Below, one piece after another: positions 1 to 64,000 of a DNA stretch of 64,000 bases (position 1 is the first letter of the stretch; each line of letters starts with the position of its first letter). This DNA is from an uncultured Caulobacterales bacterium (GTDB taxonomy: Bacteria > Pseudomonadota > Alphaproteobacteria > Caulobacterales > Caulobacteraceae). The stretch lies in contig CAIOJR010000084.1 of the NCBI GenBank assembly GCA_903858685.1, positions 1 through 64,000 on the forward strand, in the 5' to 3' direction. The notes below the pieces were generated by a model. The model worked only from the letters and a program-made list of their open reading frames with translations, did no database searches and had not been told where the DNA came from. The translations under genes and the position numbers were made by a program.

Positions 1-717
1 TCCATTGACCCAGGGACTGGCGGAGCAGACGTCATGTCCAGCCGTCACCTCCGACGCCCGCACAAGAAGCGCGCCTGTCGCCTTCGCCGCATCGGCGGTC
101 AGCCGCCTCAGCCGTTCGGCCCGGTCGCGCGCCCAGGCCATGTCCTCCGCGTTCAGCGGCGCCCTGTCGGCGCACAGGCCCGCCGATGGCGCAATCGTCA
201 CATAGTCGACCAGCACGATCCTGGCGTTTGGCGCCCGCTCCCGCAGCGAAGCCAAAAGTCCATGAAGTGCGGTCTGAAGCGCCTCGAACCTTGTCTCAAG
301 CGTCGCCGCAGACGAACCTGGGCAATTCACGCCACCCGTATTGCGACAGGAAGCCGCCGCCAGATCCCCAAGGTATGAGACATCATTTCCACCAATCGTG
401 ATGGTAATCAGCCGGGTGGACCGGCCCACCGCCTCGATCTGCGGCGCAAGGCCGAATTGGTGGTTGTCGGTGATGTCTGCGGTCTTGGCCCCGCTGCAGG
501 TCCGGTCCTCCAGAGTGAGACTCCGACGCGCGGCCAGCAGATGCGGATAATTGTCGAGCGATCGGCCACACAAGGCCGGGCTGGCGGGATCGCGACGACC
601 GACGTCCGGTCCGGCGGCGAATGAGCTGCCAAGAGCCACATAGTCGGCGCCCATCTGGGCTGAGGCTGCGCCATTGATCGTGAGCGACAACGCAAGGGCC
701 ACGCCCAGCCTGGTCAT
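1..717 (-). CDS. SGNH/GDSL-family secreted hydrolase, 3' end cut by window edge
   Basis: Partial gene: 239 codons are visible and the C-terminus lies beyond position 1. A signal peptide (about residues 1-20, ending ASA-Q) precedes the SGNH block I motif YVALGSSFAAGP, whose serine (S31 or S32) would be the nucleophile. Block III GGND follows at residues 109-112. The Cys and Trp-x-Asn-Gly near the window edge look like the segment just before the catalytic Asp/His block, which is out of view. The family hydrolyses esters or lipids outside the cytoplasm; the substrate here is unknown. An in-frame ATG at 729 is an alternative start. The gene is divergent from the crotonase at 891. Confidence 0.8.
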   Translation of the reverse strand, partial: MTRLGVALALSLTINGAASAQMGADYVALGSSFAAGPDVGRRDPASPALCGRSLDNYPHLLAARRSLTLEDRTCSGAKTADITDNHQFGLAPQIEAVGRSTRLITITIGGNDVSYLGDLAAASCRNTGGVNCPGSSAATLETRFEALQTALHGLLASLRERAPNARIVLVDYVTIAPSAGLCADRAPLNAEDMAWARDRAERLRRLTADAAKATGALLVRASEVTAGHDVCSASPWVNG

Positions 718-816
718 CAAGGTCTCCATCGCGCTTGTCTTCTCCCGCCGGTTTGACAGCTTATCCCACTGAGCCGAGTCCGCTCCGGCCACAATCACCT
801 GGCGCCCATTCCATTA

Positions 817-869
817 TTGACCACTCTCCCAATACTGCTCAACCTAGCCCAGGCGGCCTGACCGTCGTC
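817..869 (+). promoter_or_regulatory. Candidate promoter/operator block A, shared with 4024-4086
   Basis: TTGACC at 817-822 resembles a -35 box. Nine bases after its first base begins CTCCCAATA (826-834), then a further TGC; CTGACCGTC follows at 858-866, ahead of the ATG at 891. The same elements in the same order, with identical spacing for the first two, stand in front of the DAPG-hydrolase-like gene. Across the 22-base core about 17 positions agree. No good -10 hexamer is visible at 17-base spacing (CAACCT), so an activator may be needed. Either a common regulator site or a duplicated promoter would explain the match. Confidence 0.45.
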
Positions 870-890
870 AAAAAACTGTGGGAGAGCGGG

Positions 891-1727
891 ATGAGCGAGC
901 AGGACCAGATCGGTTATGGTGTGGACCAGGGCGTGGCCACAATCACCTTCAACCGGCCGGACAAGTTGAATGCGCTCACCCCGTCCATGTTGCAGCTATT
1001 TCTGAGGATCGTCCGGCGCGCGGCCAGCGACCCCCTTGCCCGGGTGATCGTCGTCACCGGAGAGGGGCGCGGATTCTGCGCCGGACTCGATCTGGGCGTG
1101 ATCGGCTCAGGACAGTCCTCCAAGGCGAATTCGGCCGATGAGACGCTCGCGCCCCCCCAATGGGGTGATGAGGTGGGACCGGATCTGTCGCGATTTTTCT
1201 CGGGCGGATGGAATGAATTGATCACGAGCCGCAAACCGACCATAGCCGCGATCAATGGCCCGGCCTTTGGCTGGGGGTTCATCCTCGCCCTTCACTGCGA
1301 CATCCGCTTCGCCGCGCGGTCCGCCATCATGAACGCCACCTTCGCCCGCCTTGGAGTTCCGGCGGAAAAGGGGTCGGGCTGGCTGCTGGCGCGGCTGATC
1401 GGATCAGCCCGGGCGCTTGACCTTCTCTATTCGGCGCGTCGGATCGACGGGGTCGAGGCCGAACGGCTTGGCGTCGTCAACGCCGTTATGGCGGACGAAG
1501 CGCTGATGGCGCACGTCACCGCCTATGCCCGGCAAATCGCGGCGCATTCTGCGCCCCGCGCTCTGGCGGCCATGAAGGCCCAGGTCTGGTCGGCTCTGGA
1601 CGATCCCTATGATGTGGGTTTCGCAGACGCCGACCACGAGCAGGACCTTTGCACCCGGACCGAAGACTTTCGGGAAGGGATCGCAAGCTATCGGGAAAAG
1701 CGGCCGCCGAATTTTCGCGGTGAGTAG
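891..1727 (+). CDS. Enoyl-CoA hydratase/isomerase (crotonase) family protein
   Basis: 278 aa, normal for the family. Crotonases bind acyl-CoA and stabilise the thioester oxyanion for hydration, isomerisation or C-C cleavage. Visible motifs: ITFNRPDKLNAL (about 18-29), the first oxyanion-hole segment FCAGLDLG (62-69), and the second segment INGPAFGWGF (121-130), with Glu159 in the position expected for a catalytic acid (GVPAEKG). The start at 891 was chosen because GGGAGAGCGGG directly precedes ATG and the homologous fold begins there; 52 in-frame codons upstream (from 735) look non-coding. The downstream neighbours suggest aromatic or acyl-side-chain catabolism. The substrate cannot be read from sequence. 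Confidence 0.85.
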   Translation: MSEQDQIGYGVDQGVATITFNRPDKLNALTPSMLQLFLRIVRRAASDPLARVIVVTGEGRGFCAGLDLGVIGSGQSSKANSADETLAPPQWGDEVGPDLSRFFSGGWNELITSRKPTIAAINGPAFGWGFILALHCDIRFAARSAIMNATFARLGVPAEKGSGWLLARLIGSARALDLLYSARRIDGVEAERLGVVNAVMADEALMAHVTAYARQIAAHSAPRALAAMKAQVWSALDDPYDVGFADADHEQDLCTRTEDFREGIASYREKRPPNFRGE

Positions 1728-1797
1728 ACCTCAGGCGACGCACGATCACAAAGATCGTCATGCGGGGCATGACGACCCAGCAGTGCAAGGGATCCAG

Positions 1798-4008
1798 GTG
1801 AAAGATCGTGTTCGCAAAGGTTCAACTGCGCTCTCCTGGTCGGCTTCGGTGCTCGTGGCTCTGGCCCTGTCAGGTCTGGCTGCCTCATCTGACGCCGCTG
1901 CGGCCCCGTCCGCCCAGCCCGCGCTTCTACCGCAACCGCTCCAGTACAGCCCACGCGACGGCGACACATTCGGTATCGACCGGGTCGAGGTGGTGTGGGC
2001 GGGGCGCCAGAACGCCTTGTTGCGGCGGGCTGCCGCCCGCTTTCTCGATGACCTGAAATCGCGCCATCCGACCCCTCATGCGCCTGGTGCGCGTTCTGTC
2101 CGCCTACGGATCGATTGCCGAACGACGGACGGTGGATACTTAACTGTCGAGCAGAAGGAGGCCTATGTCCTCTCCGCGAGCAACGGAGCCATTCGGCTGG
2201 AGGCAGACGGCCCGTCAGGGGTTCTGCACGGCCTCGCCACCCTCAGACAGGCTATTCAGGACACGCCCGACGGACCAGGGCTTGCGCCCTTCGAGGTGAC
2301 GGACGCGCCGCGGTTTCGCTGGCGTGGCGTGATGATTGATGTCGCGCGCCACTTTGTGACCCTGGAGACCTTGAAGCGCCAGATCGACGCCATGGAACTG
2401 GTCAAACTTAACGTCCTGCACCTGCATCTGAGCGATAATGAGGGCTTTCGGGTTGAAAGCAGACTCTATCCGAAATTGCAGACCGAAGGATCCCACGGCC
2501 AATTCTACACCCAGGACGACATCAGGGATCTGGTCGCCTACGCCCGCGATAGGGACGTGCGGATTGTTCCGGAGTTTGATGTGCCCGGCCACACGCTGGC
2601 GATCCTGACGGCCTATCCCGAACTGGCTTCGGGACCGCTCGCCGGCGTCAACTATATCAGCGCGATGAACTCGGCGCTGAACCCGGCTCGGCCCGAAACT
2701 TTTGTCGTGCTGGACCGCCTCCTTGCCGAGATGGGCGCACTCTTCCCGGACCGATACATCCATGTGGGCGGCGACGAAGTGACCGGCGCACACTGGGCGG
2801 CCAATGTCCAGATCACCGATTTCATGAAGCGCAGGGGGCTTGCGACCAAGGCCGACCTCGAAGGCTATTTTCATCAGCAACTGGCCCGGGCGCTCCACCG
2901 GCGCGGAAAAATCGTCATGGGCTGGGAGGAGACGGGCCGGTTTGATACGGGCCGCCAGTCCATCATCCAGGTCTGGAGGGGATCAGGCGCAGTGGCCGGG
3001 GCGACCTCGCAAGGCCACCCGGTTGTCGTCTCAGCAGGCTATTATCTCGATCTTCTGGACACGGCCGAAAAGGCTTACCTCAATGATCCCCAGGATCCGA
3101 CTGCGGACGGCCTGAGCCCCGCCGATGCGCAAGCGGCGCGCAAGCACCCCATTTTCGGGCCACGTCTCGTCGATGTGATGATCAGGAACCCGGCATTGAC
3201 GATGACCGCGCGCCAGAAGGCTCTGGTTCTGGGCGGCGAGACGGCCCTGTGGAGCGAACTCGTGACCGACGAGATGGTTGACCAGCGTCTGTGGCCTCGC
3301 GCCGCCGCCGTTGCGGAGCGGTTCTGGTCGCCAGGTTCGGTTCGTGACGTCATCGACCTGGAGCGACGACTGGCCGTGACACAGCACGAACTGAGGCGAA
3401 ACGGACTTCTGGATGAAGCTCACAGGCTGCAGATGATGGAGCGACTGGCGCCGGGTGACGTCGCCACGGTCGCGACCTTCCTCCAGACCGTGGCGCCGGT
3501 TCGCAACCACGCCCACAACCATCTGCTGCGAAGCCTGCTGATGTTCAAGCCCGCGCCCCCCCAGACATTCGACCAGCTCGCCGACATCGCCACCCCGGAC
3601 GCGGTGGACGTGTGGGCGCTCAATGAGGACATCGCCAAGCTGTTGAAAGGCGACCAGACAAGGGCTGACGCCATTCGGGCGCGTCTTGTCGCCTGGCGAA
3701 AGAACGCCAACTCCTTTTTGGCGCTGGCCTCAGGGACTACGACCTTGCAGACCGCCCTTCCCATTGCCGCCGATGTGGCCGAGCTTTCCGGCATCGGTCT
3801 TGAAGCGGTTGATATGCTGATCGCCAACAGGCGCCCAACCGATGAATGGCGCACGCGCGCCAATGCGGTGCTGGCGCGCCAGAACGCCGCCCGTCAGGCG
3901 TCAGCCACGATGCTGGCCGCCCTGACATCCAGGGACCAGCCGCCGGCAGACCTGATCATCACCATCGCGCCCGGCGTCCAGAACCTGGTGGAAGCCTTGA
4001 AAGAATAG
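1798..4008 (+). CDS. Secreted beta-N-acetylhexosaminidase (GH20)
   Basis: 736 aa. Removes terminal N-acetylglucosamine or N-acetylgalactosamine from glycans by substrate-assisted catalysis. A signal peptide (about 10-34) leads into a GH20b-like N-terminal domain, then the (beta/alpha)8 barrel with FRWRGVMIDVARHF and the catalytic Asp326-Glu327 pair in HVGGDEV; the WEE tryptophan/glutamate motif follows. A helical C-terminal extension of about 170 residues follows the barrel. The start is GTG at 1798, with AAGGGA seven bases upstream. An earlier in-frame ATG at 1609 lies inside the crotonase gene and would put non-secretory sequence before the signal peptide. It sits 70 bp after the crotonase, an unexpected partner for it. 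Confidence 0.9.
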   Translation: MKDRVRKGSTALSWSASVLVALALSGLAASSDAAAAPSAQPALLPQPLQYSPRDGDTFGIDRVEVVWAGRQNALLRRAAARFLDDLKSRHPTPHAPGARSVRLRIDCRTTDGGYLTVEQKEAYVLSASNGAIRLEADGPSGVLHGLATLRQAIQDTPDGPGLAPFEVTDAPRFRWRGVMIDVARHFVTLETLKRQIDAMELVKLNVLHLHLSDNEGFRVESRLYPKLQTEGSHGQFYTQDDIRDLVAYARDRDVRIVPEFDVPGHTLAILTAYPELASGPLAGVNYISAMNSALNPARPETFVVLDRLLAEMGALFPDRYIHVGGDEVTGAHWAANVQITDFMKRRGLATKADLEGYFHQQLARALHRRGKIVMGWEETGRFDTGRQSIIQVWRGSGAVAGATSQGHPVVVSAGYYLDLLDTAEKAYLNDPQDPTADGLSPADAQAARKHPIFGPRLVDVMIRNPALTMTARQKALVLGGETALWSELVTDEMVDQRLWPRAAAVAERFWSPGSVRDVIDLERRLAVTQHELRRNGLLDEAHRLQMMERLAPGDVATVATFLQTVAPVRNHAHNHLLRSLLMFKPAPPQTFDQLADIATPDAVDVWALNEDIAKLLKGDQTRADAIRARLVAWRKNANSFLALASGTTTLQTALPIAADVAELSGIGLEAVDMLIANRRPTDEWRTRANAVLARQNAARQASATMLAALTSRDQPPADLIITIAPGVQNLVEALKE

Positions 4009-4023
4009 CGGTTTTCCATAAAT

Positions 4024-4086
4024 TTGACAGAACTCCCAATAATGCCCATGATCGGTCAAACTGCGCCGATAGGCTGACCGTCATGC
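4024..4086 (+). promoter_or_regulatory. Candidate promoter/operator block B, shared with 817-869
   Basis: TTGACA at 4024-4029 is a perfect -35 hexamer, followed by CTCCCAATAATGC (4033-4045) at the same spacing as in block A. CATGAT lies 17 bases downstream of TTGACA and could serve as a -10. CTGACCGTC recurs at 4074-4082. The gene ATG is at 4113 with GGGAGGA before it. The block starts 16 bp after the hexosaminidase stop, so the DAPG-hydrolase-like gene and the oxidase behind it probably have their own promoter. Confidence 0.5.
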
Positions 4087-4112
4087 GGGAAGGCCGGGTC
4101 CGGGAGGATAAA

Positions 4113-4946
4113 ATGTCGAAGCCAGACCGGTCGGAGCTCTATCTGGGATACAGCCCCCAGGACCTCGCCCACAGTCCCTATGCGCCGTTCTTCAACACGC
4201 AGATGGCGCCCCTGCCCGATCACGTCAAAGAAGCCGTCTGCGCCGGCCCTGTGGCCTATGAGCTGATGCCCGGCGTCGGGGACGCGCACCGACTGCAATC
4301 CGAGCCCCAGTGGCCCTATGAAACCGCCTACAGCCATGCGCCCGACGGCTCTTCGCAGGTGTTCGTGCTCACCCATATGCCCAAGGTCACGCCCGGCATG
4401 TGGGACTGGTGGTTTGGATGGCATGGCAGCGAGGCGCAGCGATACAAGCTCTGGCACCCGCGCGCCCACATCCATGCCATGTGGTCGGATGGCCGGGCCG
4501 ATCTGAACACCTATGTCGGGCGCACCTCCAATGTCTGGGAATATGTGGGCGCCGGGCGTCTGCACCTCACGATTCGTTTCGTGCCGCCCAGCGAACTTGG
4601 ACTGGATGAGCGGCTGCTGTCGCAACGCGGTGAAGTGGCCATCTGCGCGCGCGGCGGCATGGCGGGAACGCCGGTGGAAACCGGCTGGCTGATTCATCAC
4701 GTCCAGCCCGCGCCCGGTGGATCGATCATGCGCTCGCGGTTCTGGCTGGGCGGCTCCAATATCGCGCCGCGCAAGGACGCCGGTCTGGCAGGCCGCATCG
4801 TCGGCGGGCTGGCCAGCCGCTTCGCCACCCTGCCGAAAGACCAGGCCCCGGACCTGCTGGTGCACTGCGCCCAGGAGATGAACCATCTCGCCGCCCTATT
4901 ACCGGACATCTACGCCGCATTCGGCCCGTCCAGCAGCCAGACTTAA
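4113..4946 (+). CDS. DAPG hydrolase (PhlG)-family protein
   Basis: 277 aa. PhlG-type enzymes are zinc hydrolases that cleave the C-C bond of an acyl group on phloroglucinols (2,4-diacetylphloroglucinol to monoacetylphloroglucinol); phloretin hydrolase is related. The family signature is clear: VTPGMWDWWFGWH, with the probable zinc ligand His104, and the C-terminal H251-x3-E255, which matches the HxxxE ligand pair of PhlG. Glu143 (VWEY) is a candidate fourth ligand. There is no signal peptide, so it should be cytosolic. The start at 4113 has GGGAGGATA in front; the 89 codons upstream in frame are not family-like. The FAD-linked oxidase follows 11 bp later, suggesting an operon for acyl-aromatic breakdown. 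The actual substrate is unknown. Confidence 0.75.
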   Translation: MSKPDRSELYLGYSPQDLAHSPYAPFFNTQMAPLPDHVKEAVCAGPVAYELMPGVGDAHRLQSEPQWPYETAYSHAPDGSSQVFVLTHMPKVTPGMWDWWFGWHGSEAQRYKLWHPRAHIHAMWSDGRADLNTYVGRTSNVWEYVGAGRLHLTIRFVPPSELGLDERLLSQRGEVAICARGGMAGTPVETGWLIHHVQPAPGGSIMRSRFWLGGSNIAPRKDAGLAGRIVGGLASRFATLPKDQAPDLLVHCAQEMNHLAALLPDIYAAFGPSSSQT

Positions 4947-4957
4947 GGACCCGCCCC

Positions 4958-6295
4958 ATGCATGCGACAACCAGCCAGGGCCGAACCTTTTCGCGTGGCG
5001 ATCCGGGATTTGACGAGGCTGTCCTGGGAACAAGCTTCAATGCGCGCGACCCGGGGCGCCGACCAGAGGTCGTGGTGCAGGCCAATGACGTGTTCGATGT
5101 CGTCGCAGCGGTCAAAAGGGCCGGGGCGACGGGAATGAAGGTGGGGCTCTGTTCCGGCGGACACAGTTGGGCGCAGAACCACATCCGCAATGGCGGCATG
5201 ATGATAGATCTGTCGCGGCTCAATCACATTTCGGTAGATGAGGCATCCCGAACTGCGACCGTGGGCCCCGGCGCCCTGGGCGGAGACGTTGACGCGGCGG
5301 TGCAAAGACATGGTCTCTTCTTTCCGGTCGCACACGCCTACACGGTCGGCATAGGCGGGTTTTTGCTGCAAGGCGGTTTCGGCTGGAACAGCCGGGCCGT
5401 GGGCCTGGCCTGCGAAAGCGTCGTCGGGATCGACGTGGTGCTGGCTGACGGACGTCTTGTTCATGCCAGCGAAACCGAAAACGCCGATCTCCTGTGGGCG
5501 GCGCGGGGCTCCGGACCCGGCTTCTTTGGCGTGGTGGTGCGGTTTCATCTGAGGCTGCACAAGCGCCCCCGCTTTGTCGGTCTGAAAATCCAGGTGTTTC
5601 GCATGAAGCATCTGGAAGACGTCTTCCGCTGGGCCGACCGGGTGGGACCTTCCGTATCCCCCAAGGTCGAATTCCAGATGGTGTTCAACCGCAAGGCCAT
5701 GGGCATTTCCGCACCCGGCATAGAGGTGGTGGCGCCAGTGCTGGCCGACAGCCGCAAGGAGGCGGTGGAGGCGCTAAGCTTCCTCAAAAAAAATGAAGTC
5801 TCGAAAAAGGCGAGCTTTTCTACCCCGGTCATTCCCATGTCCCTGGGCAGGATGATGAAGACCGGAGAAAAGACGCTGTTCCTGAAGAACACGCGCTGGT
5901 TCGCCGACAATATGTGGATGGACCAACCGATCGAGCCATTGATCCCGAACCTGCGGCGCATCGCCGACACCCAGCCGCCGCACCCCAGCCACATCCTCTG
6001 GCTCAACTGGAATCCGACCACGCCGCGCACCGACATGGCGTTTTCAGTGGAGGATCGGACCTATCTGGCCCTCTATGCAGGACTGCGGACCCGGGAGGAT
6101 GAAGAGCGCTATCGCACCTGGGCGACCGACGAGATGCAGCGCATGCAGGCCTTCAGCACCGGCATCCAACTTGCGGATGAGAATCTCGGCAATCGCCCGG
6201 CAAAATTCCTGTCTGACGCCAATATGCAGCGCCTCAACGCCGTTCGCGCCGCCTATGACCCGACCGGCGTCTTTCATCCATGGATGGACCGGTAG
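4958..6295 (+). CDS. FAD-linked oxidase, berberine-bridge-enzyme type
   Basis: 445 aa. PCMH/BBE-type flavoproteins oxidise alcohols, sugars or phenolics and pass electrons to oxygen. The N-terminal FAD domain shows GLCSGGHSWAQN, where His69 is the expected 8-alpha-histidyl attachment site, then IDLSRLN, TVGIGGFLLQGGFGW and a VLADGRLV strand. The cysteine that makes bicovalent FAD in many relatives is not at its usual place, so attachment is probably through His69 alone. The C-terminal end carries the BBE-domain pattern around VRAAYDPTGVFHPW. No signal peptide is seen. It is 11 bp behind the DAPG-hydrolase-like gene and probably co-transcribed with it. Confidence 0.85.
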   Translation: MHATTSQGRTFSRGDPGFDEAVLGTSFNARDPGRRPEVVVQANDVFDVVAAVKRAGATGMKVGLCSGGHSWAQNHIRNGGMMIDLSRLNHISVDEASRTATVGPGALGGDVDAAVQRHGLFFPVAHAYTVGIGGFLLQGGFGWNSRAVGLACESVVGIDVVLADGRLVHASETENADLLWAARGSGPGFFGVVVRFHLRLHKRPRFVGLKIQVFRMKHLEDVFRWADRVGPSVSPKVEFQMVFNRKAMGISAPGIEVVAPVLADSRKEAVEALSFLKKNEVSKKASFSTPVIPMSLGRMMKTGEKTLFLKNTRWFADNMWMDQPIEPLIPNLRRIADTQPPHPSHILWLNWNPTTPRTDMAFSVEDRTYLALYAGLRTREDEERYRTWATDEMQRMQAFSTGIQLADENLGNRPAKFLSDANMQRLNAVRAAYDPTGVFHPWMDR

Positions 6296-6491
6296 GGCTT
6301 GCAAAACAAAGCTGAGACCAGCGCCACCCAGGCCCAAGGCCTCGTGCGACGAAAGCGCGTCTCACAGACTGTATTAAGGCGGCGGTGGGGGGCCGAGGCG
6401 AGTCCAGGACAGGTTGGGAACGCCCGCACCCGCCTCGGCGGGAAGCGGAAGATATGTTCGCGCTGACGAGACAGGGTCCAGGCGCCAAAGG

Positions 6492-8063
6492 TCAGACAAA
6501 GCCCAGATTACTCACCGGGAAGTTTTTCAAGTTCGGAAAAATGGTCGCCAGGGTCGCCGTATCCAGTCCAAACCACGCGCCGATCGTGGCCATATACTGG
6601 TCAACCGACGTCGTCGGGATGATCACTGAGCCCACCATGTCCGGATTGTTGAACGCGCCGCTGTCGATCCCGATGGTCGGAAACTGACCATATATGTCAC
6701 CGCCCTTGACGGCTCCCCCCATGACGAGGTGGTGGCCGCCCCAGGCATGGTCGGTGCCATCGCCGTTCGTCGCCAGGGTTCGCGAAAAATCCGAAGCCGT
6801 AAAGGTCGTGACTGCCGAGCGCATATCGTATCCGCCCATGTTTGACAGGGCCTGATCAAGATAGGCCATGGCCTGGGCAAGTTTCGCCAGATTGTTGGGC
6901 TGGTCCTGATTCTGGTTATCGTGAGTGTCGTGACCATTCATGTTCACGAAGAATACCTGCCGCGTCAGCCCAAGACTTGGCGCCGCCGCAATCAAACGCG
7001 CTACCATGTATATCTGATCGAGATAGGCGTTGCCCTCGACCTTGCCCGTGACAAAATTGGTGTAGGTGGGCTTTGCGGGCAGAGCTGTCACCGCCGCCAG
7101 GGACATGGCTCCATTGATCGAACTCACGGCGTTGATCGACCTTTGATAAACAGCGGCATAGTCGCTGCTGAAGTCAGAGGCGGCCGTCGTATCTGTCATG
7201 AGCGCCTTGATCGCCGCCGGCGCGGTGGAAGAACCGTCGTAGCTTGTCCCGGAAATTGATGAAATCGAGACCGCAGGCAGCGCCCCCGTGGTCACCTGAT
7301 ACTCAAATGTGGCGTTTCCCGACAGGAAAACCCAGTTACCGGCTGTCGATGTCGCCGTGAATATTGAATTGGCGCCATTTGACGCCACCACAGTATCGGC
7401 GAACATCCCGCCATAACCCACCTGCGTGCCTTCGATGCCCCCCGATTGCCAAGTGGATTGCTGGTCATTGTGGGAGAACAGATTTTTCGGAATGGGCACA
7501 GTGGCGTTGTAGTTGGACTTGTACTGGGCTTTCGTCGTCGGCTGAATCAGCGTTCCGACATTGGCCATCACCGCCAGTCGACCCTGATTATAGAATGGCA
7601 GGAGCGGCGCCAGCATGGGGTGCATGGCGAAGGTGCGCTGGGTGGCGTTCGTGCCTGCCGGCACAGACTGAGGCGTCTTGGGCGCGAAAGGCAAGACCCC
7701 GCCCCAGGCCGCGGGATCAGACAGGTTCGACACGGTTCTTCCCGCCACGGCGCTATATTGCCCCACAGCGGTGGCGGGCGTGCCGGGCGGCATCAGCGCA
7801 ATCGGCTGGGCGCCAATATTCCGCGTGGCGAAATAGCGACCCCAGGTGTCGGAATCCGTCGCCAGAATGGTGTTGTTGCCATCATTGCCGCCCTGCTGAA
7901 AGATGCAGACAATGGCTTTGTAATTCGGCAGCGCCGACGCGCTCGCCGCCCTGCTCACGGCCGCCAGTTGCAGGGCGATCGGCAGCCCTGTGCCCGTGAT
8001 GATGGAGGCGGCGCCGGTGAACTTCAGCAGATTGCGGCGACTGATCAGTGTGGGGCTCATCAC
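6492..8063 (-). CDS. DUF1501 family Tat-exported protein
   Basis: 523 aa. A twin-arginine signal (SRRNLLKFTGA, about residues 8-18, then a hydrophobic stretch) indicates export in folded form. The body has the DUF1501 features: FQQGGNDGNNT near the mature N-terminus, MNGHDTH, and the TASDFSRTLATNGDGTDHAWGGH block. This belongs to the alkaline-phosphatase/sulfatase-like fold group, but no specific activity has been proven for most members. It lies 6 bp downstream of the DUF1800 lipoprotein; the two families are habitual partners, so they probably act together at the cell envelope. Confidence 0.88.
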   Translation of the reverse strand: MMSPTLISRRNLLKFTGAASIITGTGLPIALQLAAVSRAASASALPNYKAIVCIFQQGGNDGNNTILATDSDTWGRYFATRNIGAQPIALMPPGTPATAVGQYSAVAGRTVSNLSDPAAWGGVLPFAPKTPQSVPAGTNATQRTFAMHPMLAPLLPFYNQGRLAVMANVGTLIQPTTKAQYKSNYNATVPIPKNLFSHNDQQSTWQSGGIEGTQVGYGGMFADTVVASNGANSIFTATSTAGNWVFLSGNATFEYQVTTGALPAVSISSISGTSYDGSSTAPAAIKALMTDTTAASDFSSDYAAVYQRSINAVSSINGAMSLAAVTALPAKPTYTNFVTGKVEGNAYLDQIYMVARLIAAAPSLGLTRQVFFVNMNGHDTHDNQNQDQPNNLAKLAQAMAYLDQALSNMGGYDMRSAVTTFTASDFSRTLATNGDGTDHAWGGHHLVMGGAVKGGDIYGQFPTIGIDSGAFNNPDMVGSVIIPTTSVDQYMATIGAWFGLDTATLATIFPNLKNFPVSNLGFV

Positions 8064-8069
8064 ATCAAC

Positions 8070-9809
8070 CTATCTTTGGGCCAGATATTCAGGCGACGCC
8101 ATGGCGATCGACACCGCCAGGCGCACGCGGGCGGTCTGCGCCGCCGTGATCTGGGCCTGGGTCGCCGTGCCGGACGGAATGGTTATGGAATTGATATTGT
8201 CGGTCAGGATTTGTTGAAGCCCAGAGGACATGGAATCATAAAACAAAAGCCTGTTTATTCTTGTGACGAGCTGAGCCGGCGTCGCACTCACGGCGATTTC
8301 ATTGCTGAACGGGATTTGAATGTCGCGTGTATTGGTCGTTGTCTGGACCGCGCCCGCGCCACTGTTGATCATGCCCAATATGGTGTTGACATAGGTCGAT
8401 ACGCTGACCTCGTTCACCACCTGAAACTCCGGCGCCGTCAGGTTGGCGGCGCCAAGCTTGCTGTTCGACGGTATGAAGCCGGGACGCCAGAAGTTGAAAA
8501 CCGTGGGACTGTTCTGCGCCCCTTCCGAAAGGGAGGTGTTGGCCGAGGTGTCGCCAACTGTCCACAGACCGGTCTGCGAGGTCGCGCCGAATGAACGCAT
8601 CAGATTGGTCATGCGGACCAGCGGCTCGCGCAGCTTGCCATAGGTTGCTGAGGTGGCGGACGGGGCGGTGCGCGCTTCGCTGTCGGTCAATATGGCGGTG
8701 ACCACCGCCGCCATATCGCCCCTCACGCCCGAGCCGTTATTGTTGAAGACGGCGGCGACGCGAGAAATATAGGCCGGACTGGGATTGGAGGTGACCAGCC
8801 GCTGGATCAGTTGGCGTCCGACGAATGGGCCGACATTGGGATGATTGAAAATCGTGTCCAGCGCCGCCTTGATATCGCCGTTCGTATCCGCAGTCGTTGA
8901 CGCCGCAATGACGCTGCCCAGAAAGTCCTTCTCCGATGTCGAGTGATACTGATTATAGGCGATCATCGGCACATATTCCGCCGTTGGATCCTTGGCGCCG
9001 CCGAAGAAAGTCGAATTGGTCGGCGCGGGCGAATAGTAGCTCAGCCCGGTGAACACCTTTGCAAGGCCTGCTATGTCAGCATGGCTGTAGGTGGAAACAG
9101 GGTTGCCGGAGCCGTCCAGCTGCTGGCTGCCGTCCTGATTTAACTTCCACAGTCCGATCGTCATCAACTGCATCAGTTCGCGGGCATAGTTCTCATCGGG
9201 CGTCTGTCCGGTGGTCAGATTTTCTTTCAGATTGCCCTGATAGGTCAGGTAATGACCCATTTGCGGACTATAGGTCACATCGTTCATCAGCGTTCGGAAG
9301 TTGCCGAACGCATCATTGCCCAGCATGTCCCAATAGACGGCCATGCCGATCGGGTCCTGATGCCCGGACTGATAGGACGTCACAAAGATTTCCGACAGAG
9401 CGAGTTGAACCCGCTGACGCAGCTGATCCGGCGCCGTCACCGCCTGCTGGAGGAAATAATTATTGCTGTAGGGCACGCCATTGAGGGAGGCCGCTGGATT
9501 GGCGGCGAGCAGCGTCGTCTTGGCGTTGGTCATGAAGCTTTGCGCAGAGCCAGTCGGGGTCTGGCTGATCTGCTGTTTGATCCAAGCGGCGTAGCCCAGT
9601 GATTGAACGCTGCTGATATCGGCGTCCGTCACGCCCATCGTCGCCTGGGTCAGGAAGCGGCTGGCGTCAGCCTCGGCGATGGGGGTTGAAGACGGGGAGG
9701 CGCCCGATCCGGAGCCCGATCCCCCGCCGCCGCCGCCGCTACATGCCACAAGAGCAAAAACGGCGGCAAAAAGGGTGACGCATTGCAGGGCTTTGTCGCG
9801 GATCAACAT
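8070..9809 (-). CDS. DUF1800 family lipoprotein
   Basis: 579 aa. A short charged N-terminus and hydrophobic core end in the lipobox LVAC, so Cys should be lipidated. A Gly/Ser-rich linker follows, then the DUF1800 domain: ASRFLTQATMGVTDADI at its start, ENYARELMQLMTIG in the middle, and NSPTVFNFWRPG near the end. The start at 9809 was chosen because GGGAAG precedes it and the signal peptide begins there; an ATG at 9869 adds 20 unlikely residues. It forms an operon with the DUF1501 gene. The biochemical role of the pair is not established. Confidence 0.88.
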   Translation of the reverse strand: MLIRDKALQCVTLFAAVFALVACSGGGGGGSGSGSGASPSSTPIAEADASRFLTQATMGVTDADISSVQSLGYAAWIKQQISQTPTGSAQSFMTNAKTTLLAANPAASLNGVPYSNNYFLQQAVTAPDQLRQRVQLALSEIFVTSYQSGHQDPIGMAVYWDMLGNDAFGNFRTLMNDVTYSPQMGHYLTYQGNLKENLTTGQTPDENYARELMQLMTIGLWKLNQDGSQQLDGSGNPVSTYSHADIAGLAKVFTGLSYYSPAPTNSTFFGGAKDPTAEYVPMIAYNQYHSTSEKDFLGSVIAASTTADTNGDIKAALDTIFNHPNVGPFVGRQLIQRLVTSNPSPAYISRVAAVFNNNGSGVRGDMAAVVTAILTDSEARTAPSATSATYGKLREPLVRMTNLMRSFGATSQTGLWTVGDTSANTSLSEGAQNSPTVFNFWRPGFIPSNSKLGAANLTAPEFQVVNEVSVSTYVNTILGMINSGAGAVQTTTNTRDIQIPFSNEIAVSATPAQLVTRINRLLFYDSMSSGLQQILTDNINSITIPSGTATQAQITAAQTARVRLAVSIAMASPEYLAQR

Positions 9810-10002
9810 TGCGGCTTCCCAGACTTGTCGCGTGGATTCGGGCGGTCGAAGTTCGCAATCGAACCTCACTTCATTCAGATATTGAAGGTCTTCGCTTAGG
9901 GTTTAAAATATGTTTATATTACATTTCGAAGGTGCAATTATTTATCTCAATATCTATTTTGGCTAATTTCAGGCAAAAATCGGTCACATTTGTGAATAAT
10001 AT
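9810..10002. promoter_or_regulatory. AT-rich intergenic region with a 12-bp palindrome
   Basis: Between the DUF1800 start and the virB11 stop, the stretch from about 9895 to 10015 is far richer in A and T than its surroundings. It should hold the promoter of the DUF1800-DUF1501 operon, although no convincing -35/-10 pair stands out. TCACATTTGTGA at 9984-9995 is a perfect palindrome resembling a CRP/FNR-family half-site arrangement, but with a 2-bp rather than 6-bp centre. Confidence 0.35.
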
Positions 10003-10968
10003 TTATTTAATCAATATATCCACGACCCTACGCCCGCCATTTACACGTTTAAGCTGGACGACCACATCAATAATTTGTCGAGCATAGGCGCGAATGTCGT
10101 CCCAACCGGCTTGTGCGCCATTCAGCAAGGCCAGCATGGCGACCTGATCCAGGGCCCCCTCGGCAGTATCTGCGTGAATGGTCGTCATGGAGCCCGGGTG
10201 GCCGGTATTAACGGCGCGCAGGAAGGTAAAGGCTTCGCCACCCCGCAATTCGCCGAGGATAATCCGGTCCGGACGCATCCTTAGCGCCGCCTGCAACAGG
10301 TCTTCAGTATCGACCTGAGCCTCGCCATTGCCCCCGCGTGTCGCAATCAGGCCGACAGCATTCTTGTGTTGCAGTCTGATTTCGGGTGCGTCTTCAATCA
10401 GAATGAGACGCTCCGTAGCTGGCGCCTCTTTGATCAGAGCGTTGAGCAAGGTCGTCTTGCCCGACGACGTCCCCCCCGAAATCATGATGGTTTGACGCAA
10501 CTCTACCGCCAGACGGAAGAAATCTTCCACCTGCCCCAGATCCAGCAAGCGCCGCAAAGCCTGTGCAGGGGGCGCCCTGTCGGCCTGCGTCAGCCCTTCG
10601 AACACCTGATGTGCGCCCAACTCCCCCAGGCACATATCCGACAGGGTATGTTTTCTCAGGGCAAGCGCGACGCCGTCACGGGTCGCAGGCGGCGCAACAA
10701 TCTGAACCCGCGATCCATCAGGCAGACTGGCCGATAAGAGCGGGGATTCACGGCTCACGCCTTGAGAACTGGCGGCGGCGATCTGGCGCGCCAAGCGGGA
10801 GATCACCAGTTCAGTCAGTTCGGGCACGGCGGCGCAGGCGGTTTGCCCCGTTGTCGTCTCCCACCAGATCTCACACGGGCGGTTGATCCAGATGTCGGTC
10901 ACGTCGGCTCTGTTCAGCCAGGGCTCCAGCGGCGCCAGATAGGAGTCCAGATAGACGCGCCCGCTCAT
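10003..10968 (-). CDS. virB11: T4SS ATPase VirB11
   Basis: 321 aa. Hexameric cytoplasmic ATPase that energises assembly and substrate passage in VirB-type type IV secretion. The Walker A motif SGGTSSGKTTLLN lies at about residues 158-170. The Asp box (LILIEDAPEI), Walker B region (MRPDRIILGELRG) and His box (TGHPGSMTTIHAD) follow in the usual order. ATGA overlap with virB10 indicates translational coupling. This is the last gene of the operon; the stop runs into an AT-rich region without a clear terminator hairpin. Confidence 0.95.
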   Translation of the reverse strand: MSGRVYLDSYLAPLEPWLNRADVTDIWINRPCEIWWETTTGQTACAAVPELTELVISRLARQIAAASSQGVSRESPLLSASLPDGSRVQIVAPPATRDGVALALRKHTLSDMCLGELGAHQVFEGLTQADRAPPAQALRRLLDLGQVEDFFRLAVELRQTIMISGGTSSGKTTLLNALIKEAPATERLILIEDAPEIRLQHKNAVGLIATRGGNGEAQVDTEDLLQAALRMRPDRIILGELRGGEAFTFLRAVNTGHPGSMTTIHADTAEGALDQVAMLALLNGAQAGWDDIRAYARQIIDVVVQLKRVNGGRRVVDILIK

Positions 10969-12092
10969 CTGGACTTGGTCATCACATCGGAGAAGTCGAG
11001 GTCACGCGCCACAAACACCCGGATAGGACTGCCCTGGGCCACGGTGATCGTATCTGGAATGTCGATCTGCTTCTGCAACGCAATGGACGCCACATTGTTC
11101 GCCTGTTGGGGCGACCCGATGACGATCGCAGTGGAGCTGTTGTTACTGCCTGAATTGGCCGTCGCATCGAGCCCCGCCGACAAGACAGACAACAGGATCG
11201 AGGCGCCAAAGCGTTTGAAGAAATGCGTATTGGTTTCGCCGTCCAGCCCGCCACGACCCAGACGGTCCGCGGCTGGCGACCCTATGTCGATGGAAATCCC
11301 CTCAGGCGTCAGAAGGCGCGACCAGACCACAAAGGCCCGCGACTGGCCCGCCGCCGCACCGCTTCTATATTGTCCGATCAGCTTTGAGCCCCTGGGGATC
11401 AGCACGCGGGTGCCGTCAAAGCCGCGCACATCGCGCGTCACCACGGCTCGGGCAAAGCCCGGCAGATCGGAATTGATCGCTGTTTCGAGAATGGCGGGAA
11501 TGACTGTGCCTTGAGGCGCGACCAGGGCAGTGTCGGACAATCGACTGGCGTGCGCGGTCTCTGCGGACGAGTCCGACACGCGTTGCGCAAACTGCTCTTC
11601 TGCTGAAAGTTTTCCCTCAGGGACCTTCTGCCCCTTGGGTCCGCCCGCCAGGGACGACAGGCTTGGCGACGGGGCTGACGCCGATGGCGCCTCCTGAGGC
11701 GCCAGATCAACCACCATGGCCGGCGCCTTCCATCGCGCCGCCAGTTCGCCATTGTCCGCCCCGGTCACAGGCGCCGCAGCCGCCATAGCCGCCGGCGGCG
11801 TCGCGGTCGCAGCCGACAGGCGGGCCACGCCGGCGTTCTGCACGGGCGATTGAGGGATCGCCCCGACCGGGCCAGGAGGCGCCGCGGGCGCCCCGGCGCT
11901 GCTGACGCCCTGGGCATGGGCGGTCCGTCCATGGCTGAGGCTGAGAAACACGCCCCCGCCCAGAAGCGCAATCGCGCAAAGCCCAGATGCGAAACCCCAT
12001 GATCCTGCTGGCCGGGCGACGACGGAACGACCATCGGCTGAGCGATCAAACACCGGGCTGTTGGGAATGGGGGAACGGGATTGCTTGCTCAC
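10965..12092 (-). CDS. virB10: T4SS core-complex protein VirB10
   Basis: 375 aa. Inner-to-outer membrane scaffold of the T4SS core complex. One N-terminal transmembrane segment (about 28-50), a Pro/Ala-rich periplasmic linker, and the conserved TrbI/VirB10 C-terminal domain (GTVIPAILETAINSDLPG, then RVLIPRGSKLIGQY and QSRAFVVWSRLLTPEG). Start is GTG, overlapping the virB9 stop as GTGA. Confidence 0.93.
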   Translation of the reverse strand: MSKQSRSPIPNSPVFDRSADGRSVVARPAGSWGFASGLCAIALLGGGVFLSLSHGRTAHAQGVSSAGAPAAPPGPVGAIPQSPVQNAGVARLSAATATPPAAMAAAAPVTGADNGELAARWKAPAMVVDLAPQEAPSASAPSPSLSSLAGGPKGQKVPEGKLSAEEQFAQRVSDSSAETAHASRLSDTALVAPQGTVIPAILETAINSDLPGFARAVVTRDVRGFDGTRVLIPRGSKLIGQYRSGAAAGQSRAFVVWSRLLTPEGISIDIGSPAADRLGRGGLDGETNTHFFKRFGASILLSVLSAGLDATANSGSNNSSTAIVIGSPQQANNVASIALQKQIDIPDTITVAQGSPIRVFVARDLDFSDVMTKSR

Positions 12093-12895
12093 GGCCGCCC
12101 CTCCTTTGCGCCCGACTGACGCGGCAAGACTGAGGCGGGACCTGGGTTGGGCCTGAACCCGTTATTGAATATCCGAGTGACCTCTGTCCCGCGCCGGAGC
12201 ACGAAACCGCGGGCGACACGGTCGACAATGACCACATCGTCTCGCAAAATCACATTCAGCACCGCTTCCTTCTTGTCATCGTCCACAGCATAGATCGCGG
12301 GCAGTTCGGCATCCTTTGGAAAGGTGAAATAGGTAGAGACCCCGTCGTCAAAGACGCGCGTGGGAAGTCCGCCCATCGCGCCTTGAAAGGCATAGGCATG
12401 GTTCCGGTCCGTGGGTGGCGGCGGCGCCGAGGGGGGCGGTTCCTCCGCCTTCATCAGCGATGCGTGCGCAACCTCGGGAAACAGGAAACGCAGGATGAAG
12501 ATGGCGCCAGTATCAGGGAGCTTGGTCGGGCGGTGAACGCGCAGGTCGAAATTGTAGGCCCGCAGATTGGTCACCACGGTCATATTGGTGGCGCTCGACT
12601 TCTCGATCGGTTTGATGAACAGCAGATTGGCCCGGCGGTTGGGCGTCACCTGCCAGCCAAGGCTGTCGCCAATCGATACGTTTTCAATGGTTTCGCCCGC
12701 CTGGAACTCAATCGTCATGGCGTAGCCCAGTCGCCCCTCCAGAAGGACGACCTCATTTGGATCATAGGCGATCTGGCGAATTCGCGGGTCGCCTGCACTG
12801 GGTGCGGGAATGACCGCAGCTACCGACGGCTGAAGGACGCAAAGGCTCAACAGCAAAATCCACAACCCGCCCAGGGTGCGAAGCGTCCTGATCAT
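12089..12895 (-). CDS. virB9: T4SS core-complex protein VirB9
   Basis: 268 aa with a signal peptide (about 1-27). Periplasmic/outer-membrane part of the core complex. The N-terminal VirB9 domain (IRQIAYDPNEV, FQAGETIENVSIGD) and the C-terminal beta-sandwich (AYAFQGAMGGLPTRVFDDG, FTFPKDAELPAIYAVD) are both intact. The start overlaps the virB6 stop as ATGA, which leaves no room for a virB8 gene at its customary place. Confidence 0.92.
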   Translation of the reverse strand: MIRTLRTLGGLWILLLSLCVLQPSVAAVIPAPSAGDPRIRQIAYDPNEVVLLEGRLGYAMTIEFQAGETIENVSIGDSLGWQVTPNRRANLLFIKPIEKSSATNMTVVTNLRAYNFDLRVHRPTKLPDTGAIFILRFLFPEVAHASLMKAEEPPPSAPPPPTDRNHAYAFQGAMGGLPTRVFDDGVSTYFTFPKDAELPAIYAVDDDKKEAVLNVILRDDVVIVDRVARGFVLRRGTEVTRIFNNGFRPNPGPASVLPRQSGAKEGRP

Positions 12896-14043
12896 GCCTG
12901 CCCCCTGCGATCAGAAATCAAACGGTCTCTGAAAGCTGACCTTTGATAGGACTCGCCCCGTCGGAACGCCGGGTCTGCAGTGTAATGGGCCGGGGCTGAA
13001 CGGGTTGTCGGCGCAGATTCTGACGCAAGGCTTGCTTGAGCAAACGCCGCGCTACGCTGCATCGCCTGCGCAATCTGGCCCGGGCGCGACAGCTGATACT
13101 GGACCGAGGCCACAGGCGCGTGCCGATCATCGGGGTGTGATGTCGCCGCCCTTCCCGGGCGTGGAAGGCGGAACCCCGCCGCGATCAGGGCCGCCGCAAC
13201 AGCCAGAACGATCTGGGCGCCGGAAAATACAAAGACCAGCAAGGTGACGGCGGACGCGACCTCAAGGTCCATCTGTCCGTCAATTCGACTTCTGGCCAAG
13301 GTTAAAAGCCAGGGCTCCATGACAATCAACATCAAGGTGATCACGATCCAGCAAGCCATCGGCATCAGCGCTGTTGCGGTCAAGGCTCGAACCCAGCCGC
13401 TAAACAGGCCCCTTGTCGCATCAAACATAAATAGGGCGATGAAGACGGGGCCGGTCGCCACCAGCACGCCCGTTGCGATGGTCGACAGGGCGAGCAGCCC
13501 TGCACTGCTCATCAGCAAGGCGTTCGCCGCCGCCCACAGGCCTTGTGACGCCCCGGCCGGACCGCCGCCCAAGGCCTGACCGTTGAGTCCGGCGACCTTT
13601 CCGAGCGCCGCCGCGTCGGCGACCAGCTGGTCATAGACCACCTGAAGCCCGCCGAGCGGGTCCTGCGCCAGAGCGCCGCCGTTCATCTGGGCAGGCTTGG
13701 CCACAATGACGGCGATCTGCAAAGGCGCCTTCATGGCCAGATCGAGAACCAGCGTCTCGAAGCTCGGCCAGTTCAGCGTCAGGGCCAGGATAGCCCCGAT
13801 CTTGATCGCCATCAGCGGCGTGGACGACAATCGAAAACCGCCCGATCCGAACAGCAACTGATATCCGACAAAGGCCACATAGAGGGTCAGCATGGCCGTC
13901 AGCGCGACCGGAAACACCGAATCAGGCCCGCTGAGCGCCAGATAGCCCAGCTTGGAATAGGTCTCGACATGGCAATCGACAGAGCGAAGCACGCCCTTGA
14001 TCACGCCAGAATGCAGATTTGCGCCGGGGCAGGAGTCGAGCAT
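12892..14043 (-). CDS. virB6: T4SS inner-membrane protein VirB6 (TrbL/VirB6 family)
   Basis: 383 aa. Polytopic inner-membrane channel component with about five to six hydrophobic segments (for example VFPVALTAMLTLYVAFVGYQ and SSAGLLALSTIATGVLVATG). The C-terminal 90 residues are polar and probably cytoplasmic. The start at 14043 shares its A with the TGA of virB4 (TGATG), which favours it over an ATG at 14085 that lies inside virB4. Polytopic T4SS proteins diverge quickly, so the name rests on topology and position as well as sequence. Confidence 0.85.
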   Translation of the reverse strand: MLDSCPGANLHSGVIKGVLRSVDCHVETYSKLGYLALSGPDSVFPVALTAMLTLYVAFVGYQLLFGSGGFRLSSTPLMAIKIGAILALTLNWPSFETLVLDLAMKAPLQIAVIVAKPAQMNGGALAQDPLGGLQVVYDQLVADAAALGKVAGLNGQALGGGPAGASQGLWAAANALLMSSAGLLALSTIATGVLVATGPVFIALFMFDATRGLFSGWVRALTATALMPMACWIVITLMLIVMEPWLLTLARSRIDGQMDLEVASAVTLLVFVFSGAQIVLAVAAALIAAGFRLPRPGRAATSHPDDRHAPVASVQYQLSRPGQIAQAMQRSAAFAQASLASESAPTTRSAPAHYTADPAFRRGESYQRSAFRDRLISDRRGQA

Positions 14044-16442
14044 CAGCGTCGGGCTCCATCGGGAGAGACCAGCCGCTTCAGCCACTGCGCCGGATCGTCG
14101 CCATATTCGGCGCGCAGCAGATCAAGTCGGCGGACCGTCCGCTCCGTCCCGGCCAGCAGGGTGAGAAACCTTGGCATGCCGTCCATGTTGAGGCGGGCCA
14201 CCGCGCTATGTCCGGGCTGCTTGATCAGAAAACAGTGGGACGTGTCCGGCAGGGTGCGGACCAGCTCGAACTCATGCCGGGAGAGTCCAAACCCTTCCAT
14301 ATATTCTGCGGCCTTCGCTTTCGGATTGGGCAGAAAGATCTGAGTGGCTGACTGCTCGATGATCGTGGCTGAAATCCGGCTTTCCAGAGCATCGCTGGCG
14401 CTTTGCGTACAGAAGCCGACAATTCCGTTGCGCTTTCGGATGGTCTTTTCCCAGTCCTTGATCCGGGCGACGAAGACGTCGTCATCGAGCGCTTTCCAGC
14501 CTTCATCCACGACAATAATGGTCGGCCGCCCATCGAGTTTTTGCTCCACACGATGGAACAGATACATCATGGCGGGCGTGCGGACGGCGGGCGTGTCCAG
14601 CAATCGGGTCATGTCCACGCCCAGAGTGTCCGTATCCAGATCCAGGCTGTCATGTTCATTATCGAACAGCCAGGCGTTCTGGCCTTCATCGCACCAGATC
14701 TGAAGGCGCGTGGCGATGTCGCCCGATCGTGGACGGCGACCGCCCAGAAACATTTCCCGCAAAAACCTGAGGCGCCTGTGCTGCACGGGCTGGTCAAAGT
14801 TCGCGTCCACGGCGTCGGCGACCAATGCGCGGTCTTCTGAGCTCAATCCCATCCCGACCAGCTGTTCGATCCAGTCGATCAGGAATGACCGATTGGCCGG
14901 CGTGTCCGGCATTTGAAGGGGGTTGAGCCCCGTAGGCTCGCCAGGACGCAGGGCCTCATATCGCCCTCGCAGGGCGCGGATGAAGATTTCCGCCCCGCGA
15001 TCCTTGTCGAAATAGACGAGGCGCGGATTGAATTTGGTAGCCTGAGACAGAAGGAAGGTCAGAAGAACCGTCTTCCCCGACCCACTTGGCCCGATCATGG
15101 TGAAATTGCCCAGATCACCATTGTGGAAGTTGAAATAGTAGCGGCCATGCGCCGTTGTCTCGAGAACCGTGACCGCCTCGCCCCAGTGATTGCCGTGAGG
15201 CTGACCGGTGGCGAAATTGTGCAGTGAGGCGAAGCTCGAAAAGTTCGCGACAGAGATCAGCGCCTTGCGGGCAATATACTGAAAGTTCCCCGGAAACTGC
15301 GCCCAGTAGGCGGGTTCCAGGTTGATGTCTTCACGCACGGCGATGGCGCCGACATCGGTCATGGCGGACTGAACATCGGCGACCGCGGTGTCCAGCTCCG
15401 AAAGACTGTCGGCCTTGACCAGAATGGTCAGATGATGCTCGCCATAGGCCGATCGCCCCGCACCGACCCCGTCGCGGGCGGACGCCAGTTCATCGCGAAG
15501 CGAATAGGCCTCGTCTTCCGCAGCGCGGAGCCGGCGCATGGCGACGCCGATGCGCTCCAGAGACGATTGCCGGTCCACAAACGCGAAGCTCTCGGACAGG
15601 ATCAGGGCGTGGGGGAGCCGCATGACCATGTCGAGCATTCCCGGCGCCGAGCGGGCCGGGTAGTCCTTGAGCGACACCATGGCGGCGAACTGACTGTCGG
15701 GCGCACCCGGCGTGCCAATCTCGATCGCATCGGGCCCGAATGTCAGGCGTCGCGTCGCCAGAGCCTGACCAATATCACCGGCCGGGGTCAGGACCGGCCG
15801 CATATCCCCGTAAAGCAGCGAGGCGAGAAATGCGCACGGTTCGGAAAACGCCGCTCCGTCCCGTTCATAGACTTCCAGCGCTCTGGCCCCATAGGGCGAC
15901 AGGGCCGCAATGATCCGCTCACGCAACGCGTGAAGGCCTCGCAAGTCTTCCGAAGAGGCCATGCTGCGCCCGCCGACGCCGCGCAGCAGGCGCTCAGCAA
16001 AACCAGCCTTGCCCTGAAGCGGACGCCTGACCAGAGTGAGATAAAGGTCGTTGACGAACATTTTTCGGCGGCCAAGCTGGGCCGACCAGGCGCGGTTCAA
16101 CGCCCTGCATACGGGATCGGCAGGCTCCGTCCCCAGATCGACATCCACCCTTCGCCGCACGATGTGATGATAGAGCGCCAGCCGGGAATTGGCGGCGCTG
16201 CGCAGCAGAGTCTCCCGCACCTGCTTGCGATAGTTCAGTTCTTCGTCCGGCGCGGTTTCGAAGGGAAAGCCATCGATCCTGATCACCTGAACCAGAAGAC
16301 CGTCGCGGGTTTCCAGGGTGAGATGATCCAGGTGGCGCGCGAAGTTCAGCCGGTCCCCGATCCGGGCCTCGCGCAGGCCCAGCCTCAGGGCGCGATCGCG
16401 ACTGACATATCCAGCGCCGACCGCGTTTGGGTCACGGAGCAT
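14043..16442 (-). CDS. virB4: T4SS ATPase VirB4
   Basis: 799 aa, the usual size. The largest ATPase of VirB-type secretion, at the cytoplasmic face of the inner membrane. The N-terminal CagE/TrbE/VirB domain is followed by Walker A (MIGPSGSGKTVLL, about 444-456) and Walker B (TIIVVDEGWKAL, about 640-651). The ATG at 16442 overlaps the end of virB3 by 11 bp. Confidence 0.95.
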   Translation of the reverse strand: MLRDPNAVGAGYVSRDRALRLGLREARIGDRLNFARHLDHLTLETRDGLLVQVIRIDGFPFETAPDEELNYRKQVRETLLRSAANSRLALYHHIVRRRVDVDLGTEPADPVCRALNRAWSAQLGRRKMFVNDLYLTLVRRPLQGKAGFAERLLRGVGGRSMASSEDLRGLHALRERIIAALSPYGARALEVYERDGAAFSEPCAFLASLLYGDMRPVLTPAGDIGQALATRRLTFGPDAIEIGTPGAPDSQFAAMVSLKDYPARSAPGMLDMVMRLPHALILSESFAFVDRQSSLERIGVAMRRLRAAEDEAYSLRDELASARDGVGAGRSAYGEHHLTILVKADSLSELDTAVADVQSAMTDVGAIAVREDINLEPAYWAQFPGNFQYIARKALISVANFSSFASLHNFATGQPHGNHWGEAVTVLETTAHGRYYFNFHNGDLGNFTMIGPSGSGKTVLLTFLLSQATKFNPRLVYFDKDRGAEIFIRALRGRYEALRPGEPTGLNPLQMPDTPANRSFLIDWIEQLVGMGLSSEDRALVADAVDANFDQPVQHRRLRFLREMFLGGRRPRSGDIATRLQIWCDEGQNAWLFDNEHDSLDLDTDTLGVDMTRLLDTPAVRTPAMMYLFHRVEQKLDGRPTIIVVDEGWKALDDDVFVARIKDWEKTIRKRNGIVGFCTQSASDALESRISATIIEQSATQIFLPNPKAKAAEYMEGFGLSRHEFELVRTLPDTSHCFLIKQPGHSAVARLNMDGMPRFLTLLAGTERTVRRLDLLRAEYGDDPAQWLKRLVSPDGARR

Positions 16443-16716
16443 AGGAGTTGGCGCCCCACAGGCGATAATTCGGGGCGCGCGGGCATCGGCTGACCTTCGT
16501 CATCCACAGGTCAAAGAACCGCGGCTCATGAAGACAGCCAAGATATCCGATGATGTGGACAATAGCGGCGACACCCAGAGTGTAGAAGGATTTGGAAATC
16601 AGAAACGCTTCAATGGTCACGATCAGATTGAAAACAGCATAGCTGTAGGTCACCCCGCCAATCATCTGAGGACGGGTCAGGGCGGAAAAAATCGGATCGG
16701 ACACGAGGTCGCTCAT
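16432..16716 (-). CDS. virB3: T4SS protein VirB3
   Basis: 94 aa, typical of VirB3. Small inner-membrane protein with two adjacent hydrophobic segments (about 22-60) after a conserved start (DPIFSALTRPQMIGGVTY). It works with VirB4 and VirB6 in pilus and channel assembly. Four bases separate it from virB2. Confidence 0.9.
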   Translation of the reverse strand: MSDLVSDPIFSALTRPQMIGGVTYSYAVFNLIVTIEAFLISKSFYTLGVAAIVHIIGYLGCLHEPRFFDLWMTKVSRCPRAPNYRLWGANSYAP

Positions 16717-16720
16717 CGCC

Positions 16721-17020
16721 TCACCTCAGACCTGTGGCGATGCTGCGCATGCCAGCGACAATGGCGGCGGCGCCAAAGATGATGAAAGCCCCCAGAACGA
16801 CCGTCAGGCCGCGCTTCCAGTCAATTCTTCCGGTCAACATCATGAGGCCGACGACCGCGACAGCGATGACCGCCGCCGTCGTCGCCAGATTGCCCAGCAA
16901 CGTGCCTTCAATCCAGTTGAGCGCGCCAAGGATGGGGCCAGACCCAGCCGGATCGGCAAGCGCGACCCCCGGCAGGGCGGACATCAGAGCAATCAACCGC
17001 GCCTTGGTGAGAGTTTTCAT
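16721..17020 (-). CDS. virB2: T4SS major pilin VirB2
   Basis: 99 aa. Pilin precursor with a signal sequence (about 1-22, cleaved near ALA) and two hydrophobic segments in the mature part (TAAVIAVAVVGLMMLTG and VVLGAFIIFGAAAIVAG) joined by a short basic loop. This is the architecture of VirB2/TrbC pilins. ATGA overlap with the upstream virB1 gene couples translation. Confidence 0.9.
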   Translation of the reverse strand: MKTLTKARLIALMSALPGVALADPAGSGPILGALNWIEGTLLGNLATTAAVIAVAVVGLMMLTGRIDWKRGLTVVLGAFIIFGAAAIVAGMRSIATGLR

Positions 17021-17649
17021 GGATTGACCCGGAAATGTTCAGAAGTTGAGAAGTCCGCCTCGGCCGCCAGTCTCGCCAGGATATCGGCGACATATTTCTG
17101 TGTTTCGGGAAAGGGCGGCACCCCGTGATACCGATCCACCGCCGCAGGGCTGGCATTGTAGGCGGCCAGAGTTTTGACGATGTCCCCGTCATAGCGTTCC
17201 AGCAGGCGTCGCAGATAATGGGCCCCGCCGGATACGTTCTCCCCGACATCGGCCGGATCAACGCCCAGCCCCTTCGCCGTCGCGGGCATCAACTGCATCA
17301 CGCCGACCGCGCCCTTGGGCGACAGGGCGTTGGGATTGAAGCGGGATTCCTCCCAGGCGACGGCTTCGATCAGACGGGGATTGATCGCCACCCTGTCGCC
17401 TGCCCGCCTGATGAACGCATGGACCTCTGTCGATTTCGCGTTTTGTTGCGCTTGCCGTGGAACGGCTTCAATCGGTTTCGAGACGATAGCCGTCCCCGCA
17501 GAGCCAAGCTGGGTCACGACGGCTGGGCGGTCATGCACAATGACAGCGCCGTCCGGGGATATTTCCAGAACCGTCGCCTGGCCCGGCCCCGCCAGCGCAC
17601 ACATGGCCATGACCATGGCGCTGAAGCAATTGGGCGAAAGACCAGCCAA
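17017..17649 (-). CDS. virB1: T4SS lytic transglycosylase VirB1
   Basis: 210 aa. Periplasmic muramidase that opens peptidoglycan for the secretion machine. A hydrophobic leader (about 8-22) is followed by a spacer and the SLT domain: EAVAWEESRFNPNALS with Glu101 as catalytic acid, then GAVGVMQLMPATA and the later GGAHYLRRLLERY and LAAYNASPAAVDRY motifs. The start is TTG at 17649 with GGAGAG about seven bases before it; internal ATGs near codons 12-15 would truncate the leader. First gene of the virB operon. Confidence 0.92.
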   Translation of the reverse strand: MAGLSPNCFSAMVMAMCALAGPGQATVLEISPDGAVIVHDRPAVVTQLGSAGTAIVSKPIEAVPRQAQQNAKSTEVHAFIRRAGDRVAINPRLIEAVAWEESRFNPNALSPKGAVGVMQLMPATAKGLGVDPADVGENVSGGAHYLRRLLERYDGDIVKTLAAYNASPAAVDRYHGVPPFPETQKYVADILARLAAEADFSTSEHFRVNP

Positions 17650-17951
17650 ATTCTACTCTCCGTGAGACGGTGAGCGACCGGACGCGAAAAGGTCCGCACG
17701 CCTTGATCGTCGATTCACACTTATCAATTTCCGGTAAACCCTCGCGGAATCTGGTTAAGATTTTACAACGATTGTCACGCGATCCGGCGCTTTAAATTCA
17801 ACGCCCCGTCCCGAGAAAACACCCGCTCCGTCAGATCGCCCGTCACAGCGCCCTTAGGGCGACCCTGCCGCATTCGGAGGATTCAGGGCGCGAAAGTTGA
17901 CACCGTCTACCGACAATGCTAGTGGGTAGACAGCGTCAACTTGAGGGCATC
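17650..17951. other. Divergent intergenic region, virB operon and TetR operon
   Basis: About 300 bp between the virB1 start and the leader ORF before the TetR gene. The part nearer virB1 (17700-17790) is relatively AT-rich and presumably carries the virB promoter on the minus strand; GTGACA near 17773 is a possible -35, with no clear -10. The part nearer the TetR gene carries the operator described separately. No open reading frame or RNA gene is apparent here. Confidence 0.4.
17896..17940 (+). promoter_or_regulatory. Promoter with long inverted-repeat operator upstream of the TetR gene
   Basis: Two 16-base arms, at 17896-17911 and 17925-17940, pair at 14 of 16 positions (GTTGAC and GTCTACC in the left arm; GGTAGAC and GTCAAC in the right). 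The left arm contains TTGACA (17897-17902). At 17-base spacing lies TAGTGG, preceded by TGC, giving an extended -10. A repressor bound across both arms would cover the promoter. Autoregulation by the TetR protein encoded just downstream is the simplest reading, but it is an inference. Confidence 0.6.
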
Positions 17952-18074
17952 ATGCGCCTGCAATTTCTCACTGGCGGCGACCTGGCGGTGACGGTTTCAG
18001 GGGTAAAATCCGAAACAGGCCGACTGGCCTGGGCGCCGTTTTCGGATGCGACAGAGTGTCTGCCCGGCCAATGA
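17952..18074 (+). CDS. 40-codon leader ORF, possible DUF2141 remnant
   Basis: ATG at 17952; stops at TGA 18072-18074, which overlaps the ATG of the TetR gene as ATGA. The placement directly after the operator and the overlap suggest it is translated and coupled to the regulator. The peptide contains LAVTVSGVKSETG, which resembles the first strand pair of DUF2141 proteins, after which the similarity stops. It may be a truncated gene start now used as a leader, or a chance resemblance. No signal peptide is visible. Confidence 0.4.
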   Translation: MRLQFLTGGDLAVTVSGVKSETGRLAWAPFSDATECLPGQ

Positions 18075-18718
18075 CCGCCGCCTCTGGACGCGCCGAAGAC
18101 CTGCGAGAGGCCTGTATCGCACAAGCCCTCCACATCATTGACGAAATTGGACTGGAACGCCTGAGCATGAGAGATGTGGCCCGCCGCCTCGGCGTGTCCC
18201 ACCAGGCGCCTTACAAGCACTTCAAGAGCCGCGATCACATTCTGGCGGAGATCATTCGAAGGGCCTTCGACGATTTTGCAGACGCCTTGCGCGCCCGCGT
18301 CAGGAGCGACAATCCGGCGGCGGACTTCTACGCCATGGGCGTGGCCTATATCGCGTTTGCGCAGGCGCGCCCGCTCTATTACCGACTGATGTTCGCCAGC
18401 ACCCTGCCCGAACCCGAGCAGCACCCGCAGATGATGATAAGCGCCAGGTGCGCCTATGGCCTGCTGCGCGACGGCGTCCAGGTGCTGTTTGCGGCGCGGG
18501 GAAGCCCCCTCTCCCCCTCTGAACTTGACCTTGAGGCGCTTTTTGCCTGGTCGAGCCTGCATGGCTCCGTCAGCCTGTTGCGAACGGACGCCCTGACGCC
18601 GCTCGATCTGGCCCCGCAAACGCGCCAGAGACTGGCGCATCATGCACTGGACCGCATCGGCGCGGCCTTTCTCCTCACACCCCCGGCGGCCGCCCCACCC
18701 GAGGAAGACGCACAATGA
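18071..18718 (+). CDS. TetR-family transcriptional regulator
   Basis: 215 aa. N-terminal TetR helix-turn-helix (MRDVARRLGVSHQAPYKHF, about residues 33-51) followed by an all-helical ligand-binding domain with a W-(S)-S-L-HG motif near residue 160, as in the WHG/TetR_C_33-type C-terminal domains. The start at 18071 overlaps the leader ORF stop; an ATG five codons earlier (18056) is possible. Its end overlaps the DUF4188 gene (ATGA), so regulator and target form one operon, probably under negative autoregulation by the palindrome upstream. Confidence 0.88.
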   Translation: MTAASGRAEDLREACIAQALHIIDEIGLERLSMRDVARRLGVSHQAPYKHFKSRDHILAEIIRRAFDDFADALRARVRSDNPAADFYAMGVAYIAFAQARPLYYRLMFASTLPEPEQHPQMMISARCAYGLLRDGVQVLFAARGSPLSPSELDLEALFAWSSLHGSVSLLRTDALTPLDLAPQTRQRLAHHALDRIGAAFLLTPPAAAPPEEDAQ

Positions 18719-19197
18719 CAGACATCCGCAAAGGACGCTGGACAGCAAGACATGATGAGCCATTTGTCGTGTTCATCATCGGCATGCGCATCAACAAGCT
18801 ATGGAAGGTCCACAAATGGTTTCCGCTTGTCGTGGCCATGACCAACATGCTCAGAGAGCTGTACCCGCGACCGGATCTGGGTTTCATGGGCGCCAAGACC
18901 TGGTTCGGGCGCACCATTGTCGTGATCCAGTATTGGAAATCGTTTGAGGATCTGGAAACCTACGCAAAGGCGCGCGACAAGGTCCATCTGCCCGCCTGGG
19001 CGGCGTTCAACCGCGCCATCGGCAATAATGGCGATGTGGGAATCTATCACGAAACCTACAGCATCGCGCCGGGTCAATATGAGAACATCTATGTCAACAT
19101 GCCGCCGACCCTGCTCGGCTCCACAACAACGGTCGAGGCGGCGCGTGGGCGCAACACGTCTGCGCGCGGCCGAATGGCGACGCCGTCATCGATCTGA
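18715..19197 (+). CDS. DUF4188 family protein
   Basis: 160 aa. Recognisable DUF4188 features: FVVFIIGMRINKLWKVHKW at about 18-36, GFMGAKTWFGR and IVVIQYWKSFEDLETYA. The family has a ferredoxin-like alpha/beta-barrel look and some members are annotated as monooxygenase-like or heme-related, but no activity is established. No transmembrane segment or signal. Co-transcribed with and probably controlled by the TetR protein. About the last 20 residues are low-complexity and not family-like. Confidence 0.75.
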   Translation: MTDIRKGRWTARHDEPFVVFIIGMRINKLWKVHKWFPLVVAMTNMLRELYPRPDLGFMGAKTWFGRTIVVIQYWKSFEDLETYAKARDKVHLPAWAAFNRAIGNNGDVGIYHETYSIAPGQYENIYVNMPPTLLGSTTTVEAARGRNTSARGRMATPSSI

Positions 19198-19244
19198 CGG
19201 ACATGTTCAAAACCACCTTGAGGTCATGCGGATCAGGCCGCTGA

Positions 19245-20657
19245 TCAGGCGGTCTCCCCGCCGACGTCCACGCCAGAGCGCGCCACACCCTGGCCCATGT
19301 ATCTGTCCAGGGTCTCGTGATAATGACGGATCCGGCTTTCCTGATAGGCCGCAAGCGTCACGCCGGGCTTTTTCGACGCGCGGAGCCCGCGCTGGATGCG
19401 CTTAAGATTGTCGGTGTCCTGATCCGCGACCATGGCGGCCGACCCTAGTTCGGGAGCGCTGGACCAGGGATCGTCAAGGCCCAGCCATGTGATCGATGCG
19501 GGCTCCGGATGGCTGCCGTCGGGCGCCTTTGAGAACAGAAGCATGATCTCCATCACGCTCTGTTCCGGGTTGTCCAGATAGGGGCGGAAGCGATAGGTGA
19601 TCGGCAGGGCCTGCCCGCCCCAAGGAACCATGTTGGGGAACAGCAGATACTCGATCAGATCCAGGGATTCGGAGTCCGACAGGCCGGACAGGTCCCGTCC
19701 GGAGGCGCGGCCGATCTTTTCCCGCGCGCGCTGGGCCAGCTTCGAACGGGCTTCTCTCGACGTCGCCGCCTCAATCGGCGCCCCCCCATAGAAGGGCACG
19801 TCGCGACGGATATGCTTGATGGTGAGATTGGCGTCGAGACCCGTCATGCTGGGACTCGGCACACCCTGCACGGCGATCATCCGGTTCACGTGCCGCACGC
19901 CGGGCCAGACATCATACTGGGTGTTCTCGTCCCCATAATAGCCAAGCACCTGAGGGTGGGCCATCGGCACATGGTAGCTTTCAATGAAGGCCTCCATGGC
20001 GAGCTTCCAGTTACATGGCATGATCTTGGCGACGTGCGCGGCCTTATAGCGATCCTCCAGCCGAAAGGCCTCGAAATGGTCCGGCAGGATCTCCAGATAG
20101 GATTCCAGCGGCTCGCAGGCGGGGTCCATATTGACGAACACAAAGCCGCCCCAGACGCCAACCCGGGCTTGCGGCAGACAGGCCTTGTCCTTGTCCAGGC
20201 CTGGAAAGTCCCATTGACCCGGCACTTCGGTAAGCTGACCCGCCAGGCTCCACGTCCAGCCGTGAAACGGGCAGCGAAACTGCTTCACGCTGCCGGCCGC
20301 GGTGCGCAACAGCGTCCCGCGATGCAGACAGGCGTTCACATAGGCCCGGATCTCATCCGGCCCCGAGCGGACAACGATCAGGGAGTCGTGGACAATCTCG
20401 TAGATCACATGATCGCCGACATTGGGGATTTCCTCGATACGGCAGGCCATCTGCCAGGTTTTGCGCCAGACGCGTTCAACCTCCCTGTCATGCCAGTCCC
20501 TGGAAAAATATCGCTCGATGCTGACATCATCCTGGCCAAGTCCCGACGCCGGTGACTCGCTAAGCATCACCTCCGGCGCGGACACAACGTCTTCGGACAG
20601 AATATCCTGAACTGAGGGGGCGGGGCGGTCCCGCGGGATCAGCGTCTTGGTCATCAT
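19245..20657 (-). CDS. Rieske non-heme iron ring-hydroxylating oxygenase, alpha subunit
   Basis: 470 aa. The N-terminal Rieske domain binds a 2Fe-2S cluster through C-x-H (CLHRGT) and C-x2-H (CPFHGW), separated by 16 residues. The catalytic domain has the mononuclear iron ligands in ESYHVPMAHPQ (two His), with an Asp expected near the C-terminus. Such enzymes dihydroxylate or demethylate aromatics using electrons from a separate reductase and ferredoxin; none is adjacent. The start at 20657 is preceded by GTGGGGGTA; the 121 codons upstream in frame are not family-like. It is divergent from the DUF3237 gene across 130 bp. Confidence 0.9.
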   Translation of the reverse strand: MMTKTLIPRDRPAPSVQDILSEDVVSAPEVMLSESPASGLGQDDVSIERYFSRDWHDREVERVWRKTWQMACRIEEIPNVGDHVIYEIVHDSLIVVRSGPDEIRAYVNACLHRGTLLRTAAGSVKQFRCPFHGWTWSLAGQLTEVPGQWDFPGLDKDKACLPQARVGVWGGFVFVNMDPACEPLESYLEILPDHFEAFRLEDRYKAAHVAKIMPCNWKLAMEAFIESYHVPMAHPQVLGYYGDENTQYDVWPGVRHVNRMIAVQGVPSPSMTGLDANLTIKHIRRDVPFYGGAPIEAATSREARSKLAQRAREKIGRASGRDLSGLSDSESLDLIEYLLFPNMVPWGGQALPITYRFRPYLDNPEQSVMEIMLLFSKAPDGSHPEPASITWLGLDDPWSSAPELGSAAMVADQDTDNLKRIQRGLRASKKPGVTLAAYQESRIRHYHETLDRYMGQGVARSGVDVGGETA

Positions 20658-20786
20658 TACCCCCACATCAGTCCACAGGCCGCACAATCCGAACAGGTTC
20701 TCACAGTCACTCTCACTATGCAACTTAGTCATGGGGTGATAGGGTCTGGCCAACCGGCTTGATGCGAATTGGGAAGGCGCGGCGCA

Positions 20787-21251
20787 TTGGATCAGCTCAG
20801 ATCGAGACACCTCACGACTCTCCATCTGGACGTGGGCTTCAACGCCATGGTCAATATCGGAGCCATGGCGCAAGGTCGGCGTCGCATTGCGCCGATCCTG
20901 GGCGGACGCTTCGAGGGCGAACGCCTCAGGGGCGCCGTGCAACCCGGCGGGGCGGACTGGGTGGTGAACCGGCCTGACGGGGTCATGGCGATCGATGTGA
21001 GAATCACGCTGGCGACCCACGACGACGTTGCGATCTATTGCACCTATCAGGGTCTGTTCCGGGCGGAGGCCGAAGCCATGGCCCGGTTCAATCGCGGTGA
21101 ACGACTTCAGGAGGCGGAATATAGCCTGCGCACGGTCGCGCGATTCGAGAGCGGCGCTGCAAGCTATGCCTGGCTAAACGACATTCTGGCGATTGGTGTC
21201 GGTCGCCAGACTGTCAATGGCCCAGTCTACGATATATTTGAAATCCAGTAG
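20787..21251 (+). CDS. DUF3237 (UPF0311) family protein
   Basis: 154 aa. Family features are clear: GRRRIAPILGGRFEGERLRG, PGGADWVVNRPDG, a long antiparallel beta pattern and a C-terminal WLN...GVG segment. The fold is a beta-barrel of unknown function often found next to aromatic and acyl-CoA degradation genes. TTG at 20787, with GGGAAGG about nine bases before it, is taken as start; TTG at 20769 is the alternative. It faces the Rieske gene head-to-head, and the HxlR-type regulator follows 43 bp downstream. Confidence 0.75.
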   Translation: MDQLRSRHLTTLHLDVGFNAMVNIGAMAQGRRRIAPILGGRFEGERLRGAVQPGGADWVVNRPDGVMAIDVRITLATHDDVAIYCTYQGLFRAEAEAMARFNRGERLQEAEYSLRTVARFESGAASYAWLNDILAIGVGRQTVNGPVYDIFEIQ

Positions 21252-21294
21252 AGGCCACAACCGGGTTGCGGGCCGGATTGAGCCAGGACCTGAT

Positions 21295-22200
21295 ATGGAA
21301 CCGGAATCCAGGGTCGTCACTGCTGACGCCATTGCCGGTGCGCTTGCCGCCGTGCGTCAACCGGCGGACGCCATCTGCGACCGGTGGACGCTCGAAATCA
21401 TTCTGCATCTGCTGCCCGAAGCCCGGCGGTTCAGCGATCTCGTGCGGCTGAGCGGCATGGCGTCCCGGCTTGTCGCCTCCAGGCTCGTTCTCTTGCAGAC
21501 AATTGGCGTTGTCGACCGAAGGCCCTATAGCGACACCCCCCTGCGGCATGTGTATTTTCTGACGTCCATGGGGCTGGACCTGCGGGCGGTGCTGGGGCGG
21601 ATGATCCAGTGGGAGCGGCGCTGGCGCCCTGACACCGTGCAGTCGACCGCGGAGATCGCAGGGCTGAAGCTCGACGACCTGCCGGCATCATCCGACTGCG
21701 CCTTTTGTCTTGAACCGGTCACGGCGCGAAATGTGACGCTGAGGATGGAGCCCACGCTGCTCCAAAGCCCCCTCGACAAGCAGACAATTCGCCGCCGGAC
21801 GACAGTTCCTGCAGCCACTTCTGTGGAAGACGGCAATCCAATTTCGCAGAGCCTGACGATCTTCGGCGACAAATGGGGCATCGAGATCCTGATCTGTGCC
21901 TTCTTCGGCATTCGCCGCTTCAATGACTTCCGCTCGGCCATGGGAATCTCCGCCAATATCCTTTCAGACCGTCTCGGTCGCCTGAGCAATTTAGGAATAT
22001 TGGCGGGCGCCCGACCAGGCTCTCACTTCCAGGGCTACTGGCTGACGGAGAAGGGGGTCGATCTCTATCCCGTCACTGTGGCAGTCCAGACCTGGGCGGA
22101 TCGGTGGCTGGTCGGGCGGATCCGGTCGCCGGTGCGCCTTATTCATCGCCCCTGTGGACGTGAGATCGCCCTGCGGTCCGGGAATGAAGACTCTGTCTGA
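21295..22200 (+). CDS. Tandem HxlR-type winged-helix regulator
   Basis: 301 aa, about twice the usual HxlR length. Two HxlR-like domains are visible. The first (about 20-110) has CDRWTLEIILHLLPEARRFSDL and a wing ending in R-H-V-Y-F-L-T. The second (about 180-285) has FGDKWGIEILICAFFGIRRFNDF, SANILSDRLGRLSNLGIL and YWLTEKG. The linker holds a C-x2-C pair (CAFC). HxlR proteins sense aldehydes or redox state and bind short inverted repeats as dimers; a fused pair could act as a monomeric dimer. The start at 21295 has AGGA nine bases upstream; the longer frame begins inside the DUF3237 gene. It probably regulates the neighbouring Rieske and DUF3237 genes. Confidence 0.78.
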   Translation: MEPESRVVTADAIAGALAAVRQPADAICDRWTLEIILHLLPEARRFSDLVRLSGMASRLVASRLVLLQTIGVVDRRPYSDTPLRHVYFLTSMGLDLRAVLGRMIQWERRWRPDTVQSTAEIAGLKLDDLPASSDCAFCLEPVTARNVTLRMEPTLLQSPLDKQTIRRRTTVPAATSVEDGNPISQSLTIFGDKWGIEILICAFFGIRRFNDFRSAMGISANILSDRLGRLSNLGILAGARPGSHFQGYWLTEKGVDLYPVTVAVQTWADRWLVGRIRSPVRLIHRPCGREIALRSGNEDSV

Positions 22201-22239
22201 CTTTCAGGGACCGCAGGGTGCAGCCCCATGCCCCAGCCA

Positions 22240-23031
22240 TCACGTCTTTTCTAAAACCCACGCCCGCGCCAGCCCGACTGGCCGAAAACCCAGACGCGCA
22301 TAGAGATGCTTTGGTCGCTCACTCGCCAGTGCCCCGAGGAAAATCAGATCGCAGCCCTGCGCCTGAAGGCGGTCTGTAAAGGCGGCAATCATCGCGGTCG
22401 CTATGCCTTGGCATCGGGCCGATGGAAGGGTGAACAGGTCTTCGATCATGCCCACGCCGTTTGGTGCGATGGCGTATGCGCCATAGGCCACCGCCTCCCC
22501 GCCTCGGATCACAAGATTGTAAGGGTAGTCCGCGCCCTTGGCCCGATTGGCGGCGGTCGCTGAGGCGGCGAATTCTGACGACAGGTCAAGGTCTCCGGAC
22601 TTTCGCCCCTCGGCATGGTCCAGGGCGACAAGGCGTTGCAGCACGCCCCAGTCGGCGTCACTCACGACAGGCCGCATCTCGATGGTCGGCCCACGATCAG
22701 ACAAGGCGCCCTGAAGCGCCATCTGGATCGTCACCGGCCGTTCCTCATAGCCATCGAACGCCAGACGCGCGAGGACGGCGTCGGGTGTGAACAGATCAGT
22801 ATGCACCACCCGCCACGGGGTATGGGCCAGACGCTCGTCCATGGCCGCCAGCACCGTTTCGATCTCGGCCTCTGACCGGGCGCTCACCTCATCGGCGTGG
22901 TTTACATCCCAGACTGAGGGAAAGGCTGGATTGGCGACAATATGGCAATGGGCGTGTTCGAAGCCAGGATGACCCAGGCGACGCTGCCATCGATAGGCCT
23001 CGGCGATCAATCTCGTAGCCTGGACAGTCAA
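22240..23031 (-). CDS. GNAT-family N-acetyltransferase
   Basis: 263 aa. The C-terminal half is a GNAT domain: LVIRGGEAVAYGAYAI, the acetyl-CoA loop FTLPSARCQGIATAMIAA (Q-G-I-A-T in place of the usual Q/R-x-x-G-x-G/A) and a final LYARLGFRPVG. The first 110 residues look like a degenerate N-terminal GNAT-like domain. The only workable start is TTG at 23031 with GAGGA ten bases upstream; the frame stays open for about 25 codons above it but offers no standard start. Substrate unknown. Confidence 0.75.
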   Translation of the reverse strand: MTVQATRLIAEAYRWQRRLGHPGFEHAHCHIVANPAFPSVWDVNHADEVSARSEAEIETVLAAMDERLAHTPWRVVHTDLFTPDAVLARLAFDGYEERPVTIQMALQGALSDRGPTIEMRPVVSDADWGVLQRLVALDHAEGRKSGDLDLSSEFAASATAANRAKGADYPYNLVIRGGEAVAYGAYAIAPNGVGMIEDLFTLPSARCQGIATAMIAAFTDRLQAQGCDLIFLGALASERPKHLYARLGFRPVGLARAWVLEKT

Positions 23032-23335
23032 GAGGCGATCCTCTGCGACAACCTGTTCCCAATCGACTCCTGAACTGTCTCCGCGCGCCGACCACGGGTC
23101 AACCGGCTATATCGTTCGAGCCGGATGAGGCACTACCTTACTCCGCCCCCAGATGCGGGAGGCCAGGTTTTGCAAGTCATAAGATCGCGCCAGATCCGGA
23201 ATCGAGGGCATTGCCCTGTCGAACTGAAGTGGAATGCAGCATTTCAAATATTGATCTTCAAATCTGTTACCTTATCAGCATAATTTTAAGGGCTAGGTTC
23301 GATAAATCCTATCGCGCTCATGATGGGATAGTCCA
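23032..23335. other. Divergent intergenic region without visible gene
   Basis: About 300 bp between the acetyltransferase and the histidine kinase. The section 23240-23320 is comparatively AT-rich and probably holds the kinase promoter (for example TTAAGGGCTAGGTTCGATAA). I see no strong hairpin, ORF or RNA gene. Confidence 0.3.
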
Positions 23336-25057
23336 GTGTCGGATGCGACTGCATCTATTGAGAGGAATATGCCCTTCGTTCTAGCGGCGCGATTTATCAT
23401 GCCTCGCGTCGTGATTATGGCGGTCATCGCTATGCTGCTGTCGCGCTTCGCTGACTGGCGCTGGGCGGGGATCTGGTGGGCGGTCTATACCGTGTTTACG
23501 CTCGCACAGTTTTTTTGCCGCCTGCAGTCGGGCGACCCGTGGCGACGGGCGACCTATATTTTCTGCTTTCTCATCTACTGCACTGCGGGCTTCCCATCCT
23601 GGCAAATGTGGCGCCACGCCGGCGAGCTGGGCATTGCCACCTCGACGATGTTCCTGTGCGGGATGATGGTCCAGCTCGTGGTCTCGTCGATTGGATCGCG
23701 AGTGACCTTTTGGGCGAGCACGTCGCCGCTCATCGGCTATCTGATTCTGGTGCCATTATTCGCCTTTGGCGGCGACCGTATCGCCGAAGGGCTGGTTGCG
23801 TCCTTCTGCGGCCTCATGTTTGTGGGATATCTGGCCAACCTCTGGCTCGCGCAACAGGGCGCGATCGAGGCGATGGAAGCCAGTCGCATCCGGGCCGAAG
23901 GCGCCAACCAGGCCAAGACCGACTTTCTGGCGAGCATGAGCCATGAAATTCGCACGCCCATGAATGCTGCTCTGGGGGCGGTGAAGCTTCTTCAACGCAC
24001 CACATTGACAGAGCACCAGACGGAATGCGTGGATCTGCTCGCCGGAGCGAGTTCCTCGCTGATGCAGATCCTCAATGATGTCCTCGACCTGTCGAAGATC
24101 GAAGCCGGGAAATTGGACCTCGAACCCCAGTCGATCGACTTCAACAACTTCCTTCAAAGGTGCGCAGCCGTCTGGATGCCTGCGGCGGAGGAAAAAGGCC
24201 TGACCTTCGCCCTGGATCTGGACCCGGACCTGCCGTCCTGGCTTGAGCTGGACGCCACCCGTCTGGGCCAGATCGTGTTCAACCTCCTGTCGAACGCCAT
24301 CAAGTTCACCCCGGAAGGGTCGGTCGCCATCAAGGTCTCGGCGGTTGCGATTGAGGCTGGCCTGGTCCAGCTGGAGATCGTGGTCACAGACACCGGCATC
24401 GGCATGACGTCGGAGACCACAAGCCGGTTATTTACCGCCTTTGAGCAGGCTGACAACTCGATCAGCCGTCAATACGGGGGCACCGGCCTTGGCCTGTCGA
24501 TCAGCCGGAAGCTGGCCGTGATGATGGGCGGAGATATCACGGTGGAAAGCGAAGTGGGGAAAGGCTCCAGCTTTGCCGTCTCATTCCCGGCCACCCTTTC
24601 AAAGGCTCAGCCCCCGTCCGACGTCGAAAGCGCGGCCATCGATACGGACTCGGGGCGTCCGCTTCGGATCCTGGTGGCGGAGGACAATCCCGCCAATCAG
24701 AGGATCGTCGATCTCTTCCTCTCGCCAATTGGCGCCGACCTGACCTTCGCAGGGGACGGGTTGGAGGCGGTGCACGCGGCCGGGTTGACGGGCTTCGACG
24801 TCATCCTGATGGATATTCAGATGCCCCGAATGGACGGGCTGGAAGCCTCCCGGCGGATTCGCGCCAGCGGCGGCCCCAATGCCTCGGTCCCGATCATCGC
24901 TCTCAGTGCGAATGTTTTCGAGCGGGTGAGACAGGCCGCAGCCGCCGCAGGAATCAACAGCTTTGTGCCCAAACCCATCGACCCGAGGGAGCTGATTTCA
25001 GCGGTCCTCAAGGCGTATGAAGGCGAAGCGGAGGCCGAAACAAGCGCGGCCCCCTAG
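23336..25057 (+). CDS. Membrane hybrid histidine kinase with receiver domain
   Basis: 573 aa. Five or six hydrophobic segments occupy about residues 12-175, without a recognisable periplasmic sensor domain, so the input may be membrane-linked. HisKA follows with His203 in [10 protein letters not shown], then HATPase_c (N box [15 protein letters not shown]1 DTGIGM, G2 GGTGLGLSI), and a receiver domain with Asp493 (VILMDIQMP), acidic pair AED, and the conserved Lys in FVPKPID. The kinase would phosphorylate its own receiver or pass phosphate to an Hpt protein; no Hpt or output regulator is adjacent. Start is GTG at 23336 after GGGATAG; ATG at 23369 is possible. Confidence 0.92.
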
Positions 25058-25103
25058 AGCACCCGACGAAGTGGATACCGGTTCGTCGCAGAAAATGCAT
25101 TGA

Positions 25104-25949
25104 TTATATAGGGTTATGAGCCGCGCCGAACAACCGCTCCGGCGGGGCCAGTTCGGGCCCCTGCTCATCAGGTCCGGTCGGGGCGGAGAAGAAGCCCAGC
25201 ACATAGCCGCCCTTGGTGTAACCGATCAGGGCCCGCAATTCGGGGCTGAGCGTCCTGGCGATGTCCGGCGGGCAGGACAGATACTGATTTTCCTCCTGAC
25301 GCAGCCAGTTGGGCGCATAGTGCAGCAGGATTCCGATCCGGTTGGCCGCCGTCTCATTGGCCCCGCCGCCGTGAATGACCGAGCCCGTATAGACCAGCAC
25401 CGAGCCAGCCTTCATCTGCGCCGACGCGACCTCATGGGGCTGCGCCTGGCGGTCGGCCGCCCATTTGTGCGAGCCGGGCACGACGCGCGTGGCGCCATTG
25501 GCGTGGGTGAAATCGTTCGCCGCCCAGATGGTGCTGAGCTGGGTTTCGATCTTGCGGCTGATATAGCCGCCCCAGACCCCGCGATCCCGGTGCAGCATCT
25601 GGCCCTTCTCTTCCGGTCCGATGCTGACGGCCTGGGTAAAATGCAATTGGTAGCCATCGCAAAAGGGCTTCAGAAACGCCGCGCAGATCTGGTTGATCAG
25701 AGGATCGAGGGCCAGTTGGCGACAGGCGGGCGAACGCGCGACAAGCGCGCCGATGCGCTTGGTCCTGTAGCCGCCAAATTCATCGGTTCCCGTGCGCCCG
25801 CTGGCGACAAACGGATGCAGTTCGGCATTGGCTTGCGCCAGAAGGTCACTGGACATGGCGTTCTCGATAATGATGGCGCCATCCTGTTCGAGCGTCTCCA
25901 GAACCTGCTCGATGGACACGTCGTGACCGACGGTTGTTAGAGAGACCAT
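25104..25949 (-). CDS. Phytanoyl-CoA dioxygenase (PhyH) family protein
   Basis: 281 aa. Fe(II)/2-oxoglutarate-dependent oxygenase fold. The iron-binding triad is suggested by H-x-D in LHRDRG (about 135-140) and the distal His in GSVIHGGGAN, with an Arg shortly after for 2-oxoglutarate. Family members hydroxylate lipids, alkaloids and xenobiotics. The start at 25949 has GAGGAA eight bases before it; an upstream ATG at 25982 lacks this. Last gene of a five-gene minus-strand operon, 75 bp behind the dehalogenase, so it probably acts on the same substrate class. Confidence 0.85.
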   Translation of the reverse strand: MVSLTTVGHDVSIEQVLETLEQDGAIIIENAMSSDLLAQANAELHPFVASGRTGTDEFGGYRTKRIGALVARSPACRQLALDPLINQICAAFLKPFCDGYQLHFTQAVSIGPEEKGQMLHRDRGVWGGYISRKIETQLSTIWAANDFTHANGATRVVPGSHKWAADRQAQPHEVASAQMKAGSVLVYTGSVIHGGGANETAANRIGILLHYAPNWLRQEENQYLSCPPDIARTLSPELRALIGYTKGGYVLGFFSAPTGPDEQGPELAPPERLFGAAHNPI

Positions 25950-26024
25950 ATTTGGCGTTCCTCCGCTGACCTCAGCAAACAACGCATGGACGGTGAAGTC
26001 GATCCGCCTGATCCGGGATCGAGG

Positions 26025-27041
26025 CTACTTCGCCTGTTTTTCCACATATTGAAGGACACGCTCCGCGATCTCCGCGCCGTGGGTTTCCTGCGGGAAATGG
26101 CCGGCGTCGGGCAGGAGATCGAAGGTCGCCTGCGGATAGAGCGCCGCCCATGCCCGGCCCCAGTCCGGCGTGAAGACCCCATCCATCCCGCCCCAGATGA
26201 AATGGATCGGCTTGGACCATTGCTTGAGCGTTTCGAAATGGCGAGCGCCGCTGACCGCTGTCGGATCGTCCGGCTGGTCGATCGGGATGCTGAGCGGAAA
26301 CCGTCGAGGACCGGCAAGGCCTACGGGCTCAAGCCCATGATGCGGCGCGTCATAGCCCCGCTTGACCGCCAGGGCCTCTGGCGACAGGTGCGGCGCCTGA
26401 CCCGTCGCCAGCATGTCGCGGACCGCGCTCATCGGAATATGTCCAAGCGCCAGCATCATGATGGCGCCCAACGACATCGGTTCCGGGACACTGGCGTCAT
26501 AGAGCCCGCCGGGCTTCCAGCCATCCGCCCAGTTGCGGATGGCTGAGCTGTAGACATATCCCTCATGCGGCAACCAGGTGTTCATGATCACCAGCCGATC
26601 AAACCGCTCGCCCATCTCGGCGGCCTGGGCAAGCCCCGTGGGGCCGCCCCAGTCCTGAGCAAACAGCGTGATCCCCTTCAGATTGAGCGCCTCGATCAGC
26701 GTGCGGCACGCCGCGGCATGGCGCCCGATGGAATACCATGAAGGGTCGACGACCTTGTCGGACCGGCCAAACCCGATGTGGTCATGTGCGATGCAGCGCC
26801 AGCCCTGCGCGACCAGAGCGTGGATGATGTGGCGGTTCAGATAGCTCCAGGTCGGCATGCCGTGCATCAGCATCGCCACCGGCCCGTCACGCGGCCCCGC
26901 ATCGACATAGTGGAGGCGCAGCCCTTCGAAATCGACATAGTTCGGTGCGAAGGCGTAGCCGTCCAGACCGTCGAAACTCCCGTCCGGAGACCGCAGGAAG
27001 GCGACGCCGCCGTCTGTGTGGCGAATGTCAGATACGGACAT
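26025..27041 (-). CDS. Haloalkane dehalogenase-like alpha/beta hydrolase (subfamily I, DhlA type)
   Basis: 338 aa. Haloalkane dehalogenases hydrolyse carbon-halogen bonds through an Asp ester intermediate. The sequence follows the DhlA pattern: HGMPTWSYLNR (about 60-70; DhlA has HGEPTWSYLYR), nucleophile Asp130 followed by the halide-binding Trp131 in AQDWGG, acid Asp287 in GGMDG and base His315 in PDAGHFPQE. The relative order D-W, D, H agrees with DhlA D124/W125, D260, H289. A second halide-binding Trp in the cap could be W171 or W175. Epoxide hydrolase is the alternative, less likely because the residue after the nucleophile and the HGxPTWSY loop fit dehalogenases. The ATG overlaps the TetR gene by 14 bp with AAGGAG upstream. 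Confidence 0.82.
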   Translation of the reverse strand: MSVSDIRHTDGGVAFLRSPDGSFDGLDGYAFAPNYVDFEGLRLHYVDAGPRDGPVAMLMHGMPTWSYLNRHIIHALVAQGWRCIAHDHIGFGRSDKVVDPSWYSIGRHAAACRTLIEALNLKGITLFAQDWGGPTGLAQAAEMGERFDRLVIMNTWLPHEGYVYSSAIRNWADGWKPGGLYDASVPEPMSLGAIMMLALGHIPMSAVRDMLATGQAPHLSPEALAVKRGYDAPHHGLEPVGLAGPRRFPLSIPIDQPDDPTAVSGARHFETLKQWSKPIHFIWGGMDGVFTPDWGRAWAALYPQATFDLLPDAGHFPQETHGAEIAERVLQYVEKQAK

Positions 27042-27801
27042 GATCTGTTGAGCTCCTTGCGGTTTTCAGGTCAATTTCGGCCAACAGGGCGCGCGCCCGG
27101 GCGCTGTGCAGGTCGCTGAGTTCGCGCAGGGCGCGTCGGCGATGGTCGCCAGAACCGAGGGCCGCAAGGATGGCCCAGTAGCCCGCCTTGGCCTGGTTGA
27201 GGAAACCCTCATCCGAAAGATATCCCCCCGCCCACAGGAACAGGGCCCCGTTATAGGCGGCATAGATCTGGGTGGCCGTCATTTCGGCGTCCGCTGAACG
27301 GATCAGCATCCCGATATCCTTGGCCGTCTGCATCGCCTGCCTTTGCAGGTTGATGGGCTGAAACGAGACGAAGGGCTGCACGCGCACGCCAAAGGCGCCG
27401 CGAATCTCGGGAAGGACATTCAGCCACAGGCTCGCATCCGCCACGAACATGCGGGCGGACACGACGACGACGGCGTCGCCGATCAGGAAAGGATCGGCAA
27501 GGTTCATCGCGGCGATGGTCGCGCGCAGGTCTTCGAAAAGATCGCTGAGCAGCAGGCCCAGAAGTTGCTCGCGCGGACCGATCAGATTGTAGACCGTGGC
27601 GGTCGAGACCCCGGCCCGCTGGGCGATCTTCTCCGCAGAGACCTGGGGGCCGTGCTCCCGGATCAGCGAGCGCGCCGCGTCGAGGATGGCGCCCCGGCGC
27701 GCGGCCTTGCTGCGCTCGCGCTGAGAGACCGCGGCCTCGCCCTGTCCGATCATGTCCGAACCCGCGTCCCGCCCCGACCGATGCGTGGTCAATGACGTCA
27801 T
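27028..27801 (-). CDS. TetR-family transcriptional regulator of the dehalogenase operon
   Basis: 257 aa. The helix-turn-helix lies at about residues 56-77 (VSAEKIAQRAGVSTATVYNLI), with a helical effector domain behind it. The gene is embedded in the operon, directly after the second PhyH stop (TGAATG) and overlapping the dehalogenase start, so repressor level is tied to operon expression. Its likely operator is the promoter region upstream of the Rieske gene at about 30050. A shorter start at 27753 is possible; the first 30 residues are not conserved-looking. Confidence 0.85.
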   Translation of the reverse strand: MTSLTTHRSGRDAGSDMIGQGEAAVSQRERSKAARRGAILDAARSLIREHGPQVSAEKIAQRAGVSTATVYNLIGPREQLLGLLLSDLFEDLRATIAAMNLADPFLIGDAVVVVSARMFVADASLWLNVLPEIRGAFGVRVQPFVSFQPINLQRQAMQTAKDIGMLIRSADAEMTATQIYAAYNGALFLWAGGYLSDEGFLNQAKAGYWAILAALGSGDHRRRALRELSDLHSARARALLAEIDLKTARSSTDHVRI

Positions 27802-28794
27802 TCAGACCGCAGCCCGATAGGCCGACATGTCCCAGTCCGGCCAGCGTTGCTGGGTGAGCGCCAGGGTGGTCGCCGTCCAGAACGCATCGCCGGGACGCGG
27901 AACGCCGAGACAGGCAAGCTGTTCGGTCGTGGCGTTGGCGATGACTTTGTTCCAGGGCTTCAGGAAGTGGTAGGGCCACGACGTCCAGCCGACCTGGTCG
28001 TTGCCGGCGGCCTTGAAACTGGCCGTGACCGTATAGCGATGCCCGCCCGGCCGGGTAAGATTGGCGCCGCGGTGATAGACATCGAGCCCATAGGCGAAGA
28101 CAGACCCCGCCGGTGCGGCGCCGGAGCGCTCGATCTGCTTGAGCGCGAGCTGTTTGGGATGGGCGAAACCCGTGGCGTGGGTCTGCTCGAAGGAAATCGA
28201 CGCCCGGTCCAGGCCCTCCGCCCCATCCGTCTCTTCGGGCAGAATCGTCCGCAGGGGCCCCACGATCGCCGAGGCCTCGGGATTGGGCACATAATGGATC
28301 GCCCCAAGATCGTCGCTCACATCGGTCGCATAGATCATGAAGTTGATGGTCCGATGAGCCGCCGCATCGCCGGGCGCCGTGAGCGTATGGTTCTTGAAGT
28401 CGCAGTGGAAAGGCTGGTCGTAATCGGCGTCACCGGTGAATTTGGCCCATGCGTCACATTGATAAAGGCGGACATCGTCCACCTCGAGCGCGGCTTTCGC
28501 AAAGGCGATGAGCCGCGGGTTCAGACCGATGAGATTGATGGCGGTCGACGCCGCGAACGGCAGATGGTCCATGTTTCTGAATTGCGCCGGGTCGAACACG
28601 CCGACAGCCCCTTGCGGTGTGTTGACGAGAACATCGTGGCTGCGCCGTTTGGCCAGAAACAAGGCGTCACAGTCGGCGCGGACCGGTTCGATCTCATCGG
28701 GGGCGAAGAATCGATCGAGAACGACGCCGCCATCGCGCCGCCAGATCGCCAGATCCGCTGCGAGGCCGGGACCAAGGGCCGGGTCTGTCGTCAT
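27802..28794 (-). CDS. Phytanoyl-CoA dioxygenase (PhyH) family protein, second copy
   Basis: 330 aa. Fe(II)/2-oxoglutarate oxygenase: H-x-D in PFHCDFKNH as the first two iron ligands, distal His in DVYHRGANLTRPGGHRY, with the following Arg residues for 2-oxoglutarate. It is longer than and clearly diverged from the PhyH at 25104, so the two are unlikely to be redundant. The start at 28794 is preceded by GGAGGAAAACC; an upstream in-frame ATG at 28851 would overlap the Rieske gene's intergenic space. Second gene of the operon, 60 bp after the Rieske oxygenase. Confidence 0.85.
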   Translation of the reverse strand: MTTDPALGPGLAADLAIWRRDGGVVLDRFFAPDEIEPVRADCDALFLAKRRSHDVLVNTPQGAVGVFDPAQFRNMDHLPFAASTAINLIGLNPRLIAFAKAALEVDDVRLYQCDAWAKFTGDADYDQPFHCDFKNHTLTAPGDAAAHRTINFMIYATDVSDDLGAIHYVPNPEASAIVGPLRTILPEETDGAEGLDRASISFEQTHATGFAHPKQLALKQIERSGAAPAGSVFAYGLDVYHRGANLTRPGGHRYTVTASFKAAGNDQVGWTSWPYHFLKPWNKVIANATTEQLACLGVPRPGDAFWTATTLALTQQRWPDWDMSAYRAAV

Positions 28795-28854
28795 GGTTTT
28801 CCTCCGAACAGAGCAGACCCGCTGATGCAGGGCCTGCGCCGCGTCACGCACCGC

Positions 28855-30018
28855 TCATCCTAACGTTTCGAGCGCCGAAAGGCCCAGAGCCTCGCGATAG
28901 GTCTTGTGATAGTGGTGAAGCGCCGGTTCGTTGCGTCCGAACAGGAAGTGATCGACCAAACCGGACTGAGCTCCGCGATGGGAGGCCGCAGCGACGACAT
29001 AGTCCTCGTCACGGATGATCTCACCAAAGCCCTGCGACAGGGAGCGCAGGCCGTCCGGGTCCTGCGCCAGGGCTTCGGGACGCGCATAGAAGCTCACCCG
29101 CGACAGGCTGCGGTCAGGATTGTCCTTGTCCGGATAGACCCGCACAAGAGTGACGGCGGCGCGGCCGACATTGATCTGGATATTGGGGAAAAGATAATAG
29201 ACCGGAAAAGCGCCCATGGTGACATGCCAGTCGCTTTCCGGCATGGACCGCATCATGTCGATCGACCGCACACAAAGCGCCATCCGGTGATTGCGTCCAT
29301 AGGTGTCATAGGCCTGGACGTTGCCGTAAAAGACCGGCGCAAGGGTGTCGCGGTGCAGCTTCTCGAAATGGTAGGTCTCGCCGAACGTATCGATGGCGAG
29401 CTTCCAGTTCATCGGCGTCTGATAGGTGTCGTCGCCAGTATGGACGAGATTTGCAAAGTCCCAGGTCTCGAACTCCTGATCCAGCCCCGCCAGAAGCTCA
29501 GAGGCGTTCAGAGCGCCGTCCACCTTCGGATGAACCCACAAAAGACCATGCCGCTCTTGCGCCGGCAGCTCGATCAGGCCAAGGCACGCCCTGTCGATCT
29601 GCCCGAAATGATCGGACTTGGGCACGCCGATCAGGGCGCCTGTATTGTCGAACGTCCAGGCGTGAAACGGGCAGACAAAGCGCGTCCGCTCACCGCGTGG
29701 CGCCGCCTCCAGGATCGTTCCCCGGTGTCGGCAGACATTGGCGAAGGCGCGAAAGCGTCCGTCTGAGCTGCGGGTCGCCAGCAAGGGAACGCCAAAATCG
29801 TTGACGGTGATGAAGGACCCGGCCTTTGGCAGATCGCCGCTCATGCCGATGACCTGGGGATGGTCCGTGAAAAAGGCGCTCCATTCCCGTTCGGCGCGCT
29901 GGGTCGAGGTGTAGTCCTCAACGCTGATCTTGCGGATGACGCCCTCGTCCACATTGGTTCCGCGGTCGAGATGACCCATCAGGGTGCGGATAACGCGAAC
30001 CTGTTCCTCGTGGTGCAT
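28855..30018 (-). CDS. Rieske non-heme iron oxygenase, alpha subunit (first gene of dehalogenase operon)
   Basis: 387 aa. Rieske ligands C-x-H (CRHRGT) and C-x2-H (CPFHAW) separated by 17 residues. The catalytic iron site has two His in ETYHFEKLHRD, and an Asp is expected towards the C-terminus. Compact size fits single-component-type alpha subunits acting on non-polar or quaternary-ammonium/aryl substrates. No reductase gene is nearby. AAAGAGG precedes the ATG. It heads an operon with two 2-oxoglutarate oxygenases, a TetR regulator and a dehalogenase, implying several oxidative steps on one xenobiotic or natural halocompound. Confidence 0.9.
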   Translation of the reverse strand: MHHEEQVRVIRTLMGHLDRGTNVDEGVIRKISVEDYTSTQRAEREWSAFFTDHPQVIGMSGDLPKAGSFITVNDFGVPLLATRSSDGRFRAFANVCRHRGTILEAAPRGERTRFVCPFHAWTFDNTGALIGVPKSDHFGQIDRACLGLIELPAQERHGLLWVHPKVDGALNASELLAGLDQEFETWDFANLVHTGDDTYQTPMNWKLAIDTFGETYHFEKLHRDTLAPVFYGNVQAYDTYGRNHRMALCVRSIDMMRSMPESDWHVTMGAFPVYYLFPNIQINVGRAAVTLVRVYPDKDNPDRSLSRVSFYARPEALAQDPDGLRSLSQGFGEIIRDEDYVVAAASHRGAQSGLVDHFLFGRNEPALHHYHKTYREALGLSALETLG

Positions 30019-30052
30019 GACGCGCCTCTTTCAGGAGATATTATCAGACCTA

Positions 30053-30080
30053 TCTATAATTATTTTTATATTCCTGTCTA
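30053..30080 (-). promoter_or_regulatory. Candidate promoter and operator of the Rieske/dehalogenase operon
   Basis: On the minus strand TAGACA (30080-30075) and TATAGA (30058-30053) are separated by 16 bases in an otherwise GC-rich chromosome, giving a start point about 30 bases before the ATG at 30018. The motifs AGAC and GTCT flank the same segment as an imperfect inverted repeat (around 30046-30049 and 30076-30079), a plausible site for the operon's own TetR protein. Confidence 0.4.
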
Positions 30081-30250
30081 AATATTTTTTGCCCCTCTGG
30101 GCCTGAGCGCCGCGCAGGCGGCTGTAGCGGCCGAAACGGCGCTGCGTCATGGCGGGATGAGCAACGGGGAGCGAGTCACCGGACGCGCCAGCCGCCCATG
30201 GCCCGCCCCGTCGCGCCCGATGCTGAACAATATCAGGCATCAAACATGAT

Positions 30251-30285
30251 CAGGCCCGCCGGAAACCTCTCCGGCGGGCCTGTTT
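30251..30285 (-). terminator. GC-rich hairpin, probable terminator after the nitroreductase
   Basis: Perfect 13-bp inverted repeat (30251-30263 and 30270-30282; CAGGCCCGCCGGA in the left arm) with a six-base loop. On the minus strand it lies 65 bp past the nitroreductase stop. The tract following the stem is only weakly T-rich on either strand, so it may act as a Rho-assisted or insulating hairpin that keeps transcription out of the dehalogenase operon promoter. Confidence 0.6.
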
Positions 30286-30346
30286 ATGAGGGTTCGAGCA
30301 CACAAGGCCCGCCATCCGCACGATGGCGCGCCGGTTGTCAGGCGAA

Positions 30347-30991
30347 CTAGAACCTGATGACGAATTCGTCTTGCGGACGCCGGACCTTTTGCAGGTTCAC
30401 CAGCCAGTCGCCCTCTTCCTGACGATAGCCGAGCGGCACGATCACCACGCTGCGCAGGCCGCGCGCGCGAAGACCCAGTATCTCGTCAACGGCGTCCGGG
30501 CTGAACCCTTCCATGGGGGTGGCGTCCACCTCTTCAAACGCCGCCGCGATCAGGGCGGCGCCAACACCGATATAGGCCTGTCGGGCGGCGTGCTGATAGT
30601 TCAGTTCTGCGTCACGCTGCGGATAGGTGGACAGCAACATCTGCCGATAGTTCTCCCAACCCTCGTTCCTGAACCCGCGCACCTGGTTGGTCAGATCGAA
30701 CATGTGGTTGATGCGCTCGGCCGTATAATTGTCCCAGGCGGCGAACACCAACAGGTGCGAGCCGTCCGTGATCTGCGCCTGGTTCCAGGCCACAGGCTGG
30801 ATGCGCTCGCGCACTGCCGGGTCCTTCACGACCACGATTTCATAGGGCTGCAGCCCGCTGGAGGTCGGCGCCAGCCGGGCCGCCTCTATGATCCTCTCGA
30901 CCTTCTCGTCCGGCACGGACCTGGCGGGATCCATCTTCTTGGTGGCGTACCGCCAGTTCAGCCGATCGAGCAGCACAGAGGATTGGGTCAT
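30347..30991 (-). CDS. NAD(P)H nitroreductase family protein
   Basis: 214 aa. FMN-dependent oxidoreductase that reduces nitro groups, quinones or pteridines. Family features: LNWRYATKKMDP, ARLAPTSSGLQPYEIVVV and the C-terminal RGLRSVVIVPLGYR. This resembles the NfsB/dihydropteridine-reductase branch. The start at 30991 has GGAGA nine bases upstream; an upstream ATG at 31045 adds 18 residues unlike the family. It is transcribed on its own, separated from both neighbours by more than 200 bp. Confidence 0.88.
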   Translation of the reverse strand: MTQSSVLLDRLNWRYATKKMDPARSVPDEKVERIIEAARLAPTSSGLQPYEIVVVKDPAVRERIQPVAWNQAQITDGSHLLVFAAWDNYTAERINHMFDLTNQVRGFRNEGWENYRQMLLSTYPQRDAELNYQHAARQAYIGVGAALIAAAFEEVDATPMEGFSPDAVDEILGLRARGLRSVVIVPLGYRQEEGDWLVNLQKVRRPQDEFVIRF

Positions 30992-31228
30992 ATGATGGTC
31001 TCCGAAGGTTACAGTCAGCGTCTGTCTGGACGCCACGTCGGACATCTAGGAAGACGCTCCGGATTCGCGAAGGCGCCGAGGCCGTCAAATCCAAAATAGT
31101 TTCCCGATTATACCCTTGACGCCTGTGCGCAACCGGCCGTTGGGTTCACATGATGGCCGCAAGAGGACGGCGCGAAGACCGCCGCCGGGGTGATCGACCG
31201 GCTTGCAGGCTGAGAACGGGCGGCTTGG

Positions 31229-33646
31229 TCAGGCGGACGGCGCCTCAGGCAAGGGGCCAGTATGCATCGCCGTCCATTGCAGGTCGCCGCCGTAACGCCA
31301 GGCCATCTGACCCGTCTCGTCGAGGGCGAAGAGATGGAGCCAGCGATTGTCGAACAGCTGACGAACGCCCTCATGGCGCTTGAGAATCCCGGTGATCGCT
31401 TCACGGGGCGCCTCGATGCAGACAGACAGTCGAAGCGGTTCATGGACATAGCGCTCTCCGTCATGGACCGATTGCCAGGGCAGACCGGCCCGCATCACGC
31501 CGCCATTTCCCTCGATCACGCCCATCCCGCCGGTGACGTTGTGGAGCAGCTTGTTGCCGCCGCCGAACAGGGTCGGCGCGACGGTTGATCCGTAATATTG
31601 CAGGCTGATCCAGCTGGCCACGACCACCGGAGCGGTCATGATCAACTCAAGAACGCCAAAATCGCGGTCGGTCTTCCAGTCATAATCGTGCAGGAAGGCG
31701 CGCCCCTCCAGGCTCTTGCCCGCTGTTCGCCCGCGGGGCGCGGCGATGAACGCCTTGCAACCGGCCAGGGCCCATTCGGGCCGCACCTGCGCCCAGTCGC
31801 GGCTGCGATGCTTGAGACGTGCCTCACCTGCCGATCCGGGCAGCTTCAGCGCCCGTTCAGCTCTAGAGATCGCGCCGGCCGAGCTGAGCCAGAGCTTCGC
31901 CTGGCGGATCTCGGACTGATGAAGGCCTGAAGGGCAATCATCCGTATACAGATCGACGACGTCTGTCGTGGTGTCGTGCAGGGCGCCCACGAACAATGTG
32001 TCGACCGGAATCGCTATTCCATGGCCAATGAGTTCCGCACGCACCTCCGCGTCATTGAGCAATATCGCCAGAAGTCGCGCGTTCACCTCGCCCGAATAGC
32101 CGCCGCAGGCGCCGCAATGCAGCGCGCTGGCATGCGGATTATTGACGACGCTGGCGCCGTGTCCGGTCAGGAGCACAAGTCTTGCAAATCGGCTTGTCAG
32201 GGACATGGCCCGCAACACCGTCCCGGCGAGCCGGGTTCTGGCGGCGAGATCGAGAGCCGGATCAAGACGGGGCGCTGGATCGTCCGGCGTCGACGGGGCG
32301 TGAAGCCCCAGCGCATCGCTGAGGAGCTTGCCCGCATAGACCGGCCCCGTCGCCTCGACAAAGGCGAATGACGAGACGGCCGCCAGCTTGAAGCGCCCCC
32401 ATGCCCGCCTGGCGCGCGCCTTGAAGCGTGCGGACTGGTCAGCCTCTGCGTCATCGGGCCCGCCAGAATGCGTGGAAAAGCCCGGATTGAGCAGAACGGG
32501 GGCCCGGTGCTCGGGCACGTCAGACGCAAACCGGCGATGGGCGGCTGCAAGGCCGAAGAATCCGGCAAATCCCAGGGTCTGGATATCGGGACTGACCGAT
32601 TCCAGCGCCCGACGAAACACCTCCGAGCGGACATCAATGCAGAAGGCGGCCTGCAGCGCCGGGGGGCCGTCTGACCTCGCCGACGCCGTCCGGGACGTGG
32701 CGAGCCTATCAGACAGGGCCCTCTGTGCGGCGCGTTCCGACGCGTCCTGCAGAATCTCATCCACCACATCCTCAGCCGTCGGCTGAACGGGCCGCGCATG
32801 AGCCGCGACCACCGCCTTCCACGCCTCGCCGATCTGGTCGCTATACCGGTCGAAAAGGGCATGTTCCCAGATCAGGCGGATCGCCAGAAAGTCAGTCATG
32901 GCGCTGTCCGCACCGCCGACGAGCTCGGCCTGCCAGAGCCGGTAGCGGGCATATTGCGCCCAGCCACCCAGTGTCGTCAGCATCTGGTGGAAATAGGTCT
33001 CCAGGGCCTGCTCCGGAATGGCGATCCGCTGCACAGCGCTTGCGATGGCGCCCAATGCCGTTTCGGGGGCCAGAGACACATGGGTGGCGAAACCCGTCAG
33101 GCCAACGATTTCGGGTGTCAGATCATGGGTGGCGACGGCGCGCCAGGCGGCGTAGGCGCTACGACCGCGCGGGGCGGCCCATAGGGCCTGGCCTTCGTCG
33201 ACGTAGCCCGCCGCCCAGGCGCCGAAGCGCTCGGCGATCAAGCCGGGCCAGTCAATCCCCGTCGCTTGAGCGGCCAGATCCGCAATTGTGGGCGCTGCAA
33301 CGACAACGGGTCTGACGCCAAGGGCCGCGGATTTGAGCGCTGCGAGGTCCGCAGGGCGCAGCGCCGGCGGCGCGCCGGCCAGCGCCGCCGACAGATCGGC
33401 CTCCGTAATGACCCCGCTGGACATCCGCGCCTGATACCAGGTTCGAGGCATGGTCACGCTCGCGCCTGCAACCCGCCCAAGCCGCGCGCTGACGGTGGCG
33501 AGGCTCTCCCCGGTCTGGCCGAGGAACGGATTGACCGCGACGCTGGATGAGAGAGGCCAGGCCGGAGGAATCGCCCGGGCGGCGCGATCGGCGGCGGCTT
33601 CCAGGCCACGCACGTCCGGCGGGATGGAGCTCTGAATGTTCGTCAT
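31229..33646 (-). CDS. dabA: DabA, zinc-containing subunit of the DAB inorganic carbon transporter (DUF2309)
   Basis: 805 aa, the usual size. DabA couples to the membrane subunit DabB and is proposed to hydrate CO2 vectorially to bicarbonate in a beta-carbonic-anhydrase-like site. Zinc ligands are visible: Cys and Asp in [10 protein letters not shown] (about C336, D338), and His then Cys in [10 protein letters not shown] and HCGACGGYS, with the known 15-residue spacing between His and Cys. The start at 33646 follows CGGAGCAAGG and leaves 19 bp after dabB; an ATG at 33676 would overlap dabB. Operon with dabB. Confidence 0.92.
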
Positions 33647-33665
33647 ATGCCTTGCTCCGGACAGA

Positions 33666-35225
33666 TCAGTTTGCATCGTTCAGACGCCAGCCGCGCAGCA
33701 GCCGGTCGAACAGGGCGTTGGCGTAGAAACCGTTGGAGAGATGGACGCGCAGCCCCGCGGCGGCCGGGTGATAGGCCCACAGCGGAAACATCGCCTGGAC
33801 CACGGCGACGAGGCCAAAGCTGATGACTGCGAGGACGATCAGCGCCCATTGCAGCGGCCCCGGCGCCGGGGCGGACGGCAGCACGCCAGAGGTGAGCCTG
33901 ACCGCGAAGACCTGAAGCGCGAAGTAGCTGACCGACGTGGCGACGCCGTAGACGATGGTGCGCCGGGTCAGGGCCCTTGGCGCCGCATCGGCAAGACCCT
34001 GAGCCAGCATATAGGCGACGCCGAAGATCAGGATGGCGCCCAGCGCTATGGCCTGAGGCGACTTGTGATGAAAACCAAACCCAAGTCCGACAAGCGCATA
34101 GATCGCCAGCGCCAGCAAAAAGGCGCGTCCGACCGCGCCCGCCCTGGGGACGGCCACGGGACCCGGCCTGCGATTGGCGGCGATCAGCGCCACAGCGCCG
34201 CCCGACGCCAGGAAGGAATGGGCCTTGTAGAGCGAGTGGGCGACGATGTGCAGCAAGGCGAGCGGGAACAGCCCAAGCCCGCACTCCAGGATCATGAAAC
34301 CCATCTGCGCGACCGTCGACCAGGCCAGCGACGTCTTCACCGCAGGCTGGGTCAGCATCACCAGCCCGCCAAACAGCGCCGTGAACCCGCCGACCATCAC
34401 AAGCACCGCCAGGACGCCGGGCGCCAGCAACATCAGGTCTGCGAAGCGGATCAGCACAAATCCGCCCGCATTCACGACCCCGGCATGCAACAGCGCGGAG
34501 ACCGGCGTCGGGGTTTCCATCACCTCCGTCAGCCAGCCGTGCAGCGGAAACTGCGCCGATTTCAGGAAGGCCGCCGCCGCCAGACAGCCCGCTGCGGTCA
34601 TTGCGACACCGCCGCCGCGTCCTGCATGTGCGCTCTTCAGGATCTGCGCGATATCCGTCGTGCCGTAGGTCAGGGCCAGCAATACCGCCGCAACCGCCAG
34701 GGCGGCGTCTCCGAGGCGAGCCGTGACGAACTTCTTCGCGGCGGCGCGCCGGGCCGCGACACGGTCGGGATAGAAGAGCAAGAGCCGGTGCAGAAAAAGG
34801 CTCGTCGCGACCCACGCCAAGACGAGCTGCACCAGATTGCCCGACAGCACCAGAAGAAGCACCGAGGCCAGCGTCATGCAGAGCCAGGCGGTGAACGCGC
34901 CCTGCCGCGCCTCTCCATCCAGATAGGTCGCAGTGTACCGCACCACGACCCAACCGATGAACGAGACCAAAAGAAACATCGCGACACTGACCGCGTCGAG
35001 GCGGACAGACAGGCCCACGCCCTGCAAACCGATCAGCGGGCTCTGCCCCGACCCATGCAGCGCGACCCATCCTGCGCAGACCCCCGCGACCGCCAGACTG
35101 ATCAGCGCGCAAAGTTCAGCCAGGCGAGGCAGCATCCAGGGCCTGCGGCCCGGGATCGCGAACCCCGCAGCGGCGCCCATCAAAAGCGCCAGAGGCGCCG
35201 CGAACGGCAGAAGCTCAATTGGCAA
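33666..35225 (-). CDS. dabB: DabB, NuoL/MrpA-like membrane subunit of the DAB transporter
   Basis: 519 aa with about 13-14 hydrophobic segments. It belongs to the proton-conducting complex-I-subunit family; core motifs include [15 protein letters not shown], the [21 protein letters not shown] loop and the [15 protein letters not shown] segment with conserved Lys and Ser. It is thought to use proton motive force to drive DabA. The start is TTG at 35225 with GAGGGGG upstream. The Shine-Dalgarno stretch lies in one arm of a palindrome (35236-35259), which could affect translation. Confidence 0.92.
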
Positions 35226-35235
35226 GACTTTTCCC

Positions 35236-35259
35236 CCTCACCGCATCATGCGGGTGAGG
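35236..35259 (-). promoter_or_regulatory. Palindrome covering the dabB ribosome-binding site
   Basis: CCTCACC (35236-35242) and GGTGAGG (35253-35259) flank GCATCATGC, itself a palindrome, with one unpaired base. In the dabB transcript the GGUGAGG arm lies further upstream and the complementary side carries GAGGGGG ahead of the TTG start, so folding could mask the initiation region. It could equally be a DNA operator. Confidence 0.4.
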
Positions 35260-35310
35260 CGCAGAGGTATCCGACGAGCTTTCCTGATAAAAATTCATTG
35301 TTTGGGAGAT

Positions 35311-35333
35311 TTCGTTCTGTTTTATAGAACGAT
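35311..35333. promoter_or_regulatory. LysR-type operator overlapping the regulator's start
   Basis: CGTTCT (35313-35318) and AGAACG (35326-35331) form an inverted repeat with seven bases between, fitting the T-N11-A LysR box. The AT content rises here (TTTTATA). It ends two bases before the LysR ATG at 35334 and lies about 100 bp upstream of dabB, so it could serve both autoregulation and activation of dabBA. Confidence 0.6.
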
Positions 35334-36239
35334 ATGAAAAGCCTTAACTTCAACCATCTCCGCTATTTCTGGGCTGTCGCACATGAGGGCAGCCTCACAC
35401 GTGCAGCGGCGCGGCTGAACCTGTCTCAGTCCGCCCTATCGGTGCAGATCCAGAAGCTTGAGCACCAGATGGGCCATCCGCTGTTCGAACGAATGGGCAA
35501 GCGGCTTGTCCTGACCGAGGCCGGTCAGATCTCGCTGGACTATGCGGACACCGTGTTTCAGGCCGGCGACGAGCTGATGAGCACGCTTGAAGGGCGGCCT
35601 CTCGCCAGCCGTCAGGTCTTGAGGGTCGGGGCGCTGACCACCCTGTCACGCAATTTCCAGCTTGAGTTCCTGCGCCCTCTGGTCGGTCGCGCTGATGTGG
35701 AGCTGATCGTGCGTTCCGGCGCCACACGCGACCTGCTGGCGCAACTCGAATCCCACGCCATCGATGTGGTGCTGTCCAACAGCGCCGCACAGCGCGACGC
35801 CCGCGCGCCCTTCCGTAATCACCTGCTCGACCAGCAGCCCGTCAGTCTGGTGGGCCGGCCGCGGCCCGGCAAGGCCCCGTTCCGATTCCCGGAGGATCTT
35901 CGCAGCGAGCCGATTCTGCTGCCGAGCCTGGACAGTGACATCCGGGTCGGGTTCGACCGCCTGCTGGAGCTGGCTGGCGTGCGTCCGGTCATTCTGGCGG
36001 AGGTCGACGATATGGCGATGCTGCGCCTCCTGGCCCGCGAGCGCGAAGGCGTCACGCTGGCGCCCCCCATCATCGTCCGCGACGAACTGGCGTCCGGGGT
36101 GCTGGTCGAGCATTGCCGCATCCCGCAGCTGACCGAAAGCTTCTACGCCATCATTCAGAAACGCCGCTTTCCCAACCAGCTTCTGGGCGACCTCATGGCC
36201 AGATATGCGCCCACAGATCATTCCGCGTCTGTTGCGTGA
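35334..36239 (+). CDS. LysR-family regulator, probable controller of dabBA
   Basis: 301 aa. N-terminal winged helix (NHLRYFWAVAHEGSLTRAAARLNLSQSALSVQIQKLE split across about 6-44; NhaR-like start) and a periplasmic-binding-protein-like effector domain. Divergent LysR genes accompany DAB operons in several bacteria, so control of carbon uptake in response to a CO2/bicarbonate-related signal is the natural inference. The ribosome-binding site is poor (no clear Shine-Dalgarno sequence between the operator and the ATG). Confidence 0.88.
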   Translation: MKSLNFNHLRYFWAVAHEGSLTRAAARLNLSQSALSVQIQKLEHQMGHPLFERMGKRLVLTEAGQISLDYADTVFQAGDELMSTLEGRPLASRQVLRVGALTTLSRNFQLEFLRPLVGRADVELIVRSGATRDLLAQLESHAIDVVLSNSAAQRDARAPFRNHLLDQQPVSLVGRPRPGKAPFRFPEDLRSEPILLPSLDSDIRVGFDRLLELAGVRPVILAEVDDMAMLRLLAREREGVTLAPPIIVRDELASGVLVEHCRIPQLTESFYAIIQKRRFPNQLLGDLMARYAPTDHSASVA

Positions 36240-36527
36240 TCAACCGGCGCCAGATCGGACCGTCTCCTTCACCTTGGGGGCCACGACGCTGCGCTGCTTG
36301 GGCTCTGACCTGGGCTTGGGCAGAAGGCGAAAGCGCGTCTGGCACCACGCAAACTCTATGCCCACGTCCAGCAGCGCATCGCCGCGCCCGCAGGGACAGG
36401 CGAACTCCATAACATCGAGAACACGGTAGGTCTCTCCAGCGCGCAAAGGCACCGGTCGGCCGGTCACATGGTTTGGGGCCGCATTTACGCATAGAACCAG
36501 ATCGCCCCGTCCGACTGCGTCGCTCAT
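36240..36527 (-). CDS. Small conserved-type hypothetical protein
   Basis: 95 aa. Contains GDLVLCVNAAPN, an RPVPLRAGETYRVLDV strand pair and a C-P-C-G motif followed by LDVGIEF. The pattern resembles short uncharacterised alphaproteobacterial or phage-related proteins with an SH3-like beta fold. The two-Cys motif could bind metal, but nothing firm can be said. GGGAATGTGAGAC precedes the ATG. It converges with the LysR gene, the two stop codons abutting. Confidence 0.6.
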   Translation of the reverse strand: MSDAVGRGDLVLCVNAAPNHVTGRPVPLRAGETYRVLDVMEFACPCGRGDALLDVGIEFAWCQTRFRLLPKPRSEPKQRSVVAPKVKETVRSGAG

Positions 36528-36677
36528 GTCTCACATTCCCAGAGTTTCCGAAGCCAGAGCTTCGACGACCGGGATTGTACATGAAACGGAGAGAAAACTC
36601 TCACTTTGCAGCAGACAATGCTCACCGCCGAAGCCCCATCCAAGGCCCCGGGCCGCCCTGTAACGGCGGTCGACGGG

Positions 36678-38498
36678 TCAAGCGGCGCGACGACCGGCGT
36701 CGATATTGTCGTCGAGTTCGAAAAGCGCAACCAACTCAGCCAGGCTCTCCGCCTGGGAGGAGAGCGACTTTCCGGCGGCGCTGCATTCTTCGACCATGGC
36801 GGCGTTCTGCTGGGTGATCTGGTCGATCTGGTTGACCGCCCGGTTGACCTCTTCCAGGGACACCGCCTGCTCCTGCGTCGCCGCCGAGATGGCCTTCACC
36901 TCTTGCCCCAGATCATTGACCTGAATGAGAATGCGCTTCAACGCCTCTCCGGTCAGGCCAACCAGCTCCACGCCGGCGTCCACTTCACCCGAAGACTGCT
37001 GGATCAGGCCGCGGATCTCGCGCGCGGCCTCGGCCGAGCGCTGGGCGAGGGCGCGAACCTCGGTGGCCACCACCGCAAATCCTCGACCGGAATCGCCCGC
37101 CCTGGCCGCCTCCACGCCTGCATTGAGGGCCAGAAGGTTTGTCTGGAAGGCAATCTCGTCAATCACCCCGATGATCTGGGCGATTTCACGCGCCGAAGTT
37201 TCGATACGGTTCATGGCGACAATGGTTCTGTCCACCACGTCCGCCGACTGGTCAGCATCGCGTTTTGTTCGCTCCAGAGCACCGAGCGCATTGCGGGCGC
37301 TGTCAGCTGTCGCCGCCACGGTAGAGGTGATTTCGCCCAGAGCCGCGGCTGTTTCCTCCAGTCCCGCTGCCTGATGTTCAACGCGCTGGGACAGGCTTTC
37401 CGTGGCCGCGCTGATTTCACGCGTTTCCGAATTGATGGCGACGGCCCCGTCGGCCACCTGTCCGATCGCCGTCGCAAGCGCGTGGACGGCGGAATTAAAA
37501 TCCTCGCGAATTTGCTCATAGGCCGCTGAAAAAGGCGTGTTGAGCCGATGGGTCAGGCGCCCGGCCGCCAGATTGGAAAGACCCTGCGCCAGGCTCTCCA
37601 CGATTGTCGCCTGCTCATCGGCAAGACGGCGGCGATCCGCCTCGCCTTCGGTTTCAAGTCTGGCGGCGCGCTCACGCTCTTCGCGCGCCTCGCCTTCCAG
37701 TCTGATCTTGTCCAGACCGGCCTGACGAAACACCTGGACAGCCTGCGCCATGGCGCCGATCTCATCGCGGCGGCCCAGGCCCGGCGCTTCGACGCTGAAA
37801 TCGCCTTTGGCGAGGCGCTTCATGGCGCTGGTCATGCCTGCGACCGGCGTTGCGATCGACCGGGTGAGAAGTCCGCCCATGAAGATCGACAGCACGACGC
37901 TGAAGGCGCCGCCGATCATCAGGGCGAGATTGGCCATTGAAATCGACTTCACCTGTGTGGCGGACCGCGTCTGCATCAGGGCGCGCTCAGGATCGGTGAT
38001 GTCTTTCAACACGGCCCTGACCTTGGTCAGACGGCCCGAGGTCAAGAGGCTGGCGGCGGCGGCCTGTTCCTCGCCCGGGGTCTGTCGCTTGGCGATCTGG
38101 GCGGCCTCCTGGTCAGATACTTCGGCTATATTGACTTTCAACGCATCGACCGCGCTCTTCATGGCGGCGGCGTCTTCCAGGTCATTCAGCTCATTGATCT
38201 TTTTTGCCACGCCCTCCTGAAAGCCCTTCAGCCTGGGAAGGAAGCTCGCGTCGCCTGTCGCAACATAGCCACGCACGGCGTTCTGCCCTTCGACAAGGCC
38301 TTCCAGCACCTGGTCCCCGGTGGAAAGAATCAGCAGCCCGCGCTCATTGGCGACGCGTGCATGATCGATGGAGTCGAGGCTGAGCCAGATGGCCCCCGAC
38401 ATCGCCAAACTGCCCGCCACAACGCCGACAAACGCAAATCCAACCTTCTGGCTGATTTTGAAATCTGAAAATCCCGCCACCGACGTCTCCCGCCCCAT
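36678..38498 (-). CDS. Methyl-accepting chemotaxis protein
   Basis: 606 aa. N-terminal transmembrane segment (about 15-37), a helical periplasmic domain of CHASE3 type (about 40-185), a second transmembrane segment (about 195-215), two HAMP-like stretches, and the cytoplasmic signalling domain with the conserved tip [23 protein letters not shown] split over about 500-525. It signals to CheA/CheW. No ligand can be predicted and no che operon is adjacent. The start at 38498 was chosen as the first Met before the first membrane segment; an in-frame ATG at 38591 adds 31 polar residues. Confidence 0.92.
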
Positions 38499-38898
38499 CT
38501 GCGCCGGTATATCCTGCCAGCACTCACGGTGCTCAAAATGGGTTCCTACAGGTGAATATATAGTTATGTTGAGATCAATTCGCCGTAACAACTCTAGACT
38601 TCGTGCCGAGAATTGGGGAACAAGCTGAGTTGACGTCTGGAGAACGCGTGCACAGTCGTGCAGATCGAAACATCATAAGCGAAGACTTACAATCGGCATG
38701 GCCGACAACATCGACTGGACTGATGCAAGATTCGTGGTCCCGTCGCCCAGTATCCTTTTCGGTGTGAATGATTGGGCGCCGATACGTCAGGTCCTGCCCA
38801 CCCAAACGGCAATGGCCAGATCCTGGGCGGCTGGCCGCTCACAATCCATTGCGGGCGCTGAACCGGCTCAATAAGGTGTGACAGATTCAGGGGGCGTC
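38499..38898. other. Divergent intergenic region, no gene seen
   Basis: 400 bp between the chemoreceptor and the MFS permease starts. The first 100 bp carry short AT-rich stretches (around 38555-38600) likely to include the chemoreceptor promoter. I see no strong inverted repeat, no RNA gene and no open frame with a credible ribosome-binding site. Confidence 0.3.
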
Positions 38899-40158
38899 AT
38901 GGACCAAACACCTTCAGTTGGCCCAGAACCGCCCCCACGCCAGGGACCTCCCGCCTGGGCGCTCGGCCTCGCCACGGCGTGCAATGGCGCGTTCAGCGGC
39001 GTCCTTGTGATCACCATCCCGCAACTGCTGGCGGCTCGCGGCGTCCCCGAACTACAGATCGCGTCCATCTCGGGCCTCAGCTTCCTTCCAGGCGCCTTCA
39101 ACTTCCTCGCCGCGCCCATCCTTGATGTGGGCCTCAGTCGCCGAACCTACGCCATCGGTCTGGCGCTGGGTCTGGCGGCCCTGACAGCGCTCAGTCTCAA
39201 CCTGCTCTCCAATCTTCCCCTGCTCGCCGTGGTCATGTTCCTGGCCAATGTCTGCTACTATCTGTACACGCCCGCTGTTGCCGGCTGGTTCGCCCAGTTG
39301 CTGGCCCGGAATGAAGAACCGATACTGGGGGCGTGGATGTCCGCAGCCAGCGTCGCCAGCTTTGGCTGCTCCTCAGCGGTCGCGATCCTGCTTCTGCGCC
39401 ACCTGCCCTATGAAGTCGGGGTCGCGCTGATGTGTCTTCTGGGCCTTGCGCCCCTGAGCCTGTTCTTCTTCGTCCCGCATGAGCCCATGCCCACCCTGTC
39501 CCTGCGCAACAGCTTCGGCCCGGTCACGCGCAACCTCGCCAGGATCGTCGGTGATCGTCACATCTGGCGGATGATGGCCCTGTTCGCCGTGCCCTGCGCG
39601 ACCTTCTCGCTGACCAATACGCTGAGCGGCATAGGTCGTGACTTCCACGCCTCGGAAGCGTTTGTCGGGCTGATCGGCGGCGTCGGCACAACCCTGGGCG
39701 GGGTGTTCGGCGCGCTGGCGGCGCCCTTGCTGGTCAAGCGATTCCCGCCTTTGACGCTCTATATCGCCATTGGCGTTCTCGGCGGCCTGTTCACGCTCAG
39801 CCTGCTCGTTCCCGCCCGCACGCCGTTCCTCTTCGCCCTGGCCATGGTCGGCGAGAACGTGTTCCAGTCAGCAGCCTTTGCCCTGATCTACGCCCTGGTG
39901 CTGATTTCCATCGGCAGGAACAACCCGATCGCCTCGACACAGTTCGCCCTGATCAACGCCGCTTCGATCATTCCCATCGTCTATATGCCGATGCTGGATG
40001 GTCTGGGCTATGATCGCGGCGGTCTGGCGGGCAATCTGGCGGTGGATGCCGGCGTCAGCCTTGTCGCCTGCCTGGTGATGACCCTGTTGTTTGCCAAGCC
40101 CTGGAAGGACACGGTGCGCGCAGAGGACACGACGGCTCCGGAACCGGACGCCGCATAG
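38899..40158 (+). CDS. MFS transporter, AmpG-like
   Basis: 419 aa with 12 predicted hydrophobic segments. N-terminal half has SISGLSFLPGAFNFLAAP split near residues 55-75 and LDVGLSRR, a pattern seen in AmpG-type muropeptide or acetyl-CoA-type permeases. Substrate uncertain. The start at 38899 (MDQTPSVG) has AGGGGGCG directly before it; a GTG at 38878 is the alternative. Single-gene unit. Confidence 0.8.
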   Translation: MDQTPSVGPEPPPRQGPPAWALGLATACNGAFSGVLVITIPQLLAARGVPELQIASISGLSFLPGAFNFLAAPILDVGLSRRTYAIGLALGLAALTALSLNLLSNLPLLAVVMFLANVCYYLYTPAVAGWFAQLLARNEEPILGAWMSAASVASFGCSSAVAILLLRHLPYEVGVALMCLLGLAPLSLFFFVPHEPMPTLSLRNSFGPVTRNLARIVGDRHIWRMMALFAVPCATFSLTNTLSGIGRDFHASEAFVGLIGGVGTTLGGVFGALAAPLLVKRFPPLTLYIAIGVLGGLFTLSLLVPARTPFLFALAMVGENVFQSAAFALIYALVLISIGRNNPIASTQFALINAASIIPIVYMPMLDGLGYDRGGLAGNLAVDAGVSLVACLVMTLLFAKPWKDTVRAEDTTAPEPDAA

Positions 40159-40406
40159 GCCTTATCCCGACAGACTCAAATCCGAAGACGCCCGTTCATG
40201 ACCGTGACAGTGGAAAGCGGCAAGGTTGCACCCCGACCGAACCGGCCAGATTTCCAGGACAATTGAGACGTCGCTGCGATCCGACTTCGCAAGGTCCTTC
40301 TTCGGACCGGTTTGATCTGCCTCGTCAGTGCAGCAGCTTTAACGGAATTTTTCGCATCCAGCGGCATACTCGGACTCAAGGCTCACGCAAGATCACCGAG
40401 AACAAT

Positions 40407-41186
40407 ATGACCGACACATCCAGGAAGTGTGACGGCTGCCGAAAGGGTGACGCGCTGGACTTCAGCTTTTCCATGGCTTTCCAGCCCATCGTCGACCTCC
40501 ACACCGGGAGCGCCTTCGCCTATGAAGCGCTTGTGCGCGGACGCGATGGTCAGTCTGCGCAAAGCGTCCTGGCTCGGGTGACCCCGGCCAACCGATATGC
40601 TTTCGACCAGAAGTGCCGGGTAAAGGCCATCGAGACCGCGGCGGCCGCCGGTCTGCTGGACACTCCGGCGAAACTCTCGATCAACTTCCTGCCAAACGCC
40701 GTATACGAGCCCAAGGCCTGCATCCAGTTGACGCTGCAAACCGCCAAGGCCTGCAATTTTCCGACGGACCGACTGATATTCGAGTTCACTGAAAATGAAG
40801 AAATGGTGGACCCGTCGCACGTCTCCAGGATTGTCGACTGCTACAAGAAGATGGGCTTCGGGACGGCGCTGGACGATTTCGGTGCGGGCTATGCAGGATT
40901 GAACCTGCTCGCCCGGTTCCAGCCTGACATCATCAAGCTGGACATGGAGCTGATCCGGGCGCTGGACGCCAGCCTGCCCAAGCGGCTGATCATAGACGCT
41001 GTCGCGAAATTGTGCGCCAAGCTGGGGATCAGTGTGATCGCAGAGGGCATCGAGACCGATGCTGAATTGAACGCCCTGCGCGAAATCGGCATCCGCTATA
41101 TTCAGGGCTTCCTGTTCGCCAAGCCCGCCTTCGAAGCGATTCCGATGGTTCAGATGTCTGCGCAGGACATGGCCCTGTCGGCCTGA
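40407..41186 (+). CDS. Stand-alone EAL-domain cyclic-di-GMP phosphodiesterase
   Basis: 259 aa. The EAL domain occupies nearly the whole protein: YEALVRG (the EAL motif proper), FTENEEM, ALDDFGAGYAGLN (loop 6 DDFG-x-G), KLDMELI and VIAEGIET. All main catalytic residues for hydrolysing c-di-GMP appear present. A short N-terminal C-x2-C (CDGC) before the domain could be a redox or metal switch. No sensory domain is fused. Start at 40407; the frame is open upstream to 40263 but lacks family-like sequence. Confidence 0.9.
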   Translation: MTDTSRKCDGCRKGDALDFSFSMAFQPIVDLHTGSAFAYEALVRGRDGQSAQSVLARVTPANRYAFDQKCRVKAIETAAAAGLLDTPAKLSINFLPNAVYEPKACIQLTLQTAKACNFPTDRLIFEFTENEEMVDPSHVSRIVDCYKKMGFGTALDDFGAGYAGLNLLARFQPDIIKLDMELIRALDASLPKRLIIDAVAKLCAKLGISVIAEGIETDAELNALREIGIRYIQGFLFAKPAFEAIPMVQMSAQDMALSA

Positions 41187-41304
41187 TGGGGCGATGGGCT
41201 TGATCCTGACATGGGGTCAAAAACGGTGAATACTGGCGTGTCGCAGTTCATGCGCGCGTGGTCGCCAGGGTGCGTCCCCGCCGCCCATCAGACAGAGCCA
41301 TTCG

Positions 41305-42015
41305 ATGAAGCCTCGTCCTCGCATCACTCTGGTCAGCGGTCAGTTGCTCACCGCCCAATGCTGGGCGCCGCAGGTCGCAGCCCTCAGCCGCGACTACGAT
41401 CTGCGACATGCCGACCATAGCCAGGATGACACCATATCGGGGATGGCGGCGCGCCTGCTGGCCCAAAACCCTGAGCCATTCGATCTTGTCGCCCACGCCA
41501 TGGGCGGGTTCGTCGCTTTTGAGGTTCTGCGTCGCAGCCCGGAGCGGGTGCGCAGCCTTGTGCTGATCGCTAGTCTGGCCTCGGCAGACGGCCCCGCCCA
41601 GACGGAGCGGCGACAGGGCTATATCAGACTGGTCGAGGCGGGCAATTTCGCCGGGGTGGTGGAAGAACGCATACCCATTCTGGTCCACCCTGCGAGGCGT
41701 GAAGACGCCCCCCTGCTCTCAACGGTCCGGCAAATGGCGCAGTCCACCGGCCCCGAGGTTTTCCTCGCCCAGCAGCGCGCCATCATGGGACGGATCGACA
41801 GCCGTCCCTTTCTGAAAGACATCGCCTGCCCGGTCCTGCTGATCAGGGGCCGCCAGGATGGCGTCACGACGCAGGATCATCAGGATGAGATCCTTGCCCA
41901 GATTCCCCACGCCCGATTGGAGACGCTGGATCATGCCGGCCACCTGGCGACGCTGGAACGACCGGAGTCTGTGTCGGCGCTGCTCAGCGACTGGTTAGGC
42001 GCGCAGAACAGGTGA
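41305..42015 (+). CDS. Alpha/beta hydrolase-fold protein lacking the nucleophile serine
   Basis: 236 aa. Overall alpha/beta hydrolase layout with acid Asp185 (RGRQDGV) and His213 (DHAGHLATLERP), but the nucleophile elbow reads H-A-M-G-G: residue 65 is Ala (codon GCC at 41497-41499) where Ser, Asp or Cys is expected. RutD-type proteins also have Ala in the elbow, so the protein may be non-hydrolytic, act by a different chemistry, or bind a ligand. No signal peptide. It precedes a VOC-family gene on the same strand by 170 bp. Confidence 0.75.
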   Translation: MKPRPRITLVSGQLLTAQCWAPQVAALSRDYDLRHADHSQDDTISGMAARLLAQNPEPFDLVAHAMGGFVAFEVLRRSPERVRSLVLIASLASADGPAQTERRQGYIRLVEAGNFAGVVEERIPILVHPARREDAPLLSTVRQMAQSTGPEVFLAQQRAIMGRIDSRPFLKDIACPVLLIRGRQDGVTTQDHQDEILAQIPHARLETLDHAGHLATLERPESVSALLSDWLGAQNR

Positions 42016-42057
42016 GGCGACAGCCAGAACGGCGCTTCTGCCCATCCTGCAATGTCG

Positions 42058-42127
42058 TTGACAACTGCAGCCCCCTGAGAACAGGCTGGGGCGCCGCGGA
42101 GGGATCCAGTGCGGCTGGCGAAGCCGC
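42058..42127 (+). promoter_or_regulatory. Possible promoter and hairpin before the VOC gene
   Basis: TTGACA (42058-42063) is a perfect -35 box; ACAGGC at 17-base spacing is a poor -10. A hairpin GCGGCT-ggcga-AGCCGC (42111-42127) lies about 60 bases before the ATG at 42186, in what would be the leader. Confidence 0.3.
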
Positions 42128-42185
42128 ACCCAGACGAGCTCGCTCTCAGCCCGGACTGAGAATGGTGAAAAGCGGGGAGGCCGTC

Positions 42186-42770
42186 ATGGCGAATGCGGAA
42201 TTCGATATTCGAGGCGTGAACCATCTGGCCCTGGTGTGCCGCGATATGGCCGAAACGGTTCGCTTCTATCGCGATCTGCTTGGCATGCCCCTGATCAAGA
42301 CCATCGACCTGCCAGCCGGCGTCGGGCAGCATTTTTTCTTCGATATCGGCAATGGCGACGCGCTCGCCTTCTTCTGGTTCGCCCAAGCTCCAGCGGCCGT
42401 GCCGGGTGGAAGCGCGCCAAGCCATCTGCCCGGTGAAGGCGACTTTCGCAGCGCCCATGGTTCGATGAACCATATTGCGTTCAATGTCCCCGCCGAGCGC
42501 TTCGATGAATATGTCCAACGTCTGGTGGACAAGGGCGTGAAGATATCCCCCGTGATGAACCACGACAATTCCGTGATGGGGATCAGCCCAGGCGTCACTG
42601 ATGATGTCTTCGTCAGGTCCGTCTATTTCTTTGATCCTGACGGGGTTTGCCTGGAGTTCGCCGCCTGGACCAAACCCTTCGGGCCTGAGGATGTCGCCCA
42701 TGCGCCCATGACCGCCCAGGGCGTGAAGGACGAGACGGTGCTGCCATCGCGGCCCCGCCAACCCGCCTGA
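42186..42770 (+). CDS. VOC-superfamily protein (glyoxalase/extradiol dioxygenase fold)
   Basis: 194 aa. Two beta-alpha-beta3 modules: NHLALVCRDMAETVRFYRD in the first and MNHIAFNVPAERFDEY in the second, ending in FFDPDGVCLEFAAW. Candidate metal ligands are the His in NHLAL, the His in MNHIAF and the Glu in LEF. The family includes extradiol dioxygenases, glyoxalases and resistance proteins. The start at 42186 has GGGGAGG close upstream. It is followed after 18 bp by an alpha/beta hydrolase, a pairing reminiscent of ring cleavage followed by C-C hydrolysis. Confidence 0.82.
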   Translation: MANAEFDIRGVNHLALVCRDMAETVRFYRDLLGMPLIKTIDLPAGVGQHFFFDIGNGDALAFFWFAQAPAAVPGGSAPSHLPGEGDFRSAHGSMNHIAFNVPAERFDEYVQRLVDKGVKISPVMNHDNSVMGISPGVTDDVFVRSVYFFDPDGVCLEFAAWTKPFGPEDVAHAPMTAQGVKDETVLPSRPRQPA

Positions 42771-42788
42771 GGAGGTCCTGGGCGCCCG

Positions 42789-43925
42789 ATGATCCAGAAC
42801 CTTGCCGACCTGTTGACCCGGGTGGACAGCCAGTTCATCGGCCTGCCCTCTCCCACCGCGCCCCGGATCATGGCGGGCGGCCATCCCTGTCAGGGCATCT
42901 ATTGGACGCCGAAAGGCAGACGGCCAAAGGTCGCCTTCATCGCGACCCACTACAATGTCGACTTCTCGGAGCACTATGCCGCACCCTATTTTGCAGCGCG
43001 CGGCTTTGGCTTTCTTGGATGGAACACCCGCTTCCGCGGCTTCGAGGACCAGTTCGTGCTGGAGCACGCCCTGCTCGACATCGGTGTCGGCATGGGCTGG
43101 TTGCGCGAACAGGCGGGCGTCGACACCGTGGTCATCCTGGGCAATTCCGGCGGGGGTTCGCTGATGGGCGCCTATCAGGGCGAGGCCATCGGTCCAACCT
43201 TGCAGGGCGCGCTGACCGGGGCGGCGCGAGACCATTATGAAGCCCTGCCGCCAGCCGACCTCTATGTGTCCCTGAACGCCCACCAGGGACGGCCGGAGGT
43301 CCTGACCGACTGGATGGACGCCTCGGTCATGGATGAGTTCGATCCGGTCGCCACCGATCCTGACCTTGACCCGTTCAATCCGGACAACGGTCCGCCCTAT
43401 TCGCCGGCGTTCATCGTGAAATATCGCGCGGCCCAGCGCGCCCGCAACCAGCGGATCACAGACTGGGCCAAGGCCGAACTGGCGCGCCTGAATGCCGCTG
43501 GCGTTCCAGACCGGATCTTCCCGATGTTCCGCTGCTGGGGCGATTTGAGGATGATGGATCCCGCCATCGACCCGTCCGACCGCACGCCGAACATGTGCTA
43601 TGCGGGCAGACCGGCCATCGCCAACCGCTATCCTTCGATCGGGCGCGCAAACACGATCAAGGCCTGGCTCTCCATGTGGAGTCTTGAGACCTCAAAATGT
43701 CAGGGCCGCCCCCATCTGGAAAAGTTCAACACGCCGTCGCTGGTGGTGCAGGGCACAGCCGACACGGGCGTGTTTCCGCAGGACGCGCGCGACATCTACA
43801 GCTTTATCGGCGCCAGGGACAAGTCGCTGGAACTGATCACTGGCGCTCACTATTTCGAAGACTCCGACACTGTGCGCGAGACCATGGCCTCGCTGGTCGC
43901 CGAATGGGTCAAACAGCGGGTCTAG
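42789..43925 (+). CDS. Alpha/beta hydrolase family protein
   Basis: 378 aa. Nucleophile elbow G-N-S120-G-G within VVILGNSGGGS; late Asp and His in the VVQGTADTGV and ITGAHYFEDSD segments complete a catalytic triad. The long insertion between (about 190-290) forms a cap. No signal peptide. AGGAGG lies about 13 bases before the ATG. Probably in an operon with the VOC gene. The substrate could be an ester or a ring-cleavage product, which sequence alone cannot resolve. Confidence 0.8.
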   Translation: MIQNLADLLTRVDSQFIGLPSPTAPRIMAGGHPCQGIYWTPKGRRPKVAFIATHYNVDFSEHYAAPYFAARGFGFLGWNTRFRGFEDQFVLEHALLDIGVGMGWLREQAGVDTVVILGNSGGGSLMGAYQGEAIGPTLQGALTGAARDHYEALPPADLYVSLNAHQGRPEVLTDWMDASVMDEFDPVATDPDLDPFNPDNGPPYSPAFIVKYRAAQRARNQRITDWAKAELARLNAAGVPDRIFPMFRCWGDLRMMDPAIDPSDRTPNMCYAGRPAIANRYPSIGRANTIKAWLSMWSLETSKCQGRPHLEKFNTPSLVVQGTADTGVFPQDARDIYSFIGARDKSLELITGAHYFEDSDTVRETMASLVAEWVKQRV

Positions 43926-44625
43926 TCATTGATATTGCGCGCCATTTCGCCTCGTCCAGCCCGACAATCAGCATCCATAGCGCCAGTGCGCCCTCCCCGA
44001 TCAGGCAGGGGAACAGAATGATCGGCGAAAGCAGGTTCGGCGCCATGAAATAGGCAAAGCTGTTGATCAGATAGCACGCCCCCGCAAGGCTATAGAGCAG
44101 GCCCAGCCATCGCGGGAAAAAGCCCGAGCAGAAAATGACTGCGCCATAGATCAACAGGGCGAAGCCGAAAAAGGTCAGCCCGATATCGAAGCCGATATCA
44201 TGCCATTTCAAGGCCAGGCGGGCGAAAGCGGCCAGCTGAGCCTGGGGTATGGCTGCAATATCGGGCGAGCCGCTCAGAAGGGTCAGCGGCGCAAACTGCG
44301 TCCAGGCGTTGACCGCGTTGATCGTGTTCTGGGTCAGGTCGAGAAGCACCGCGAGCAGCACCCAGAAGCGGCTGACGGGCGTCAGCAGCCGATAGATGAT
44401 CAGGGTCAGTGGAACGGCGATCACATTGGTCAGCATCTCCGCGCCAAAGCCAAGCCGATAAAGGGCTTGATGCGTCATGATGGCGTGCGCGGTGGCGCCC
44501 GGATCGCCCGCGGCGACCAGCCCCTGGCGCACAGCCACCTCGGCGTAGCCCCCCAGCAGGATCACCAGGAGATATAGCGCTCCAGCGATGCGAGCCTCAA
44601 TTCGCGGGGACTGAATGTCTGGCAT
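43909..44625 (-). CDS. DUF4386 family membrane protein (copy 1)
   Basis: 238 aa with six hydrophobic segments. Features of DUF4386: an ARIAGALYLLVILLGGYAE first helix and a C-terminal CYLINSF...GEGALALWMLIVG pair of helices. Function unknown. The start at 44625 has GGAG nine bases before it; an ATG at 44643 is possible. It overlaps the convergent hydrolase by 17 bp and is divergent from a second DUF4386 gene. Confidence 0.75.
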   Translation of the reverse strand: MPDIQSPRIEARIAGALYLLVILLGGYAEVAVRQGLVAAGDPGATAHAIMTHQALYRLGFGAEMLTNVIAVPLTLIIYRLLTPVSRFWVLLAVLLDLTQNTINAVNAWTQFAPLTLLSGSPDIAAIPQAQLAAFARLALKWHDIGFDIGLTFFGFALLIYGAVIFCSGFFPRWLGLLYSLAGACYLINSFAYFMAPNLLSPIILFPCLIGEGALALWMLIVGLDEAKWRAISMTRPAV

Positions 44626-44933
44626 GACCGGCTCCACAAGCATTCTCTACTCGATATCCCGGCACGTCTGAAACTCGTCCGGACCGTCAATCTCTGGGTC
44701 GCAATCATGCATCATTACCGCGCTTTGAGGCTAAGTTCAGCGCGCTGCATGCGGGTATGGACTGATGGGGTGGAGCATAGGACCTGCCCGCCACACAGAC
44801 AATCTTTGCGAACGCAAGGTCGGCGGCCCTGCGGGGGACGTTGCCGGCTTAGGCCGGTTGTGAACATTAATTCACCTCGTGCGCTGTGGTCCTTGCTGTA
44901 CGCTGTGACGAGGGGCGCTCGACCGGCGGACCC
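44626..44933. other. Divergent intergenic region between the two DUF4386 genes
   Basis: 308 bp. GTGAACATTAATTCAC at 44860-44875 is a palindrome with 5-base arms and an AT core, about 60 bp before the second copy's ATG, and may be an operator. CCGG-rich repeats just before it (44844-44857) can pair locally. No gene seen. Confidence 0.35.
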
Positions 44934-45707
44934 ATGATCCTGGGGGCACATGTGGCAGAGGCTCATCCTACCCGTTCGCCGCGCTCGCTCGCTCGACTGA
45001 CCGGCGGCGTCTATCTGTTCATCATGGCCGCGGCGATGTTTGCCGAAGCGTTCGTCAGGGACAGATTGATCGTGTCGGACGACGCCGCCGCGACCGCCCG
45101 CAATATTACGGCGAATGACAACCTCTGGCGCTGGGGGATCGCGGCCGACGTCGCCACAACCCTGGCCGATGTCGCCGTCACAGCCCTTCTTTACCTTTTG
45201 CTCAAGCCGGGCGGGCGATCCCTGTCCCTGTGCGCGGCGACCTTCAGACTGGCCTATAGCGCCGCGATGCTCGGCAGCGCCGCTTTCCTGCTCGCGCCGC
45301 TGCAGATCATCAACCACCCGATGTCCGGGCTGTCTCCAGCCGAGGTTCAGGCGCTGGCGAGCTTCTCACTTCGCCTCCATGGCGCGGCCTTCGTCGTCGC
45401 CCTGACCCTTTTCGGCGTTCATCTGACGATGATCGGCGCCCTGATCGTCCGGTCGACCTTCCTTCCCAGACGGCTCGGCCTGGCGCTCGCCTTTGCTGGC
45501 GTCTGTTATGTCGCCAACAGCTTCTCGAGAATCTTGTCGCCGACCCTGGCAGACGGCCTCTTCCCGTGGATCCTGCTGCCGGGGTTCCTGGCCGAGGGCG
45601 CCCTTGCCCTGTGGCTCCTGGTCGTCGGGGTGAACCCGGACCGCTGGCTCGTCGCGGCGGGTACACAGCTTGACGCCGGACGGCGCCCCTGGACGATCCA
45701 GAGATAG
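44934..45707 (+). CDS. DUF4386 family membrane protein (copy 2)
   Basis: 257 aa with six hydrophobic segments. It shares with copy 1 the C-terminal pattern CYVANSF...LAEGALALWLLVVGVNPDRW and the N-terminal ARLTGGVYLFIMAAAMFAE helix, so the two are paralogues transcribed divergently. Function unknown. The start at 44934 follows GGCGGACCC; upstream in-frame codons to 44886 are not family-like. Confidence 0.75.
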   Translation: MILGAHVAEAHPTRSPRSLARLTGGVYLFIMAAAMFAEAFVRDRLIVSDDAAATARNITANDNLWRWGIAADVATTLADVAVTALLYLLLKPGGRSLSLCAATFRLAYSAAMLGSAAFLLAPLQIINHPMSGLSPAEVQALASFSLRLHGAAFVVALTLFGVHLTMIGALIVRSTFLPRRLGLALAFAGVCYVANSFSRILSPTLADGLFPWILLPGFLAEGALALWLLVVGVNPDRWLVAAGTQLDAGRRPWTIQR

Positions 45708-46217
45708 ATTGCCGCCAGCAGCGGTCTGTTTTGAGCAGAGCCTTGGCGGTGATGACAAGCTGTCGCATGACGGCAGTGAAGGCGGTTGTTGCGGGCTTTC
45801 CGGCGTCGACACATGGCTGTGTGTTTCATCTGCCGTGACCCGCCTGATCAGGGCGGCGGGGGATCGGACCGGAAGGCCGCAGGGATCGGGCAATCCGTGC
45901 AGATCCTGGGAGTCGTCGGCCGTCATCGATGGAACGCGACGGACATGGCTCGGGGTGGATCGGTTTCGCCTCGCGGGCGGCATGGCGATCGAGGAACATG
46001 TGATTTTCGACTCCGCCGCCTTGCCACAGGCAGGCTGAGCCGAAACGCCTCGGCCGGGCCTCCTGAGGGGCGCGATCGCGCAGATCTCGACCCTGGGCGG
46101 CGCGCCCTGGACAGCGCGTGTCCGGGCGGATTTCTGCTTGCCATTCACGCCAGTCGCGCCAAGCTCAACCCAGCTGATGACAGCAGGATCTGAACGGGAT
46201 CGGTAAGAGGGATCTAG
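45708..46217. other. Non-coding stretch with a gene remnant
   Basis: 510 bp between the second DUF4386 gene and a small secreted protein. Several short frames are open on both strands because of high GC, but none has a convincing start and domain. The only recognisable content is the SnoaL-like fragment listed at 45905-46038. Confidence 0.4.
45905..46038 (+). pseudogene. Remnant of a SnoaL/NTF2-like protein
   Basis: The frame ending at 46038 reads AVIDGTRRTWLGVDRF then AGGMAIEEHVIFD before its stop, which matches the last strands of SnoaL/NTF2-like domains (a 'G-x-I-x-E-x-x-x-x-x-D' ending). Upstream in the same frame the sequence is not family-like and there is no credible start, so only about a third of the domain remains. 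Confidence 0.35.
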
Positions 46218-46583
46218 ATGCGAAAGCTGATGCTGATAGCGGCGACAGCCGTTTCACTGGCGACAACGGTAGGTCATGCGGGCGAGATTGCCAAAGGCAA
46301 GGTGTGCGACTACCGAAACTCGCCTTGGGATCCGAACCAGGTCGGCCATGACGAGAGGACTTTCAACGGCACGGCTTACGATGGTTGCCGTTCGTTCGAC
46401 GGCGCCATGCAGACTGGTTTCAACGAAGGCAAGGTGCTGATCATGGACACGACGCACCGGCCCTATGTGAGCAATGAGTGCGTCAGAGGGCGGGAAATGC
46501 AGGTCCTCATTCGCGAGGCGAACAAGCCACAGACCTGGGGCGGCGCCTACTGGGTGTTTCCGTGGTCCTTGAACTGCCCATGA
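46218..46583 (+). CDS. Small secreted cysteine-containing protein, unknown function
   Basis: 121 aa with a signal peptide (about 1-21, ending GHA-G). The mature part has four Cys (positions about 30, 57, 88 and 120), suited to two disulfides in the periplasm, and Trp/Tyr-rich stretches (TWGGAYWVFPWS). I do not recognise the family. A weak AAGAGGG precedes the ATG. Confidence 0.65.
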   Translation: MRKLMLIAATAVSLATTVGHAGEIAKGKVCDYRNSPWDPNQVGHDERTFNGTAYDGCRSFDGAMQTGFNEGKVLIMDTTHRPYVSNECVRGREMQVLIREANKPQTWGGAYWVFPWSLNCP

Positions 46584-46674
46584 GCAAGCTGCGGCCGCCG
46601 CCCTTGAAATAAAAGTAAAGCACGACGCAGCTTTGAGCGGCGCTGGATCGCGAGTGAGGTGGGGGAGTGAATCG

Positions 46675-47061
46675 ATGAATGCGCGCCGGGCCGCCTGGAT
46701 ATTTGCAGGTCTGACCCTGGTCGTAGGCGCGTTCCAATTCGCGCTGGCGCTCGGTGCGCCCTGGGGAGGTTTGGCGATGGGCGGAGCCTTCCCCGGCGCG
46801 TATCCGCCGCCGATGCGCGTGGCGGCTCTGGTTCAGATCGGCGTGCTTCTGGCCCTGGCCCTGGTGATCCTGATCAGAGCTGACCTGGCCCTTCCCAAAT
46901 GGCGCGCCGCCTCGACCAGACTGGTCTGGGGCGTCGTCTTCCTTTCTGGCGTTGCGGTCGTGCTGAACCTGATCACGCCCAGCCCGCTGGAGCGCTTGAT
47001 CTGGGCCCCTGTGGCGATGGTTCTCTTGCTGACGGCCATTCGGGTCGCCGTCGACAGATGA
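46675..47061 (+). CDS. Small four-helix integral membrane protein
   Basis: 128 aa with four hydrophobic segments (about 6-28, 43-66, 78-97 and 103-123). The GAFPGAYPPPMR loop between the first two is typical of small uncharacterised alphaproteobacterial membrane proteins. GGGGGAG lies directly before the ATG at 46675. Function unknown. Confidence 0.65.
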   Translation: MNARRAAWIFAGLTLVVGAFQFALALGAPWGGLAMGGAFPGAYPPPMRVAALVQIGVLLALALVILIRADLALPKWRAASTRLVWGVVFLSGVAVVLNLITPSPLERLIWAPVAMVLLLTAIRVAVDR

Positions 47062-47227
47062 CGACCGACGACGCATTTCCCACGGATATGGCTTCCAGCG
47101 GGTTCGCTTGAGGCCAGGCTGGCGGCGGAAGAACCAAATCCTTTGGCGACCGCCATGTCTCCACGATTCGAACATCGACAAGATCGGGATCGGGGGCTGG
47201 AAATCCGTCATGAAACCGCCTTCCAAA

Positions 47228-47258
47228 ACTTCGATATTTTGAGTAATGTTGAATTATG
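47228..47258 (+). promoter_or_regulatory. AT-rich candidate ArsR operator/promoter
   Basis: An AT-rich stretch directly before and overlapping the arsR ATG contains an imperfect inverted repeat (TTCGATATTTTGA against TTGAATTATGAA). ArsR repressors bind such repeats over their own promoters. The match is only partial. Confidence 0.4.
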
Positions 47259-47657
47259 AAAATCAATGACGCCGCTAATGTCCTGTCCGCCCTGGCCCTT
47301 GAAGGTCGGCTCGCCATCTTTCGCCTGCTCGTCAAGGCCGGACCGGGCGGGGTCAAGGCGGGCGACATCGCCCACGCGGTCTCGGCCAATGCGAGCACGC
47401 TTTCGGCCAATTTGAATGTGCTCAGCCATGCGGGTCTGATTGAAGGTCGGCGGGACGGGCGCGCGATCTATTACGCCGCCCGCTATGACCGCATGAGCGA
47501 CCTTCTGGCCTTCCTGATGGATGACTGCTGCAACGGCACGCCCGAAATCTGCTTGCCCCTAATCAATATCGCCACCCGCGCCGCCTCTTGTGCGCACGAT
47601 CAGGCGGAACATGAGGAAACGACAAGATCAGCCCAGGCCGCGTCGGTGCAGGCATGA
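47256..47657 (+). CDS. arsR: ArsR-family arsenic-responsive repressor
   Basis: 133 aa. Winged-helix ArsR fold (LSALALEGRLAIFRLLV; recognition helix near SANASTLSANLNVL). A C-terminal cysteine cluster, Cys91-Cys92 and Cys99 (DCCNGTPEIC), fits a trivalent arsenic/antimony site of the C-terminal type known from some proteobacterial ArsR proteins. Release of DNA on arsenite binding would induce aqpS and arsC. The stop overlaps the aqpS ATG by 4 bp. Confidence 0.9.
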   Translation: MKINDAANVLSALALEGRLAIFRLLVKAGPGGVKAGDIAHAVSANASTLSANLNVLSHAGLIEGRRDGRAIYYAARYDRMSDLLAFLMDDCCNGTPEICLPLINIATRAASCAHDQAEHEETTRSAQAASVQA

Positions 47658-48373
47658 TGGAAGTCGCCGCCGAAACTTCGCCCCATCCGGAGGCGCCGCC
47701 AGTCACATTCAGCCTCGCGCGCCAACTGGTGGCCGAAGGCTTGGGGACGGCCCTGTTGCTGACAGTTGTCATTGGTTCTGGCATCATGGGCGACCGTCTC
47801 TCCGGCGGGAATGTCGCCATCGCGCTACTGGGAAACACCATCTCGACGGGCGCGGCTCTGGTTGTTCTGATCACCATCTTCGGCTCGCTCTCCGGCGCAC
47901 ATTTCAACCCCGCCGTCACCCTGGCCTTTCTGTTGAAGCGGGAGATCAAGCCGATCACGGCTGTGCTGTTCATCACGGCTCAGATGATCGGGGCGATCGC
48001 CGGGGTCATTGCCGCCCACGCCATGTTCGGTGAAGCGATCCTGCAGGTCTCCACCAAGCTGCGAGACGGACCGGCCCAGATGTTTTCCGAATTCATCGCC
48101 ACGTTTGGGCTGCTGGCGACCATTTTGGGGTGTGTTCGCTTCAGCACCGGATTCACGCCCGTCGCCGTCGGCCTCTATATCACCTCGGCCTACTGGTTCA
48201 CCGCTTCCACCTCGTTCGCCAACCCGGCGGTGACGGTTGCGCGCAGCCTGTCCAACACCTTTGCCGGCATTGCGCCATCTTCAGCGCCCGCCTTCATTGT
48301 CGCTCAGATCCTGGGCGCGGTGACCGCCGTGGTCCTGTTCGGATGGCTCCTGAAGGAAGAACCCAGACCGTGA
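47654..48373 (+). CDS. aqpS: Aquaglyceroporin AqpS of the arsenic operon
   Basis: 239 aa with six hydrophobic segments and two NPA boxes (HFNPAVTLAF and FANPAVTVAR), the pore signature of MIP channels. In the Sinorhizobium ars operon AqpS replaces an arsenite pump: ArsC makes arsenite, which flows out down its gradient through AqpS. The gene order arsR-aqpS-arsC here matches that arrangement. The GTG start of arsC overlaps its stop. Confidence 0.92.
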   Translation: MMEVAAETSPHPEAPPVTFSLARQLVAEGLGTALLLTVVIGSGIMGDRLSGGNVAIALLGNTISTGAALVVLITIFGSLSGAHFNPAVTLAFLLKREIKPITAVLFITAQMIGAIAGVIAAHAMFGEAILQVSTKLRDGPAQMFSEFIATFGLLATILGCVRFSTGFTPVAVGLYITSAYWFTASTSFANPAVTVARSLSNTFAGIAPSSAPAFIVAQILGAVTAVVLFGWLLKEEPRP

Positions 48374-48783
48374 CCCAGGACGCCTTCCCGATCACCATCT
48401 ATCACAATCCCAACTGCGGAACGTCCCGCAACGCCCTGGCGATCATCCGCGCGGCGGGCTATGCGCCAGACGTGGTTGAATACCTGAAAACCGGCTGGAC
48501 GGCGGCGCTTCTCAACACCCTTCTTGCAGACATGGGCGCCTCCGCACGAGACCTCCTGCGGGAAAAGGGAACCCCCGCCGCCGAGCTTGGCCTTCTGGCG
48601 CGCGATGTCAGCGACGAGGCCGTGATCGCCGCCATGATCGCCCATCCCATCCTGGTGAACCGACCGATTGTTGCGACGCCGCTGGGCGTGAAGCTGTGCC
48701 GGCCATCCGAGGTCGTGCTTGACCTTCTCAACAACAAGCCGACGGCGTTCACAAAGGAGGATGGCGAGGTGGTTAAGCTCTGA
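48370..48783 (+). CDS. arsC: Arsenate reductase ArsC (glutaredoxin-coupled)
   Basis: 137 aa. Reduces arsenate to arsenite. ITIYHNPNCGTSRN gives catalytic Cys16; NRPIV and the downstream Arg residues fit the ArsC/Spx fold of the glutathione/glutaredoxin class. GTG start overlapping aqpS (GTGA). No arsH, acr3 or arsB follows. Confidence 0.92.
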   Translation: MTQDAFPITIYHNPNCGTSRNALAIIRAAGYAPDVVEYLKTGWTAALLNTLLADMGASARDLLREKGTPAAELGLLARDVSDEAVIAAMIAHPILVNRPIVATPLGVKLCRPSEVVLDLLNNKPTAFTKEDGEVVKL

Positions 48784-48878
48784 TGATCGGCAGGCGCAAG
48801 CCGACGTCGCAGTGGTGTGAGAGATGTGGAAATGGGCGGATCATCACCCTAAAGTCTTTTGAATGCCGGGAGAATATG

Positions 48879-49409
48879 ATGCCCACAACAGCGCTGCTGA
48901 TCATCGACGCGCAGCTTGGTTTGCTAGATGGCGCCTATCGATCAGAAGAAGTCCTGGTGGCTATGTCCGAGGCGCTTCGACGTGCGAGGGAGGCGAAAGC
49001 CGCTATAATTTTCCTTCGCCACAACCATATGAGTTTTGCGCCACTCATGCAGGGCGCGCCCACCTGGGAAATCCATCCGCGCCTTGCGCCGCAGGCTGGT
49101 GAGGCGGTTATCGACAAGACCGCGTCTGATGGCTTCTGGAACACCAACCTGCAGCAGCTGCTCGAAGAGCGTGGCGTCGTCCGGGTGAGTGTGTCGGGGC
49201 TCATGACCGAATTCTGCATCGACGCCACATGCCGGTCCGCCATCAGCCGAGGATTCGATGTGGTTCTCATTGCAGACGGCCACACCACGAAAGACGCCGT
49301 AATCGACGCAGCCACGACGATCCGGCACCACACCTATGCGCTGACCAACCTGGCCCATCCGACGCGCTCGATCATCGCGAAACGAGCAGCCGAGTTGGAG
49401 TTCGCTTGA
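48879..49409 (+). CDS. Isochorismatase-fold cysteine hydrolase
   Basis: 176 aa. Catalytic triad of the family: Asp10 (LLIIDAQ), Lys80 (IDKTASDGF) and Cys113 (GLMTEFCIDAT). Members hydrolyse nicotinamide, carbamoylsarcosine, isochorismate or other amides; the specific substrate is unclear. ATG at 48879 lies six bases after GGGAG; the adjacent ATG at 48876 is too close. It follows the ars operon by 95 bp and may be independent of it. Confidence 0.88.
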   Translation: MPTTALLIIDAQLGLLDGAYRSEEVLVAMSEALRRAREAKAAIIFLRHNHMSFAPLMQGAPTWEIHPRLAPQAGEAVIDKTASDGFWNTNLQQLLEERGVVRVSVSGLMTEFCIDATCRSAISRGFDVVLIADGHTTKDAVIDAATTIRHHTYALTNLAHPTRSIIAKRAAELEFA

Positions 49410-49572
49410 CGAGAAGAGCCTATCCCAGCCAGAGCGGGGCGCCGAACCGCCCGCCCTCCCCTTGAGACAAAGCGGTCTTTCGGCTGACGATTATCCCCGT
49501 GAGGCCAACCCGCGATCTCCCTGATCGCCGTCACCTTTGCGCCCCCGGCGGAATGCTTTATGGGGAGCGCAT

Positions 49573-50877
49573 ATGAGCCAGCCCTTCGCCATAGGTGTTG
49601 ATTTCGGCACGACGAACACCGTGGTCGCACGGGGCGATGACAAGGGTGAAGCCCGTCTAGTCGCCTTCGACACCCCTACGGGGTCCGACTGCACCTTCCG
49701 CTCCACGCTCAGCTTCAATCAGGACCCCGCCGAACTGACCGGGCGAACGGTCAATGCAGGCCCTTGGGCGATTGAGGCCTATCTGGACGATCCGGCCGAT
49801 ACGCGCTTCATCCAGTCCTTCAAGAGCTATGCGGCGAGCCCCCTGTTCAGCGAGACCCGGATCCTCGGACGCCGCTACACTTTCGAAGACATGCTGTCGG
49901 CGTTTCTGCTGAGGCTGCGCGAAAACAGCACAGACGCGCTGACGGCATCGGGCGGACGGGTGATTGTCGGGCGGCCTGTGCGGTTCGTAGGCGCAGCGCC
50001 CGACCCGGATCTGGCGCTGAGGCGCTATCAGACCGCGTTTGAGCGACTGGGCTTCACCGACATCCTCTATGTGCACGAACCGGTGGCGGCGGCGTTCTTC
50101 TTTGCGCGACGTCTGGACGCGGACGCCACCGTTCTGGTCGCAGATTTCGGCGGCGGCACCAGCGACTTTTCGATCATCCGGTTCACCCACAAGAACGGAG
50201 GGCTCAGCTCTCGCCCCCTGGGTCAATCGGGCGTCGGGGTCGCGGGCGACGCCTTTGATTTCCGTATCATCGACCATCTGGTCTCGCCCGCCTTAGGCAA
50301 GGGCTCCAGCTATCGCGACTTCGCCAATGTCCTGCCTGTACCGAACCGGTATTACACCAGCCTGGCGAAATGGGATCAGCTGGCCCTGATGCAGGTCTCA
50401 CGCGATATGCGCGACATTCGCGGGCTGGTGCGTAAATCCTTCGAGCCGGAGAAGCTGGAAAAGCTGATTGAACTGATTGACGGCAATCATGGCCACCATC
50501 TCTATCAGGCCGTATCGCGCCTCAAGGAGAGCCTGTCGACCCAGACCCGCGCGCCATTTTCGTTCCTGGCCGGACGCATCAGCCTTGAACAGACCGTGGA
50601 GCGCGACGCCTTTGCGGACTGGATCGCACCGGAGCTTGCAGCCATCGAGGGCGCCGTTGACATGGCGCTTGCCGAAGCTTCGCTCGGCGCAGATCAGATC
50701 GACCGCGTCTTTCTGACCGGAGGCTCGTCCTTCGTGCCGGCGGTGCGCGCGATTTTCGAGCGGCGGTTCGACAGCGACAGGATCGCCGCCGGTTCGGAGC
50801 TGGAATCCATCGCCACCGGCCTTTCCCTGATCGGCGCAGAGGCCGATCTAGAGCGGTGGTGCTCGCGCGCAGGCTGA
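49573..50877 (+). CDS. Hsp70-family ATPase without substrate-binding domain (YegD-like)
   Basis: 434 aa. Actin-like ATPase fold of Hsp70: phosphate 1 loop GVDFGTTNTVVA (about 7-18), VHEPVAAAFF, phosphate 2 loop VADFGGGTSDFS, and the adenosine motif VFLTGGSSFVPAV. DnaK's beta-sandwich substrate domain is absent, as in YegD. It probably works as a nucleotide-dependent chaperone-like switch rather than a general chaperone. The start at 49573 follows GGGGAG. Upstream CTTGAGA (49461) loosely resembles a heat-shock -35 but no matching -10 is clear. Confidence 0.88.
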   Translation: MSQPFAIGVDFGTTNTVVARGDDKGEARLVAFDTPTGSDCTFRSTLSFNQDPAELTGRTVNAGPWAIEAYLDDPADTRFIQSFKSYAASPLFSETRILGRRYTFEDMLSAFLLRLRENSTDALTASGGRVIVGRPVRFVGAAPDPDLALRRYQTAFERLGFTDILYVHEPVAAAFFFARRLDADATVLVADFGGGTSDFSIIRFTHKNGGLSSRPLGQSGVGVAGDAFDFRIIDHLVSPALGKGSSYRDFANVLPVPNRYYTSLAKWDQLALMQVSRDMRDIRGLVRKSFEPEKLEKLIELIDGNHGHHLYQAVSRLKESLSTQTRAPFSFLAGRISLEQTVERDAFADWIAPELAAIEGAVDMALAEASLGADQIDRVFLTGGSSFVPAVRAIFERRFDSDRIAAGSELESIATGLSLIGAEADLERWCSRAG

Positions 50878-51550
50878 AACAAAGGCGCGCCATGCGCCTT
50901 TCCCGGATCAATCAGCCGTTTGTTTGAGGCCCGATCTGTCGGCGTGCGTAGATTCCGCCCGTACCATCCCCGGCCAAACAGGCTAGGAAAGGTTGTCGCC
51001 CTCAGTGAGGCAATCAATCCGCCCCTGTCGACCTTGGCGTCCACAGGTAACACTGACGGGCGACGGCAATCATTTGACAATCGGTGGAAATTTCTAAGAA
51101 TCATAGATGGTGTATTCATAATTTCAGAAAAATGGATATATCCAGATCGAAATTCTGAGTGTTAATTCATATGGTGAAATATTAATTGTCCAGAATATAA
51201 GTAAAAATTAACCTTGATATTTCATTTCATCGTCTGCCAAACGGTCGTTTGCGGACTGACGGCAAACTGATTCGCGCCAATGTCTCTAACTGGGTTCACG
51301 CCGGGCCGTGCGGATCGATCCGCAATGCGCCGCCATTTGCTGGGGCGCCGCGCCACAACCCGGCCGCCACCGCCCGACGGCCCGTCTGTATTTCAGCTTG
51401 AGTATATTCCAGCCCTGACGAGCCAAGGTCTGATTCAGGTAGGGTCTGATTTGCGGACCAGGCGGTTTGTGCAGGGGCCGAGCTGGCGCCGACCTCCCAT
51501 GCTAAGACGCAAGGCCCTTAGCGCCTGATCTCCTCACAAGGACAAAGCCG
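50878..51550. other. Long intergenic region with an AT-rich core
   Basis: 673 bp. From about 51070 to 51235 the base composition shifts strongly to A and T, unlike anything nearby. TTGACA at 51074-51079 is a possible -35. No ORF here has both a ribosome-binding site and a recognisable domain: an 81-codon frame at 50920-51165 crosses the AT core and an 82-codon frame lies at 51280-51528, neither convincing. It could hold a regulatory region, a small RNA, or the scar of a lost element. Confidence 0.35.
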
Positions 51551-51877
51551 TTGAAAACCTTGGCCATCATCTCCACGTCCTGCATCCTGGCGCTGGGATT
51601 GACCGGGACGATTGTTCTGGCGCAGATGCAAATGGCGCCCGCCGCGCTTGGGACCGTTGTCGGCGGCGCTGTCATCGGGGCCGCCAGCGAACTTGCCGCC
51701 GCCCCGTCTGTCGATGTGAACACACGGCGCGAGGACTATCGACGAAGCGGCTGGGCAAGGTTTGAGACCGCGGCCCCGCCCTGTACGGAAGGTGAACCTG
51801 CGACCGCGCGCGCACGCTTTCAGCGCTGTCATTCCGAATCAAGGCGACTTGGACACTTGCGCCAGTCCGCAAATTGA
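51551..51877 (+). CDS. Small exported protein with glycine-zipper-like segment
   Basis: 108 aa from a TTG start with AAGGA about ten bases upstream. A signal peptide (about 1-25, ending LAQ) is followed by LGTVVGGAVIGAASE, a glycine-zipper-like pattern. After about residue 55 the sequence turns Arg-rich and looks less protein-like, so the gene may be truncated or frameshifted. Function unknown. It ends 10 bp before the CheB-like gene. Confidence 0.45.
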   Translation: MKTLAIISTSCILALGLTGTIVLAQMQMAPAALGTVVGGAVIGAASELAAAPSVDVNTRREDYRRSGWARFETAAPPCTEGEPATARARFQRCHSESRRLGHLRQSAN

Positions 51878-51887
51878 TCTTCACCCG

Positions 51888-52508
51888 ATGACCAGGAGCG
51901 TCAGCGCCAGAACCTTTCCCGTCGTCTGCGTGGGCGGCTCGGCTGGCGGGCTTGACGCCTATATCCGCTTTCTGGATCACTTCCCGCCGGATACCGGAGC
52001 GGCGCTCGTCTTTGTCAATCATCTGAGAGCGACAACGACCCTGCTCCATGAGATTTTGCCCGCCCACACAAAAATGCCGGTCGCGCTGATCAGGAATGAA
52101 CTGAAGCTGCGGGTAAACCACGTCTATATCATCCCTCCACAACGCGATCTGCACGTGTGGAAGGGTGACTTCCGGCTGGAGCCGATCTCGAAGCCGCGCG
52201 GCTGGCCCGACACTATCACGGTGTTTTTGAAGTCTCTGGCCGAGAACTGGGATGGTCGCCTCTTCGCCGTCATCGTGTCGGGCTATGACGGCGATGGCGC
52301 CGATGCGCTTGAGGCCATCCATCACGCGGGCGGCGTCATCATTGCGCAACAGCCGGACACGGCCAGCCAGCCGGACATGCCCGAAAGCGCTATTGCCAGC
52401 GGGTGGGTCGATTTCATCCTCCCGCCTGAACAGATCGGCGTCAGGATTTCCAGTCTGATATCGCCACGCCATGCGCGTGGCTGGGGAGCCGTGAAGACCC
52501 ATGTCTGA
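51888..52508 (+). CDS. Stand-alone CheB methylesterase domain
   Basis: 206 aa, equal to the catalytic half of CheB with no receiver domain. Triad residues are in place: Ser18 (GGSAGG), His45 (FVNHL) and Asp136 (SGYDGDGADAL), with spacing close to the 164/190/286 arrangement of enteric CheB. It would deamidate or demethylate receptor glutamates, but without a receiver it is not controlled by CheA in the usual way. No cheR or cheA is adjacent. No strong Shine-Dalgarno sequence before ATG 51888. Confidence 0.82.
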   Translation: MTRSVSARTFPVVCVGGSAGGLDAYIRFLDHFPPDTGAALVFVNHLRATTTLLHEILPAHTKMPVALIRNELKLRVNHVYIIPPQRDLHVWKGDFRLEPISKPRGWPDTITVFLKSLAENWDGRLFAVIVSGYDGDGADALEAIHHAGGVIIAQQPDTASQPDMPESAIASGWVDFILPPEQIGVRISSLISPRHARGWGAVKTHV

Positions 52509-52656
52509 TCATAGACCCATGACTTTCCCCGCCGCGGCGAGGCTTTCCGCAAACCATCTGGAAGCGATCGCACCGGTCGCCCTTAAGTCCGGAATTGACA
52601 ATGAGACCCGCAGGCGCAGGGTGCCCCTTGGACTTCACACAAGCCCGAAGGTCTTC

Positions 52657-53283
52657 ATGCGTCAGTCCTTGGCCCTGCTGTCGGCCCTCATGGTCGCAGC
52701 CCTGATGTTTGGAGGACCCGCCATGGCGATTGAGCAGCCAAGATATACCGTCGCCACCAAAGACGGCGACTATGAGATCCGGCTTTATGAGCCCTATGTC
52801 GTGGCCGAAGTGGTGGTGAGCGGCGATCAGGGCGCATCGGTCCAGAAGGGCTTTCGCAAGCTGGCGGGATATATTTTCGGCGGCAATGCCGGAAACGCCA
52901 AAATCTCCATGACCGCGCCGGTCTCGCAACAGCCTGCGGGTGAAAAGATCGCCATGACAAGCCCGGTGAGCCAGTCGCCAAGTGGCGAAGGCCGCTGGAC
53001 CGTGCGGTTCATGATGCCGTCCGCCTATACATTACAGAACCTGCCCAGGCCCAACGATCCCGACATCCGCTTTCGCAGCGAGCCCGGACGGGAGATGGCG
53101 GTGGTGCGATTCTCAGGCGTCGCGCGCGAGCCGAACTATCTGGAACGCAGCAAGGACCTGCGGGCATGGGCCTCCAAAAAGGGGCTGACGCTCAAGGGCG
53201 ACGCCGCCCTGGCCCAGTATGACCCGCCATGGACGCTGTGGTTCATGCGTCGCAACGAAGTGCAAATAGAGATCAGCCGCTAG
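52657..53283 (+). CDS. SOUL heme-binding family protein, exported
   Basis: 208 aa with a signal peptide (about 1-24). SOUL-domain features: the YTVATKDGDYEIRLYEPYVVAEV start, a FRKLAGYIFGGN segment, the repeated KISMTAPV and KIAMTSPV strands and a C-terminal YDPPWTLWFMRRNEV. Heme binding has been shown for some members but is not assured here. GAAGG precedes ATG 52657; the frame runs open from 52501 without family sequence. Confidence 0.85.
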   Translation: MRQSLALLSALMVAALMFGGPAMAIEQPRYTVATKDGDYEIRLYEPYVVAEVVVSGDQGASVQKGFRKLAGYIFGGNAGNAKISMTAPVSQQPAGEKIAMTSPVSQSPSGEGRWTVRFMMPSAYTLQNLPRPNDPDIRFRSEPGREMAVVRFSGVAREPNYLERSKDLRAWASKKGLTLKGDAALAQYDPPWTLWFMRRNEVQIEISR

Positions 53284-53416
53284 GGGTCAAAACCTGACGC
53301 TTGGCGCCCCCAAGCCAACGGGGAGACCCGGTGCGGACGTTCGGGTCCCCGCTAGGATATGCCGCGGCTCCGTTAGCTGATACGATGCCTTGAGAGAAAT
53401 CTTCTCGGGAGATTTC

Positions 53417-53869
53417 ATGACCGCTGCTGAACCGGAAGCGCAACTCGACCAGTTTGTCGAAAAGTTTTCGCCTGCAAACCAGACCCTGATCCGCAGCGTG
53501 CGAGACGCCCTGCGCCAGCGTCTGCCTGGCGCTCACGAGCTCGTCTACGACAACTACAATTTCTTTGTCATCGGTTACTGCGCAACGGAAAGGCCGTCGG
53601 ACTGCATCGTATCCCTTGCAGCGTCGGCAAAAGGTGTGAGCCTGTCATTCTACCGAGGCTCCGCCCTCGCCGATCCTGACGGGCTGCTGCAGGGTAGCGG
53701 AACTCAGAACAGGTTCATCCGATTGGAGAGTCCCTCGACGCTGTCGGACCCTGCAATCGACGCCCTCATCGCTGAAGCTGTCGCCAGCGCACCGGCTCCC
53801 CTTGCGGGCGCGGCGGAGGCCCGTCTTGTCATACGATCGATCTCAGCCAAGCAGAGGCCGCGACGATAA
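53417..53869 (+). CDS. DUF1801 family protein
   Basis: 150 aa. Pattern of DUF1801: an N-terminal helix (FVEKFSPANQTLIRSVRDAL), LPGAHELVYDNYNFFVIGY and a beta-hairpin core with FYRGSALADPDGLLQG. These small YdhG/YjbR-like proteins have no settled function. GGGAG lies eight bases before ATG 53417. Its stop at 53869 is followed by a 293-bp leader region of the ferredoxin gene. Confidence 0.75.
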   Translation: MTAAEPEAQLDQFVEKFSPANQTLIRSVRDALRQRLPGAHELVYDNYNFFVIGYCATERPSDCIVSLAASAKGVSLSFYRGSALADPDGLLQGSGTQNRFIRLESPSTLSDPAIDALIAEAVASAPAPLAGAAEARLVIRSISAKQRPRR

Positions 53870-54061
53870 ATCTAGGCGTTCGGGCGCCTTGGCGCGACCG
53901 CTCTCCCCCCTTCTGAGGCTCTGACGACGACCGCTTTGCGGCAAAATTGCTGCCTTTTGCGGCTGACCTCAGCGCAGCGGGGGCCAGATGAAGGCTTCCT
54001 TACGCCCGGCCCTGGGGCCCCATCCCGCCCTTCCAGATCGTTTTGCGATCCGGAGTGATTT

Positions 54062-54102
54062 TTGATCTGAATCACGGTCGGCGAGAAAAGCGCGCCTAGA
54101 TT
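54062..54102 (+). promoter_or_regulatory. FNR/FixK-type box and class II promoter
   Basis: TTGAT-CTGA-ATCAC at 54062-54075 matches the FNR/FixK consensus TTGAT-N4-ATCAA at nine of ten positions. TAGATT at 54097-54102 is a reasonable -10, placing the start near 54109. The box centre (54068.5) would then be about 41 bases upstream, exactly the class II activation geometry. The target is the ferredoxin-diiron operon starting at 54163. Confidence 0.65.
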
Positions 54103-54128
54103 AAAAGTGACGCCGGCGTCATTTTTTT
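54103..54128 (+). promoter_or_regulatory. Palindrome/hairpin at the predicted transcript start
   Basis: TGACGCCGGCGTCA (54108-54121) is a perfect 14-base palindrome. Flanking AAAAG and TTTTT can extend it as an RNA hairpin of about ten pairs with a CCGG loop, ending in seven Ts like a terminator. It coincides with the expected start site, so it could be a repressor operator or a leader hairpin. It could also terminate the DUF1801 transcript. Confidence 0.5.
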
Positions 54129-54162
54129 CCGTCGTCTCATCCCGAAGTGGGCCGACCGCTGC

Positions 54163-54483
54163 ATGACCACGATCCGATATATCGAAAAGGGAGGGGCGAT
54201 CCACGTGGTCGATGTGCCAAACGGCATATCGGTCATGGACGGCGCCAAGCGCTTTACGATTCCGGGCATCGACGGCGACTGCGGCGGCGCCTGCGCCTGC
54301 GGGACCTGTCACGTCTATGTCGATGAAAATCAGGTCGATCGACTGCCCAGGATGGACGAACTCGAGCGCGACATGCTCGATTTCGCATTCGATGTCCGCC
54401 CCAACAGCCGTCTGGCCTGTCAGATCAAGGTCAATGATAGCCTGGAGGGCCTGATCGTCACGGCCCCTGCCCGGCAATATTGA
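54163..54483 (+). CDS. Adrenodoxin-type 2Fe-2S ferredoxin
   Basis: 106 aa. Cluster ligands Cys40-x5-Cys46-x2-Cys49 and Cys86, the spacing of adrenodoxin/putidaredoxin-type ferredoxins. Acidic helix near MDELERDMLDF for partner docking. It should deliver electrons to the diiron protein encoded 13 bp downstream. No ferredoxin reductase gene is close, so a shared reductase elsewhere is implied. Probably induced by an FNR/FixK-family regulator through the box at 54062. Confidence 0.92.
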   Translation: MTTIRYIEKGGAIHVVDVPNGISVMDGAKRFTIPGIDGDCGGACACGTCHVYVDENQVDRLPRMDELERDMLDFAFDVRPNSRLACQIKVNDSLEGLIVTAPARQY

Positions 54484-54496
54484 AAGGGAGAAGGCC

Positions 54497-55588
54497 ATGA
54501 ACGCCATCAGCACGAACGTCACGAAAGGCGACTGGAAGGTCTCCATGACGCCGGACGACATCTATAGCCATCCCATGGATATCGCCTGGACCTTCAAATA
54601 CATAATGTCCGGCGACAAGGTCGAGGACCTGTACCGGCGCGCCAAGCAGAACCAGTGGGACAGCGATGAGTATCTGCCCTGGGACACGCCGGTTGACCCG
54701 TCGAAGCCGCTGATCAACGACGCCTCGGACATCTATCATCGCCTGCCGTTCTTCGCGAAACTGTCCAGGTCCCAGCGGGAGACATTCACCGCCCACTCCA
54801 CCGCCCAGCTTCTGTCCCAGTTCCTGCATGGCGAGCAGGGCGCCCTGATGACGGCGGCCTGCGTCACCCATTCGGTTCCGGATACGACCGCCAAGCTCTA
54901 TGCGGCGACCCAGACCATGGATGAGGCCCGCCATGTCGAAGTCTATTCCAGATATTGCGACAAGATCGCCATGGTCTATCCCATGTCGCCCTGGCTGAAG
55001 GCGCTGATCGACGCCACGCTGAAGTCCGACCGGTACGAAAAAGTCATGATCGGCATGAACATGATCGTCGAGGGCCTCGCCCTTGGCGCGTTCAACAACA
55101 TGTACCGCACCACCCAGTGTGAACTGTTGAAGAAGCTGACCTTCAATGTGATGCGCGACGAGTCCCGCCATGTCTCGTTTGGCCATGTCTATCTGGGCCC
55201 GGTCATCGCCAAGCTTGACGAGGCGGAGCGGGAAGACCTGGCGGACTTCGCCTTCGCCGCCGTCAACATCCTGATCAACGGCGCCGGCGTCGGCGGCACC
55301 CTGGCCAATCGCATCGACCCTGGCTTCATGGAGGTTCTGGCCAACAGCAATATCGACCCGGATGACTTCTTCAAGGGCATGGAGGAGGCCCAACAGCTTG
55401 GCTTCACCCAGGCCCTGCCGCCCGGTCAGATCCATTCGGTCAATGATCTGATGCTTCCCGCTCTCGCACGGGTCGGCTTGCTGACCCCTTCCGCGCGCAA
55501 GAAATATGAGGAGGCGGGCATCCCCATCACCGAGGACCTGCGCATCCTGAATGAAATGGAAGGCGGACACCCGGTCGCGGCTGAGTAG
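54497..55588 (+). CDS. Ferritin-like diiron protein, probable oxygenase
   Basis: 363 aa. A four-helix ferritin-like core with a complete carboxylate-bridged diiron ligand set: Glu113 (HGEQGAL), Glu143-x2-His146 (DEARH), Glu192 (VEGLALG) and Glu222-x2-His225 (DESRH). This is the E...ExxH...E...ExxH pattern of oxygen-activating R2-like and hydroxylase proteins, not of storage ferritins. Pairing with a 2Fe-2S ferredoxin argues for a reductant-dependent oxygenase or desaturase; the substrate is unknown. Sequence beyond the core (about 250-363) looks specific to this subgroup. GGGAGAAGGCC precedes the ATG. Confidence 0.85.
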   Translation: MNAISTNVTKGDWKVSMTPDDIYSHPMDIAWTFKYIMSGDKVEDLYRRAKQNQWDSDEYLPWDTPVDPSKPLINDASDIYHRLPFFAKLSRSQRETFTAHSTAQLLSQFLHGEQGALMTAACVTHSVPDTTAKLYAATQTMDEARHVEVYSRYCDKIAMVYPMSPWLKALIDATLKSDRYEKVMIGMNMIVEGLALGAFNNMYRTTQCELLKKLTFNVMRDESRHVSFGHVYLGPVIAKLDEAEREDLADFAFAAVNILINGAGVGGTLANRIDPGFMEVLANSNIDPDDFFKGMEEAQQLGFTQALPPGQIHSVNDLMLPALARVGLLTPSARKKYEEAGIPITEDLRILNEMEGGHPVAAE

Positions 55589-55596
55589 TCCAGGAA

Positions 55597-55626
55597 GAGG
55601 CGAGGCCGACCTTCCGGCCTCGCCTC
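55597..55626 (+). terminator. Strong hairpin after the diiron gene
   Basis: Perfect 12-bp stem (GAGGCGAGGCCG at 55597-55608 with its complement at 55615-55626) and a six-base loop, nine bases after the diiron stop. No T-run follows, so it may only partly terminate or may stabilise the upstream message, and the PAS gene 20 bp on may be read through. Confidence 0.6.
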
Positions 55627-55645
55627 CCACCATGAGGGATTTCAC

Positions 55646-56824
55646 ATGACAGAGCGACGGCCAGCTTCAGACGCCGGCCCGCACGGCCTGGCGTTTTTCC
55701 AGACAATCGTGGAAGCGACGCCCGAGGCGATCATCGTGTCGACTCCTGACGGGCGCATCACCTATCTCAATCCCGCAGCCGAACGCCTGCTGGGCTATGC
55801 CTCAACCGAAGTCGCCGGGTCCAGCATCACCCGACTGGTTCCCCTGCACCCGGACCGGCGCGCCGATCCGGTCAAATGGCTGGCGCGCTGGGCGGCGGAA
55901 CCGGAACCCGAACAGTCCAGGCATCTGGGCTTTCAGGCCAGACGCAAGGATGGACGGGAACTGACGGTCGAGGTTCGCGTCACCCGCGGCCAGATCGGCG
56001 ACGAACCGCGCTTCTTCATCACCTTTCGCGACATTACCCAGCGTCGGCTGGATCAACTCGCCGCCAAGGACCAGAGCCTTCGCGCGGCCCGCATCCTGAT
56101 GATCGCAGAGGACGGGATCATTTCCTGCGATGCGCACCAGAAGATCATCTTCTTCAACCTCAAGGCGGAAGCCATGTTCGGCTACAGGGCGGAGGAGATT
56201 TTGGGGCGTCCGCTGACAGAGCTTCTGCCGCCGGATGCTCGGGCAGGCCACGCGGCCCTGGTCGATGCGTTCGGCAAGGGACCCGTCGCCTCGCGCATGA
56301 TGAGCGACAGGGCCGAAGTCACGGGTCTACGCCGCAGCGGCGCGGTTTTTCCGCTGGAGGCCTCCATCACCAGGGTCGAGACGGGCGGCGCGACAACCTA
56401 CACCGCCCACGTCCGCGACATCAGTCTGCGCAAGCAGGCTCAAGAGGTCCTGCGGGAGCGTGAACGCCGCCTGCACGCTGTCTTTGACCATGCCGCAGAG
56501 GCCATCGCCCTGCTCACGGTCGATGGCGCGGTCATCGAGATCAACGCTTCGGCTCTGGCCCTGACGGATGGCGTGGACGCAGCGCCGCAGGGAAAGCCCC
56601 TGTGGGAACTGGCGTGGCGTGCAGGGTCCGACGCCGACGCCGATGATCGCCGCAGCGCGCTCAGGATCGCCATAGAAGCGGCAGGTCGGGGCGAAGCGTC
56701 GAGCTTGGAGGCGCATATAGACGACCGGGATCGCCGCCACCGGGTCGATATTGTGCTGACACCGGTGTTCAAGTCGCCGGGGGAGGTGGAATTCATCCTC
56801 GTCGAAGGGCGGCGCGCGCCCTAG
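55646..56824 (+). CDS. PAS-repeat protein without output domain
   Basis: 392 aa. Three PAS units: about 18-130 (IVEATPEAIIVSTPDGRITYLNPAAERLLGY split at its ends), about 143-260 (EDGIISCDAHQKIIFFNLKAEAMFGY) and about 278-385 (VFDHAAEAIALLTVDGAVIEIN). PAC-like strands (FITFRDITQRR and YTAHVRDISLRKQ) end the first two. No kinase, GGDEF, HTH or other output is present, and a stop truly ends the frame. It may act by binding a partner such as a kinase or the neighbouring diiron system. No signal peptide. Confidence 0.85.
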   Translation: MTERRPASDAGPHGLAFFQTIVEATPEAIIVSTPDGRITYLNPAAERLLGYASTEVAGSSITRLVPLHPDRRADPVKWLARWAAEPEPEQSRHLGFQARRKDGRELTVEVRVTRGQIGDEPRFFITFRDITQRRLDQLAAKDQSLRAARILMIAEDGIISCDAHQKIIFFNLKAEAMFGYRAEEILGRPLTELLPPDARAGHAALVDAFGKGPVASRMMSDRAEVTGLRRSGAVFPLEASITRVETGGATTYTAHVRDISLRKQAQEVLRERERRLHAVFDHAAEAIALLTVDGAVIEINASALALTDGVDAAPQGKPLWELAWRAGSDADADDRRSALRIAIEAAGRGEASSLEAHIDDRDRRHRVDIVLTPVFKSPGEVEFILVEGRRAP

Positions 56825-56866
56825 GCTCGCAACACAATCAGCCTATTGATTGAGTTGCGAGCCTAG
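56821..56866. terminator. Bidirectional terminator containing both stop codons
   Basis: CTAGGCTCGCAAC (56821-56833) pairs perfectly with 56854-56866, and an inner CAATCA/TGATTG (56835-56840, 56847-56852) extends the stem, giving about 19 pairs with two single mismatched bases. The TAG stop of the PAS gene (56822-56824) and the TAG stop of the convergent GH30 gene (56863-56865) both lie in the outer arms. Confidence 0.8.
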
Positions 56867-58275
56867 TCTGCGGCGGCCCAGACCAAACTGGCGACACCGC
56901 CTGCCGGAAGGTCAAGGCGGTATAGATGACCGCGTGCGGACACCTCGGCAATCTGCGCCGCCGTCCTGGTGTTGAGCATCACCAGAACCAGACTACCGTC
57001 GGGATTTTTGAAGGCTACCGTCTCGACACCCATCCTTGAACTCGCGCTGTCCACCCGAACAGCGCCGCGCCTCACAAACCGGCTGGCGTGCCCGAGCGCG
57101 TAATATTCCGCATTGCGCGTGATCCTTCCATTGCGGCTGTCAATGGTGACGACGCCCCGGCAATCGCCGCAGCCGCCCAGATGCGGGCCATGTCGTTCAT
57201 CCAGCGCCAGGTTCCAGGTCAGAACGACGCGTGCGCCATGACGCACCGATGCAATCACAAGGTTGCGGGTGAACCAGTCGAGCACGGCGCCGAATTGTGG
57301 CGTCCATTCCCCGCCGGAACACTCGGTGAAATAAACATCCTTGTCCGGATAGGCGTCATGAACCGGTCCCTGAGCCTCGACCTCGCCCCGGTAGCAATGC
57401 CACGCGACGCCGGACACAAAATGATTGGCGCGAGGATCGGCAAGCACGGTCAGCGGCGAGCGGGGCTCATCCCAATTGTGATCGAAGTCCAGAATGGCCG
57501 TCGTCAGTCCGGCCGCCAGAAGCTCCGGACCCAGATGGTCGCCAATGACCCGCGCGCGCGCCTGTGGCGAAACCAGCATGCCCGGATAGTCCGTCGGCTC
57601 GAACCCCGGCTCATTCTGGATGGTCAGGGCGTTGATCAGCAGACCCTCGCCCTTCATGGCGAGCAGATAGCGGGTCAGATAGTGGGACAGGTCGCCATAG
57701 TGTTCCGGGCTGAGGGTCCCGCCCACCAGCGCGCCCGAGGTCTTCATCCAGCCCGGCGCGCTCCAGGGCGAGGCCATGACCCACAGGTCCGGCTGCAACC
57801 GACGCGCCGCCAGGGCGATCGGCAACACCGCGTCACGCGCAGGCGAGATGGAAAAGTGCGTCAGATCAGGGTCCGACGCGCCTGCGGGCATGTCGTCATA
57901 GGAATAGTCCCGTGACGAGAAATCAGACGCACCGATCGTCAGCCGCAGCGCGCTCAGCCGCTCGCCGTCGGAGCCAAACAGGTCGCGCATCAGGGCGTCG
58001 CGCGACGCGGCGTCAAGGTTGCGGCTCAGAACCTGCGCCGCCGCATCCGTCAGCGCCGCGCCAAAGCCGATCATGGACTGAAACTCTTTGGACGGATCAA
58101 TGGTGATGACACCATCGGACGGCGCGCCCGACACCGGCTTCAGATCCGCCTGCCGCTCCAGCAGATGCGCCCCGTCCGGCGTGGTCAAATAGACCGCAAC
58201 CTGGGCTGCAGACGGGCAGGCAAACGCCAGCGACAGGATGAGCCAAACGCCGCAACGCCAGTCCGCAAGGCGCAT
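56863..58275 (-). CDS. GH30-family glycoside hydrolase, secreted
   Basis: 470 aa with a signal peptide (about 1-24). GH30 features: FQSMIGFGAALTDAAA start, catalytic acid/base Glu222 (IQNEP) and nucleophile Glu318 (YFTECSGG). Members are beta-1,6-glucanases, glucosylceramidases or xylan-active enzymes; with a GH3 beta-glucosidase in the same operon, a beta-1,6- or mixed beta-glucan is the best guess. The ATG at 58275 shares its A with the halogenase stop (TGATG). Last gene of the glycan operon. Confidence 0.92.
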   Translation of the reverse strand: MRLADWRCGVWLILSLAFACPSAAQVAVYLTTPDGAHLLERQADLKPVSGAPSDGVITIDPSKEFQSMIGFGAALTDAAAQVLSRNLDAASRDALMRDLFGSDGERLSALRLTIGASDFSSRDYSYDDMPAGASDPDLTHFSISPARDAVLPIALAARRLQPDLWVMASPWSAPGWMKTSGALVGGTLSPEHYGDLSHYLTRYLLAMKGEGLLINALTIQNEPGFEPTDYPGMLVSPQARARVIGDHLGPELLAAGLTTAILDFDHNWDEPRSPLTVLADPRANHFVSGVAWHCYRGEVEAQGPVHDAYPDKDVYFTECSGGEWTPQFGAVLDWFTRNLVIASVRHGARVVLTWNLALDERHGPHLGGCGDCRGVVTIDSRNGRITRNAEYYALGHASRFVRRGAVRVDSASSRMGVETVAFKNPDGSLVLVMLNTRTAAQIAEVSARGHLYRLDLPAGGVASLVWAAAD

Positions 58276-59801
58276 CAGGCGACCTCGGCTGCGCAATTCC
58301 GGGCGATATAGGCGCCGTGGTCGGGCATGGTCTGGACACACTGGGCGATGACCGCGCGGATATTTTCCAGATAGGCGGCGATTTCCGCTTCGGACTGGAT
58401 ATCCACGGCGGGATCGTAGCCTGCCGGGAAAAAATCCTGTCCCAACAAGACCTGAATCCAGCTCTCTTCGGCAAAGAGTTCATCATTCTCGCGGAAGACC
58501 CGGCCCGCCGATCCGAATAGATCGAGCTTGCGGGTCAGGCTCTGAGGGACGTCCATGTCGCGATTGAAGCGCCAGAACGGCGTGTCGTCGCGGGCGGTCA
58601 GCTTATAGTGCGCGATGATGAAGTCGCGTGTGCAACGATAGTCGAAGTCTGTCTGCTCATTGAACAGATCCATATCGGCCTGACGAAAGGCCGTGTCCGG
58701 AAACAGGGCGATCAGGCGCAACAGATTGGATTGAATGAGGTGGATCGAGGTCGATTCCAGCGGCTCCAGAAACCCGCTGGCCAGGCCGACAGCGACGACA
58801 TTGCGGCTCCACATCTTCTTGCGCTTGCCGGTCGCAAAGCGGATCAGTCGCGGATCCGCCAGCAGCTTGCCGTCCAGATTGGCCACAAGTTGCGCCTGGG
58901 CATCCTCGTCGCTCATGAACCGGCTGGAATAGACAATGCCATTGCCGATCCGGTGCTGCAGCGGAATGCGCCACTGCCAGCCCGCATCCAGCGCCGTTGA
59001 GCGCGTGTAGGGGGTCAGGGGCGTGACAGACGCACAGGGCGCGGCCACCGCCCGGTCGCATGGCAGCCAGTGTGACCAGTCCTCATAGCCGGTCTTCAGC
59101 GCCTGCTCGATCAAGAGCCCGCGAAGCCCGGAGCAGTCGATGAACAGCTCCCCCTCCACGTCGGGACCATCCTGAAGGCGCACAGATCGCACAAAACCGG
59201 AGTGCGGATCGAGGCTTGTGTCGACAATGCGCCCCTCCAGCCGCGTCACGCCGCGACCTTCGGACATCTGCCTCAGATACCTTGCATAGAGCGAGGCGTC
59301 GAAATGATAGGCGTAGGCGATATCCCGCAGCGGCGATTCCTTCATATCGACCCGCGCGGGCGAGAAGCGATTATGAATGGCCGCCGCCGTATTGATCGAA
59401 TAGTCGCCAAGATCGGCCGCCCGGCCCAGGGCCTGCATTTTCAACCAGTACTGATGGGTGCGCAGCCAGCCAAGTTCCTGGCCGATGCGCCCAAATCCGT
59501 GAATATAGCGCGAGCCCTTCGCGCTCCAGTTCACAAACTCGATCCCGAGCTTGAACGTCCCCTTGGTCGCTTTCAGGAACTCATTTTCGTCAACGCCGAT
59601 CAGCCGGTTGAACAGCTTGATCGCCGGGATGGTGGCCTCTCCCACCCCGATGGCGCCAATCTCGTCGGACTCGATCAGGGTGATGTCGAGCCTGTGGCGA
59701 TAGAGCCTGGACAACAGGGCCGCCGACATCCAGCCAGCTGTGCCGCCGCCGACGATGACAACCTTTCTTATGGCGCGTGGCGGCGCATCATTTAGCGGCA
59801 T
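58275..59801 (-). CDS. Flavin-dependent 'tryptophan halogenase' family protein
   Basis: 508 aa. FAD-binding VGGGTAGW (about 17-24), GEATIP (55-60), Lys84 in TFKLGIEFVNW at the place of the hypohalous-acid-channelling Lys, the halogenase signature W275-x-W277-x-I279-P280, and a FLEPLEST segment with Glu346/349. All hallmarks of flavin halogenases are therefore kept. Relatives are common in Caulobacter-type glycan operons beside TonB receptors, where their substrate is unknown and halogenation is unproven. The start at 59801 overlaps the GH3 gene by 14 bp; no flavin reductase is adjacent. Confidence 0.88.
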   Translation of the reverse strand: MPLNDAPPRAIRKVVIVGGGTAGWMSAALLSRLYRHRLDITLIESDEIGAIGVGEATIPAIKLFNRLIGVDENEFLKATKGTFKLGIEFVNWSAKGSRYIHGFGRIGQELGWLRTHQYWLKMQALGRAADLGDYSINTAAAIHNRFSPARVDMKESPLRDIAYAYHFDASLYARYLRQMSEGRGVTRLEGRIVDTSLDPHSGFVRSVRLQDGPDVEGELFIDCSGLRGLLIEQALKTGYEDWSHWLPCDRAVAAPCASVTPLTPYTRSTALDAGWQWRIPLQHRIGNGIVYSSRFMSDEDAQAQLVANLDGKLLADPRLIRFATGKRKKMWSRNVVAVGLASGFLEPLESTSIHLIQSNLLRLIALFPDTAFRQADMDLFNEQTDFDYRCTRDFIIAHYKLTARDDTPFWRFNRDMDVPQSLTRKLDLFGSAGRVFRENDELFAEESWIQVLLGQDFFPAGYDPAVDIQSEAEIAAYLENIRAVIAQCVQTMPDHGAYIARNCAAEVA

Positions 59802-61797
59802 CTGGGCAACTCTGTATCGGCGGCGTTTCGGCCAAGGGCGCCAGATTAGGCCCATGATGACGATAGGTCAGCCCATATCCGGCCTTGAACAGCACCGGCG
59901 CGTCTTTCGACGGACAGGCGCTGGCCAGCCAGTCGAAGGTCGTGGTTCCACGAAAATCAAGGTTGTGACCCGGCTTGGCCTTGGCGGGGCGCTTGAACAA
60001 CAGGTCAGACACTCCGCCGCCCTCGGAGCCCGGCAACCACAGGGCGACAAAGGCTTCAGAGCGGTTGAGCAGGTCGCTGACATAGGCCGTGCGGCCGCTC
60101 TCAAACAGCGTCACGACCGGACGGCCATGCCCGGCGACCGCATTCAGCACGCTCAGGTCTTCTGGATAACGGGCCGTGTGGGACAGGGTTTTTATATCGC
60201 CCAGGGTCTCCGCATAAGGGGTTTCGCCGAGCACGGCGATGACCACGTCATAATCCTCGACCCGAACGTCCTCGCCCGTGGCAGAGTAGCGAACCAGACC
60301 GCCCTGATTGGCCTTGCGAATGGCGGCGAGCACGCTGACGGCGCCGGGGAAATCGGCGTTTGTCGTCTGATCGCCCTGCCATGTCACCGACCAGCCGCCC
60401 GCCTGATTGGCGAGGCTGTCGGCGCTCTTGCCCACGACCAGAATGCGCTTGCCCGATTTCAGGGGCAGGGTGTGGTCATTATTCTTCAACAGGACGAGCG
60501 ACTCCCGCACGGCGCGCCGCGCCAGAGCGCTATTGCGCAGGGCCTCGTCCCGGCCGGCATATTTGCTGGCCGAGGGACGCCGTCCAAACAGACCGGCGCG
60601 CATCTTGACCCGAAGGATCCGCGTCACGGCGTCGTCAATGCGCGAGACGGGAATGGCGCCGTCCTCCACGTCCTTCACCGTCGCCTCCAGCATGGGCTTC
60701 CAGCCTTGAGAGACCATGATCATGTCGATCCCGGCATTGACCGCCTGCGGACAATGGGTCTTGCTGCAGCCCGGCACCTGCCCCACGCCGTCCCAGTCGG
60801 ATATGACCAGTCCGTCGAAGCCCAGTTTCGTCTTGAGCACATCGGTCAGCAGGTCGCGGCTGCCATGCATCTTGCCGTAATCCACGCCCTCGGCCTTGTC
60901 GTTCCAGCTATTGAACGAGGCCATCACTGTCAGGGCGCCGGCTTCCAGCCCGCCAATATAGCCCTGCTCGTGAATCTTGATCATGTCCTCCTTGGTCGCG
61001 GTATTGACGCCTTCATTCTTGCCAGCGTCCGTGCCGCCGTCGCCGAAGAAGTGCTTGACCGTGGCGATCACGTCGCCATGGCCGGACGGGTCGTCCTGCA
61101 GGCCGAACACATAGGCCCTGGCATAGGCGCGCACCTGGGCCGGATCCGAAGAAAAGCTCTCATAGGTGCGGCCCCACCGCTGGTCCTGAACCACCGCCAC
61201 GGTCGGTGCAAAGGCCCAGTTGACGCCCGTCGCACGCACCGCCTTGCCCACCGCCGCGCCGATCTTGCGCACCAGTTCTACATCATGCGCCGCACCCAGG
61301 CCGATATTGTGGGGATAGAGGGTCGCGCCGCGCACATTGTTGTGCCCGTGAACCGCGTCTGTTCCCCACAGGGGCGGGATCTTGTCAGGCGCATCCGACT
61401 GCATCGCGGCGTCATAATAGGCGTCGGACAGGCGAAGCCATTCTGCCGCACTGGCCTCGCGGCGGCCATAGGGCCACGATCCGCCGCCGTTCAGGATCGA
61501 GCCGAGATAGTAGGTGCGCAGATCGTCCGGCGTCGCGACCTTGATCTCGGTCTGGATCATCTGGCCGACCTTCTGGCGCAGGGACATATGGGCCACCATC
61601 GCGGCGATGCGCGCCTCGGTCGCCGCATCCAGAGGCCGGGCCGGCTTCAGGACCGGCCAGTCAACGGCTGGAGACTGGGCGGGGTGCGCCTGATCCGCAG
61701 CCGGGTCCACAGCGCCCGCCGACGCCGACACAGCAAGAACACCCGCGGCCATCCCTGACGCCAAGATAAGGGAACGGCCTGCATGCAGAAGACGCAT
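59788..61797 (-). CDS. GH3-family beta-glucosidase, secreted
   Basis: 669 aa with a signal peptide (about 1-29). The GH3 N-terminal barrel has GTDAVHGHNNV, KHFFGDGGTDAG and nucleophile Asp334 in VISDWDG. The C-terminal alpha/beta domain has RAVRESLVLLKN and later ALWLPGSEGGGVSDLLF. Likely an exo-acting beta-glucosidase in the periplasm, releasing glucose from oligosaccharides made by the GH30 enzyme. Second gene of the operon, behind the TonB receptor. Confidence 0.93.
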   Translation of the reverse strand: MRLLHAGRSLILASGMAAGVLAVSASAGAVDPAADQAHPAQSPAVDWPVLKPARPLDAATEARIAAMVAHMSLRQKVGQMIQTEIKVATPDDLRTYYLGSILNGGGSWPYGRREASAAEWLRLSDAYYDAAMQSDAPDKIPPLWGTDAVHGHNNVRGATLYPHNIGLGAAHDVELVRKIGAAVGKAVRATGVNWAFAPTVAVVQDQRWGRTYESFSSDPAQVRAYARAYVFGLQDDPSGHGDVIATVKHFFGDGGTDAGKNEGVNTATKEDMIKIHEQGYIGGLEAGALTVMASFNSWNDKAEGVDYGKMHGSRDLLTDVLKTKLGFDGLVISDWDGVGQVPGCSKTHCPQAVNAGIDMIMVSQGWKPMLEATVKDVEDGAIPVSRIDDAVTRILRVKMRAGLFGRRPSASKYAGRDEALRNSALARRAVRESLVLLKNNDHTLPLKSGKRILVVGKSADSLANQAGGWSVTWQGDQTTNADFPGAVSVLAAIRKANQGGLVRYSATGEDVRVEDYDVVIAVLGETPYAETLGDIKTLSHTARYPEDLSVLNAVAGHGRPVVTLFESGRTAYVSDLLNRSEAFVALWLPGSEGGGVSDLLFKRPAKAKPGHNLDFRGTTTFDWLASACPSKDAPVLFKAGYGLTYRHHGPNLAPLAETPPIQSCPDAAK

Positions 61798-61843
61798 TTG
61801 AACTCCTTCGCCGCCCGGGCAGGACGTACGATTTGGATAAGGA

Positions 61844-61879
61844 GGCGGGAGGGACTGAGGGGAAAAAGCCCCTCCCGCC
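61844..61879 (-). terminator. Hairpin between the TonB receptor and GH3 genes, with an alternative fold
   Basis: GGCGGGAGGG (61844-61853) pairs with CCCTCCCGCC (61870-61879). A shorter hairpin GAGGGG-aaaaag-CCCCTC (61857-61874) uses part of the same right arm, so the two structures exclude each other. No long T-run follows on the minus strand. It may reduce read-through into the enzyme genes or stabilise the receptor message. Confidence 0.55.
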
Positions 61880-61927
61880 AGCAGATATGACAGAGATCGC
61901 CGCGGCTGCTATTGCGGCGCGCCCAGA

Positions 61928-64000
61928 TCACATCTTGTAGTTGACGCCGAACATGATCACCCGGCCATAGGTCTCATAATACTTGGTCTGGGTTGGATTG
62001 GCGCTGACTGTATTGCCCTGGTAGACGCGGTAGGGCTCGTTATTCAGGTTGTAGCCCTGCAGCAACAGGGTCAGGCCCTTCAGACGGCCTTCCGGGAACT
62101 CGTAGCTCGCCTGTGCGTCAACCGTACGAGTGGCTGCGATCTGGATCGGACCGGTGAAGGTGAACAGACCCTCGCCCTGTCCGCGATAGGAGTCGCGGTA
62201 GCGCTCACTGACCCGCAACGAAAACCCGTTCTTCTCGTAATAGACGGTTCCTGTCGCCGTCGAACCGGAGAAGCCTTCCAACGGCGTGCCGCTGGTGTCT
62301 GTCGGGCCATTTTCCTTGATCGTCGTCCAGCTGCGGGTCACGGCGCCGGTGACGCCGAACCCGTCCAGAAGCTTCACGAACGTACCGGCGCCGAGGTTGC
62401 CGCTCAGTTCGATACCTTCAACCTTGCCGCCCTGGCCGTTCACAGGGGCCGTATATTGGCCGATCGTGCCATAGGCCGGATCGACGGCGATACCGCTCAG
62501 ATTGGCATAGCCATTGAAGTTATAGTTGTTGTTGACCGAGGTGTAGATGTAGCTGGCCAGCTTCTTGGTGAAGAAGGCGGCGGATACATAGGTTTCCTTG
62601 GAGAAGTACTTTTCGTAGGTCAGGTCGAACGCATTGGCGAGCCACGGCCGAAGGTTCGGGTTGCCGCCGCTGCCGCCCCAGCGCCCCAGTGCGGCCGTGG
62701 GAGACGCCCCATTGGGCAATGACACTCCGGCCGACGAATTGGCCCGGAGATCGGACAGGGCGGGACGGGACATTTCCCGCGCCGCGCCAAAGCGGATCAC
62801 CTGCTGAGCCGGCAAATCCCATCTCAGGTTCAGGTTTGGCAGGAATTCGGCATAGCTGACGGACTTCGAATAGGGCGCAAATTGCAGCGCCGCCCCGCCG
62901 CCTGGATCACGGGTGGTGAAGCCCTGGGAATGCTGGGTCGCATCGACATATTGGAACCCGACATTGCCCTGAAGTGGATAGCTCAGCAGCTGGGTGTTGA
63001 TGTCCGCCTTGCCATAGAAGGTCGCCAGGTTCTCGCGAACCTCCCATTCATGGTCGTATTGATTGGTGTCGTTGATGGCGACCTGATCGTAATTCGAAAG
63101 CGCCGCTGACTGATTGTAACCGATCAGGTTGCCCCAACCGCCAAAGTTCAGATTGGTCGGCCCTGTGACAAGCGCGGCCGGAAGCAGGGTCTGGAAGCCC
63201 GAATTGTAGCTGCCGCTGGCGCGAGAGCCCTTCAGGAATAAATTATAGTCCGCTTCTGCGTGACGCTTGGTGCGCTCCGAATAGTCGAAGCCGAGATAGC
63301 CCTTGCTGAAAATCCCGCCAAGATCATGGACGCCGCTCAACTTGGCTTCCGCCACAGTGTCCTTCGTCGATGGATCGTGGACCGTGCCGTCATGTCCCCA
63401 GCCCCCCCAGGGCGCCGGATCGCCAAGATAGATCTGCGAGGCGTTGGCGTAGTTCAGACCCGGATTGAAGCTGGGTTGCCCGCCATTGGTCAGACCGGAA
63501 TAGGTCAGATTTATGCCCTGGCGATTGGCGCCATAGGAGGCGTACTGCTCCATGGTCTGCTCGACACGCTCGGCCGACGAATAGCTGAGATCGGCGCCAA
63601 TGCGCCAGGCGTCCACGTCCCACGTGTTGCGGGAAATATAGGAGAAGAGCGTATCGTCGCGCTTGTTGTAGTTGCTCAGAATGATCGGCACGACGCCTTG
63701 AATTACGCCGCCCGTATTGATCAGCGACCCGTCGATGGTCGCAAAGGTCGTGTTCAGGTTCGGTCCGGTATTGTCGGTATAGAGATAGCCTTCAACGCCG
63801 TGATTGGTTTCGGTCTGCTTGTACTTGGAATAGTAGAAGTCGTTGGTGCTGTGGAAATTGGCGTTGGGGCGAAACTCCAGCGTGCCCATCGCGCTATCGC
63901 GGGTCTGATCGCGCGAATAGGCGTAGATTTCCCAGCCGCTCAAGACCTGGGCGTTGGCGTCGGCGGCGGGCATGGCGCCGCTTTGTCCCTGCCACCACCA
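61928..64000 (-). CDS. TonB-dependent receptor, 5' end cut by window edge
   Basis: 690 residues are visible; the plug domain, signal peptide and start lie beyond position 64000. The frame is open through the edge, so the ATG at 63973 is internal. The visible part is an outer-membrane beta-barrel with repeated amphipathic strands, the TLEFRPNANFHSTNDFYYS pattern typical of proteobacterial TonB receptors for sugars, the ARPALSDLRANSS-like region, and a C-terminal strand ending FGVNYKM. It should import the glycan oligosaccharides processed by the GH30 and GH3 enzymes downstream. Confidence 0.92.
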   Translation of the reverse strand, partial: WWWQGQSGAMPAADANAQVLSGWEIYAYSRDQTRDSAMGTLEFRPNANFHSTNDFYYSKYKQTETNHGVEGYLYTDNTGPNLNTTFATIDGSLINTGGVIQGVVPIILSNYNKRDDTLFSYISRNTWDVDAWRIGADLSYSSAERVEQTMEQYASYGANRQGINLTYSGLTNGGQPSFNPGLNYANASQIYLGDPAPWGGWGHDGTVHDPSTKDTVAEAKLSGVHDLGGIFSKGYLGFDYSERTKRHAEADYNLFLKGSRASGSYNSGFQTLLPAALVTGPTNLNFGGWGNLIGYNQSAALSNYDQVAINDTNQYDHEWEVRENLATFYGKADINTQLLSYPLQGNVGFQYVDATQHSQGFTTRDPGGGAALQFAPYSKSVSYAEFLPNLNLRWDLPAQQVIRFGAAREMSRPALSDLRANSSAGVSLPNGASPTAALGRWGGSGGNPNLRPWLANAFDLTYEKYFSKETYVSAAFFTKKLASYIYTSVNNNYNFNGYANLSGIAVDPAYGTIGQYTAPVNGQGGKVEGIELSGNLGAGTFVKLLDGFGVTGAVTRSWTTIKENGPTDTSGTPLEGFSGSTATGTVYYEKNGFSLRVSERYRDSYRGQGEGLFTFTGPIQIAATRTVDAQASYEFPEGRLKGLTLLLQGYNLNNEPYRVYQGNTVSANPTQTKYYETYGRVIMFGVNYKM

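Follow-up and report, generated by a model that had tools for sequence, protein, structure and literature searches.

The window analysed here is a stretch of 64,000 nucleotides from an uncultured member of the Caulobacteraceae. On its minus strand, from 17649 to 10003, it carries an intact operon with the order virB1-2-3-4-6-9-10-11, and all eight genes matched the expected Pfam family (Table 1), which bears out the gene set and order read in an earlier note on this DNA. The tight coupling described there was also found. By ORF coordinates, virB1 and virB2 overlap by 4 nt, virB3 and virB4 by 11 nt, and virB9/virB10 and virB10/virB11 by 4 nt each; the exception is virB2/virB3, separated by 4 nt. 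The virB4/virB6 overlap is 1 nt when virB6 is started at the ATG at 14043 (TGATG), and 43 nt from an upstream GTG, where the longest virB6 ORF starts, extending to 14085. virB6 and virB9 join in an ATGA (4-nt overlap), so virB8 is missing from that joint as claimed, and the ORF layout leaves no space for virB5, virB7 or virB8 anywhere inside the operon. The predicted structure of VirB6 (397-aa form) was devoid of strands, with a mean pLDDT of 80 and a low-confidence tail. The operon provides the sole VirB4 match (PF03135) of its genome.

Table 1. Genes of the virB operon and the two genes downstream (product; positions in the window; strand; profile match)
virB1-like lytic transglycosylase, 210 aa, TTG start as listed	17017..17649	-	PF01464 SLT, E=2.1e-24
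virB2 pilin, 99 aa	16721..17020	-	PF04956 TrbC, E=1.1e-18
virB3, 94 aa	16432..16716	-	PF05101, E=2.1e-26
virB4 ATPase, 799 aa	14043..16442	-	PF03135 CagE_TrbE_VirB, E=7.8e-42
virB6 (from ATG at 14043)	12892..14043	-	PF04610 TrbL, E=7.8e-23; TGATG junction
virB9, 268 aa	12089..12895	-	PF03524 CagX, E=5.6e-54; TIGR02781 VirB9 above cut-off
virB10, 375 aa	10965..12092	-	PF03743 TrbI, E=3.5e-58; NF038091 T4SS_VirB10 above cut-off
virB11 ATPase, 321 aa	10003..10968	-	PF00437 T2SSE, E=3.3e-35
DUF1800 protein, 599 aa as listed	8070..9869	-	PF08811, E=2e-82; T4SS-linked subfamily A1
DUF1501 protein, 523 aa	6492..8063	-	PF07394, E=6.9e-38

VirB8 is counted among the core assembly factors of VirB systems. 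A search of the window's own genome for VirB8 (PF04335) and VirD4 (PF02534), as the earlier note had suggested, returned one match each, but both lay away from the operon. The PF04335 match is a TrbF-like protein on contig C66, in a gene order that we read as trbL-trbF-trbG-trbI; it was rejected as a general answer to the missing partner because other operon-bearing genomes had no PF04335 match at all. The PF02534 match lies on contig C192, in agreement with the earlier remark that no coupling protein is near the operon. In 19 of 25 virB8-less genomes, unlike in the window's own genome, the VirD4 profile was unmatched. No relaxase was recognised among the 28 flank-family representatives that were read, and for the contact-dependent effectors that the earlier note considered, still hypothetical for this operon, a search for XVIPCD proteins matched 0/16 genomes, with 14 control genomes equally silent.

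Downstream of the operon, a DUF1800 gene starts 133 nt past virB11 on the same strand (ORFs as listed) and is followed by a DUF1501 gene. The N-terminal region of the DUF1800 protein is lipobox-like (..FALVACSGGG) and was classed as 'lipo' by an export heuristic. The DUF1501 protein has a Tat-like N-terminus (SRRNLLK), a motif read by eye; the heuristic did not flag this protein. In sequence comparison the best DUF1800 match had an E of 0.047 and was judged to be chance. For DUF1501 no match was obtained at E up to 0.1. Such pairs are not confined to type IV secretion loci: a passage of PMC5122149 places DUF1501/DUF1800 pairs in chitin-synthase operons. A list of orphan T6SS-associated genes in PMC6653060 names both families.

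We then compared the operon across relatives. Part of the loci were chosen by hand from the list of VirB4 matches, not at random. Five loci did not enter the counts: L064, L071 and L075, which were judged to duplicate L087, L092 and L108; L079, at 25% identity; and L005, at 3.1 kb. The 74 loci, window included, comprised 48 without virB8, 22 with virB8 and 4 undetermined. The distance between the virB6 and virB9 stops was 743-848 nt in 47 virB8-less loci and 1444-1711 nt in 18 virB8-bearing sister loci and 1710-1794 nt in 4 outgroup loci. The whole lineage is without virB5: the virB4 and virB6 stops were 1130-1367 nt apart in 66 in-group loci, vs 1763-1969 nt in the 4 outgroup loci. Ten further loci were also taken. 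The five that could be read (L145-L149, VirB4 52-53% identity), close loci of two other families, all had the virB8-less order. L150 (45% identity) has virB8 and VirD4, and L151-L154 (40-44% identity) were left out of the counts because virB9 was not found with the profiles used. The order lacking virB8 and virB5 is thus intact and conserved over many genera, which supports, in its anatomy, the 'reduced secretion machine' of the earlier note.

In a VirB4 tree rooted on relatives that carry virB8 and have room for a gene where virB5 would lie, the virB8-less loci fell into three groups. A single virB8-less clade was rejected (AU test, p-AU 0.0004), and among 200 bootstrap trees three changes made up the 5-95% range and a single change was seen in none. 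Three losses are therefore likely: most simply, virB8 would have dropped out of this lineage on three occasions, with the remaining machine retained.

The link between the operon and DUF1800 extends beyond the window. The T4SS-type DUF1800 (A1) is present in 78 genomes (matches at E about 5e-135 or better; 89 genomes at E 1e-20), and 75 of the 78 also carry this VirB4, counted from hand-compiled lists with the listed VirB4 matches of about 670 bits or more. It lies within 12 kb of VirB4 at 34/112 places, vs 0.4-1.0 expected by chance for assumed genome sizes of 2.5, 4 and 6 Mb, and stands in four relative arrangements to the operon. A1 DUF1800 was found in 29/40 genomes without PF04335 vs 3/18 virB8-bearing genomes, all counted among related genomes; the virB8-bearing set for this Fisher test was assembled by hand; G034 was included by its tree position and a PF04335 match on a different contig, and G160, a carrier of both kinds of operon, was left out. 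Since the comparison comes down to 3 independent pairs, it has no power to tie the absence of virB8 to DUF1800.

Exported features are likewise seen in other recurrent neighbours. A lipoprotein-like protein (f12) and a TonB receptor (f11) are paired at 14/74 loci and in 3/3 loci of another family; as a T4SS-specific pair they are weakened, f12 being found in 85/199 genomes of which 36 are without this VirB4. Some virB8-bearing sister operons adjoin RHS or DUF4331 genes, the RHS proteins next to two of them having a signal-like start. Exported-looking neighbours were enriched when counted per gene (109/220 vs 69/204, p=0.001) and not significantly so per family (42/110 vs 52/161, p=0.36), with a loose heuristic that flagged 34% of distal genes and missed the window's DUF1501; 9/68 loci were without any exported-looking neighbour. 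Because the per-family test was not significant, this enrichment was kept out as proof.

As the best explanation, with somewhat less than an even chance of being right, we propose that the locus encodes an intact, reduced Caulobacteraceae VirB machine that works without VirB8, VirB5 and VirD4 as a two-step exporter. In the first step, Sec or Tat would carry the substrates over the inner membrane; in the second, a VirB6-9-10 complex powered by VirB4 and VirB11 would move them from the periplasm over the outer envelope. Substrates that are already periplasmic would not need VirD4 and the VirB8-dependent passage through the inner membrane. The likeliest cargo, or dedicated partners, would be the lipoprotein-like DUF1800 and Tat-signal DUF1501 proteins, although operon adjacency alone is no proof that these are secreted. 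The 11 of 40 PF04335-free genomes without A1 DUF1800, and the pertussis toxin exporter Ptl with its periplasmic cargo and retained VirB8 homologue, speak against this reading. We infer a two-step route with the DUF pair as cargo, and a VirB8 that is dispensable rather than replaced. In a wider form, which we regard as doubtful, VirB8 would become dispensable once the cargo is no longer cytoplasmic: these machines would be dedicated to the second step, taking proteins that Sec or Tat has delivered to the periplasm, DUF1800/DUF1501 among other exported families, on to the cell surface or out of the cell, a change of route that would have let VirB5 and VirD4, and then VirB8 on three occasions, go.

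The same DUF pair could be read differently, as accessory components in the periplasm or at the surface which stabilise the machine or stand in for missing parts such as VirB7 or VirB8. The low copy number of the linked subfamily, its near-constant company with this VirB4 (75/78 genomes) and its place in the window directly 3' of virB11 on the same strand suit this reading, which we nevertheless consider unlikely: A1 DUF1800 was not found in 11 of the 40 genomes without PF04335, no DUF1800 of this subfamily lies within 12 kb at 78/112 VirB4 places, and it also adjoins some virB8-bearing operons (L119, L121). The fold of DUF1800 is silent either way because its predicted structure gave no usable PDB match (none better than E=0.56).

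Alternatively, VirB8 might be encoded elsewhere, act in trans and be too divergent for recognition. Profiles do have limits: one built from the VirB8 proteins of the sister operons (A2) missed the TrbF-like protein on C66. Nevertheless, we judge this quite improbable, and a recognisable VirB8 elsewhere, which the earlier note had allowed for, did not appear within the reach of the profiles. PF04335 was unmatched in 40/104 genomes with this VirB4 type, and A2 found nothing in 15/18 genomes. In the sister operons VirB8 shows good conservation (42-75% identity to the first row), the same operon position is empty in three groups with nothing inserted, and no VirB8-like family was recognised in the recurrent flank families examined (28 representatives). 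A VirB8 domain hidden in another component was likewise rejected, since no component is longer by a domain than in the virB8-bearing sisters. The largest gain was 12 residues, at the VirB4 end in group A, once the longer VirB9 starts of the three group B rows, taken for longest-ORF artefacts, are set aside; VirB10 linker differences were confined to low-complexity sequence, and the VirB6 model is free of strands. Two candidate residue changes were dropped, VirB11 N160T because it fails in group B and VirB4 341L because the outgroup has the same state.

A transporter of DNA or cytoplasmic proteins that works without a coupling protein, by ComB-like uptake or by DNA release, has a precedent in ComB, a VirD4-less VirB system for DNA uptake. 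ComB requires its VirB8 homologue, however, and the two commonest flank pairs here look exported, so that such a transporter has, in our estimate, only a slim chance of being correct. That the operon is a decaying remnant, as its missing parts might suggest, is scarcely credible: decay, for which the earlier note had pointed to frameshifts, was not seen, the frames in the window being open, the order kept in 48 virB8-less loci and 5 outside the family, and a stop inside VirB4 occurring in only two places (G141, G144) among the matches listed at 52% identity or more.

The system may offer a handle on the function of DUF1800 and DUF1501. A conserved lineage from which VirB8 was seemingly lost three times, but in which the ATPases, VirB6 and the core of VirB9 and VirB10 stayed, is moreover a natural experiment on the role of VirB8. 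In profile searches Caulobacter vibrioides, one of the control genomes, had a VirB4-family match and a DUF1800 match, and neither a VirB8 nor a VirD4 match; judging by these profile matches, a tractable laboratory organism may carry the same kind of system.

Among known systems, the window operon resembles the VirB/D4 type IVA (MPF_T) machines, such as Agrobacterium VirB and plasmid Trw, in having VirB1-4, 6, 9, 10 and 11 in canonical order. It differs from them in lacking virB5, virB7, virB8 and virD4, and most virB8-less genomes tested were without a VirD4 match. The X-T4SS of Xanthomonadales kill bacteria using VirD4 and XVIPCD effectors; like them, the window system is apparently not devoted to conjugation, unlike in them, VirD4 is unmatched in 19/25 virB8-less genomes. 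A VirB system without VirB8 is already on record in two Erythrobacter genomes: a footnote to Table 1 of a 2009 paper marks the T4SS of Erythrobacter litoralis HTCC2594 and Erythrobacter sp. NAP1 'Lacks VirB8' (PMC2702493), a likeness limited to the absence of VirB8. The sister operons of Caulobacteraceae and of a Sphingomonas aerolata plasmid (L108-L113, L119-L126, L130-L132, L135, L155) share the VirB4 clade, the gene order and the lack of virB5 with the window, but retain virB8. Finally, the pertussis toxin exporter Ptl is VirD4-less and exports a periplasmic cargo while keeping a VirB8 homologue. The window system differs from Ptl in having no recognised VirB8 and, so far, a candidate cargo; like Ptl, it has no VirD4 with its operon, and its proposed cargo would be periplasmic first.

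The eight-gene virB order that an earlier note had read from the sequence was borne out in the window, each gene matching its own Pfam family, and so was the claimed ATGA overlap at the virB6-virB9 junction; virB4 and virB6 are joined by an equally tight TGATG. Two cysteines near the N-terminus are conserved in the VirB6 family: over 29 rows, C38 is invariant and C19 nearly so. A TetR-family regulator upstream of the operon, and the ORF that follows it, look unconnected with it. In loci L088 and L089, virB1 lies on the opposite strand downstream of virB11, not at the operon start.

Features in the window and at related loci
Feature	Location	Strand	Remark
virB1-2-3-4-6-9-10-11 operon	window: 17649 to 10003	minus	
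VirB6	window: 12892-14085		
DUF1800 gene	window: 8070-9869	minus	downstream of virB11; 133 nt gap as ORFs listed
DUF1501 gene	window: 6492-8063	minus	downstream of the DUF1800 gene
TetR-family regulator	window: 18056-18718	plus	
ORF	window: 18715-19197		
RHS-repeat proteins	L112: 3722-6379 and 15400-17724		signal-like start
RHS-repeat protein	L135: 1447-5778		signal-like start
RHS-repeat protein	NZ_CP098765.1 (L155: 3372-6245)		
Lipoprotein-like protein	L073: 6996-8546		no Pfam match

Among 18 named loci with a VirB4 relative, 16 showed 63-68% identity, and 14 of the 16 are titled Phenylobacterium, Caulobacteraceae or Caulobacterales; on this basis the window is assigned to Caulobacteraceae. 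After removal of duplicates and two poor loci, 74 loci including the window remained: 48 without virB8, 22 with it (18 sisters, that is, virB5-less operons of the same VirB4 clade, and four outgroup loci) and four uncallable. The virB6-virB9 stop-to-stop distance separated the two classes without overlap: 743-848 nt in 47 virB8-less loci, 1444-1711 nt in the 18 sisters and 1710-1794 nt in the outgroup. The virB4-virB6 distance was 1130-1367 nt in 66 in-group loci versus 1763-1969 nt in the outgroup, thus virB5 is absent throughout the in-group. A class-wide VirB4 search gave matches at E 1e-150 or better in 12 of 385 genomes. Ten of these matches lay beyond the family. Five of them, which share 52-53% identity and represent two families, likewise have no virB8; one at 45% has virB8 and VirD4, and four at 40-44% were unreadable with the profiles used. 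The "reduced" anatomy suspected in the earlier note is therefore a kept order, and an intact virB8-less lineage very probably exists, a conclusion much surer than the export route proposed below.

The suggestion that VirB8 may be encoded elsewhere fared less well. The window's own genome does have one match to PF04335, the VirB8 family, a TrbF-like protein on contig C66 within an order read as trbL-trbF-trbG-trbI, but PF04335 was absent from 40 of the 104 family genomes carrying the operon's VirB4 type; five other sampled genomes of the genus all had the VirB4 gene and none a PF04335 match. The C66 gene and the single VirD4 match, on contig C192, look like a separate conjugation system and cannot explain the virB8-less state of the relatives. 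VirD4 was undetected in 19 of 25 virB8-less genomes. A profile of the sister VirB8, run up to E=10, had no match in 15 of 18 genomes; its matches were in G160, which carries one operon of each kind, in G151, adjoining a different VirB4, and in G171, at chance level. The profile missed the TrbF-like protein, so its reach is limited for divergent VirB8, and a very divergent VirB8 encoded elsewhere is possible. No compensating new domain was gained by the other operon components. The VirB6 structure model, whose tail is of low confidence, has no strands, thus VirB6 apparently conceals nothing resembling a VirB8 domain.

In VirB4 trees, the virB8-less loci formed three groups, one nested among virB8-bearing operons. 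A careful 35-row tree required three virB8 changes. Over 200 bootstrap trees the 5% and 95% limits were likewise three, with a single change in none, and a single virB8-less clade was rejected (p-AU 0.000427). Gain and loss are indistinguishable from the VirB4 tree alone; three losses are the simplest account, because the root is the virB8-bearing outgroup and the sisters keep virB8 at its usual place.

In 21-22 of the 74 loci, DUF1800 and DUF1501 genes are found together beside the operon, in four relative arrangements. DUF1800 is low-copy (156 of 199 genomes, mostly 1 to 4 copies). The operon-linked subfamily occurred in 78 of the 199, 75 of which had this VirB4; a further 29 genomes had the VirB4 type without it. 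At 34 of 112 VirB4 places it lay no more than 12 kb away, versus 0.4 to 1.0 expected; all these counts take no account of kinship. Among related genomes giving only three independent pairs, it may be tied to virB8 absence (29/40 versus 3/18). One genome, G114, has eight DUF1800 copies, six of the linked subfamily, two of them near each other on contig C115. By eye, the DUF1800 N-terminus in the window is lipobox-like and that of DUF1501 twin-arginine. For chitin-synthase operons, DUF1501 proteins are reported to bear a twin-arginine motif, and a functional link of DUF1501 and DUF1800 with chitin synthase has been proposed (PMC5122149). A machine of both ATPases, VirB6 and a VirB9/VirB10 core, without coupling protein and VirB8, would be best suited to cargo not reaching it from the cytoplasm via VirD4. 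Because VirD4 and VirB8 are lacking, and a Tat-like signal (DUF1501) and a lipobox (DUF1800) fit delivery to the periplasm as a first step, we tentatively propose a two-step export.

Other neighbours recur. At 14 of the 74 loci, and at all three loci from another family, the neighbours include a lipoprotein-like gene (f12) together with f11, a TonB-dependent receptor; but 36 of the 85 f12 genomes are without this VirB4. The L073 protein and its relatives, partnered by a TonB-dependent receptor, adjoin virB8-less operons in two bacterial families and are common too without this VirB4. DUF4331 adjoins virB8-bearing sister operons in six loci (L109, L110, L111, L113, L124 and L132), accompanied in four by a gene that we read as HupE/UreJ-like. 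RHS proteins adjoin such sisters at L112, L135 and on a Sphingomonas aerolata plasmid, one bearing a Tox-GHH nuclease domain; they are possibly exported polymorphic toxins tied to a VirB system. By an exported-neighbour heuristic, enrichment was positive per gene, not per family.

We recognised no description of a VirB8-less T4SS lineage in searches confined to open-access papers. In tables of two publications, the T4SS of two Erythrobacter genomes is footnoted "Lacks VirB8" (PMC2702493), and the Phenylobacterium zucineum VirB systems, one on a plasmid and one on the chromosome, are listed with VirB8 (PMC2529317).
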